A DNA stretch of 44,340 bases from positions 1 to 44,340 of the forward strand of contig REDL01000032.1 in NCBI GenBank assembly GCA_007693505.1. The letters are read 5' to 3'. The notes below the pieces were generated by a model, which was not told the origin of the DNA, ran no database searches, and worked only from the letters and a program-made list of their open reading frames with translations. The position numbers and the translations under genes were made by a program. The DNA is from Desulfovibrionales bacterium (lineage in GTDB: Bacteria > Desulfobacterota > Desulfovibrionia > Desulfovibrionales > Desulfonatronaceae). Numbering within the stretch: the first letter of the stretch is position 1; each line of letters begins with the position of its first letter. Positions 1 to 44,340 of the stretch are shown one piece after another.

Positions 1-1299
1 GAAGCCATTAAACGACATTTGGAGTGGAAGCAATCGTATCTGGTTCCTGATCGTTACGCGGTCCGTCGAGAGGCGCTGCGCTGGTATTACCAGGAAGGGT
101 GCAAGCGAATGAAACAGGAGAAGGTGCCATCGCCGGGGAAAACAGAACCCGGCGATGATGAACGAGGCTCGAGAACAAACCCTCCTCTCAAGAAAGAAAA
201 GAGCCCGACCCTGCCGCCCCCCTCAGGGAATCAGCTTCCGGAAACCGTCCGGAAGATCGGCGATTACCGCGTATACTCCATGAACGACGTGCCCACGGAC
301 GGAGCCCGGGATCTGGGCGGGCCGGTGTGGGAGCGGGCTCTGGTACGACGAATCCGGGAAAAGAACCTGGCCTGGAACAGCGAGAAAACATATCGTTCTT
401 GGTGCAGACGGTTCATGTCGTCCGTCAGCGACAAGCAGCTTTCCGAGTTGGATCATCGTGATGTTCGCGACTGGTTGTCCGGTCTGGCGGTCAAGGAGCG
501 GGTGGCTGTCGCGACCCAGACCCAGGCGTTGAATGCCGTGGTTTTCTTTTTTCGGGAAGTCCTGGAGCGCGACCCTGGGGATTTCAGCGATTTTTCGCGG
601 GCGCGACGCGGGCGGAAGGTGCCCACGGTCTTGTCGCCGGTGGAGTGTATGCGGCTCTTCGATGCCATGGACGGAACCTATCGCCTGATGGCGGAATTGA
701 TGTACGCGACGGGGTTGCGGTTGACAGAGCTGTTGCGGCTGCGGGTGAAGGACGTAGATCTGGAACGCCTCCAGCTTGCGGTGCAATTTGGCAAGGGGAG
801 CAAGAGCAGGTACACGATGATTCCCTCCCAGCTTTTGGAACCGCTGCGAGCGCATCGTGAGCGGTTGCGCGTCCTGCACGGGAAAGACCGTGAAGCCGGT
901 CTGCCTGGCGTGGAACTGCCAGGAGCGCTGGAGCGCAAATGGCCCAAGTCAGGTGAGAAATTTACCTGGTTCTGGTTTTGGCCCTCGCGTAATCTTATGC
1001 GGGACCATCGCAACGGTATCATCCGTCGGCACCATGTGCTGGATGCGACGTTTCAGAAAGCGATCCGGCTGGCCGCGGAGAAAGCACGGATCGACAAGCG
1101 CGTGACGCCCCACACGCTGCGCCACAGCTTTGCCACGCATCTTCTGGCCAGCGGAACGGGCATCCGGGATCTTCAAGACCTGCTGGGCCATGCGGACATT
1201 TCGACGACCCAAATCTACCTGCACACAGCACAGCACACGGGCATCGGGATCAAAAGTCCGTATGAACTTGTCGCAGGTCTTGCAAGTTCGGAGTGTTGA
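1..1299 (+). CDS. intI: Integron-type tyrosine recombinase (IntI family), 5' end cut by window
   Basis: Site-specific tyrosine recombinase, most likely an integron integrase, which would insert and excise gene cassettes at attI/attC sites. The frame is open to base 1, so the true start is off-window; an in-frame TTG lies at 19. Numbering from that TTG, the core-binding (SAM-like) domain begins near residue 109 and the catalytic domain runs about 205-415. Catalytic residues visible: R234, K259 or K262, H365-x2-R368, H391 and nucleophile Y400. Residues 303-323 (ALERKWPKSGEKF then TWFWFWPS) match the extra segment that separates IntI from XerC/D, and the tail GIKSPYEL resembles the usual IntI ending. 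Ordinary IntI proteins are about 320-340 residues; here at least 108 residues precede the core-binding domain, with a proline/lysine-rich linker at 35-72. attI normally lies 5' of intI, so any array should be left of the window. I saw no attC-like site downstream. Family call is firm, activity is not. Confidence 0.86.
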   Translation, partial: EAIKRHLEWKQSYLVPDRYAVRREALRWYYQEGCKRMKQEKVPSPGKTEPGDDERGSRTNPPLKKEKSPTLPPPSGNQLPETVRKIGDYRVYSMNDVPTDGARDLGGPVWERALVRRIREKNLAWNSEKTYRSWCRRFMSSVSDKQLSELDHRDVRDWLSGLAVKERVAVATQTQALNAVVFFFREVLERDPGDFSDFSRARRGRKVPTVLSPVECMRLFDAMDGTYRLMAELMYATGLRLTELLRLRVKDVDLERLQLAVQFGKGSKSRYTMIPSQLLEPLRAHRERLRVLHGKDREAGLPGVELPGALERKWPKSGEKFTWFWFWPSRNLMRDHRNGIIRRHHVLDATFQKAIRLAAEKARIDKRVTPHTLRHSFATHLLASGTGIRDLQDLLGHADISTTQIYLHTAQHTGIGIKSPYELVAGLASSEC

Positions 1300-1368
1300 A
1301 TTGGAACGCACGGCCAAACTTGACTTGACCCTGTATGCCATGAGCCGTCAAAAAAAGGAGCAAACAGC

Positions 1369-1486
1369 ATGGGCCAACCTCAACCCATATCTCCTATTAA
1401 CAGCCCGGGATTATCTCGCCTGGGAAGCGGAGCAGGCGGGCAAGCATGAGTATTATTACGGTGAAGTTTTTGCCAAGAAAAATAAA
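1369..1486 (+). pseudogene. Uma2-type nuclease, N-terminal fragment
   Basis: A broken 5' end of a Uma2 (DUF820) family gene, PD-(D/E)XK-like proteins common in accessory DNA. The segment 1388-1474 encodes YLLLTARDYLAWEAEQAGKH and then EYYYGEVFA, matching the family's N-terminal pattern LT..YLA.E....KHEY..GE.FAM. An ATG at 1369, after a purine-rich AAAGGAG at 1355, is in a different frame from this segment, so a frameshift lies between about 1372 and 1395. After 1474 the reading runs out of similarity and stops at 1543. The matching C-terminal part lies 1.6 kb downstream, beyond the ATPase gene. Assignment is by motif recall. Confidence 0.55.
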
Positions 1487-1561
1487 CTTGGCACCATTCT
1501 CACTATGAACGGGGATCTTTCCGCAAAGGCAAAGATAACCTGAAGGCATGATCGTTGATGG

Positions 1562-1609
1562 GGGCGGCAGCTTTCCGAGCAGCCAGCCGCCAAATTTCCG
1601 CTGCCGCCC
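1562..1609. repeat. 10-bp perfect inverted repeat, 28-bp spacer
   Basis: GGGCGGCAGC at 1562-1571 is the exact reverse complement of GCTGCCGCCC at 1600-1609. The GC-rich stem could fold in RNA, but no T-run follows, so it is not a typical intrinsic terminator. The flanks do not extend the symmetry. Function unknown. Confidence 0.5.
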
Positions 1610-1716
1610 AATGTGCTGAACCGCGGAACATTCTCTCCACGCCGCATTTATCCGAATGATTCAGAGCCCAGAGCAAACCCGGCGAGCGTGTCAACGCCAT
1701 GTGACCACTTATGTCC

Positions 1717-1745
1717 TTGACAGAAAGTATACAATCTTTCATTTT
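1717..1745 (+). promoter_or_regulatory. Possible sigma-70 promoter for the ATPase gene
   Basis: A perfect -35 TTGACA sits at 1717-1722. At 17-bp spacing the -10 would be CATTTT (1740-1745), which matches TATAAT at only three positions. It lies 25-50 bp before the GTG start at 1770. The strong -35 and position argue for it; the poor -10 argues against. Confidence 0.25.
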
Positions 1746-1769
1746 TGTCCTTCCAGAAAAGGATGAAAC

Positions 1770-3056
1770 GTGAAGCAGCTTTTCAAGAAAATCATCACGG
1801 ACTTTCAGGAGTCGAAAATCAAGCCGACTGTTCCCCGGGACATGGAAATCCCCCTGGAGTCCGGAAAGGTCGTTTCCCTGGTCGGGGTCAGGCGCAGCGG
1901 CAAGACTTCACTCTTGTACCAGATTATGGAGTCCTTGCGGGAACAGGTTGATCCAACCAGCATCGTGTACGTGAATTTCGAGGACGACCGGCTTTTTCCG
2001 CTGGAACTGCCGCATCTGGACGCCCTCGTGGAAGCTTATTACGAGATTTATCCATACAATAGGGACCACAAGGTCTGGCTTTTCCTGGATGAGATCCAGA
2101 ATGTCCGGAATTGGGAACTTTTTGTGCGCCGCATTTACGATACCATGAACCTGGAAATCTTCATCACGGGCTCATCCTCCAAGCTGCTGGGCGCTGACCT
2201 TTCCACTGCTTTGCGGGGCCGGACTATCACCTACGAAGTCTTTCCCTTCTCGTTCAAGGAGTATCTGCGTGCCCGAGACATTGAGATCACCCCGCATTCG
2301 TCCAGATCATCAAGCTTTGCGGCCAATGCCTTTGAGGACTACATCCTCCACGGGGGCTTTGCCGAGACCATTTCCGCCACGTCGGACGTCAGGACGCGGA
2401 CCCTGTCGGACTACGCGGACCTGATCATCTACAAGGACATTGTGGAGCGCCACGGCATCAAGAACCTCGCCCTGATGAAGCACCTCGTCAAATACTGCTT
2501 GACGAACATGGCCACCAGCGCCAGCATGAACAGGCTTTTCAATGATTTTAAATCCCAGGGTTTCAAGGTCGGCAAGGACACGCTGTTCGAGTATTTTTCC
2601 TACCTGAGTAACGCGTATGCCGTGTTCAGCGTGCCGGTATTCAGGAATTCCGTGCGGGAAGAGCAGCGCAACCCGAAAAAAATCTATGCCGTGGACAACG
2701 GGTTCAAGTCCATCTTTGATGCCTCTCTGTCCCCGGATTACGGGAGGCTCTACGAGAATGCGACGTTCCTGCACCTGCGTCGCCATACCAGGGAGGTGTA
2801 CTACTTTCTTCAGCAGCAGGAAGTGGATTTTTATTGCCGGATCCAGGGCCGTCGGGTCATTGCCAATGTCTGCCTCGACCTGCACGCCCCGGATACGCGC
2901 AAAAGAGAGCTGAACGGCCTTGCCGAAGCCCTGGCATACTTCGACTCCGACCAGGGATGGCTGCTGACCAGGAGCCACGAAGAAACCGTGATCCATGACG
3001 GCAGAACCATCACCATCCTTCCCCTGTGGAAATGGCTGGTGGAGGGTGCGGTTTGA
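1770..3056 (+). CDS. AAA-type ATPase with C-terminal DUF4143 domain
   Basis: P-loop ATPase of the ATP-binding/DUF4143 family, 428 residues, a usual full length. Walker A is GVRRSGKTSL (about residues 39-48), Walker B is VWLFLDEIQN (about 106-115), followed by the family's ITGSSSKLL sensor segment and the FPFSFKEYL motif. The C-terminal half carries DUF4143, including KKIYAVDNGF. These proteins are widespread in accessory DNA and their cellular role is unsettled; an ATP-driven toxin-like or nucleic-acid function has been suggested but not shown here. The GTG start is supported by AAAAGGA at 1757-1763 with 6-nt spacing. The gene lies exactly between two fragments of a Uma2-type gene, which suggests it arrived later and disrupted it. 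The frame is intact with no missing core motif. Confidence 0.88.
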   Translation: MKQLFKKIITDFQESKIKPTVPRDMEIPLESGKVVSLVGVRRSGKTSLLYQIMESLREQVDPTSIVYVNFEDDRLFPLELPHLDALVEAYYEIYPYNRDHKVWLFLDEIQNVRNWELFVRRIYDTMNLEIFITGSSSKLLGADLSTALRGRTITYEVFPFSFKEYLRARDIEITPHSSRSSSFAANAFEDYILHGGFAETISATSDVRTRTLSDYADLIIYKDIVERHGIKNLALMKHLVKYCLTNMATSASMNRLFNDFKSQGFKVGKDTLFEYFSYLSNAYAVFSVPVFRNSVREEQRNPKKIYAVDNGFKSIFDASLSPDYGRLYENATFLHLRRHTREVYYFLQQQEVDFYCRIQGRRVIANVCLDLHAPDTRKRELNGLAEALAYFDSDQGWLLTRSHEETVIHDGRTITILPLWKWLVEGAV

Positions 3057-3107
3057 AGATGGGAAGGCGGCCTTGCATCGACCCGGCGAACACTTCCAGC
3101 GCCGGAT

Positions 3108-3338
3108 ATGACCATGATTATCGGGAAGGTGCTTTCGCCTTTGACCGAAGCCTCTGACCGGGGGGAGAAGTTTGCCACGTATCGCTTGATTTCATCCTTG
3201 CGGGAATATGTACTGATTGATCCGGAGCGTTTGGCCATGGAAGTTTATCGGCGTACGGATGAGGGCGTCTGGACCTTGCGCGATGTGCCGACTAAAAAGC
3301 CGTTGCATTTGGACGGCTTGAAACTGGAGATTTCTTGA
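3108..3338 (+). pseudogene. Uma2-type nuclease, C-terminal fragment
   Basis: Encodes 76 residues matching the C-terminal third of Uma2 (DUF820) proteins: VLSPLTEASDRGEKFATYR, then SLREYVLIDPERLAMEVYRR, the characteristic pattern of the family's last conserved block. The N-terminal region with the HEY..GE motif and the central catalytic aspartate region are absent here. An in-frame ATG at 3108 could allow a short product, but it would lack half the fold. Read with the fragment at 1369-1486 this is the other end of one interrupted gene, with about 75 central residues missing. Confidence 0.65.
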
Positions 3339-3407
3339 CAGCGGGTGTTCCGGAACGTGGAGGAATAGGGGAATGTGTTTCAACAATCAAACCATAGAGC
3401 CGATATC

Positions 3408-4871
3408 ATGAACACAATGCACGATCACTTTCCGTCCCGTCGGGGGCGGATGGAATATGTTTGTCTGGGCTGCGGGGCCCGGCTGGATATTGATGAACTC
3501 TATTATACATGCCCGGAGTGCAACGAGGTTTTACTGCTGGAGGATCTGGATTTTGACGACTTGCGGCAAACCAGGCCCGAGCAGTGGCGGGAGACGTTTG
3601 ATTTGCGGGCCGCCACCAGGCGTCCGGAACTCAAGGGCATTTTTCGGTTCTATGAACTGATCGCCCCGGTGCTGGAGCCGGAGGACATCATCTGGCTGGG
3701 GGACGGCAATACGCCGATCATCCCCGCGTCACCGGCCCTGGCCGGGCATGTGGGTCAGGAGCTGGCCTTCAAGAACGACGGCCAGAACCCCAGCGCCTCG
3801 TTCAAGGACCGGGGCATGGCCTGCGCCTTCAGCTATCTCAAGGCCCTGATCCGGCGGCACGGCTGGGATCAGGTGCTCACGGTCTGCGCCTCCACCGGGG
3901 ACACGTCCGCTGCCGCGGCCCTGTATGCCGCCTATGTGGGCGGGGCGGTGAAAAGCGTGGTCCTGCTGCCCCAGGGCAAGGTCACCCCGCAGCAGCTGGC
4001 CCAGCCTCTGGGTAGCGGGGCCATGGTCCTGGAACTGCCCGGGGTGTTCGACGACTGCATGAAGGTGGTGGAGCATCTGGCGGAAAATTACCGGGTGGCC
4101 CTGCTCAATTCCAAGAACGCCTGGCGCATCCTGGGTCAGGAGTCCTATGCCTTCGAGGTGGCCCAGCACTACGGGTGGGACGTGGAGGGCAAGGCGGTGT
4201 TCGTGCCCATAGGCAATGCCGGGAATATCACGGCGATCATGAACGGATTCCTGAAGCTGCACAGCCTGGGAATTATCCAGAGGCTGCCCCGGATTTTCGG
4301 GGTGCAGTCGGTCCATGCCGACCCAGTATTCAGGTATTATCAGGAGACGGAGCCCGCCAAACGGACCTATCAGCCGGTGACTGTTCAGGCCAGCGTCGCC
4401 CAGGCGGCGATGATCGGTAATCCGGTTTCCTTTCCCCGGGTTCGTCACCTGGTGAACAGGTATGAACAGACTGGCGGTTCGGGATTGTTTCATGTGGTTC
4501 AGGTGGAAGAGCAGGCCGTGATCGAGGGCATGCTCCTGGCCAATCGCCACGGGCACATCGCCTGCACCCAGGGTGGAGAGTGTCTGGCCGGGCTGTTGCG
4601 GGCTCGTGAGCTTGGCCTGATGCAAGCCGGGGAAACCGCTGTGCTGGACGCCACGGCTCATGCTCTGAAGTTTATCGGATTTCAGGAAATGTACTTTGAG
4701 AACAGCTTTCCGCCGGAATACGGGATCACGCCCAAACAGGAACTGATGAACGCGCCGCGCCGGGTGCTGTCTCCGGAGGTCAAGGCCGGGCTGTCTGCCG
4801 GGGATTTCACCGTCCAGGCGGCCCGGGCCGTGGCCGAGACCCTGGGATTGCAAACCAGGGAACAAGGATAG
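3408..4871 (+). CDS. thrC: Threonine synthase
   Basis: PLP enzyme converting O-phospho-L-homoserine to L-threonine, the last step of threonine biosynthesis, cytosolic. About 487 residues. An N-terminal zinc ribbon (CLGCG then CPECN) precedes the fold-type II PLP domain. The Schiff-base lysine is in NPSASFKDRGM, and the serine/threonine-rich phosphate-binding turn is ASTGDTSAAA. GNAGNITA is the glycine-rich PLP phosphate loop. The length and zinc ribbon fit the longer deltaproteobacterial form. Start is uncertain: ATG at 3408, 3417 or 3450 are all in frame; 3450 has a GGGGGCGG stretch upstream and begins directly at the zinc ribbon. The gene is followed after 3 bp by a TlyA-type gene, so the two are probably cotranscribed. 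No leader attenuator was recognised upstream. Confidence 0.93.
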   Translation: MNTMHDHFPSRRGRMEYVCLGCGARLDIDELYYTCPECNEVLLLEDLDFDDLRQTRPEQWRETFDLRAATRRPELKGIFRFYELIAPVLEPEDIIWLGDGNTPIIPASPALAGHVGQELAFKNDGQNPSASFKDRGMACAFSYLKALIRRHGWDQVLTVCASTGDTSAAAALYAAYVGGAVKSVVLLPQGKVTPQQLAQPLGSGAMVLELPGVFDDCMKVVEHLAENYRVALLNSKNAWRILGQESYAFEVAQHYGWDVEGKAVFVPIGNAGNITAIMNGFLKLHSLGIIQRLPRIFGVQSVHADPVFRYYQETEPAKRTYQPVTVQASVAQAAMIGNPVSFPRVRHLVNRYEQTGGSGLFHVVQVEEQAVIEGMLLANRHGHIACTQGGECLAGLLRARELGLMQAGETAVLDATAHALKFIGFQEMYFENSFPPEYGITPKQELMNAPRRVLSPEVKAGLSAGDFTVQAARAVAETLGLQTREQG

Positions 4872-4874
4872 GCC

Positions 4875-5624
4875 TTGCCGGCCAGAATTCGGGCCGACCA
4901 GGCCCTGGTGGAGCAGGGGTTGGTCGAGAGCCGGGAGCAGGGCAAACGGCTGATCATGGCCGGGCGGGTGTCCGTGGTCCAGGACGGTTCAGCCCGGCCC
5001 GTGGACAAGCCCGGCCAGCCCCTGGCCTTGGACGCGCAACTGCGGGTCGTTGCCGGGGAGCGCTTCGTCAGCCGGGGCGGAGAAAAGCTGCTCACGGCCC
5101 TGGAACATTTCAGTCTGGATGTCCGAGACAAGGTCGCCCTGGACGTGGGCGCCTCCACCGGGGGGTTCACGGACTGCCTCCTGCAGCACGGCGTAGCCAG
5201 GGTCTACGCCGTGGACGTGGGGCGGGGGCAGTTGCACTGGAAGCTGCGCCAGGATGGGCGGGTGGTCAATCTGGAGGGGGTGAACTTTCGCCATGCCGAG
5301 CCGGATCTGCTGCCCGAGACCGTGGACCTGATCGTCGCGGACTGCTCCTTCATCTCCCTGCGCCTGATCCTGCCTGCCTGCCTGCGTTTTTGCACACTAA
5401 CCACGGAAATCATCGCCCTGATCAAGCCCCAGTTCGAGGCCGGACCGGGGGTCGGGGACAAGGGCGTGATCCGCGACCCGGAAGTCCGGGAGAGGGTGGT
5501 CGCGGATGTCCGTTCGTATGCTGAACAGGAACTGGGGATGACATGTCTGGGAATCGTCCCGGCCGGGATCCTCGGACCCAAGGGCAACCAGGAGTATCTG
5601 GCCCGCTTCGGAACGCGACGGTGA
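4875..5624 (+). CDS. tlyA: TlyA family rRNA 2'-O-methyltransferase
   Basis: S4-domain plus FtsJ-like SAM methyltransferase. Members of the family methylate ribose 2'-OH in 16S and/or 23S rRNA, and some have been called hemolysins. 249 residues, typical length. The S4 RNA-binding domain spans roughly residues 4-65 (RADQALVEQGL, SREQGKRLIMAGRVSV). The SAM motif is LDVGASTGGFTDCLL near residue 93, and the catalytic-domain signature IVADCSFISL is near 152. The C-terminal IKPQFE motif is present. The start is TTG at 4875, preceded by AAGGA at 4863-4868, which fits well; no ATG is available near the N-terminus. It sits 3 bp after thrC. The family call is strong; whether it modifies 16S, 23S or both cannot be read from sequence. 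Confidence 0.9.
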   Translation: MPARIRADQALVEQGLVESREQGKRLIMAGRVSVVQDGSARPVDKPGQPLALDAQLRVVAGERFVSRGGEKLLTALEHFSLDVRDKVALDVGASTGGFTDCLLQHGVARVYAVDVGRGQLHWKLRQDGRVVNLEGVNFRHAEPDLLPETVDLIVADCSFISLRLILPACLRFCTLTTEIIALIKPQFEAGPGVGDKGVIRDPEVRERVVADVRSYAEQELGMTCLGIVPAGILGPKGNQEYLARFGTRR

Positions 5625-5642
5625 GTACGTGAGCCCAACCGT

Positions 5643-5930
5643 CTATTCCTGAACCGACGGGACGGGGATAACGGCCGGGAGCGGATCGCGATTGCGGACA
5701 TTGTCGCGCCAGGGATTCAGCGGAGCGCAACACCCCTTGCCCTGGAGCAGGGCCTTGCGCGAGGCCCTGCCGCTGATGGGATCTTGCATCAGGCGGCAAT
5801 TGTAGCGCATGTTCTCCGCGTCCCAGACAATTTCCGGACAACGCGGCAGATAGCCGTGCTTGCGATGGGATTCCATGCATTGGTCCGTGAGGCAGCACCA
5901 GCCGCACCCGACACAGGGTTTAGTCGGCAT
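5643..5930 (-). CDS. Small cysteine-cluster protein (YkgJ/UPF0153-like)
   Basis: A 95-residue protein opening with CVGCGWCCLTDQC, the CxxCxxCC pattern of the putative zinc- or iron-chelating YkgJ family. Further cysteines occur in RCPEI, NCRLM and GCCAPLN, giving nine or more in a short protein, enough for a metal cluster or zinc site. No signal peptide or membrane segment is visible. The ATG at 5928-5930 is supported by GGGAGG on the minus strand with 8-nt spacing. It converges on the tlyA-type gene with an 18-bp gap, so it is a separate transcription unit. Function is unknown; metal binding is inferred from the cysteines only. Confidence 0.75.
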   Translation of the reverse strand: MPTKPCVGCGWCCLTDQCMESHRKHGYLPRCPEIVWDAENMRYNCRLMQDPISGRASRKALLQGKGCCAPLNPWRDNVRNRDPLPAVIPVPSVQE

Positions 5931-6139
5931 GGGGAACGCCTCCCGTGTCGCGCTTCGTGGCGGCGATCCCGTCCGGCTTCAGCCGGGAAAACGAGGCAAG
6001 TCTGTTTTGGATGGGCGACAATGCGGGCCTCAAGGAGTTTGGAGCAAGGAATCGAAGTGTTCGAGTATGCGCCTGTTTTGTGAAAACATCCAGTACCAAA
6101 GCAGATTGACCGATTCACCCCGAATCAGGAGGTTCCGTG

Positions 6140-6433
6140 ATGGATCAGCAGGAAATCGTTCGCGTGTTTGAGGAATTTTTTGAGAAGTACAAGAAAACTG
6201 AAGGGGATCGAAGTTCCTGGTCCGCGCACTGGACCGAGCAAATGCCCTCCGGAGCCTCGGTGGAGGTGAACATGACCAAGTGTCCCAAGGGAACGACGTT
6301 CAAGGTTTTCAAGAACGGTTCCAAACTGGGGGAGATCAGTGGATGGGATGCGTTCTTTACGGATATTGAGCGGATGGTCGGTGAAGACTGGGACCTGGAG
6401 ACGTTTTTCAGCTCCATGCGGGATCTTTCCTGA
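6140..6433 (+). CDS. Conserved-looking small protein of unknown function
   Basis: A 97-residue soluble, acidic and aromatic protein that I do not recognise. The start is ATG 6140 with a strong CAGGAGG at 6126-6132; a GTG three bases earlier is less well placed. The N-terminal third is helical and charged (VFEEFFEKYKK). The centre looks like beta strands (GASVEVNM, TTFKVFKNG). There is one cysteine and no signal peptide or transmembrane segment. Its own strong ribosome-binding site and codon use like that of its neighbours argue that it is real. It converges on the hydrolase-like gene 38 bp downstream. Confidence 0.7.
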   Translation: MDQQEIVRVFEEFFEKYKKTEGDRSSWSAHWTEQMPSGASVEVNMTKCPKGTTFKVFKNGSKLGEISGWDAFFTDIERMVGEDWDLETFFSSMRDLS

Positions 6434-6471
6434 CCGTGCTCAGCCAGGAGCTGGCAAATGATTCAGGCCGC

Positions 6472-7920
6472 TCAGACCAAGACATCCCGCTCTTCGGACA
6501 GCAAGGCCAGGGCCATTTGCATTTCTTGCTCGAAGCGATTCTGGACCGCCGAGCGCACGGCCTGGGTGGAGCCGGTGAACCGGGTTTTTCGCTCGTTGTA
6601 GATGGCCTGGATCAGGTCGCTTTCCCTGGGCGGGCCGTTGGCGGAGGCGGTGTCCAGGGCGCGCTGGAAGATGTTCGCGGCGCCGTTGACACCGTGCTGC
6701 ACCGCCGTGCTCCAGAGAACTTCACGCAGAGCCGGTGAAGCCTGGTTGGGGTCAAGACCGGTGCGGTGATTTACCAGGTCGGCAGCGGGATCGTAATAGG
6801 TTTTCCGGGTGAAGGCATGCTGCAACGCCGCGAACCGTTCCGGGTTTTCCCGGTGGATGCGCTTCCATTCGGCGGGCATGGCTCCGGTTCGGCCCCGGGT
6901 GTTGGCCGGACCGGCCTCGCGGAGTCGTCTGGCCCATTGGGGAGCCTCGGTGTCCAAAAACTTGAGAAAGGCGTCCAGTCCACCCATTCTGGAGGACAAC
7001 TGGTACATCCCGTAGCAGGTGCCGCCGAGGCGGTCATAGCCGATGGCGTCCGGTCGGTTGGCGGATTCAAAGCGGGCCGCCAGAACTCCGGGCTGGGGCT
7101 TGGAGTATCCTTTTTCCATTGGGGCGGCGGCCTGCTGTCTCTGGCTGGGCGTTGTCTCTTGATGCGAGGCGTGGCTGCCCGTTTCTCCGCTGCGCCCGGC
7201 ATGCAGGCGCTCTGTCGGGGTCGCGTGGCCGGGGTGGCCTGGGCCCAGTTCCTGGCGGGTCGAATAGTCAATTTTTTGGCGCAAGCCGTCCGCTGAGTAG
7301 TGGGGCGTGTACGCGGAAATCGCCCGACGCAGGGTGGATGGGGTTGCGGGCGACGGCGCGGGAGATGGGGGCCGTTGCTCCCCCGTGGATTGGATCAGGG
7401 CGACCAGGGCCGCCGGGGAACCGATCAGGGAACCTAAAACGGGATTTTGCGTGGACCCGGTGACCTGGCCGATCAGTTGGGAGAGGGGATCAAGCCCGCC
7501 CGCGCCCGGAGCACCGATTCCGTTGAGCATCGGGGTGAGTGCGTTCAGCACGGTCTTTTGCAGTGCTTCCGGAATCTGTTCCGAGACTGATTTCGAGATG
7601 GATTCCGGGATTGTGCCTGGGAGAATTCCGGCAGGTGGTTCCGGACCGGCTTTGGTCGAGGCGGCTTTCCGGCGCATATGCGTCAGAGGGGATGTGCCCG
7701 TCAGCAATTGGGCTGTTGGGTCGGCGGATGGCCCTCCCGGTTGCCGGGGAAGGGCGCCTATGGATTGGATGGCCGAGGCGTTCAAGGACATCTTGAGCAT
7801 CTCGGCCAGAAAGTCGGCGTTCTGACGCTGCTCCGCACCCTGTGACTGGTTGGAGAGCGGGGATGTGTTGTGCTGTTGACCGGTGAAGAGCAAAGGCGGC
7901 CAGTGCTGATTGATGATCAT
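6472..7920 (-). CDS. Putative peptidoglycan-hydrolase-like protein with long disordered N-terminus
   Basis: A 482-residue protein in two parts. Residues 1-270 are low complexity, rich in Pro, Gln, Ser, Ala and Gly. Residues 277-475 form a compact domain starting [16 protein letters not shown], then [12 protein letters not shown], with E285 placed like the catalytic glutamate of lysozyme-like transglycosylases. It also has a tryptophan/histidine segment LWSTAVQHG. This resembles C-terminal domains of proteins often labelled VgrG-related or phage-like lytic in deltaproteobacteria. No Sec signal peptide or lipobox is visible, so any export would need another route. The ATG at 7918-7920 has AAGGA 8 nt upstream. 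It is divergent from pgm, and no secretion or phage genes are nearby. The hydrolase call is inference from the domain pattern. Confidence 0.6.
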
Positions 7921-8023
7921 CTCTTCATCCTTGGTTGTGAATTGTTCCCTGAAGTTTTACAAAAATCAGGCCAGCCATGAGTCGGCGACGTCCTTTTTCC
8001 CTTCAACAATCTCAGGAGGCCCC

Positions 8024-9676
8024 ATGCCCGTTCATCCCTTGGCCGGAAAAATTGCTCCCCAGGACATGCTGCCCAATATTCCCCGCGCCCTTTCCCGGTA
8101 CTACACCCTGGAGCCGGACCCGGGCCGTGCCGAAGAGCGTGTGGCCTTTGGCACCTCCGGGCATCGCGGCGTGGCCGAGGCCTGCTCCTTCAACGAGGCA
8201 CACATTCTGGCCATGACGCAAGCGGTCTGCGAGTTCCGAGCCGGGGCGAGGATATCCGGACCGCTGTTTCTGGGCATGGACACCCACGCCCTTTCCGAGG
8301 CGGCCCTGGCCACGGCCCTGGAGGTGTTCGCGGCCAACGATGTCCAGGTCAGGTTTCAAAAAGGGTTGGGTTATACCCCCACACCGGTGATATCCCATGC
8401 AATTTTGACATTTAATCGGGACCATGCCGGAACTCGGGCCGACGGAGTGGTGATCACGCCCAGCCACAATCCGCCGGAACATGGCGGTTTCAAATACAAT
8501 CCACCCCACGGTGGCCCGGCGGACACCGACGTGACCAAGGTCGTGGAGAACCGGGCCAATGAACTGTTGGAGCAGAAGCTGCATGGCGTGAAACGCGTGT
8601 CCCTGGCGCGGGCTTTTGCCGCAACGACCGTCCAGGAGCATGACTACATCACGCCGTATATCACGGACCTGCCCAATGTGGTGGACATGGCGGCCATTGC
8701 CCGGGCCAAACCCCGCCTGGGCGTGGACCCCATGGGCGGTTCGGGGATCGCCTTCTGGGCGCCCTTGGCCGAGCGCTACGGACTGGACCTGACCGTGGTG
8801 AACACGGACCTGGACCCCCGCTTTGCCTTCATGCCCCTGGACAAGGACGGAGTGATCCGCATGGACTGCTCCTCCCCCTACGCCATGGCCAGGCTCCTGG
8901 AGCAAAAGGACCGCTTCGACCTCTGCTTCGGCAACGATCCGGACTATGACCGCCATGGCATTGTCACCCCTGCCGGACTGATGAATCCAAACCACTATCT
9001 ATCCGCGGTGGTGGCCTATCTGTTTGGCCATCGTCCACAATGGGGTGCCGGGGTTCGTGTTGGGAAAACCGTGGTGACCAGCGCCATGCTGGACCGGGTG
9101 GCCGCTTCCCTGGGGAGAGCGGTGCATGAAGTACCTGTGGGCTTCAAGTGGTTCGTGCCGGGGTTGCTGGACGGCAGCCTGGGCCTGGGCTGCGAGGAAA
9201 GCGCCGGAGCGTCCTTTCTGCGCAAGGACGGCACGGTCTGGACCACGGACAAGGACGGGCTGGTCATGGATCTGCTGGCCGCGGAAATGCTGGCCGTGAC
9301 CGGCAAGACGCCCCAGGAACTCTATGATGAACTGGCGGATAAGCTGGGCAGGCCGATATACGAGCGGCGCCAGGCCCCGGCTGATCTGGCTCGGAAAAAG
9401 GCCTTCAAGGTCATGTCTCCGGAGATGATCCAGGCGGATACGTTGGCCGGTGAACCGATCACGGCCGTATTGACCAACGCTCCAGGCAACGATGCCTCCA
9501 TTGGGGGGCTGAAGGTGGCCACGGCCAATGGCTGGTTCGCGGCCCGACCTTCAGGAACCGAGGATATTTACAAAATCTACATTGAGAGTTTCCGCGACCA
9601 GGCCCATCTGGACCAGTTGGCCGAGGAGGCCCAGGCCCTGGTGGACAGTGCGTTCCAGGCTGCCGGAGTGGCCTGA
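8024..9676 (+). CDS. pgm: Phosphoglucomutase, alpha-D-glucose specific
   Basis: Interconverts glucose-1-phosphate and glucose-6-phosphate, linking glycolysis with glycogen and sugar-nucleotide synthesis; cytosolic. 550 residues, matching bacterial Pgm. The N-terminus [10 protein letters not shown] is the family signature. The phosphoserine loop is [13 protein letters not shown], the metal loop is [10 protein letters not shown], and the sugar-binding [10 protein letters not shown] and C-terminal phosphate-binding [12 protein letters not shown] are all present. The start is ATG 8024, chosen because AGGAGG lies at 8014-8019 and the N-terminus then aligns with E. coli Pgm; the frame is open further upstream. 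The next gene begins at the base after its stop, so the two are likely cotranscribed. Glycogen phosphorylase, which makes glucose-1-phosphate, is encoded at 29 kb in this window. Confidence 0.95.
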
Positions 9677-11317
9677 TTGCCTGGCGTGCTGCTGATTCAC
9701 CCACCGGTGGCCAAGGTCAGTGAACCGCCGGTGGGGATTGCCGTACTGGCGGGCGTCCTGGAACGGGCCGGAGTGGCGTGTTCTGTTCTGGATCTGAACC
9801 TGTTGGGCCTGGAGGGATTGATTCGTGGGCCTGTGTCCGGTGAGGACGTCTGGACCCGGCGGGCTCTGCGCCATCGGGATGAAAACCTCCGGGCCATCCG
9901 CCACAGGGGCACATATACCGACCTGGATCGCTACACACGAGTGGTCATGGACCTGAATCGTCTGGTGGAACGGTCGACGGTGAATACCTCGGCCCCTGGC
10001 CGGCGCATCAGCCTGGCCAATTACCTGGATGAGGGGCTGGCTCCCACCCGCAGCCAGGATCTGCTGCGGGCAGCGGAAAGTCCGGATGCCAATCCGTTTG
10101 TGCCAATACTTGCGACCCAATTGACCCGGACCATGGAGACCGCTCAGCCCACGGCCGTGGGCTTTTCCCTGAACTATCTGAGCCAAGCCTTGTGCACCTT
10201 CGCCCTGATCGGCTTTATCCGTCGATCCTGGCCGGATGTGGTGATTATCCTGGGGGGCGGCCTGGTCACCTCCTGGGCCGGTCGGTTGAGGAGCGGAGAC
10301 GATATTTTCCGTGGAAATCCGTCCCAGCCCCGTTGGAACCATGGAGAAAGGCCGGCAGGATCCAAGGCCAACCCTTCAGGTTGCTTTGACACCAAGATTT
10401 TTGGCGGACTGGTGAATACATTGATTGCCGGTCCCGGAGAAGCCGGGCTGCTTCAGCTGGTCGATTCCAGGTCACCAGAAAAGGGCGGACATGGCTTGCC
10501 GAAGTATGCCGGATTTGCGTTCGATGACTATTTTGCTCCGGGACGGATTCTCCCGTATGCCGCTTCTCGAGGCTGTTACTGGAACCGGTGCGCCTTCTGT
10601 CCGGAACCAGCTGAAGGCAATCGGTTCATCCCAATGGGGCACCGTCATGTGGTGCGGGACTTGCGGGTTTTGAGCGAGCTCCATCACCCTGCGCTGATTC
10701 ACATGGTGGACAACGCCATCAGCCCGGCTCTTTTGGATGCGCTCATTCAAGAGCCTCCTGGTGCTCCCTGGTATGGCTTCGTGCGGTTCTCGCGTCGTCT
10801 CACAGACCCGGATTTTTGCCGGGCCTTGCGCCGGGCCGGCTGCGTAATGCTCAAGCTGGGTCTGGAGTCGGGCAGTCAGTCTGTTCTGGACCAGGAAGGC
10901 AAGGGGGTGGAGTTGGCACTGGCTGAAGCCGGGCTGAAGAGCCTGAAGTCCGCTGGAATCGCCAGCTATGTTTACCTTTTGTTCGGTACGCCTTCCGAGT
11001 CGGTGGTCGAGGCGCGGACCACCTTGGCATTGACGGCTCGGTTGAGCAATGAAATTGATTTCCTGAATGTGGCCGTGTTCAACCTGCCGCTGACCGGGCG
11101 TGCTCGGGCCGACGTGGAGACTCTGCCCCATGCCGATGATCTGTCCCTGTATGCGTCATTTCGGCATCCCAAGGGCTGGGACCGCCGAGCGGTTCGCCGC
11201 TTCCTGGACCGCGAATTCCGGCGTCACCCGGCCATAGCCGCAATTCTGCGCCGCGATCCCCCATTGTTCACTTCCAATCATGCCCCGTTTTTTGTTCGAG
11301 GACTGGGTGCCGAATGA
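9677..11317 (+). CDS. B12-binding-domain radical SAM protein
   Basis: A 546-residue protein with an N-terminal cobalamin-binding-like Rossmann domain (VLLIHPPVAKVSEPPVGIA, later IILGGGLVTS) followed by a radical SAM barrel. The cluster cysteines are C300, C305 and C308, spaced CX4CX2C in the context SRGCYWNRCAFCPE. That differs from the usual CX3CX2C but resembles a known variant among B12-dependent radical SAM enzymes. FGTPSES and KLGLESGS are typical barrel motifs. The substrate cannot be named; methylation or peptide and lipid modification are possible. It starts at TTG 9677, directly after the pgm stop, with GGAG 8 nt upstream; MPGVLLIHPP is a typical opening for this family, supporting the start. 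A probable terminator follows about 110 bp after its stop. Confidence 0.85.
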   Translation: MPGVLLIHPPVAKVSEPPVGIAVLAGVLERAGVACSVLDLNLLGLEGLIRGPVSGEDVWTRRALRHRDENLRAIRHRGTYTDLDRYTRVVMDLNRLVERSTVNTSAPGRRISLANYLDEGLAPTRSQDLLRAAESPDANPFVPILATQLTRTMETAQPTAVGFSLNYLSQALCTFALIGFIRRSWPDVVIILGGGLVTSWAGRLRSGDDIFRGNPSQPRWNHGERPAGSKANPSGCFDTKIFGGLVNTLIAGPGEAGLLQLVDSRSPEKGGHGLPKYAGFAFDDYFAPGRILPYAASRGCYWNRCAFCPEPAEGNRFIPMGHRHVVRDLRVLSELHHPALIHMVDNAISPALLDALIQEPPGAPWYGFVRFSRRLTDPDFCRALRRAGCVMLKLGLESGSQSVLDQEGKGVELALAEAGLKSLKSAGIASYVYLLFGTPSESVVEARTTLALTARLSNEIDFLNVAVFNLPLTGRARADVETLPHADDLSLYASFRHPKGWDRRAVRRFLDREFRRHPAIAAILRRDPPLFTSNHAPFFVRGLGAE

Positions 11318-11424
11318 ACATTTGCCGGCGGACCCTGGAAACGAGTTATTTCGGCTCCTGGATTGATGGCTTGGCTGAAGTCGGGTATCTTGTCAACGCA
11401 CTGAATTAACATCTCGATCATGGC

Positions 11425-11467
11425 ATGGCCATGCCCCGGTTTTGCTGCGGTGCGCGGCCATTTTTTT
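11425..11467 (+). terminator. Probable intrinsic terminator after the radical SAM gene
   Basis: ATGGCC at 11425-11430 pairs with GGCCAT at 11456-11461, with further interior GC pairs and two mismatches, and is followed directly by a T-run to 11467. It overlaps a perfect 14-bp palindrome, GGCATGGCCATGCC, at 11422-11435. It lies between the radical SAM gene and cheD, so it may also shape cheD transcription. Confidence 0.5.
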
Positions 11468-11494
11468 CGCACGGGTTGCGATGAAGGAATTCTT

Positions 11495-12010
11495 TTGACT
11501 GATTTTTCAAAATATCCGGTATTCCATCTCCATATTGGAGAGTGCTTCCTGTCCAAGGAACCAACGCTTGTATGCACGGTTCTTGGGTCATGTGTCGCGG
11601 TGTCCTTTTTTCAGCCGGCTATTCCCTTGGGAGGGATTTTCCATGCTTTGCTGCCGGACGCGGCAGGACACGACGGCGAGGCAATTTCCAGGCAGCCCTG
11701 TCGGTTTGTAAATCAGTCCATCCAGCAAATTCTCTCGGTTGTCGAGCGCCAAGGAGGGCGGCGCAAGGATATTCAAATTAAGGTTTTCGGTGGCGCGGAG
11801 CTGTTCGGATTCACCGGAGGAAAAAATTCCACGGCCAATAGCGTCGGACGCAAGAACGTGCAAATGGCGATCATGGAACTAGAACATGCCGGTTTGCGCA
11901 TCATGGCCTCGGACGTGGGTGGCCAGTTGGGGCGCAAGCTGTATTTTTTGAGCCATACCGGGGAGGTTTGGGTCAAGCGGATCAAACGTTCCTTGCTTTC
12001 CGGAAGGTGA
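11495..12010 (+). CDS. cheD: Chemoreceptor glutamine deamidase CheD
   Basis: Deamidates specific glutamines of methyl-accepting chemotaxis receptors to glutamate, tuning receptor adaptation; cytosolic. 171 residues, normal length. The cysteine-protease-like active site is visible: C33 in GSCVAV and H50 in GGIFHALLP, with the family's later conserved GRKNV segment. The start is taken as TTG 11495, because AAGGA at 11484-11488 has 6-nt spacing and MTDFSKYPVFHLHIGE is a normal CheD beginning. An in-frame ATG at 11420 lies inside the upstream terminator-like hairpin and is less likely. cheB follows 45 bp downstream, so the pair is probably an operon. No receptor, CheA, CheW or CheR gene is in the window. 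Confidence 0.9.
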   Translation: MTDFSKYPVFHLHIGECFLSKEPTLVCTVLGSCVAVSFFQPAIPLGGIFHALLPDAAGHDGEAISRQPCRFVNQSIQQILSVVERQGGRRKDIQIKVFGGAELFGFTGGKNSTANSVGRKNVQMAIMELEHAGLRIMASDVGGQLGRKLYFLSHTGEVWVKRIKRSLLSGR

Positions 12011-12055
12011 CGTTCCCATCCTGGTTCAACGGTCCAGTAAAAGCGAGGCAGAAGC

Positions 12056-13117
12056 ATGAAGCAAAAAATCAGCGTACTGGTTGTGGATGATTCCGCTTTG
12101 GTGCGGCAGGCCCTGATCGAACTGCTCTCCTCGGATCCAGGGATCGAAGTGATCGGTGCGGCCGGTGATCCCTTCGCCGCCGTGGAACGGATGAAGGAGG
12201 TCGTGCCGGATGTGATCACCCTGGACGTGGAGATGCCGCGTATGGATGGATTGACCTTTTTGCGCAAGATCATGGCCCAACGTCCGATCCCGGTGATCAT
12301 CTGCTCGACGCTGACGGAACAGGGTGCCGAAACCACGCTCAAGGCTCTGGAATACGGTGCTGTGGACATCATCCAGAAGCCAAAGATTGGTACCAAAAAG
12401 TTTTTTGAAGAATCCAGGATTCGCATCTGCGACGCTGTCAAGGCAGCGGCAAGCGCCAAGCTGCGTGCCTACACAGCGGTCCAGGTAAAGCCCAAGCTGA
12501 CCGCGGATGCCGTCATGCCCATCTCCTCTCAGCCCAAGGCCATGGTCAAAACCACTGAAAAAGTCGTGGTGGTTGGAGCGTCTACCGGTGGAACCGAAGC
12601 TCTGCGTATTCTCCTGCAAGCCCTGCCTCTGGACTGTCCGGCTATTGCTGTTGTCCAGCACATGCCGGAGAATTTTACCGCGGCTTTTGCCAAGCGCCTG
12701 GATGGCATCTGCAGAATCACTGCCCGGGAGGCTCAGGATGGAGACACCATGCTTCGCGGACAAGCCCTGATTGCTCCCGGTAACCGCCACATGCTGCTCA
12801 AGCGCAGTGGGGCCAGATATTACGTGGAAATCAAGGATGGCCCTCTGGTATCCCGGCACAGGCCGTCTGTGGATGTGCTGTTTCGTTCGGCGGCCCGCTA
12901 TGCCGGGGCCAATGCAGTGGGCGTGATCATGACCGGAATGGGTGATGACGGAGCAAAGGGCATGCGGGAGATGTTCGAGGCCGGAGCCCATACCGTGGCC
13001 CAGGATGAGCAGACGTGCGTGGTGTTCGGCATGCCCAACGAGGCCATCAAGCTCGGTGGGGTGCGGAAAGTCATTCCTTTGAGCGGTCTGGCCGGCGAAA
13101 TACAACGCATGGGGTAA
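12056..13117 (+). CDS. cheB: Chemotaxis protein-glutamate methylesterase CheB
   Basis: A response regulator that removes methyl groups from receptor glutamates, and can also deamidate, when phosphorylated by CheA. 353 residues. The receiver domain (about 1-125) has the acidic pair in VVDDSALVR, the phosphoacceptor in [12 protein letters not shown] and the conserved lysine in IIQKPK. The C-terminal catalytic domain (about 165-350) has S176 in GASTGGTEA, histidine in VVQHMPENF and aspartate in [12 protein letters not shown], the full Ser-His-Asp set. The start is ATG 12056 after GCGAGGCAGAAG. It follows cheD. Its last 47 bp overlap the 3' end of the minus-strand CYTH gene. Confidence 0.95.
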
Positions 13118-13724
13118 ACCCGGACTCTTGGCTTTCCATGATCGCCCTCAAATTCTGTTGTTGCTTCTCCGGGAAAAGGAACCTATCGTCAGGCATCTGT
13201 CCCAGGGCACGACAATGCTCCTGATAGAGCCGGACATAGCTCAATGAAGAGGTTTTTAGGGAATCCAGACCGAACCGGGAGGCAGTCCGTTCAATGGATT
13301 CCGGTGTACCCTCCACCTCCACGATTTGGGTGAAGGGGAGCATATCCAGGCAGATGGTACATGATTCCCAGAGCCAGGTTGCCCTGAGCTTTTCATACTG
13401 AAAGACAATGTCATACCCTAACACCTCCAGCATGTTCCGCATGGCCTCCAGATCGTCGACCCGCGTTTCCAACTCCTCCAGCACTTTGAACTGTGGGTCA
13501 TGCGGTATGGTGGTCCGTGGTTTCTTTTTTACAGTCAGCGTCACGACATCGGTACGTCGCAGGCGAAGCAGAATATGTTCCTGTTTGAGCCGCCGATCCA
13601 CACTGTCAAACAACCAGTTTTCCTCAAAACGACACGCAATAAATGTCGCGCCGGCCGTGGAAAGCCGGCGACAAATCGCTTCCAGGTCCGGATTCAGGTA
13701 TTTTATTTCAATCTCTAAAGGCAT
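13071..13724 (-). CDS. CYTH-domain protein (class IV adenylate cyclase-like)
   Basis: A 217-residue CYTH (CyaB/thiamine triphosphatase) family protein. The N-terminal metal/triphosphate signature is LEIEIKYL, followed by alternating charged strands LLRLRRTD and TLTVKKKP, and [11 protein letters not shown], the pattern of the eight-stranded tunnel enzyme. Members cleave or cyclise triphosphate substrates: cAMP synthesis by class IV cyclases, or ThTP and inorganic triphosphate hydrolysis. Which applies here cannot be told. The ATG at 13722-13724 is preceded by GGGAG with 8-nt spacing; a GTG nine bases earlier is also in frame. The last 40 residues extend past the usual fold, and the final 47 bp overlap the end of cheB tail to tail. 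It is divergent from the TPR gene, 71 bp apart. Confidence 0.82.
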
Positions 13725-13795
13725 GTTTTGCACTCCCTTTGCACCGCATCATACGCTGCCCCAAATTCCGGCTTTCTCTCCACTGGAGCCTTTCC

Positions 13796-15148
13796 ATGTA
13801 TGACAACCAGTTGACTGCGTTGCAGCAAATCAAGAAATACGAAGTCGTGATCAAAGACTTCATCCTGGATCAACGAGGTGCCGGGCTGGTTTACACGGAC
13901 GACGCCATTGCCACGAAAATTCTTCGCAACACCTTTTTTGTCCACCTTCAACTCCGGGATTGCATGCGCTTTGCATTGCGAGACGAGGAGTTGCTTCGGG
14001 ATGCCCGACGTATTTTCGACGTTAAGGGACGGCTGCTGTTTTTCATCGAACGAATCGTCAACGGACGCAGCAACAATCAGCTGATCAAGTTCCTGAAGAC
14101 CTCCTACCCGGAATCCCAGATAATCCTGATGACCACGGAAACGGATCGCAACCTGCTCGTTTATCTGCATGAAATAGGAGCCGATAACTTTATTGTCAAA
14201 CCGGTTTCCGTCAATACATTGATTGAGAAGATTGCTTTGACCATCCGTCCGCAGGGACAGTTGCCCAAGCTGGTGGGGCAGGGCAAGGAGCTGATTCAGA
14301 AAGGCGAGCACCAGAAGGCACTGGATGTGGTAGACAAGATTTTGGAAATCAAGCCCAATAGTTCAGCAGCGTTGATGATTCAAGGCGATGCCTATCTCCG
14401 ATTGGGACGCGATGACGAGGCATTGCAAAGCTACCTCCAGGCCGCGCAATACGCCAAAATGTATTTGGATCCGCTGAAAAAAATCGTGTCATATTTCCGG
14501 GAGAAGGAGGATGTTCAGGCCCAGTTGGAATATCTGGAGAAGTTGGAGCGCCTCAGTCCGATGAATATGGACCGTAAGATCGAAATCGGCGAGTTGCATC
14601 TGCAACAGGGCAATCCGGAGGAGGCCGATACCTTTTTCAAGGAAGCTGTTCGGATTTCCACGAAGCAGGCCAAGGATATGCTCGACCATGTCAAATTGAC
14701 AGTGGCCGAAACCTGCCTGAAACAAGATGCAGCCTTGGCGGAAAAGTATTTTCGGGAAATTCTGGAAGGCAAGACGACCTTGACCCCTTCAGATGTTCAT
14801 GTTTTCAACAGATTGGGCATTGCATTGCGCAAACAGGGCAAATGGGAACAGGCAATCACCGAGTTTAAGAAAGTCCTGAATGTGGCGACGGACATGGAAA
14901 TCGTCTACTATAATATCGGGATGGCCTTTATGGAAGGCGGGCGATTTTGGGATGCGCACGATGCTTTTGAAAAGGCGATGAAAATAAATAAAACCAGCTT
15001 GCTAGCCAATGAAGTCACGACGTTTAACATCGGAGTGACCATGCAGCAGCTTCGAAAAAAAGAACAAGCCCGTGAACTGTTTTCGCGGGTTAAGGTGTTG
15101 AACCCGGAATTTCCTGGAATTGACAAGCGCATCTCGGATGTTAGTTAG
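13796..15148 (+). CDS. Pseudo-receiver domain protein with TPR repeats
   Basis: A 450-residue protein. Residues about 10-150 look like a CheY-like receiver that has lost key residues: the expected phosphoacceptor strand reads GRLLFFIERI with no aspartate at the usual place, although a KPVS segment resembles the conserved lysine-proline. From about 160 to the end are tetratricopeptide repeats, for example AALMIQGDAYLRLGRDDEA, then KIEIGELHLQQGNPEEA and YYNIGMAFMEGGRFWDA. This suggests a phosphorylation-independent scaffold. The start ATG 13796 has TGGAG upstream; the frame is open to 13643 but the extension overlaps the CYTH gene. Its partner is unknown, and the chemotaxis genes nearby are only a hint. 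Domain calls are firm, function is not. Confidence 0.82.
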   Translation: MYDNQLTALQQIKKYEVVIKDFILDQRGAGLVYTDDAIATKILRNTFFVHLQLRDCMRFALRDEELLRDARRIFDVKGRLLFFIERIVNGRSNNQLIKFLKTSYPESQIILMTTETDRNLLVYLHEIGADNFIVKPVSVNTLIEKIALTIRPQGQLPKLVGQGKELIQKGEHQKALDVVDKILEIKPNSSAALMIQGDAYLRLGRDDEALQSYLQAAQYAKMYLDPLKKIVSYFREKEDVQAQLEYLEKLERLSPMNMDRKIEIGELHLQQGNPEEADTFFKEAVRISTKQAKDMLDHVKLTVAETCLKQDAALAEKYFREILEGKTTLTPSDVHVFNRLGIALRKQGKWEQAITEFKKVLNVATDMEIVYYNIGMAFMEGGRFWDAHDAFEKAMKINKTSLLANEVTTFNIGVTMQQLRKKEQARELFSRVKVLNPEFPGIDKRISDVS

Positions 15149-15254
15149 TCCCAGAAAGTCCTTGTTGCGCAATTGCTGTCTGGCTGACGCAAGGGCAAGT
15201 TTCCGGACATGCAATTCTGTGTGGAATGGAATTCTGAAGAAAAAGGGTGAACCG

Positions 15255-15569
15255 TTGAGTGTCGATATATCCGATCCCCGGATTGAGGGAGATGTTGAAA
15301 TTGAGGATCTTCTGGAGTTGCCGAAACGCTATAAGGTCCTCCTGCACAATGACGACTACACAACTATGGAATTCGTTATCCATGTGCTGAAGGTTGTCTT
15401 TGGCAAGAACGAAAATGAGGCAGCCGCCGTCATGCTCAAGGTCCATCAGGAAGGTGTAGGAGTTTGTGGTGTCTATACTGCGGAAATCGCCGAGGCCAAG
15501 GTGGCCCTGGTCCAGCATATGGCCAGAAAGAACGGTTTCCCGCTGAAATGTACCATGGAAGAGGTGTAA
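15255..15569 (+). CDS. clpS: ClpS, N-degron adaptor of ClpAP
   Basis: An adaptor that binds N-terminal Leu, Phe, Trp or Tyr of substrates and delivers them to ClpA. 104 residues, normal length. The N-degron pocket residues are visible in YKVLLHNDDYTTMEFV (the Asn-Asp-Asp set) and MLKVHQEG (histidine), followed by the conserved GVCGVYTAEIAE segment. The start is TTG 15255 with AAGGGTGA just upstream; no in-frame ATG exists at a sensible position. clpA starts 4 bp after the stop, so translation is very likely coupled. aat, which makes N-degrons, lies just beyond clpA. Confidence 0.95.
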   Translation: MSVDISDPRIEGDVEIEDLLELPKRYKVLLHNDDYTTMEFVIHVLKVVFGKNENEAAAVMLKVHQEGVGVCGVYTAEIAEAKVALVQHMARKNGFPLKCTMEEV

Positions 15570-15573
15570 ACAT

Positions 15574-17841
15574 ATGGTAAGCAAGGAGTTGCAACGTTCT
15601 TTTCTGGTTGCCGTGCGTGAAGCCAGGGTCCGCAACCATGAATTTTTAACCCTGGAACACCTGCTGTACGCAATGATCAGAAATTCTTCAGCTAAGGATA
15701 TTCTTGAACATTGCGGTGTAGAGCTTGGAAAACTGAAGGGTCAGCTGGAAAAATTTTTTCTGGATCATTTGCAGTCCACGCCGTCTGGAGGAATGACCGA
15801 GGTTGTTCAGACCCCCAGCCTGCAAAGGGTTATTCAGCGGGCTATTTTGCATGTCCAGTCTTCCGGCAAACCGGAAGTCCATGTCGGCGATGTCCTGGCT
15901 TCCATTTGCCTGGAAGAAGAATCTTATGCCAACTATTTCCTGCAGTCTCACGGTGTGGATCGCCTGGACATTCTGGAATACATTTCCCATGGCGTCCCCA
16001 CCCAGGGTCAGCCTGAGGACGATTCCTGCACCCAATGTCGCACGCCAGGGCAAAAACAGAAGAAAGAATCTTTTCTTGAACAGTTTACCGTGGATCTCGT
16101 CGAAAAGGCCAAGAATAGCGAAATTGATCCCCTGGTAGGCAGAAAGTTGGAATTGCATCGCACCATGCAGATCCTGGCGCGTCGGCGAAAGAACAACCCG
16201 ATCTATGTGGGTGACCCCGGCGTAGGCAAAACCGCCTTGGCCGAAGGGCTGGCCTTGCGTATCGCCGAGGGAGATGTTCCGGATTATTTGTTGCAGTCCA
16301 AGGTGTATGCCTTGGATATGGGTGCCGTCCTGGCTGGAACCAAATACCGTGGTGACTTTGAGGCCAGGATCAAGGGCGTGCTCAAGGAACTGGAGGCTAT
16401 TCCGGACGCGATCCTGTTCATTGATGAAATTCACACTATTGTCGGTGCCGGGGCAACCAGCGGCGGAAGCATGGATGCTTCCAACCTGCTCAAGCCGGCT
16501 TTGGCCTCGGGCAAACTGCGGTGCATCGGTTCCACGACCTACGAAGAGTTCAAGAACCACTTTGAAAAAGACCGGGCCTTGTCCCGGCGCTTCCAGAAAG
16601 TGGAAATTCCCGAGCCGAGCCGAGACGAGACCGTGCAAATACTTCAGGGGCTCCGTCCTTATTATGAGGAACACCATGGGGTACGATACGCTCCCAGTTC
16701 CCTGGAGGCGGCCGTGGATCTCTCTATACGCCACCTGAACGATCGATTTCTTCCGGACAAGGCCATTGACGTGATCGACGAGGCCGGCGCGGTCTTCAAA
16801 ATCAATCCCAAAGTCCGGAAGAAAAATTTGATTCGAGCTTTGGAAATGGAGCAGGTCGTGGCCCGGATGGCCCGGATTCCCGAGACCCGAGTTTCTTCTT
16901 CGGACAAGAATCAGCTTCAGGAACTGGAGGGAAGCCTGAAGCAGGTCATCTTCGGCCAGGATGAGGCCGTGGAGAGCCTGGCTAGGGCCATAAAGCGCTC
17001 ACGTGCGGGACTGGGTGCGGAGAACAAACCCACCGGCAGTTTCCTGCTTACCGGACCTACGGGGGTGGGCAAGACCGAACTGGCCAGGCAGGTGGCCCAA
17101 ATACTGAATATCAACTTTTTACGTTTTGATATGAGCGAGTACATGGAAAAACACGCCGTGGCTCGCTTGATCGGTGCCCCTCCGGGATATATCGGTTTTG
17201 AGCAAGGCGGACTGCTCACGGATGCGGTGCGCAAGCATCCCCATACCGTGCTCTTGCTGGACGAGATCGAAAAAGCTCATCCTGATCTGTTCAACATCCT
17301 GCTTCAGGTCATGGACTACGCCACGTTGACCGACAATACGGGGCGTAAAGCCGATTTTCGAAACACCATCGTGCTGATGACCTCCAACGCCGGTGCCCAG
17401 GATGTCTGCGCCACCAGCATCGGATTCGGAGAGCCGGGCAAGGATGATCGCAGTCACTTGAGTAAAAAGGCGGTTGAAAAGCTGTTCAGTCCGGAGTTCC
17501 GCAACCGTCTGGATGCCACGATCTGTTTTCATTCCTTGACCACGGAGGTCATGGAACGGATCGTGACCAAGTTCGTGGATGAGCTGAACACCCAGCTGAA
17601 AGACAAGAAGGTGACCGTCTCTTTGACCCCGTCCGCGCTCACATGGCTGGCCGAACGCGGATTCGACCCATCTTTTGGGGCCAGGCCGCTGGGTCGGCTG
17701 ATTCAGACATCCATCAAGGACCGGTTGACCGACGAAATCCTTTTCGGACGTCTGGCCAAAGGCGGTACGGTTCGTGTGGACGTGACCCAGCCTGACCCGG
17801 ATGGCGGCAAGAGTGAAGACCTTGAGTTCGCTTTCGCCTGA
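15574..17841 (+). CDS. clpA: ClpA, ATP-dependent unfoldase of ClpAP
   Basis: A Hsp100/AAA+ unfoldase that forms hexamers on ClpP and unfolds substrates. 755 residues, normal for ClpA. The N-domain (about 1-140) binds ClpS. D1 Walker A is GDPGVGKTALAEGL and Walker B is ILFIDEIHTIVGAG. D2 Walker A is GPTGVGKTELARQ and Walker B is VLLLDEIEKAHPD. No ClpB-type middle coiled coil is present. The ClpP-docking IGF tripeptide lies in ATSIGFGEPG, which marks it as a ClpP partner. The ATG at 15574 follows GAAGAGGTG and is 4 bp after clpS. A good terminator follows at 17869-17899. No clpP gene is in the window. Confidence 0.96.
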   Translation: MVSKELQRSFLVAVREARVRNHEFLTLEHLLYAMIRNSSAKDILEHCGVELGKLKGQLEKFFLDHLQSTPSGGMTEVVQTPSLQRVIQRAILHVQSSGKPEVHVGDVLASICLEEESYANYFLQSHGVDRLDILEYISHGVPTQGQPEDDSCTQCRTPGQKQKKESFLEQFTVDLVEKAKNSEIDPLVGRKLELHRTMQILARRRKNNPIYVGDPGVGKTALAEGLALRIAEGDVPDYLLQSKVYALDMGAVLAGTKYRGDFEARIKGVLKELEAIPDAILFIDEIHTIVGAGATSGGSMDASNLLKPALASGKLRCIGSTTYEEFKNHFEKDRALSRRFQKVEIPEPSRDETVQILQGLRPYYEEHHGVRYAPSSLEAAVDLSIRHLNDRFLPDKAIDVIDEAGAVFKINPKVRKKNLIRALEMEQVVARMARIPETRVSSSDKNQLQELEGSLKQVIFGQDEAVESLARAIKRSRAGLGAENKPTGSFLLTGPTGVGKTELARQVAQILNINFLRFDMSEYMEKHAVARLIGAPPGYIGFEQGGLLTDAVRKHPHTVLLLDEIEKAHPDLFNILLQVMDYATLTDNTGRKADFRNTIVLMTSNAGAQDVCATSIGFGEPGKDDRSHLSKKAVEKLFSPEFRNRLDATICFHSLTTEVMERIVTKFVDELNTQLKDKKVTVSLTPSALTWLAERGFDPSFGARPLGRLIQTSIKDRLTDEILFGRLAKGGTVRVDVTQPDPDGGKSEDLEFAFA

Positions 17842-17868
17842 TCCGTTTCCATCGTGATCCGTAATGCG

Positions 17869-17899
17869 GGCCGGGCCATGCTTGTGGTTCGGCCTTTTT
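17869..17899 (+). terminator. Rho-independent terminator after clpA
   Basis: GGCCGGGCCA (17869-17878) pairs over ten positions, two of them G-U, with TGGTTCGGCC (17885-17894), a 6-nt loop between, then TTTTT at 17895-17899. It separates clpS-clpA from aat, so aat would need readthrough or its own promoter. Confidence 0.82.
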
Positions 17900-17954
17900 C
17901 GCACTCGGGCACCTGACCCAAACGCGGGTGACCGTCAGAGCTCCATTCTTGATC

Positions 17955-18638
17955 ATGCCTGTTCATGCCCTGTCCCCCCGGATTCTTTTTCCTCCCGTGG
18001 AACACGCAGAACCGGACGGATTATTGGCCGTTGGCGGCGATCTTTCCCCGGAACGCCTGTTGCATGCCTACAGCAAGGGGATTTTCCCCTGGTACGGCCC
18101 GGGCTCGCCGATTCTCTGGTGGACACCTGATCCCCGCCTGGTGCTCTTTCCGCAAGAGCTGCATATCCCACGGAGCCTGGGCAAGCTCATGCGGAAGTCC
18201 TCTTTTCATGTCTCTTTCGATCGGGATTTTCCCCGTGTGATCGCTCACTGCGCGGCAATGCCTCGGCGGGGCGGGCCGGGTACGTGGCTCGTGCCGGAAA
18301 TGCAAATCGCCTACAACCTGCTCCACGATGTGGGACTGGCGCATTCCGTGGAAATCTGGGAAGATGGAGTACTGGTCGGAGGGCTTTACGGCGTCGCCCT
18401 CGGGAGGGTGTTTTTTGGAGAATCCATGTTTCATGTCCGCCCTAACGCGTCCAAGTTTGCCCTGGTTCACCTTGTTCGGCGTTTGCGGCGATGGAATTTT
18501 CAGATGGTGGATTGTCAGCAGACAACCCCGCACATGCAGCGGTTCGGGGCACGAGAGATCCGGCGACCGGAATTCATGGCCATCCTGGAGGAGGCCACGA
18601 TCCAGCCGACTATTTTTGGACGGTGGACCGAGGATTGA
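17955..18638 (+). CDS. aat: Leucyl/phenylalanyl-tRNA-protein transferase
   Basis: Transfers Leu or Phe from aminoacyl-tRNA to proteins with N-terminal Arg or Lys, creating N-degrons that ClpS recognises. About 227 residues, typical. The family motifs are present: FPPVEHAEPDGLLAVGGDL, AYSKGIFPWY, ILWWTPDPR, and the GNAT-like block GRVFFGESMF, ending with VDCQQTTPHMQRFGA. The start is uncertain: ATG 17955 gives the usual N-terminus but has a weak ribosome-binding site; GTG 17928 would add nine residues. It lies 56 bp beyond the clpA terminator in the same direction. Together with clpS and clpA it completes the recognition side of the bacterial N-degron pathway. Confidence 0.95.
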   Translation: MPVHALSPRILFPPVEHAEPDGLLAVGGDLSPERLLHAYSKGIFPWYGPGSPILWWTPDPRLVLFPQELHIPRSLGKLMRKSSFHVSFDRDFPRVIAHCAAMPRRGGPGTWLVPEMQIAYNLLHDVGLAHSVEIWEDGVLVGGLYGVALGRVFFGESMFHVRPNASKFALVHLVRRLRRWNFQMVDCQQTTPHMQRFGAREIRRPEFMAILEEATIQPTIFGRWTED

Positions 18639-18655
18639 TGTTGGTTGGTAAGAGT

Positions 18656-18677
18656 GGGCGGCCCCATGGGTCCGCCC
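18656..18677. terminator. GC-rich hairpin between convergent genes
   Basis: GGGCGG at 18656-18661 pairs with CCGCCC at 18672-18677, with two more GC pairs inside after one mismatch. It lies between the ends of aat and the minus-strand gene at 18692, where a bidirectional terminator is expected. Neither side has a good T-run, so termination is only likely. Confidence 0.4.
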
Positions 18678-18691
18678 CTGTATTGTCACCT

Positions 18692-19192
18692 CTATCCGGC
18701 AGCTTCCCGTCCGTTGGCCTCCATCAGCGGTTCATGCTGACTCAGGTCGTACAACCCATGCACCGGAAAGGGCAGGGTGAACTGGGGAACGGTTTCCAAG
18801 CGGACTCGACCGACGTTTTTTCCTTCCGGAACATCAGACAGAGCTGCCAGGCCCTTCGGGATTGGGAAATCCAAGGCACAGGCCGAAATTCCGGCCAGTT
18901 TTTCGCCATAACGGTGTTGGAGGTACGCGGAGACCTGGTCTCGCTCTTCGGAGGTAAAGGCCTCTAGAAGGACTTTTTTGCTGTTTTCGTGCGGTATCGG
19001 GGTATCTGCCTGCATTGGTTCCCCCAACAGCTGATCCCAGTCGTAGACGTCCAACTCCTCGGGCTTCCAGCCGGCCCGGTACAAATGGACCTCGACATTG
19101 CGTCGTCCTTTGAAGCTCTTGATGATCATGGTCATGACATGCGCCCGGGATACCGGCGGCTCCCTCTCGGGACAAAGGATATTCAGTTCCAT
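18692..19192 (-). CDS. Uncharacterised soluble protein
   Basis: A 166-residue protein I do not recognise. No signal peptide, membrane segment or known catalytic motif is visible. Two cysteines (ILCPE and SACALD), a charged central region and a proline-rich tail (PQFTLPFPVHGLY) can be seen. The start ATG at 19190-19192 has GAGAGGAG just upstream on the minus strand, a strong ribosome-binding site, which with its normal codon use supports a real gene. It converges on aat and diverges from the region upstream of uvrB. Confidence 0.72.
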   Translation of the reverse strand: MELNILCPEREPPVSRAHVMTMIIKSFKGRRNVEVHLYRAGWKPEELDVYDWDQLLGEPMQADTPIPHENSKKVLLEAFTSEERDQVSAYLQHRYGEKLAGISACALDFPIPKGLAALSDVPEGKNVGRVRLETVPQFTLPFPVHGLYDLSQHEPLMEANGREAAG

Positions 19193-19380
19193 GTGACTCC
19201 TCTCTCGTGCTGTTTTCCTAGATGGGTTTTCGTAGTGAAAACTTGTTTTTTACCGTCATATGTCGAAACCAAGGCGAAATCGCGATCGAAATCCATGCCG
19301 CGAGAAAAACTCTTGAAGACGATTTCACGCCGATTCAGATCATCTTTGGAAAATCGTTTGGCTGAGTGTTGAAAAAGTCC

Positions 19381-19389
19381 TTATCCACA
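19381..19389 (+). promoter_or_regulatory. Perfect DnaA box
   Basis: TTATCCACA is the strict consensus DnaA-binding 9-mer. It lies about 190 bp before uvrB. DnaA binding upstream of uvrB has been reported in E. coli, so a regulatory role is reasonable. A single box is not evidence for an origin. Confidence 0.45.
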
Positions 19390-19439
19390 GTCTGCTCAAA
19401 AAAAAACAGGTGCTGCGTCGTTGCAATTGGGAATTTTTT

Positions 19440-19454
19440 AACGAAATGTTCGTT
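19440..19454. promoter_or_regulatory. Palindrome upstream of uvrB, possible operator
   Basis: AACGAA-ATG-TTCGTT is a perfect inverted repeat with 6-bp arms and a 3-bp centre, 127 bp before the uvrB start. uvrB is damage-inducible in many bacteria, so a repressor site such as LexA is conceivable. It is not the E. coli LexA box, and deltaproteobacterial LexA motifs vary. Confidence 0.3.
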
Positions 19455-19580
19455 GTCCTGGTCGCCGGGTAAGATGACAGCCGAGAGGGAAAGCCCTAGA
19501 CTGCGACCGCTCGGCTCACGGCATCGAGACGCCGATGGCGTTGAACATGATCGTGAATCCAATCTTTTTCTTATCATTCG

Positions 19581-21643
19581 ATGCCACGTACCGCAATGAC
19601 GACATCTCTCGACCCGGCGCATCAATCTCCTTTTGAACTGGTTAGTCCGTACACCCCCCAGGGCGATCAGCCCCAGGCCATTGACGCCCTGGTGGCCGGA
19701 GTCCGGACCGGCGAGGCGCATCAGGTTCTGCTGGGCGTGACCGGGTCGGGCAAGACCTTCACCATGGCCCAGGTCATTGCCCAGCTGGGACGCCCGGCCC
19801 TGGTCATGGCCCCGAACAAGACCCTGGCCGCGCAACTGTTCAACGAGTTCAAGGAACTGTTTCCCCACAACGCTGTAGAGTATTTCGTCAGTTATTACGA
19901 CTACTACCAGCCTGAAGCCTACCTGCCGCACAGCGATGTCTACATTGAGAAGGATTCTTCCATCAATGAAGAGATCGACAAGCTGCGCCACGCCGCGACC
20001 CACGCCCTGCTCACCCGGAGGGACGTGCTCATCGTGGCCTCGGTGTCCTGCATCTACGGCCTGGGTTCGCCGGAATACTACGCCAAGATGGTCATTCCCA
20101 TCGAGGCCGGGCAGCGGCTGACCATGGACGACCTGCTGGGCCGTCTGGTGGAGGTGCTCTACGAGCGCAACGACATCGACTTCCACCGGGGCACCTTTCG
20201 GGTCCGAGGGGACAGTCTGGACATCATTCCGGCCTACAGCCACGAGCGAGCCCTGCGGCTGGAATTTTTCGGCGACGAACTGGAGACCATCCACGAGATC
20301 GACCCTCTGACCGGGGAAGCCCACGGCCAAATCCAGAAGACCGTGATCTTCCCGGCCAGCCACTATGTTTCGGACAAGGAGAACCTGCATCGGGCCATGA
20401 CGGACATCCGGGATGAGCTTGGGGACCGGCTGCGATTGCTCAAGGTCGAGAACAGGCTGGTGGAGGCCCAACGGCTGGAGCAGCGGACCATGCTGGACCT
20501 GGAGATGATCGAGGAACTGGGCTACTGCACGGGCATCGAGAACTACTCCCGGCATCTGGACGGTCGCCGGGCCGGGCAGCCTCCGGCCTGCCTTCTGGAC
20601 TATTTTCCTTCGGATTTCCTGCTCTTCCTGGACGAGTCCCACATTACCATTCCCCAGATCGGCGGGATGTACCATGGTGATCAATCCCGGAAGAAAACCC
20701 TGGTGGATTTCGGCTTCCGCCTGCCCTCGGCCCTGGACAACCGCCCCTTGAGCATCCAGGAGTTCTGGGAGCGGGTGGGGCAGGTGGTCTCGGTTTCCGC
20801 CACCCCGGGCCCCTTCGAACTGGACCAAAGCAACGGCGTCGTGGTGGAGCAGATCATCCGACCCACGGGCCTGGTGGATCCGGATGTGGATGTCCGGCCG
20901 GTGCAAGGACAGATGGACGATCTGCTGGGAGAGTGCAAACTGCGCGAGCAGCGGGGTGAGCGGGTCCTGGTGACCACCCTGACCAAGCGGATGGCCGAAG
21001 ACCTGACCGAGTATCTGAACAACATGGGCATGAGTGCCCGGTACATGCACTCGGACATCGACACCTTGGAACGGGTGGCCATCATCCAGGCCCTGCGCAA
21101 GGGGGAGTTCACCGTGCTGGTGGGCATCAACCTGCTCCGGGAGGGGCTGGATCTGCCCGAAGTCTCCCTGGTGGCCATCCTGGACGCGGACAAGGAAGGG
21201 TTTTTGCGCTCGTTCCGCTCCCTGATCCAGACCTTTGGCCGGGCCGCCCGCAATGTCCAGGGCCGGGTGATCCTCTACGCGGACAAGGTCACCGCATCCA
21301 TGGCCCAGGCCATGGAGGAAACCGCCCGCCGCCGCCAGGTCCAGCGGGAGTTCAACACGGCCCACAACATCGTCCCGACCACGATCATCAAGGGCATGGA
21401 CAACATCCTCGGCCACATCTACGCCGAGGCCAGGGACAAGGACCAGCCCGCGACCCTGCGGGAGACCGGCGGCAAATACGGTACCAAGGGCCTCTCTCCC
21501 AAGGACATGGCCCGCCGAATCAAAAGCCTGGAACGGGAAATGCGCGCCGCGGCCAAGGAACTGGAGTTTGAACGCGCCGCGGCCCTGCGCGACGAGGTGG
21601 CCCTGTTGCGGCGCAGGATGCTGGATGGCGGGGAAGGGAGTTG

Positions 21644-21644
<1 letters not shown>
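19581..21644 (+). CDS. uvrB: Excinuclease ABC subunit B
   Basis: The damage-verification helicase of nucleotide excision repair: it is loaded by UvrA, then recruits UvrC. 687 residues, normal. Helicase Walker A is [13 protein letters not shown], and the beta-hairpin region follows at [18 protein letters not shown]. The DEAD-like box reads [13 protein letters not shown], and later helicase motifs include [19 protein letters not shown] and [10 protein letters not shown]. The C-terminal UVR motif ([20 protein letters not shown]) that contacts UvrC is intact. The start ATG 19581 gives a slightly long N-terminus, and ATG 19596 is an alternative; neither has a clear ribosome-binding site. Its stop overlaps the start of the glycosyltransferase gene by one base. 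Confidence 0.97.
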
Positions 21645-24471
<2,827 letters not shown>

Positions 24472-24507
24472 CCTGCTGCATGCGCGGGCTTCTCCTCGGC
24501 AGATGGA

Positions 24508-26352
24508 TCATTTGCTGCGTTTTTTGCCATCGCGCAGTTTCGCTTTTTTGTTTCGTTTTTTTTCAGAACCCTGCTCTGGGCTGTGGGGGATCAATATCCG
24601 ATGCTGGGCCAGGCGTTGGGCGTCGGAGCGGGCAACGTGCATCGGGTTGCCCATGGGATCTTTTCCGGCGTGGAACATGGCTGTGGCCATGGTGCCCGGG
24701 GTCGGCACGAAGCACTGGACCTGCTGCGGTCGCCAGCCTTTGCGGCGCAGCCAATAATTAAGATCAACCATGTCCCGATCCGTACACCCGGGAAAGCCGC
24801 TCATCAGATAGGGTACCACGAATTGCTGTTTGCCGGCCCGGGCGGATTGCCGCTGAAAAAGATCAAGGAACTGTTCGAAAACCGCGAAGGAGGGTTTGCG
24901 CATCAGGTTTAATACAGTGTTGGATGTATGTTCCGGCGCCAGCTTGAGCTGTCCACCCACAAATCCTTGAATCAGCCGACCAGCAGCCTGAGGGTCTTGG
25001 ATCAGCAGGTCGAAGCGGACTCCGCTGGCCACCCGGACATGGCGCACTCCAGGCAGAGAGCGAATGTCCTCAAGCATGGCCACCTGGTCTTGCTGGTCAA
25101 CCCGAAAAAAACGACAGATTTTTGGGTGAAGGCAACTGGCTCGGCGACAGAGACCATGTTTTTTCTCCATATCCTTGTCTCGTGCACAGGTGGCTTGCCA
25201 CATGTTCGCACTGGGTCCGCCCACGTCGCTGACCACTCCTTTCCAGTGTGTCGCGTCGCCCATCCGCACGACCTCTTCCATAATGGAGCGTTTGCTTCGG
25301 GAACTGATCCGCCGACCTTGGTGCAGGGCCAGGGAGCAGAACGAGCAGCCGCCTCCACATCCGCGATGGCTGGTGATGCTGGAGGCGATCATCTCCGCAG
25401 CGGGAATCGGCTTGTCGTAGGCTGGATGCGCACGACGAGCGAACGGGAGTTCGTAGAGTGCGTCCATCTCCATTTCCAAAAGGGGAGCCGCTGGAGGGGT
25501 AAGTACCAGGAGGCGATCTCCGGACGGATGCAAGGCTGTATCCCGGCCCTGGTGGACATGCTTTTCCAGGAGTTCGGTGGCCTGCAGCAGGGCGCCCGGG
25601 GAGCCTTGGATCGATTCCTGAGCTGGGAGTTCCAGAACGGAATGCAGCACGGGCAGTTCCTCTGGCCGGCAGGCAAAAGCCGCTCCGGGTATTTGGAGCA
25701 GAGAAAGGACATCCGGTCGTTGCGGAGCAAAGGGCGGGGAGGAGAAACCGGATGCCTCGGCATGATTGGTATGGCTCGCCAAAAGGCGGGCCAGTTCCAG
25801 AATGCCACGCTCGGCCATGCCGTACAGTAGCAGATCGGCTTTGCTGTCCAGGAGAATGGAGCGGCGGATCCTGTCCGTCCAGAAGTCGTAGTGGGCGATG
25901 CGCCGCAGGGAAGCCTCGATGCCCCCCAGGACGACGAACAAGCCGGGAAAGGCCCTGCGGAGCAGGTTGGTATACACAATACAGGCCCTGTTCGGTCGCG
26001 CCCCGGACGTTCCCCCGGGAGTGTAAGCGTCGTCCCGGCGCAACTTGCGAAACGCGGTGTAGTGGGCCAGCATGGAGTCCAGTGCCCCGGCCCCCACTCC
26101 AGCGAACAACCGGGGACGACCCATGCGGTGCAGATCCTCCAGGGTATCCCAGCGCGGCTGGGCGATGATTCCCACCCGGAAACCGTTGGCGATCAGCCAC
26201 CTCCCTAGAAGGGGCACTCCGAAAGCCGGATGGTCAACGTAAGCGTCCCCGCTCACCAGCAAAACATCCAGCTCGTCCCACCCCAGGTCCACCATTTCCC
26301 GGGAAGTTGTAGGCAGAAAATCCGGTTGTGCCAGCACAAAATGGCTGGGCAT
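24508..26352 (-). CDS. ygiQ: YgiQ family radical SAM protein
   Basis: A large radical SAM protein of the YgiQ (UPF0313) family, 614 residues. The cluster cysteines are in [14 protein letters not shown], a standard CX3CX2C. Family landmarks include [18 protein letters not shown] at the N-terminus, [35 protein letters not shown] and [16 protein letters not shown] third cysteine group, [17 protein letters not shown], may hold another metal site. The C-terminus is a lysine/arginine-rich tail ([18 protein letters not shown]). The biochemical role of the family is not settled. The start is taken as ATG at 26350-26352; a GTG just before it is also possible, and neither has a clear ribosome-binding site. 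It lies 121 bp downstream of the hybrid kinase gene's end on the same strand. Confidence 0.92.
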
Positions 26353-26473
26353 CACGATGATAGCACCGTAGATTGCGTTCCATGGCCAATGGCCGACACC
26401 GGAACAAGGCCCGTATTCGTGGTCACCCCCCTGGAGAGAGCCAAAGACAGTCGTTCATCCAATGCTGTGTCCG

Positions 26474-28735
26474 TCATGGTATATTGTGGGCTCCAGTATG
26501 CGGCATGTTGTCCTCTGCATGTGTTTCATCTTGCGAATCATCCAGTTCGTGTAACAGCGCCAGGAGGCGCAAGGGGTCAAAGGGTTTGATCAGAAAATCA
26601 TCAGCCCCTGCATTGAGAACCGTCTTGTGGTCGACATTCAGGGTATGCGCGGTGACGGCAATGATTGGAATATGCCGAAGCGTCGTCTGCGGATCTCGCA
26701 ACCGTAAATAACGTTCTCTCTCCAGGCGGCGAATTTCTCGCATCGCCTCCAGTCCATCCATGACCGGCATATGCAGATCCATGATGACAAAGTCAAACTC
26801 ATGTGTGCTTAGCAGATTGAGAACTTGTTGGCCGTTTTCCGCGACAACAACCTGATGTCCAGCCGATTCAAGAATCTTCCGCAGGGAAAGCTGGTTCAGC
26901 GGTTCATCCTCAGCCACCAGAATCGTCAACATTCTTGGGGTATTCAGAAATTTACGGTCAGAATCCGAATTGCCTTTCGTGACAGCGTAGGGTGCCAGCT
27001 CCTCATTGCTGATCGCCGCGGCAGTGAAGGGCAATACCACGTGGAAGGTGGTGCCTTTACCCGGCACGCTTTCAATGGAGATGTTTCCTTGCATCAACCC
27101 GACAAGTCGACGGACAATGGTCAGTCCAAGACCGGCCCCCTGGTGGAAGCGGGTGTAGGACTCTTCGGCCTGGGTGAACGCTTCAAGAAGACGTTCCAGA
27201 TTTTCATCCGAAATGCCGATGCCTGTATCCGAGATCGAAAAGAGGATGCGCAGGTCCCCTGTGGCGGTGAACGGAAGAAGGTGGGCTTCCAGTTCGACAT
27301 GGCCCTTGGCGGTGAATTTCACGGCGTTGCCCAAAAGATTGAAAAGAATCTGGACCAGGCGGGCTTCGTCACCGACAATCCAGGTCGGAAGGGTCGAATC
27401 CAGACGACAACCCAGGGTTATTCCTTTGGTTTGGGCTGTTGACGCAAAGATTTCACACACCGATCGACCGAGTTCCAGGGGATTGAATCGCTTTTGCTGG
27501 AGTTCCACCTTGCCGGTTTCAATCCGAGAAAGGTCCAGGATGTCCACCAGCAACCGTCCAAGACGATTGGCCGAGACAACGGCGTTGCTCACGTATTGCC
27601 GTTGTTTCTCGTCGAGATCAGTGGTCATCAAGACCTGCATCATGCCGGTGATGCCGTTCAAGGGGGTTTGAATTTCATGGCTCATATTGGCCACGAATTC
27701 GTTTTTGACCTGATTGGCCGCCTTGGTTTGTTGCATGGCTTGCGACAACTCACTTTCAGCCTGTTTCAGGCTGGTTATGTCGGTGACCATGGCAAAGGAG
27801 CCAATAAACGTTTCGTGAGCATCGAACATGGGGGTGGCCGATACTCTGGTCCAGACAGGATGCCCGTCTCTGTGCAGGTAACGTCGTTCATAGGATTCGC
27901 TGCGCCCCCGACGTCGCATTTGGCGGCTGGAGAGGTGATCCTGCCATTCATCGGCCAAGACCAGGTCGCCGATATATTTTCCCAGGAGTTCCTCTGACGG
28001 ATATCCAAGCATCTTCAGCAGAGTCTCGTTGGCAAAGGTGATACGCTCATCGGCGTTCCAGACCCAAATGCCTTCGTTGGCCGTTTCAACAATGATTCGA
28101 TAGCGATGTTCGCTTTCACGCAGTTTATCCTCTATGCGTCGTTGTTCAGAGATGTCGCTGATAGCCAGACGGAACACCTGTGATGCCCCATCCTGTTGAC
28201 TCGTTCCTTCAAGACGGGCCCAGAAGGTACCCTGGTCCCCCCTGGACATCCGGATTTCGAAGACCTGACGGGAACCGGTTTCGAAAAGGCGTTGGCGATG
28301 CCGGTAGAACAGGGGATGGTCTTCCAGAAGTATAAATCGAGGAAACGGCCTGTGAATCAGTTCAGACCGAGGAATGCCAAGCAGTTGCGAGGTAGTCAGA
28401 TTGGCTTCCAAAACCATGTTTCGTTTATTCAGCGTGCAGTATCCCACTGGAGCCAGATCATACAGGTCGAAGTATCTGGCACGACTGGCTTCCAGGGCGT
28501 TTTGGGCATCACGCAGTTCCTCGTTCTGGATTTCCAGTTCGATTTGATGCACATGCAATTCATGCATCAGTTTGCTGATCTCATCCGGCGAGAGATCTTC
28601 GAAGTTTTTGGGAGTGCTTTGGTGCAACCGTTCCATTGCTTTACGGCGTAATTCCTCCGGGCTTGGCAACCAGGAACGACGTTCTTCATCATTGGATTTC
28701 GTGGCCGGAACGACAAAACGAGAAGGTGTGGACAT
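26474..28735 (-). CDS. PAS-domain hybrid sensor histidine kinase with receiver
   Basis: A cytosolic-looking hybrid kinase of about 753 residues with no transmembrane segment. A helical N-terminal region (LSPDEISKLMHELHVHQIELE) leads into two PAS domains: the first around YFDLYDLAPVGYCTLNK, the second around YRIIVETANEGIWVWNADE. The phosphorylated histidine is H353 in NMSHEIQTPLNG; the usual arginine after HEI is replaced by glutamine. The ATPase domain has NLLGNAVKFT, ISDTGIGI and GAGLGLTI. The C-terminal receiver has acidic residues in VAEDEPLNQ and phosphoacceptor D653 in FVIMDLHMPVMDG. The start is uncertain: ATG at 28735 begins just before conserved-looking sequence, but the frame is open with ATGs up to 28873, and neither has a strong ribosome-binding site. 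Signal and output partner are unknown. Confidence 0.88.
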   Translation of the reverse strand: MSTPSRFVVPATKSNDEERRSWLPSPEELRRKAMERLHQSTPKNFEDLSPDEISKLMHELHVHQIELEIQNEELRDAQNALEASRARYFDLYDLAPVGYCTLNKRNMVLEANLTTSQLLGIPRSELIHRPFPRFILLEDHPLFYRHRQRLFETGSRQVFEIRMSRGDQGTFWARLEGTSQQDGASQVFRLAISDISEQRRIEDKLRESEHRYRIIVETANEGIWVWNADERITFANETLLKMLGYPSEELLGKYIGDLVLADEWQDHLSSRQMRRRGRSESYERRYLHRDGHPVWTRVSATPMFDAHETFIGSFAMVTDITSLKQAESELSQAMQQTKAANQVKNEFVANMSHEIQTPLNGITGMMQVLMTTDLDEKQRQYVSNAVVSANRLGRLLVDILDLSRIETGKVELQQKRFNPLELGRSVCEIFASTAQTKGITLGCRLDSTLPTWIVGDEARLVQILFNLLGNAVKFTAKGHVELEAHLLPFTATGDLRILFSISDTGIGISDENLERLLEAFTQAEESYTRFHQGAGLGLTIVRRLVGLMQGNISIESVPGKGTTFHVVLPFTAAAISNEELAPYAVTKGNSDSDRKFLNTPRMLTILVAEDEPLNQLSLRKILESAGHQVVVAENGQQVLNLLSTHEFDFVIMDLHMPVMDGLEAMREIRRLERERYLRLRDPQTTLRHIPIIAVTAHTLNVDHKTVLNAGADDFLIKPFDPLRLLALLHELDDSQDETHAEDNMPHTGAHNIP

Positions 28736-28907
28736 GGTGAAAGAGTCTTTGATTGGTGTCGTTGGAAGGGAAGGGATTGGGGGCAACTCTGGGAGCGTTG
28801 CCTGCGCGGGGCAGTGACGCATGGCTGTGCTTGATTGGCTGTAACCGAATCCGGATAGGCCAGCAATCATCACCTTTGCAACGACACCGCTTCTTGGTTA
28901 GTCTTGC

Positions 28908-28958
28908 GGTGATGGCCCCGTGCTCACCCTTCAAAGACCATCTTCAGGGGCCATGACC
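28908..28958. repeat. 12-nt-arm inverted repeat upstream of glgP
   Basis: GGTGATGGCCCC (28908-28919) and GGGGCCATGACC (28947-28958) are reverse complements except for one G-G mismatch, with a 27-nt loop. It is the strongest symmetry in the intergenic region and could be an RNA stem or a protein-binding site. No T-run follows. Confidence 0.55.
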
Positions 28959-28977
28959 AGAGGCTGTCCAAAGGTTC

Positions 28978-29028
28978 CCGAGGAGCTTCCGATAAACGCC
29001 TCGGAGAAGCTCCTGAGACGTCTCCGAG
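28978..29028 (+). promoter_or_regulatory. Overlapping alternative hairpins in the glgP leader
   Basis: Three stems share bases: CCGAGG 28978-28983 with CCTCGG 28999-29004; AGGAGCTTC 28981-28989 with GAAGCTCCT 29006-29014; and CTCGGAGA 29000-29007 with TCTCCGAG 29021-29028. Forming the last excludes the first two. Such switching stems are typical of attenuators and riboswitches, but there is no T-run and no known riboswitch core was recognised. Confidence 0.35.
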
Positions 29029-29177
29029 AAATATATCCGTGAGGTTGATCGCAGCACCGGCCCAAGGTTTCTTCGTGGACTTCGAGGCACGTTGATGTTC
29101 AGGATATGTCAACAAGGACAGGGATAACAAGCGGTCCCGAAAGGGACTCAATGCGCAAACACAACAAGGAACACGCA

Positions 29178-31715
29178 ATGACCAAAAGCCTCCCCAGCAA
29201 GGAGAACGGCCCGGTAGGGCATGATCGAAAAACCGACCTCATTCAGTGGAATGGAGACCTGCACGGCGACAACAGCGTGGAGGGGTTGAAGCGGGATATT
29301 GTCCGCCATGTGGTGACCAGTCTGGGCAACGACTATGCCCGCCCAAGTGAATATACATACTATCATGGCCTGGCTTTGGCCATACGGGACAGGATGATCA
29401 GCCAGTGGATCAAGACCCAGCGATCTTACTATAAAGAACAGGCAAAACGTGTCTACTATCTCTCCATGGAGTACCTGCCCGGCAAGTCGTTGATGAACAG
29501 TCTGCATTGCCTGGGAATGCAAGATATGGCCAAGGCAGCTCTGGCGGATTTCGGCCTGGAACTGGAAAATGTTGCCGAGGTGGAGTGGGATGCCGGCCTG
29601 GGCAACGGTGGTCTCGGACGATTGGCCTCCTGCTACCTGGATTCCATGGCCACCCAATGCATTTCTGGATACGGATATGGAATTCGTTATGATTACGGAA
29701 TGTTTCACCAGGTCATCGAGGACGGAGCCCAGGTGGAGCATCCGGACAATTGGACCAAGCACGGAACTCCTTGGGAATTTGACCGAGCGCGGTTCATGAA
29801 GGCGGTCAATTTTTTTGGCCGGGTACATACCTGGGTCGACGATCAGGGGCGATTGCGACATGATTGGGTAGAGACGGAAAAAGTTTTGGCCATGGCCTGC
29901 GACCTGCTTGTGCCCGGCTTCCGGAATGGTCAGGCCATCAACATGCGGCTTTGGGCCGCCAAGTCGGACACGGAATTCAACCTGGATTTCTTCAATACCG
30001 GTGACTATATCGGCGCCCTGGAAGCCAAAATCAGGGACGAAACCATCTCCAAGGTTCTGTATCCCAGTGACGAAAAGCTTCAGGGACGGGTGCTCCGTCT
30101 CTGTCAGCAGTACTTCTTCGTTGCTGCCTCTCTGGAAGACATTCTGCGCCGTTACAAGAAAAAATTCAGCAGCTTCGACAGATTGCCGGAAATGGTGGTC
30201 ATCCAGCTCAACGATACCCATCCGACCATCGCCGTGCCAGAGCTGATGCGCATTTTGGTGGATGAGGAGCTGTTGGACTGGGACATGGCCTGGGACCTGT
30301 GCACACGGGTTTTTGCCTACACGAACCACACTGTTTTACCAGAGGCTTTGGAGACCTGGCCCTGCTCACTGATTCAACGTGTTCTGCCCCGGCACATGGA
30401 AATAATCTACGAAATCAACCAACGCTTTCTGCAATGGCTGGACAGCCTGGATGACGGGCACCCAGACCCTGGCGGACGAAAATCCCGCTTGTCCGTAATA
30501 CAGGAACATCCGGAAAAAGCCGTGCGCATGGCCAACCTGGCGATTATCGGCAGTTTTTCGGTCAATGGCGTGGCAGCCATGCACACGGAGATCATCAAAA
30601 GCAGTCTGTTTTCGGAATTCCACGCCATCTTTCCCGGGCGTTTCCGAAATGTGACCAACGGTGTCACGCCCCGTCGTTGGCTGAACCAATGCAATCCCGA
30701 ATTAACCGCATTGATTTCCGAAAAAGTTTCCGGAAATTGGCTCTACAGTCTGGATCGATTGCGTGAACTGGTTCCCCATGCCGAGGATCCGGCCTTTCGG
30801 GCCAGGTGGCGGGAGGTCAAGCAGGAGAACAAAAAGCGCCTGACAGCCTACGTGGCCCGCAAGCTGGGCTTTGATTGCAACCTGAATGCCATGTTCGATG
30901 TGCAGGTCAAGCGCATCCATGAATACAAGCGCCAACTCCTCAATGTCTTACATGTGATCACGCTTTACAATCGAATCAAGGCCGACCCTTCCCAGGATAT
31001 CGTCCCACGAGCCGTTTTCTTCGGCGGCAAAGCCGCTCCGGCCTATACAATGGCCAAGCTGATCATCCGGTTGATCAACGGCGTCGCAGATGTGGTCAAT
31101 ACTGATTCAGATGTGAACGGCCGGTTGCAGGTCATCTTTTTGCCCAACTATTGCGTTTCTCAGGCCGAGCGGATCATTCCGGCAACGGAACTTTCGGAGC
31201 AGATCTCCACGGCCGGTTACGAGGCCTCCGGTACCGGAAACATGAAGTTCGCGCTCAATGGGGCGTTGACCATCGGTACCCTGGACGGGGCCAATGTGGA
31301 AATGCTGGAGGAGATCGGAGCGGAAAACATGTTCATTTTTGGCCGCACAGCAGATGAGATCAAGGCCTTGCGCCGCGAGGGGTACAATCCCTGGCATTTT
31401 TGCGAAAACGATCCGGAACTGAAGCAGGTACTGTCCATGATCTCCAATAACGTCTTTTCTCCGCAAAAACACGGCCTGTTTGCGCCGGTTATCGACAATC
31501 TGCTGCATCGTGGCGACTATTTTTGCGTCCTGGCTGACTACCGGGCCTACGTGGCCTGCCAGGAACTGGTCAGTGCACTCTACCGTGACCAGGACGAATG
31601 GACCCGCCGCTCCATCCTGAACACCGCCAACATGGGCAAATTCTCCAGCGACCGTTCGGTCATGGATTACGCCCAGGAGATCTGGGGCGTGGAACCGTTG
31701 GCCTGTCTGTTGTGA
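29178..31715 (+). CDS. glgP: Glycogen/alpha-glucan phosphorylase
   Basis: A PLP-dependent enzyme that releases glucose-1-phosphate from alpha-1,4-glucans with phosphate. 845 residues from the chosen start, normal length. Landmarks: RVYYLSMEYLPGKSL near the N-terminus, GLGNGGLGRLASCYLDS, QLNDTHPTIAVPELMR, NVTNGVTPRRWL, KRIHEYKRQLLN, and the PLP site EASGTGNMKFALNGALT with K690, followed by IGTLDGANVEM. The start ATG 29178 is chosen because AAGGA lies 8 nt upstream; ATGs at 29106 and 29151 are in frame but lack one. The product feeds phosphoglucomutase, encoded at 8 kb. The leader is unusually structured. No other glycogen gene is adjacent. Confidence 0.95.
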   Translation: MTKSLPSKENGPVGHDRKTDLIQWNGDLHGDNSVEGLKRDIVRHVVTSLGNDYARPSEYTYYHGLALAIRDRMISQWIKTQRSYYKEQAKRVYYLSMEYLPGKSLMNSLHCLGMQDMAKAALADFGLELENVAEVEWDAGLGNGGLGRLASCYLDSMATQCISGYGYGIRYDYGMFHQVIEDGAQVEHPDNWTKHGTPWEFDRARFMKAVNFFGRVHTWVDDQGRLRHDWVETEKVLAMACDLLVPGFRNGQAINMRLWAAKSDTEFNLDFFNTGDYIGALEAKIRDETISKVLYPSDEKLQGRVLRLCQQYFFVAASLEDILRRYKKKFSSFDRLPEMVVIQLNDTHPTIAVPELMRILVDEELLDWDMAWDLCTRVFAYTNHTVLPEALETWPCSLIQRVLPRHMEIIYEINQRFLQWLDSLDDGHPDPGGRKSRLSVIQEHPEKAVRMANLAIIGSFSVNGVAAMHTEIIKSSLFSEFHAIFPGRFRNVTNGVTPRRWLNQCNPELTALISEKVSGNWLYSLDRLRELVPHAEDPAFRARWREVKQENKKRLTAYVARKLGFDCNLNAMFDVQVKRIHEYKRQLLNVLHVITLYNRIKADPSQDIVPRAVFFGGKAAPAYTMAKLIIRLINGVADVVNTDSDVNGRLQVIFLPNYCVSQAERIIPATELSEQISTAGYEASGTGNMKFALNGALTIGTLDGANVEMLEEIGAENMFIFGRTADEIKALRREGYNPWHFCENDPELKQVLSMISNNVFSPQKHGLFAPVIDNLLHRGDYFCVLADYRAYVACQELVSALYRDQDEWTRRSILNTANMGKFSSDRSVMDYAQEIWGVEPLACLL

Positions 31716-31731
31716 CCCTGAAGTACCTCCG

Positions 31732-31774
31732 GGCTCAGTCGTTTTGTGAGAAGAGTCCTCAGGGCGACTGAGCC
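31732..31774. terminator. Perfect 10-bp inverted repeat between convergent genes
   Basis: GGCTCAGTCG (31732-31741) and CGACTGAGCC (31765-31774) are exact reverse complements with a 23-nt loop. They lie between the ends of glgP and the minus-strand membrane gene. The position suggests a bidirectional transcription end, but there is no T-run on either side, so it may act through another mechanism. Confidence 0.45.
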
Positions 31775-31777
31775 AAA

Positions 31778-32785
31778 TCACGACTGGGAGCTCATCCGGG
31801 AGCCCATTTGGGAGCGAACCAGCAGGGCGTTGATCACCGAATCCGGGAGGCGGGCCACGGTCCAGGCCAGGATCCAGAGGAAGACCAGGGAAAAGGCCAT
31901 CCTGGCCCAGAGTATACCGCTGAGGTCCGCACCCAGCAGGAGCATCAGCAGGGTGTCCTCAATCAGACTGTGGCACAGGCCCATGAAGGTCAGGGCCAGA
32001 AAGATGTCCTTGGCGGGAATTCGCCCGGAGCGGGCTTCGTGGATGATCAGCCCGCCGCCGTAGGACAGGCCCAACGTCATGCCGACAATGGTGATGGTTC
32101 CGGCTTCCCGGCCGATGCCCATGGATTTGAGCAGCGGGGAGAGCAGGCGGATCATCAGGTCCGTGACCCCCAGGCGCTTGAGCACGTCCAGAAGCATAAG
32201 CATGATCAGCACGATCATCGCGATACCTGCCAGGTTCCGGATTTCCCGCACCATCCAGGCCGCCCAGCCCGTTGGCGGCGCATCCGGGATCCAGGACGGC
32301 TGCACCGGCGCGGTCCCCCAGTCCAACCACCCATAGCACAGATAAAGCAGCCAGCCACAGAGCATGGCCGCCCCAATGCGCACGAACAGCTGGGTGCGCA
32401 CCCGGGCCCCGGAACGCCCGGCGATGCTCAACTCCACGGGCAGTCCATGGGCAATAAGCATCATGGTCGCCAACACCGTGACCTGGGCTGAGGTTAAGGG
32501 GGACTCCGGCAGCAAGGTGATCAGGACCACTGCCGCGGCATAGAGATTGGTCAACATGGCCGTGGCCCAGACCAGCCCCATGGTCCCTGGCAACCCGAAC
32601 AATTCCATCACCGGCCCCATGGACTGCCCGACCAGAACGACCAAACCCAGCTCCTGCAGAACCTTCATCACGACCATGACAGGAACCATAATTTTGAACA
32701 GCGCAGCGCAAACCCGCAGGGCGTCACGGACATTCTTTGTTGCAAAGGCTGCCAGAAGGGAGAAGCACTGAATTGACATTGCCAT
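31778..32785 (-). CDS. Nucleoside-recognition (gate) domain membrane protein
   Basis: A polytopic inner-membrane protein, about 335 residues, with eight or more hydrophobic segments. Two gate-like repeats are visible: the first has MVPVMVVMKVLQELGLV and GLPGTMGLVWATAMLTNLY, the second has LMIRLLSPLLKSMGIG, TIVGMTLGLSYGGGLI and GLCHSLIEDTLLMLLLGA. This matches the nucleoside-recognition (Gate) family seen in concentrative nucleoside transporters and spore-maturation proteins. The substrate is unknown; many members are not nucleoside carriers. The start is uncertain among ATG 32785, ATG 32779 and TTG 32797, and none has a strong ribosome-binding site. It is divergent from the membrane kinase gene across 195 bp. 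Confidence 0.82.
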   Translation of the reverse strand: MAMSIQCFSLLAAFATKNVRDALRVCAALFKIMVPVMVVMKVLQELGLVVLVGQSMGPVMELFGLPGTMGLVWATAMLTNLYAAAVVLITLLPESPLTSAQVTVLATMMLIAHGLPVELSIAGRSGARVRTQLFVRIGAAMLCGWLLYLCYGWLDWGTAPVQPSWIPDAPPTGWAAWMVREIRNLAGIAMIVLIMLMLLDVLKRLGVTDLMIRLLSPLLKSMGIGREAGTITIVGMTLGLSYGGGLIIHEARSGRIPAKDIFLALTFMGLCHSLIEDTLLMLLLGADLSGILWARMAFSLVFLWILAWTVARLPDSVINALLVRSQMGSRMSSQS

Positions 32786-32980
32786 GGGAGTGCTCAAAGA
32801 TGAAAATTTTACGCCATCGTTGTGATACCAACAGTGGTACTTGACTTGGTTGCCTCGAGCCGTGCATTGGGCGTGAATGGAGAAAAAACGCGATGTATAG
32901 ATTGATGCTCTTTTGGCCTTGCTTGTTCAGCAGCAGTAATTTGTTGCACTATATTTCGACGGTCCTGAATCATCTGAACC

Positions 32981-35818
32981 ATGGAATGCTTCATGGGTCG
33001 TAACTATCGCCACGAGTGGTTGCTGCTGGGAGCAACATTGCTGGTCCTGGGTGGCTTATTCACGGCTTTTCTTTCCAGAGAGTTCCGTCTGATGAACACG
33101 CAGGAACAGGAACGACTGGAACTGCAGACAAACACCCTTCAGGAAACAATGCAACATCATTTTGTCTCCATAGACCGGGCCCTCTCAAGCCTCATCACTG
33201 TTGTGGTCAATCCGCAACGGCCCGCGGACGACTTTGATCTCGCCGGGATGCTGATGACCGCCTTTGCCGAGGCCATGCCGGTGGCGCACTCATTGATCGT
33301 CACCGATGCAGATGGCCTGGTCCGGGCCGCCAGCCATTCCGAGATGGTCGGGGCCATAATCCATGACCACCCATCGTTCCAGTCCCAATGGTCCGCTCCG
33401 GACCATACCGGCCTTTTTATTCAGGCTACTTCCGTGGTTGCCCGGGAAATCTGGACGGTTCAAGCCGTTCGGATCATTCCGGGCAGAGATGGAGAATTTA
33501 TCGGTATCGTTGCCTTGGCGCTCGACCCAGCCTACCTCCATTCCCTGCTCAACGCGGTGCGTACCGCCTCCGGCATGCATGCCGCATTCATGCATGGGGA
33601 ATCAGGGTGGGGTCTTTCCACAATAGAGCAAAGCGGGTTCCTGGAAGCGGCTCCCCTGGAAACCCTTTGGCACATTTTTCCGGGAGGGGAGGCCGGAGTT
33701 ATCAGCGCTTCGCACGAGATCCAGCCGGATTCGTTGAACATCACCAGTCCGTTACAGGTCCTGGTGGCCAGGGAAAAAGCCGAGGCGCAAGCCCTTTGGA
33801 AAAGACGGCGTGACCATTTAGCTGGTCTGTTCGTACTGCTTGCGGTTCTGCCTATTCCGGTCTTGTACGTCAACCAGCGGCGACGAATGGCTGTCGAGAA
33901 CCAGGTGAAAGCCTCGGAGCAGGCTCTGGTGGAGAAAAATCTGGAATTGGAGCGCTTCTTTACGTTGTCTTTGGACATGCTCTGCATTGCCGACATCCAG
34001 GGGCGATTCACCCGGTTGAATCCGGAGTGGGAGGCCGTGCTGGGTGTTCCGCTGGCAGATATCGAAGGCCGAAAATACCTGGATTTCGTTCATCCGGATG
34101 ATGTCGAACACACCAACATTGCCGGCTCGAGGTTGCAAGCCGGAGAAGACCTGCATTTTTTTGAAAACAGATTACGCTGTGCGGACGGGGAGTATCGCTG
34201 GATCGAATGGCGTTCCAAGTCCCATGGAGAAAAAATCTATGCTGCGGCTCGGGATGTAACGGATCGCAAGCGCACTGAGGAGGCGTTGATCCGGGCCGAG
34301 ACACGCTACCGCAGCATTTTTGAACGAGCCGTGACCGGTATTGCGTTTGCCGACGAGCATTGCAATATTCTTACCCACAATGAAAGCTTCCAAAGCTTGA
34401 TCGGGTATTCGTCGGATGAATTGATCGGCATGCATTTCAGCCAGTTTACCCATCCTGACGACTCCCCAAGGGAACTCCAGTTTTATCAGCAGATGGTCGC
34501 TGGAGAACGGAATGACTATCGGTTGGAAAAGCGCTACATCACCAAGTCCGGGCAGGTCCTCTGGGTGGATCTCTCCGTTGCTGCGGTTCGGGACGAGCAG
34601 GGGCGCATGAGTAACATCGTGGGCCTGGTTGTGGATATTTCCGAGCGGAAACAGGTGGAACGAGAACTGCTACAGGCCAAGGAGGCGGCCGAATCCGCAT
34701 CCAGGGCAAAAAGCGATTTTCTGGCGAACATGAGCCATGAAATCCGTACTCCGCTGAATGCCGTGATTGGCTTGACCCAGCTCTGTCTGGAATATGACCT
34801 GGAACCCCGGCTGCGAGACTATCTGCAGAAGGTCCTGCGTTCTTCCAGAATGCTCTTGGCTATCCTCAACGAGATTTTGGACTACTCTCGGATCGAATCC
34901 GGGCGATTGCTCCTGGAACAGCGATTTTTTCCTCTTGCCTCGGTGATTGACCAGTTGGCAACACTTCTGGAGGTGCAGGTCAGGGAAAAAGGACTTAAGC
35001 TCTCCTTGCATGTCGAGCCGGATGTTCCCTGTTTCATTGAAGGAGATTCCCTGCGTCTGGAGCAGTCCCTGAGTAACCTGCTCGGCAATGCCGTGAAGTT
35101 TACCGAACAAGGCAGGGTGGAACTGCACGTCAGTGTGCAGCATCAGGATGCGGAACGGGTGCAGTTGCGGTTTGTCGTCACTGATACGGGCATCGGAATC
35201 AACCCGGAAATCCGGGACCATTTGTTCACCATGTTTACCCAGGCCGACACGTCCACGACCCGGAAGTTCGGCGGTACCGGCCTCGGATTGGCCATCAGTA
35301 GGCGTTTGGCGGAAATGATGGGAGGGGGCCTGGATTTCGAGAGCATTCCGGGTCAGGGGAGCACCTTCATTTTTACCGCGAACTTCCGCTATCAGTACGA
35401 GCCGAAACCGGTCCAACTTCCTGAATTACCATCAGCTTTGGCTGAGGCGAGCGGGGCTTCCTCATCCGGACAGCACACAACAGAAAAAGATGACCCTTAT
35501 TCCGAAACTCTCCCAATGAGGACGGCTCTTCAAGAGCAGGAGGGCCGCGATGCGCATTCTTCACGGTCGATACGCAGTTTGGATTTGCAGGCCATACAGA
35601 TCGTCCTGGACGAAATGATTCATTTGGTAGAGGGTGGGGATCTGGTGGCTGAAGAGGTCCTCAAACGCCTGGAGCAGGCGTTTGAGGACCGAGAGCCGTC
35701 ATTCGTCGCGGAGGTGCGTCGTAACCTGGATCGTTTTGATTATGAGGCTGCTTCCACATTGCTGAAGGCAAAACGAGCCGTGGTGTCGCCCTTCCCCCAC
35801 AAAAAACGAGGAGTGTAG
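32981..35818 (+). CDS. Membrane PAS sensor histidine kinase
   Basis: A 945-residue kinase. Transmembrane segment 1 spans about residues 12-31, a periplasmic sensor region of some 245 residues follows (Cache-like by size and placement), and segment 2 spans about 280-298 (LAGLFVLLAVLPIPVLYV). Two PAS domains (about 325-440 and 450-565) include FFTLSLDMLCIADIQGRF and FERAVTGIAFADEH. H586 lies in NMSHEIRTPLNAV. The ATPase domain has LLGNAVKFTEQG, VTDTGIGI and GGTGLGLAISRRL. There is no receiver domain; the last 110 residues are a helical tail (FDYEAASTLL) like those ending some hybrid kinases. The start is ATG 32981 or 32993. The receiver-GGDEF gene begins 3 bp after the stop, so it is the likely phosphotransfer partner. 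Confidence 0.92.
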   Translation: MECFMGRNYRHEWLLLGATLLVLGGLFTAFLSREFRLMNTQEQERLELQTNTLQETMQHHFVSIDRALSSLITVVVNPQRPADDFDLAGMLMTAFAEAMPVAHSLIVTDADGLVRAASHSEMVGAIIHDHPSFQSQWSAPDHTGLFIQATSVVAREIWTVQAVRIIPGRDGEFIGIVALALDPAYLHSLLNAVRTASGMHAAFMHGESGWGLSTIEQSGFLEAAPLETLWHIFPGGEAGVISASHEIQPDSLNITSPLQVLVAREKAEAQALWKRRRDHLAGLFVLLAVLPIPVLYVNQRRRMAVENQVKASEQALVEKNLELERFFTLSLDMLCIADIQGRFTRLNPEWEAVLGVPLADIEGRKYLDFVHPDDVEHTNIAGSRLQAGEDLHFFENRLRCADGEYRWIEWRSKSHGEKIYAAARDVTDRKRTEEALIRAETRYRSIFERAVTGIAFADEHCNILTHNESFQSLIGYSSDELIGMHFSQFTHPDDSPRELQFYQQMVAGERNDYRLEKRYITKSGQVLWVDLSVAAVRDEQGRMSNIVGLVVDISERKQVERELLQAKEAAESASRAKSDFLANMSHEIRTPLNAVIGLTQLCLEYDLEPRLRDYLQKVLRSSRMLLAILNEILDYSRIESGRLLLEQRFFPLASVIDQLATLLEVQVREKGLKLSLHVEPDVPCFIEGDSLRLEQSLSNLLGNAVKFTEQGRVELHVSVQHQDAERVQLRFVVTDTGIGINPEIRDHLFTMFTQADTSTTRKFGGTGLGLAISRRLAEMMGGGLDFESIPGQGSTFIFTANFRYQYEPKPVQLPELPSALAEASGASSSGQHTTEKDDPYSETLPMRTALQEQEGRDAHSSRSIRSLDLQAIQIVLDEMIHLVEGGDLVAEEVLKRLEQAFEDREPSFVAEVRRNLDRFDYEAASTLLKAKRAVVSPFPHKKRGV

Positions 35819-35821
35819 GGG

Positions 35822-36748
35822 ATGTCTGAAATGAGAGCATCCAAGTCCGTATTGATCGTGGATGATGTTCCCGTCAATATCCAGGTTCTGGCCGAAGCCT
35901 TGCGTGTGGATTACCGGGTACGGATCGCAGCCAGCGGCGCTAAGGCGCTGGCCATTGCCGCGTCCGATGACCCACCGGATATTATTCTACTGGATGTGAT
36001 GATGCCGGAGATGGACGGCTATGAGGTTTGTCGCCTGCTGAAAAATGATCCGGTAACCAAGGAAATACCCGTCATCTTCATCACGGCCAAAACCGATAGC
36101 GAGGATGAGGCCCGGGGCTTGAATCTCGGGGCCGTGGACTATATTGCCAAGCCGTTCAGTATCCCGGTGGTCAAAGCCAGAGTGCGCACCCATGTTGACT
36201 TGAAGGTTCGAACGGAGCTGCTTGAGCAGCTGGCCATGCTGGACGGATTAACGGGAATCGCCAATCGGCGCAGTTTCGAGCAAAGTTTGGAGCAGGAATG
36301 GAAACGTGCATCCCGCAATGCTCTGCCCATCAGTGTCGTGATGATTGATATCGATTATTTCAAACCCTACAATGATCATTACGGACATGGCGCTGGAGAC
36401 GTCTGTCTGCAGCAGGTGGCTGCGGCCCTGCGCTCGGAAATCCATCGGCCCATGGACGTCGTGACCCGTTTCGGTGGCGAAGAATTCGCGGCGTTGCTCC
36501 CGGAAACGGATGCAGACGGCGCGCTGGTCATTGCCAGGGCGTTTTGCAGGGCTGTAGCGAATCTGAACCTTCCGCACGGTTACTCCCTCACGGCGGATCA
36601 TGTGACCGTTTCTGTTGGTCATGCCACTACCATTGCTTTGCCGGACAAATCTTCCAGGGAGCTGGTGAACGCCGCGGATAAGGCACTCTACGAAGCCAAA
36701 AATAGTGGTCGCAACCGAATTTATCCTGAAGCTGGCCAGCTTCATTGA
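35822..36748 (+). CDS. Receiver-GGDEF diguanylate cyclase
   Basis: A response regulator that makes cyclic di-GMP when phosphorylated. 308 residues. The receiver (about 8-125) has VDDVPVN, phosphoacceptor aspartate in IILLDVMMPEMDG and lysine in YIAKPFS. The GGDEF domain (about 140-300) has LDGLTGIANRRSF, VVMIDIDYFKPYNDHYGH and the active-site loop RFGGEEF. An RPMD sequence exactly five residues before GGEEF is a canonical RxxD product-inhibition site. All catalytic residues are intact, so an active, feedback-inhibited cyclase is expected. It follows the membrane kinase by 3 bp with CGAGGAG upstream, so it is very probably cotranscribed and paired with it. The efflux genes start 71 bp later. 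Confidence 0.95.
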   Translation: MSEMRASKSVLIVDDVPVNIQVLAEALRVDYRVRIAASGAKALAIAASDDPPDIILLDVMMPEMDGYEVCRLLKNDPVTKEIPVIFITAKTDSEDEARGLNLGAVDYIAKPFSIPVVKARVRTHVDLKVRTELLEQLAMLDGLTGIANRRSFEQSLEQEWKRASRNALPISVVMIDIDYFKPYNDHYGHGAGDVCLQQVAAALRSEIHRPMDVVTRFGGEEFAALLPETDADGALVIARAFCRAVANLNLPHGYSLTADHVTVSVGHATTIALPDKSSRELVNAADKALYEAKNSGRNRIYPEAGQLH

Positions 36749-36819
36749 GACCTCCTTCACCATCAACATGCATCGAGTCCGGTGCGAACTGTTTTTTGCA
36801 TCACATCCATCACCAACAT

Positions 36820-39273
36820 ATGACAGTACATTATCGCCTGTCCCTCAGGCTGCTTGTTTCTTTGCTCTGTTTTGGTTTCCTGTTTTTCTCCGGCATCATC
36901 ATGGAGAAAATCGCTGCATCGGAAGCTGCGCCGGGAACTGCTTCGGTGGCCGGTCCCGACGCCTCTCCCGAAACCGTGCGTATCGCCGTGGTTCACGATG
37001 GCGCTTCATGGTTTCACGATGAGTTGTTGGTACTGGTCCAGGCGGAACTGGATGCGCTATTGGCAGGTCGGGAGATACGCTGGATTGAACAGCCGGAGTT
37101 GAACGCGGAGTTGGATGCTGACCGCCTTGCCTCACATTTGCAATTGGCCCTGGATGAGCCGAAAACCGACCTTGTCCTTGCATTGGGCACTCTGGCCACG
37201 ATTTTGGCAGCCAGGGAGTCGACCATCCTCACAAAACCAGTGGTCGGCGGACTGATCCCCGAAGCAACTATTCTGGACCTGCCCATTGATGCCAGTGGCG
37301 CTTCTACCCAAACGAACCTGACCTTTGTGGCCAACCCACGGCGGATCAAGGACGATATCCAGGCGTTTCATCGACTGACTGCGTTCAGCCATCTGCACGT
37401 CCTGGTGGATCGACAATTGCTTCAAGGCCTGCCGCGTATTGACGTGTTGGCGCAAAGGATGGCTGGCCAGTTGCCTGGCCATCCGGACCTGCGCGTCAGC
37501 ATCCTGCCCATGGACGGTCAGGCCGCGCCAGTTCTGGACGGACTTCCGGAAAACATCCAGGCTGTCTATCTGACACCGGCTCTGCGCATGTCAGAGTCAG
37601 AGAGGGATGTTCTTCTCCAAGGATTGATTGCCCGAAAAGTCCCTACCTTTTCCCTGATTGGACGCTCGGAGGTAGAGCGTGGCGTACTGGCCGGCCTGGC
37701 TCCCGGTGACATGGGCCGCATTGCCCGGCGAATCGCCCTGAACATCCAGCAAGTGTTGCTGGGTCAGGATGCTGGAAGTCTCCAGGTTCTGCTCCAGGAA
37801 GAAGATGCCTTGGTTGTCAATGCCCGCACCGCGGAACAAATTGGTTTTTCGCCGACATTCACGGCCTGGATCGAGGCCACTTGGCTGGATCGCCCCAGCC
37901 TGGAGGATGCACCGCCTTTGACATTGGATCAGGCCATGCGCCTGGCCCTGGAACACAACGCAGGTCTGGACGCCGAACGTTTCCGCCGGGACGCGGCGCG
38001 GCGCGACCATGACCTGGCCGGTTCCCGGTTGCTGCCCCAGGCCGTGGGGCAGGTCCAGTATCAGCGCCTGGACGCGGATCGGGCCCAGGCATCCCTGGGC
38101 CTTTTTCCGCGAGAACGGACCACGGCCGGAATCGTACTGCGCCAGATGATCTTCGACGATGCCCTGATCAGCGCCTGGAGAGCAACGGATCACCTGTCGC
38201 GTTCCCAAAGCCGGGAGCTGGAGTCCGTGCGCCTGGACGTGCTGGCCGAAGCCGGGCAACGCTATCTGCAACTGCTCTCGGCCCAGGCAATGCTGCGCAT
38301 TGACCGGGAAGTCCTCCAACTGACCCAGACCCACCGCCAAATGGCCCGAACCCGGCATCAGATCGGCGTCTCCGGACCTGAGGACGTGTATCGCTGGGAA
38401 TCCGAGACAGCGCAACGCAAGAGCGCCGTGTTCGCGGCCCAGACCCGGGTGGAGCAGTCCCGTTTCGCTCTGAACCAGACCCTGGGCATGGACCAGGACC
38501 AGCAATGGGCTGTGCAGGACATTCTCCTTGGCGACGATGAGTTCGCCTTCCTGGACAAGCAATTGAACGGATTGCTGCGCACCGTGGCTGACTGGGAACG
38601 ACTTCGACCTTTTTTTGTCGAACTGGCCCTGGACCTCTCCCCGGAGATCAAGGCCCTGGAGGAAGTGGCCACGGCCCAGAAAATCGATCGGGACCGCCTG
38701 CGTCGCCGGTTTACCACCCCGAGCCTGCACGCCCAATTCAGCTATGATCGTGAACTGGCCGCTGACCGTCCCGGAGCCGGCCCCCTGCCGTTTTCCCTTC
38801 CAGAAGCCGACCGCAACGAATGGGCCGTGGGCTTGGCCCTGAGCATGCCCCTGTTTGAGGGGGGAGGGCGGTTTCATGAATTGCGCCAGGCCGAGGACCA
38901 GCTGCAGGGCTTGGCGCGGACAAGGAACCAGGCCGAGCAAATGGTTGCCCAGCGGGTCAGAGCCGCCCTCGTTGCCATGCAGAGTTCACACCCAAACATC
39001 CGCCTGACTCGGGAAGCGGCCCGGCTGTCCAGGGAATCCCTCCGCGTGGTTCAGGACAAATACGCCCGGGGCGTAGCCACCATTCTCGATCTTTTGGACG
39101 CCCAGAATCAGGTGGCCGTGCAGGATCAGGCCGCGGCCCTGGCTGTTTACAGGTACCTTGGCGACCTCTTGGAATGTCAGCGGGCTTTAGCTTGGTTTGA
39201 GGTGGATAAAACGGATGCGGAGAAGCAGACATTTCTGGACGCGATGCAGATGCATCTCATGATGGGAAACTGA
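36820..39273 (+). CDS. Fusion of ABC substrate-binding-like domain with TolC-family outer membrane factor
   Basis: An 817-residue exported protein. The N-terminal hydrophobic stretch (residues 9-27) is a signal peptide. Residues about 45-345 resemble the ABC_sub_bind periplasmic family: DLVLALGTLATILAARES, KPVVGGLIPEA, then PENIQAVYLTPALRM and RKVPTFSLIGRSEVERGVLAGL. Residues about 375-810 are a TolC-type efflux domain with the usual two repeats (LTLDQAMRLALEHN; WAVGLALSMPLFEGGG; YARGVATILDLLDAQNQ). Normal TolC proteins have only the second part. It would form the outer-membrane channel for the RND pump encoded downstream, with an extra periplasmic ligand-binding module. The start is taken as ATG 36820; ORF extension to 36745 is open but unlikely. 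The join is in one uninterrupted frame. Confidence 0.85.
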   Translation: MTVHYRLSLRLLVSLLCFGFLFFSGIIMEKIAASEAAPGTASVAGPDASPETVRIAVVHDGASWFHDELLVLVQAELDALLAGREIRWIEQPELNAELDADRLASHLQLALDEPKTDLVLALGTLATILAARESTILTKPVVGGLIPEATILDLPIDASGASTQTNLTFVANPRRIKDDIQAFHRLTAFSHLHVLVDRQLLQGLPRIDVLAQRMAGQLPGHPDLRVSILPMDGQAAPVLDGLPENIQAVYLTPALRMSESERDVLLQGLIARKVPTFSLIGRSEVERGVLAGLAPGDMGRIARRIALNIQQVLLGQDAGSLQVLLQEEDALVVNARTAEQIGFSPTFTAWIEATWLDRPSLEDAPPLTLDQAMRLALEHNAGLDAERFRRDAARRDHDLAGSRLLPQAVGQVQYQRLDADRAQASLGLFPRERTTAGIVLRQMIFDDALISAWRATDHLSRSQSRELESVRLDVLAEAGQRYLQLLSAQAMLRIDREVLQLTQTHRQMARTRHQIGVSGPEDVYRWESETAQRKSAVFAAQTRVEQSRFALNQTLGMDQDQQWAVQDILLGDDEFAFLDKQLNGLLRTVADWERLRPFFVELALDLSPEIKALEEVATAQKIDRDRLRRRFTTPSLHAQFSYDRELAADRPGAGPLPFSLPEADRNEWAVGLALSMPLFEGGGRFHELRQAEDQLQGLARTRNQAEQMVAQRVRAALVAMQSSHPNIRLTREAARLSRESLRVVQDKYARGVATILDLLDAQNQVAVQDQAAALAVYRYLGDLLECQRALAWFEVDKTDAEKQTFLDAMQMHLMMGN

Positions 39274-39313
39274 GGAAACGGGCCGTGAAAAAAGCTTTGG
39301 CAAATTGCCTTGC

Positions 39314-39340
39314 AAAAGGCGATCGGCTTGTCGCCCTTTT
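39314..39340 (+). terminator. Possible weak terminator after the TolC fusion
   Basis: AAAAGGCGA (39314-39322) pairs, with one bulge, to TCGCCCTTTT (39331-39340), leaving an 8-nt loop and a T-rich 3' side. It lies in the 133-bp gap before the adaptor gene, so it may reduce rather than stop transcription into the pump genes. Confidence 0.4.
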
Positions 39341-39406
39341 CTGTTTCTGTTGGCTATGTTGCAGAAGAGGGCGTCTCACACTGAATGCATTACGGAGCAG
39401 TTCGTC

Positions 39407-40504
39407 GTGATATTTCATCGACTTGTTTTTGTTCTGTGCGCCGCATTTCTGGCAGTCGGCTGTGCTGAGCCTGACCAGCCATACGTCCCGGGACCTCGGC
39501 CAGTGAAAACCGTTACCGTGGAAGCGCCCCGTGACCATGTTGCGCGCAGTTTTTCCGGCATTGCCCAGGCTGCCAGGGACACGGTGCTCAGCTTCCGGAT
39601 TGCCGGTGTGCTTCAGGAACTCTCCGTGCAGGTGGGAGACCGGGTTCAGGCCGGAGGACTGATCGCTGAACTGGACTCGCGGGATGTTGAACTCAAGGTT
39701 CTGGAATTGGAAGCCCTGACCGCCCAGGCTCAGGCGGCCTTCAACCAGGCCCGGGCCGATTATGAGCGTGTCCGGGGGTTGTACGAGGTAGGCAGCGTGA
39801 GCAAAAGCGATCTGGATCAGGCCCAGGCCGGTTTTGAAACGACCCGGGCCCAACTGGCCGCGGTGAGCAAAAACCTGGCCCAGGCTCGGCTGAACCGCTC
39901 CTTCACCAGGCTTGTTGCACCCACGACCGGAAGCATTTCCCAGGTGCCGGTGGAAAATTTTCAGACCCTGCAGGCTGGACAGCCTGTTGCCGTGCTCAGC
40001 ACGGATGAAGAACTGGAATTCGAGGCAGGCATTCCAGACCGCCTGATTCACCAGCTTCGGATTGGGGATCCGGCTGAGGTGGTCTTTGACGTGCTCCCGG
40101 ACAAGGCCTTTTCCGCGGTCGTCAGCGAGGTGGCCATTACCACCGGTCCGCTCAGCGCTTTTCCGGTCACATTGCGTTTAGAGAAACCCACCCAGCGCAT
40201 TCGTCCCGGAATGATCGGCTCGGTCCGATTCAACCTGCCCCACAATGCGAACACTGATTCTTTGGAACCCTTCACCGTGATTCCGTCGGAGGCGGTTTTC
40301 GGACTGTCCACCGGGGAACAAATGGTCTGGCTTGTTGATCCGGACTCCAAGACCGTTCATCGCCGACAGGTCACAGTGGGCCGCTTGGTCCCCGAAGGAT
40401 TGCAAATCCTGGACGGTCTTGCCGGTGGGGAAATCCTGGTGACCCGCGGGGTGCATCGCTTGGAGGAAGACCAGGAGGTCCGCATCCTCGAGAATGGATC
40501 CTGA
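39407..40504 (+). CDS. RND efflux periplasmic adaptor (membrane fusion) lipoprotein
   Basis: Links an RND pump to an outer-membrane channel. About 365 residues. The N-terminus is a lipoprotein signal ending in the lipobox AVGC, so the mature protein begins at that cysteine and is lipid anchored. Features in order: barrel-sandwich half-motif TVLSFRIAGVLQELSVQVGD, a helical hairpin of Ala/Gln-rich sequence (AQAQAAFNQARADYERVRGL), the second half FTRLVAPTTGSISQVPVE, then beta-barrel and membrane-proximal domains. The start is taken as GTG 39407, with GGAG upstream, because it gives a proper signal peptide; ATG 39356 would place 17 extra residues in front of it. The RND pump gene follows after 128 bp containing tandem repeats. 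Confidence 0.92.
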   Translation: MIFHRLVFVLCAAFLAVGCAEPDQPYVPGPRPVKTVTVEAPRDHVARSFSGIAQAARDTVLSFRIAGVLQELSVQVGDRVQAGGLIAELDSRDVELKVLELEALTAQAQAAFNQARADYERVRGLYEVGSVSKSDLDQAQAGFETTRAQLAAVSKNLAQARLNRSFTRLVAPTTGSISQVPVENFQTLQAGQPVAVLSTDEELEFEAGIPDRLIHQLRIGDPAEVVFDVLPDKAFSAVVSEVAITTGPLSAFPVTLRLEKPTQRIRPGMIGSVRFNLPHNANTDSLEPFTVIPSEAVFGLSTGEQMVWLVDPDSKTVHRRQVTVGRLVPEGLQILDGLAGGEILVTRGVHRLEEDQEVRILENGS

Positions 40505-40521
40505 TGGACCTTAAGCCCGAA

Positions 40522-40573
40522 ATTGGCGCCTGTACCTGACGTACGCACATGACGCACGTACCTGGCGTCTGTA
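40522..40573 (+). repeat. Four tandem imperfect 13-bp repeats
   Basis: Units at 40522, 40535, 40548 and 40561: ATTGGCGCCTGTA, CCTGACGTACGCA, CATGACGCACGTA, CCTGGCGTCTGTA. T3, G4, C6, G7, G11 and A13 are invariant. They fill the gap between adaptor and pump genes, ending 59 bp before the pump start. A GTACG/CGTAC inverted pair lies inside. No function is known. Confidence 0.6.
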
Positions 40574-40632
40574 TCTCGTCTCCAGGAATCCTGCATAGCT
40601 CTCCACCTTTTGCCTTTTGCACCCGACGCCCC

Positions 40633-43600
40633 ATGAATCTTGCTGCCTTTTGCATCCAGAACAACCGCACGTCCCTGGTTATCCTTGTCCTGCTGGCCTT
40701 TCTCGGCGTAACCACCTACCTGAACATCCCCCGCCTGGAGGATCCGGAATTCACCGTGCGCACAGCCCTGGTGATCACCTCCTTTCCTGGGGCATCGCCG
40801 CAGCGTGTGGAGGAGCTGGTCACCGACAAGCTGGAGGAACGCATCCGGGAGATCGCCGAGGTGGACTACATCACCTCACAATCCATGTCCGGGGTGTCCA
40901 TCATTCAGGTGAACATCCAGCAACGATTCAAGGATCTGGATCCGATCTGGCAGAATCTGCGCAACAAGGTGACTGATGCCGCGCCGAATCTGCCGGAAGG
41001 GGTCCTTCCGCCCCTGGTCAATGATGAATTTGGTGATGTTTTCGGCATCCTGATTGCCCTGACCGGTGACGGGTTTACTTACCGGGAGCTGAAGGACAAG
41101 GCGGAAATTGTTCGGGATCAGTTTTTGCTCCTGGAAGACGTGGCCAAGGTGGACATCTACGGCATTCAGGAAGAACGTATTTTCGTGGAATTCTCCAATG
41201 CCAGGCTTGCCGAATTCGGTTTCAGTCCGGCTCAAGTAGTCCAGCTGCTGCACGCCCAGAATGCCATCCAGCCCAGCGGCGTGGCCCTGGTCGGCTCGGA
41301 GCGGGTTGTCATTGAGCCCACCGGGGAATTCACTTCCCTGGACAACCTGGCTTCCACCACCTTTCGCCTGCCGGGCCGGGCTGAAAGCATTGCCTTGCGG
41401 GATTTCGCCACCATCACCCGCGACTACCAGGACCCTCCAGGGCCCATGGCCCGGTTTGACGGCGAGCGGGCCATGATTCTGGCCGTGAGCATGGCCCAGG
41501 GCGGCAAGATCACGGACCTGGGAGACCGGGTTGAAGAGCGCCTGGAGTCGTTGCGGGCCGGCCTGCCCATCGGCCTGGACCTGGACATCCTGCTTTTTCA
41601 ACCCGACTTCGTGCGGACGGCCATTGACGATTTCATGATCAATCTGGCGTTGGCCTTTGTCTTTGTTGTCGGGGCCATGTTCGTGTTCACGGGGTTGCGG
41701 ACCGGCATCGTGGCCGGACTGGTCATCCCCATGTCCATCCTGACCTGTATCGCCTTGATGCCCTTGTTCGGCGTGGATCTGCAGCGGGTGTCCATTGCCT
41801 CGTTCATCATCGCGTTGGGCCTGCTGGTGGCCAACGGCGTGGTGGTTAGTGAAAATATTCTGGTGCGCCTGAATCGGGGGGAGGACCGCCTGGGCGCGGC
41901 CACCCAGGCGGTACGGGAGCTCTGGTTTCCGCTGCTGACCGCATCCCTGACCACCATCTTTGCCTTCATGCCCATTCCCATGGCCCAGTCCGAGACCGGG
42001 GAATACACCATGTCCTTGTTCATCGTGGTCAGCCTGACGTTGCTGCTGTCCTGGATCTTTTCCCTGACCATGGTCCCCCTGCTCAGCTTCTACTTTCAAA
42101 GGCCGCGCAAAGCGGAACAGCAAAAAGGAAACGACCCGTTTCCCGGTTTCTGGTACCGAAAATTCCGAGGGATGTTGCTCTTCTGTCTCCAACGTCAGCT
42201 CGCCTTTGTGGTTTTTGCCCTGCTGCTGACCATTGGCGGAGCCGCGGCATTCCGCCTGGTGCCGACCATGTTTTTTCCACCCAATGACCGGGAAATGTTC
42301 ACCATTGAATTCTGGCAGCCCTTTGGTACGGATATCCAGGTGACAGCCGAACGGCTGCATGAACTGGAGGAACACCTGCTCCGTCAGGAAGGGGTGCTCT
42401 CCCTGGGAGCATTTATCGGCTCGGGCGGGCCGCGCTGGTATCTCTCCCTGAACCCGGAACAGAATAATCCCAATTATGCGTTTGTGATCGTGAATACCCG
42501 GTCCCTGGATGACGTCACCCCCCTGATCCAGACTGCCAGGGCCTTTCTGGACGATCGGTTTCCGGACACCCGGCATACGGTGCGTCGTCTGGAGCTGGGC
42601 CCCCCTGTCGGCGCACCGGTCCAGATCCGCATCGCCGGCCCGGATATCGATGACCTGTATCGTCTTCGCGACGCCGCCATCCAGGCCATTGCTCCCATTG
42701 ACGGGATCAGTTCCATTCATGACGACTGGGGGGAGTGGACCAAGAAGATGGTCGTGGATGTCAACCAGGAACAGGCCAAGCGCATTGGTTTGTCCACCCA
42801 GGACATCGCCCTGTCCCTGCAGACGCAAATTTCCGGTCTTACCGCCACCCAGTTCCGGGAAGGCGACAACCTGGTGCCGGTGGTGGTGCGGGCCCAGGAG
42901 AGCTTTCGCAAGGATCTGGGCAATATCGAAGGATTGAACGTTTATGGTTTTCACAATGGGCATAGTGTGCCCCTGCTGCAGGTGGCCACTACCCGTTTGA
43001 CCTGGCAGCCCAGTGATATCCGGCGCAGGGATCAGACCCGGACCATGACCGTGAAGGTGGAAATTTCCGGACGCTATGCCGCGGATGTGCTCGACGAAGT
43101 CCAGGCGGCGATGATGGACGTGCAGCGCTCGGATACATGGCTGGAAGCATATTCCGTGGAATACGGCGGTGAGGTGGAGGAAAGCGCCAAGGCCAACGCC
43201 TCGGTCATGGCCGGTGTGCCCCTGGCCATGGGGCTGCTGGCCCTGGTGCTTATTGTCCAATTCAACTCCATCCGGCGCTTCCTGATCATCCTGCTGACCA
43301 TCCCGCCGATGATGGTCGGCATCAGCGCCGGACTGCTGCTTACCAGGGAACCTTTTGGATTCATGGCCATGCTGGGCATGATCAGTCTCGTGGGCATCAT
43401 CGTGAACAACGCCATTTTAATTCTGGATCGGATGGAAATTGAGCGATCCGAGGGCAAATCCGAGCAGGAACTGGTGGTCAATGCCGTACAGGAACGGCTT
43501 CGGGCCATTTTCCTGACCGCGGCCACCACGATCATGGGTCTGGTCCCCTTGGCCTTGCTGGGCGGTGACATGTGGCGACCCATGGCCAATGTCTTGATTT

Positions 43601-43728
43601 TCGGCCTTTCCTTTTCCTCCCTGTTCACCCTGATCCTTTGTCCGGTGCTCTATGCCATGTTTTTCCGAATCCGCTTTCCGCGGGAAACTGAGGAAAACGC
43701 AACTGCACATCACGGCAATGGGGCATGA
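40633..43728 (+). CDS. RND efflux pump, inner-membrane permease (AcrB/HAE-like)
   Basis: A proton-driven trimeric exporter, 1031 residues, full length. The N-terminal transmembrane helix is SLVILVLLAFLGVTTYL, followed by porter sequences (DPEFTVRTALVITSFPGASP, VEELVTDKLEERI), helices 2-6 from about residue 335 (INLALAFVFVVGAMFVFTGL), a second porter region, and helices 8-12 near the end (MAMLGMISLVGIIVNNAILIL, ATTIMGLVPLALLGG). The intramembrane relay region has GLLVANGVVVSENI, where classical HAE1 pumps have a DD pair; this looks closer to the divergent pumps that lack it. The substrate is unknown. The start ATG 40633 fits the family N-terminus; an upstream in-frame ATG at 40549 lies inside the tandem repeats and is rejected. 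It follows the adaptor gene and completes a tripartite pump. Confidence 0.94.
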   Translation: MNLAAFCIQNNRTSLVILVLLAFLGVTTYLNIPRLEDPEFTVRTALVITSFPGASPQRVEELVTDKLEERIREIAEVDYITSQSMSGVSIIQVNIQQRFKDLDPIWQNLRNKVTDAAPNLPEGVLPPLVNDEFGDVFGILIALTGDGFTYRELKDKAEIVRDQFLLLEDVAKVDIYGIQEERIFVEFSNARLAEFGFSPAQVVQLLHAQNAIQPSGVALVGSERVVIEPTGEFTSLDNLASTTFRLPGRAESIALRDFATITRDYQDPPGPMARFDGERAMILAVSMAQGGKITDLGDRVEERLESLRAGLPIGLDLDILLFQPDFVRTAIDDFMINLALAFVFVVGAMFVFTGLRTGIVAGLVIPMSILTCIALMPLFGVDLQRVSIASFIIALGLLVANGVVVSENILVRLNRGEDRLGAATQAVRELWFPLLTASLTTIFAFMPIPMAQSETGEYTMSLFIVVSLTLLLSWIFSLTMVPLLSFYFQRPRKAEQQKGNDPFPGFWYRKFRGMLLFCLQRQLAFVVFALLLTIGGAAAFRLVPTMFFPPNDREMFTIEFWQPFGTDIQVTAERLHELEEHLLRQEGVLSLGAFIGSGGPRWYLSLNPEQNNPNYAFVIVNTRSLDDVTPLIQTARAFLDDRFPDTRHTVRRLELGPPVGAPVQIRIAGPDIDDLYRLRDAAIQAIAPIDGISSIHDDWGEWTKKMVVDVNQEQAKRIGLSTQDIALSLQTQISGLTATQFREGDNLVPVVVRAQESFRKDLGNIEGLNVYGFHNGHSVPLLQVATTRLTWQPSDIRRRDQTRTMTVKVEISGRYAADVLDEVQAAMMDVQRSDTWLEAYSVEYGGEVEESAKANASVMAGVPLAMGLLALVLIVQFNSIRRFLIILLTIPPMMVGISAGLLLTREPFGFMAMLGMISLVGIIVNNAILILDRMEIERSEGKSEQELVVNAVQERLRAIFLTAATTIMGLVPLALLGGDMWRPMANVLIFGLSFSSLFTLILCPVLYAMFFRIRFPRETEENATAHHGNGA

Positions 43729-43998
43729 AGCAAATGGCGACGGGAACCTGCTTGCCGCATTGGATGGCGGTGCCCGGATTACTGTCGAAGCCGGGCTTGT
43801 GAGAGCGCCCCTGCGTCTCCTTCGAGAGCGCCACATCGACGGGATTGAGATCCGTGACGCCGCGGAATATCTTGCTGTATTGAGCGCGTGAGGAATCGGC
43901 GGGACAAGCTGATCGCCCTCCCAGGGTACGAGGCCGATATCCAGGCGCTTTCCCTGTCAGACATTCAGGAAGATATATGGGCCGTGGACGAAAAAATT
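43729..43998. other. Convergent gap between RND pump and LuxR-type gene
   Basis: No gene I can support. A plus-strand frame, open from inside the pump gene to 43891, would give a 57-residue product from the ATG at 43718, but it has no ribosome-binding site or recognisable motif. No terminator hairpin with a T-run was found for either flanking gene. Confidence 0.35.
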
Positions 43999-44340
43999 CT
44001 ACCCAGCCTCATGCTCCATGGCCAGCTTGATGATCTGTCCCAGTCCTTTGACATTGAGTTTCTCCCGGATGCGGCGGATGTAGCTGCTGACGGTGCGAGG
44101 GTCCAGGCCGGACTGTTCGGCGATGTCCTTGGGCCTGATGCCTTCGGCCAAGAGCAAAAAGACCTGGTACTCGCGTTTTGAGAGGATTTTCGAGTAGTTC
44201 GGCGGGCCGTCATTGTTTTTGAGCAGCGGGCTGTAGGCTCCGGCCAGTCTGGCGACGTGTTCCTTGGAGCTGACGAAAGACACGTACGGGAGATGCGAGC
44301 AAGCCCGGAGAAGGCTTTGAGTTTCTTGGTTTTCGTTTTG
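43999..44340 (-). CDS. LuxR-type HTH regulator, N-terminus cut by window
   Basis: The C-terminal part of a LuxR/NarL family transcription regulator. The frame is open to the right edge, so at least 113 residues are present and the N-terminal domain, perhaps a receiver, is off-window. The DNA-binding domain is clear: LSKREYQVFLLLAEGIRPKDIAEQ is the first half of the GerE helix-turn-helix, and DPRTVSSYIRRIREKLNV is the recognition helix with the usual dimer helix after it. A GTG at 44283 could start a shorter product but the upstream frame continues without a stop. It converges on the RND pump gene. The regulated genes are unknown. Confidence 0.85.
   Translation of the reverse strand, partial: QNENQETQSLLRACSHLPYVSFVSSKEHVARLAGAYSPLLKNNDGPPNYSKILSKREYQVFLLLAEGIRPKDIAEQSGLDPRTVSSYIRRIREKLNVKGLGQIIKLAMEHEAG

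Follow-up and report, generated by a model that had tools for sequence, protein, structure and literature searches.

The outer-membrane factor encoded at positions 36820-39273 (+ strand) of the analysed DNA carries a solute-binding protein-like domain in front of a complete TolC-type channel. This DNA, a 44,340-nucleotide stretch from a Desulfovibrionales bacterium (contig REDL01000032.1) that we call the window, also encodes an adaptor and an RND permease, and the fused protein is the dedicated outer-membrane exit duct of this MexK-type RND tripartite pump. Outer-membrane factors are commonly regarded as passive ducts that are shared, and to our knowledge the TolC, OpmH and OprM-type factors known so far carry no such domain. 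The fused channel is a recurrent and apparently undescribed variant of outer-membrane factor that occurs in at least two phyla. A clade that keeps a binding-protein domain across this range, and that accompanies RND as well as ABC exporters, points to exit ducts that in some cases bear a sensor or assembly module of their own, a reading that is open to test with purified proteins.

A binding-protein domain and a TolC-type channel in one reading frame

The open frame spans positions 36745-39273 (+), and from the ATG at 36820 it yields a single frame of 817 residues that holds no internal stop codons. The first ~36 residues (1-36; 36820-36927, + strand) resemble a signal peptide when read by eye, with a basic start, a hydrophobic core and the motif AAS-EA. 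An ABC_sub_bind-like domain of the type I periplasmic-binding kind follows (residues 52-353; 36973-37878, + strand), and a short linker (37879-37914, + strand) leads to the complete TolC/OEP half (residues 366-800; 37915-39219, + strand). In the alignment, this linker amounts to about 13 residues between A353, the last conserved residue of the domain, and L367, where conservation resumes in the OEP half.

The identity of the channel half is evident from standard searches. It matches the Pfam OEP family (PF02321) in two stretches with an E-value of 1.2e-41 and 143 bits, far above the cut-off of 22, and the protein thus belongs to this family with both of its repeats. A sequence search of the PDB aligns TolC structures to residues 380-792 (E ~1e-11); the channel would have their homotrimeric beta-barrel/alpha-barrel fold. 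The more specialized NCBIfam model type_I_sec_TolC scores 131 bits, under its cut-off of 225.

The N-terminal half is more divergent. Searched alone against Pfam ABC_sub_bind (PF04392), one of the profiles used in PMC9602780 to collect solute-binding proteins, it scores 15 bits (E 0.015) and does not reach the gathering cut-off of 25.9; the family is not listed by Pfam when the whole 817-residue protein is scanned. Because of this score, the relationship was tested by phmmer, by profiles and by hhalign. The N-terminal half finds structure 3lkv by phmmer (E 0.0019), and a profile of eight fused proteins, window included, finds 3lkv and 3lft with E-values of 1.1e-5 and 0.011. When the fused domains were compared by hhalign with seven stand-alone proteins from the same order, three of which are 94-98% alike, the match reached 99.5% (E 3e-23) over 294 columns. 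All seven pass the ABC_sub_bind cut-off, which was reached by 10 of 10 stand-alone proteins scanned. The homology thus extends over the whole domain, which, as judged from these comparisons, is derived from an ABC_sub_bind solute-binding protein.

A fused relative encoded on a Sulfuricurvum kujiense plasmid provides an additional link, since its domain reaches the ABC_sub_bind cut-off (38.6 bits) and also aligns to positions 2-315 of the 319 in the fused-domain profile (E 1.6e-50). In three scans, the fused relatives passing this cut-off numbered 0/7 (best score 20.5), 1/10 (Sulfuricurvum; next 24.8) and 0/4 (one a repeat). Most therefore score under the Pfam cut-off, like the window protein, and automatic annotation will usually miss the domain. 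AlphaFold models made from a 3-sequence alignment are of low confidence, with pLDDT values of 46.9 for the domain alone and 38.2 for the full-length protein, and too poor to read the pocket from. In a Foldseek search with the former model (best E 2.1e-4, TM 0.25), most of the best rows were type I periplasmic-binding or LacI-type folds, joined by isopropylmalate and isocitrate dehydrogenases; coming from such a model, this lends the fold weak support.

A preliminary description of this DNA, prepared from the letters alone, had read the gene as a single frame with a signal peptide, an ABC_sub_bind-like half and a complete TolC half, and the frame, Pfam, PDB and profile evidence confirms that reading. 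Its concern that the N-terminal half might match no periplasmic binding fold is answered by the 3lkv, 3lft and hhalign matches, and searching the residues of the two halves separately, as it had proposed, places the OEP half well above the Pfam cut-off and assigns the other half to the periplasmic-binding family by profiles.

Two genes follow downstream, as that description had also stated, and both lie on the same strand. An RND periplasmic adaptor of the HlyD/MFP type (39305-40504, + strand) matches the RND_mfp model TIGR01730 with 239.9 bits against a cut-off of 94.9, as well as HlyD_3 and HlyD_D23. By eye it carries a lipobox-like AVGC, and its true start is probably inside this frame. The MexK-like RND permease (40549-43728, + strand; start more likely at 40633) matches ACR_tran with an E-value of 7.7e-155. 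Among solved structures, a PDB sequence search places it closest to MexK (9xwg, E 1.4e-193) and then to 6vej (E 9.8e-182), which we take to be TriC. Thus, adaptor and permease are encoded together with an outer-membrane factor, as expected for an RND tripartite pump.

Upstream and collinear, Pfam matches identify a histidine kinase with PAS domains (32981-35818, + strand) and a diguanylate cyclase-type response regulator-GGDEF protein (35822-36748, + strand). The genes scanned between 31778 and 43728 comprise these two, a Gate-domain protein, the fused channel, the adaptor and the RND permease, and no ABC importer permease or ATPase gene was found among them. The kinase and response regulator-GGDEF pair (32981-36748) lies directly upstream, in the same order, in congener G002 and in no other locus of the neighbourhood survey. 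Genomes G100 and G101 carry a divergent NtrC-type response regulator in its place, and two Cetobacterium loci have two-component genes close by.

Recurrence and ancestry of the fused channel

We gathered 33 fused proteins, and the N-terminal domain is clear in 31 of them (E 2.7e-33 or better against the domain profile, which was built from eight of the 31). These 31 comprise the window protein, 27 other loci of its phylum, two Syntrophobacteraceae MAGs and Sulfuricurvum. Within the window's order, the domain matches with at least 230 bits in 6 of 348 genomes, four of which contributed to the profile, and always in frames of at least 812 residues; the next match scores 78 bits and lies in a 428-residue frame. 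Some weaker matches in the order sit in frames of 560-715 residues, and the TolC half is absent from the two of these that were tested (L044, L054). In a sample of the phylum, 26 places in 24 of 395 genomes (the window's own included) score at least 109 bits, with the next at 85. Among these genes, those of G646 and G672 are cut by contig ends and the copy on G528 contig 4 is broken.

Domain identity to the window protein is ~77-78% for G002, 50-51% for the two MAGs and 31-32% for G012 and G009, and the domain profile search of the order recovered the same single frame in G100 and G101 as well. This distribution bears on whether two neighbouring genes were simply joined by a sequencing or assembly error, the possibility that the preliminary description had named as fatal to its reading. 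Pfam alone, which leaves the window N-domain under its cut-off, might invite such an explanation. Set against it is the same frame in G002, G012, G009, the two MAGs, G100, G101 and 23 phylum-sample genomes besides the window's (two of them contig-cut). Recurrence in independent genomes rules this explanation out for practical purposes, and we regard it as vanishingly improbable. Domain and channel were seen as separate neighbouring genes in one case only. This is G528 contig 4, with a TAG and a TAA inside the domain frame, and as read here it would be a decayed copy.

Searches of contigs found no relative with the window's N-domain as a single query; the profile found two, both in the Syntrophobacteraceae MAGs. 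On these contigs (L063, L064) the RND protein is 78-79% and the TolC half 64-66% identical to those of the window. They are closer to the window than are G009, G012, G100 and G101 of its own order. This likeness likely stems from transfer of the gene cluster in its entirety, or else from a wrong MAG label.

Relatives encoded on plasmids were found in Sulfuricurvum kujiense (Campylobacterota) and Cetobacterium somerae (Fusobacteriota; four records, two looked at). The N-domain is doubtful in the two Cetobacterium proteins (726 and 723 residues), which score E-values of 0.0029, over 57 positions, and 0.85 against the domain profile, although a Sulfuricurvum query aligns from a point inside its own domain onward. 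The annotations conceal the fusion, in that the Sulfuricurvum record is named 'ABC transporter substrate binding protein' and the Cetobacterium records 'TolC family protein'. The fused channel of G009 (L067:8479-11961) is 1160 residues long, with ~330 extra residues before the binding domain. N-terminal extensions of L111, L101, L107 and L108 are not claimed as domains, since such very long frames probably start in upstream or overlapping sequence.

Among the open-licence PMC papers that our searches listed, we found no description of this architecture. None of the terms 'N-terminal domain', 'substrate-binding', 'additional domain' and 'domain architecture' occurs in a study that collected TolC-like proteins (PMC8809574). 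The architecture may well be catalogued already in domain databases.

The channel halves form a group of their own. A tree of TolC halves with 62 rows (61 different), comprising 33 fused proteins and 29 other outer-membrane factors, places the two sets on opposite sides of a midpoint root, used for drawing only, with 100/100 support on both separating branches. Some fused rows are long branches, and the other channels were chosen by similarity, mostly from 41 genomes, so that the comparison is with these channels rather than with unfused relatives from other phyla. One row that is not labelled as fused, the broken second copy of G528, falls inside the fused clade, so that two changes of the fused/unfused label, and not one, are required along the tree. 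In this copy (L118:7797-10049), one of two in the genome, the domain lies upstream in the same frame and is interrupted by the TAG and TAA, whereas the channel half reads through.

At an E-value of 1e-50, a profile of 21 TolC halves (20 fused proteins and one Cetobacterium row), which favours fused rows because it is made of them, finds 27 places in 25 of 390 genomes. Frames of at least 726 residues account for 23 of these places. The other four comprise the broken G528 copy, an intact channel in G686 that lacks the domain, and genes of G646 and G387 truncated at contig ends. Based on this survey, the fusion appears to be old and to have been retained in most members, although one or more are without it. 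The G686 channel (L223:8221-9999) belongs to the fused clade; its contig, which extends 0.5 kb past the channel, showed no adaptor or RND gene.

Partner pumps and the optional exit duct

Adaptor and RND genes lie near the fused channel on the same strand in 27 of the 33 loci (24 surveyed loci, two Cetobacterium loci and the window), in the order channel-adaptor-pump or adaptor-pump-channel. Of the other loci, L103, L106, L119 and L120 lie at most 0.6 kb from a contig end on one side, and for L107 no adaptor or pump gene was found within flanks of 4.4 and 7.9 kb. The Sulfuricurvum plasmid locus (L126:7899-15155) has no RND pairing; there the channel is accompanied by an ABC permease and an RbbA-type ABC ATPase, together with an adaptor of HlyD type. 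A TetR-type regulator gene lies on each side of that locus.

RND proteins close to that of the window are much more widespread in the order than the fused channel. With two candidates scored per genome, an RND match of at least 1116 bits (at least 50% identity) occurs in 59 of 345 genomes, with the next match at 769 bits, and all six fused-channel genomes of the order are among the 59. Congeners G006 and G004 encode RND proteins 84% and 83% identical to that of the window, each with an adaptor and neither with an adjoining channel gene; a search of both genomes with the domain gave nothing beyond a weak match in a frame of stand-alone size. Both have an AI-2E-type transporter and a homoserine dehydrogenase as neighbours, joined in G006 by CobD and an ABC ATPase and in G004 by a VTT-domain protein. 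Similarly, 13 of 16 RND neighbourhoods that lack the fused channel contain adaptor and RND genes and no TolC-type frame within 12-16 kb, as assessed with a single query and with the 21-half profile. One of the 13 (L164) has a contig that begins 0.35 kb beyond the RND gene, and two loci beyond the 13 (L131, L165) are cut by contig ends. The same profile finds a plain 460-residue channel (E 1.5e-39) beside the more distant, 769-bit RND protein of L170. These 13 neighbourhoods rule out a strict dependence of this RND type on the fused channel. Because the two congeners keep such similar RND proteins and the adaptor without an adjoining channel, we regard the fused channel as an optional, dedicated exit duct.

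The preliminary description had linked the architecture to adaptor and RND genes, which holds for these 27 loci, and had suggested that the domain may load or gate the channel by sensing a small molecule, which is plausible. Very similar RND proteins occur without an adjoining channel, and the Sulfuricurvum fused channel accompanies an ABC exporter, so that the domain is not bound to substrate capture by RND pumps. As a loader, the domain might catch the efflux substrate in the periplasm and pass it to the pump or the duct. Solute-binding proteins do hand cargo to transporters; metal efflux adaptors can bear a fused chaperone domain (PMC4446572). CusF and the CusF-like domain of SilB, on which this reading is modelled, handle metal ions. 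The tether of about 13 residues argues against such loading, because it keeps the domain at the channel N-terminus, presumably far from the inner-membrane RND entry sites. The pairing with an ABC exporter and the existence of a close RND ortholog without the fused channel speak against it as well. We therefore consider substrate loading improbable, and regulation or recruitment of the channel more likely than direct delivery of cargo.

Conservation and possible roles of the N-terminal domain

The domain evolves under constraint, although faster than the channel. Identity between the proteins of the window and G002 is 78% in the domain, compared with 95% in the TolC half. For this one pair, NG86 gives dN 0.122 and dS 0.369 for the domain versus 0.024 and 0.223 for the TolC half; dN/dS is ~0.33 versus 0.11 by NG86 and ~0.40 versus 0.14 by YN00. 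The domain is thus under purifying selection between these two genomes. Across the 31 proteins, domain identity is lower than channel identity in 419 of 465 pairs (means of 30% and 37%), and the two halves diverge jointly (r 0.85). Among 25 operons, the distance correlation of the domain is 0.877 with the channel, 0.804 with the adaptor and 0.693 with the RND protein.

Residues D117, G123, P140, A248, G288, G315, N334 and A338 are conserved in fused and stand-alone domains alike, and the retention of D117, G123, P140, N334 and A338 in particular indicates that the fold is kept. Other charged positions distinguish the fused class: R303 is present in 31 of 31 fused proteins versus 20% of 55 stand-alone rows, R304 in 87% of 31 versus 7% of 55, K139 in 90% of 31 versus 4% of 54, and D60 in 97% of 30 versus 0 of 13. 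The choice of positions was post hoc; moreover, the profile had been built from eight of the fused rows, and the stand-alone set comes from genomes of the same phylum, some perhaps represented more than once. D60, K139, R303 and R304 may mark a new contact rather than a pocket.

Such a contact would suit a structural or assembly role, which is the main rival to ligand sensing. In this case, ligand binding would have been lost and the domain would position or stabilize the trimer, or act as a brace between it and the adaptor, peptidoglycan or outer membrane. Besides the charged residues typical of fused domains only, the pairing with pumps of either RND or ABC type suggests that the domain follows the channel and not the cargo. 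The extra N-terminal stretch of the G009 protein has an AMIN-like Pfam match that would fit a brace, although it is weak (E 0.0015, under the cut-off) and seen in one member only. A precedent for decoration exists in E. coli, where, according to PMC13082787, the lipoprotein YbjP binds the surface of TolC in the zone from the equatorial domain up to the outer membrane. However, a type I binding fold would be an elaborate choice for a brace, and its fold residues are kept. We consider this role quite possible, if short of an even chance.

The reading that we develop here is ligand sensing. Each channel protomer would carry one N-terminal periplasmic domain, giving three per trimer on short tethers. 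In TolC homologues the lipids at the N-terminus are located in the outer membrane (PMC13082787), which suggests that the three domains would be placed in the periplasm outside the channel, near its equatorial region. A small ligand could then open or close the bilobed domain, with the effect that the channel engages the adaptor or opens more or less readily, and the exit duct would thereby be used when the ligand is present.

Support for ligand sensing comes from the homology of the domain, its conserved fold residues, purifying selection, the single clade, co-divergence with the channel, the linkage to adaptor and RND genes and the short linker. It is weakened by the faster evolution of the domain relative to the channel and by the rarity of D60, K139, R303 and R304 in stand-alone proteins, as well as by the congeners' pumps without a channel, the G686 channel without a domain and the broken domain of G528. 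On balance, we tentatively place the chance that ligand-driven closure alters recruitment or opening of the channel not far below even. The fuller proposal of a ligand-gated exit duct, in which a small periplasmic molecule on the domain would control both adaptor engagement and channel opening at the outer-membrane end, is rather unlikely on present sequence evidence, and control of export at this end is a mode that we do not know of for TolC-type channels. Functions outside the sensing, bracing and loading readings hold the remaining probability.

Known systems share parts of this arrangement. TolC, OpmH and OprM-type factors have the same two OEP repeats and are encoded with adaptor and RND genes, whereas here a binding-protein domain of ~300 residues precedes the channel. 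ABC_sub_bind proteins (PF04392; 3lft, 3lkv), which presumably include TrpX, are homologous in sequence to the fused domain along its whole length; the fused version differs in being joined to a channel, in its class-specific charged residues and in lacking adjacent ABC importer genes. MexJK of Pseudomonas borrows its outer-membrane factor. The RND protein of the window resembles MexK and 6vej most among solved structures, which points to MexJK and to TriABC-OpmH of Pseudomonas (the latter named in PMC4446572), yet the window cluster encodes its own outer-membrane factor, and this factor bears the extra domain.

Two further systems parallel the domain itself. The CusF-like domain of the SilB adaptor is likewise a periplasmic ligand-binding domain fused to a component of a tripartite efflux system, but it has another fold, its partner is an adaptor and not a channel, and its ligands are metal ions (PMC4446572). 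YbjP of E. coli, as described in PMC13082787, resembles the proposed arrangement in being a periplasmic protein on the outside of TolC, whereas it is a separate lipoprotein of another family and not a fusion.
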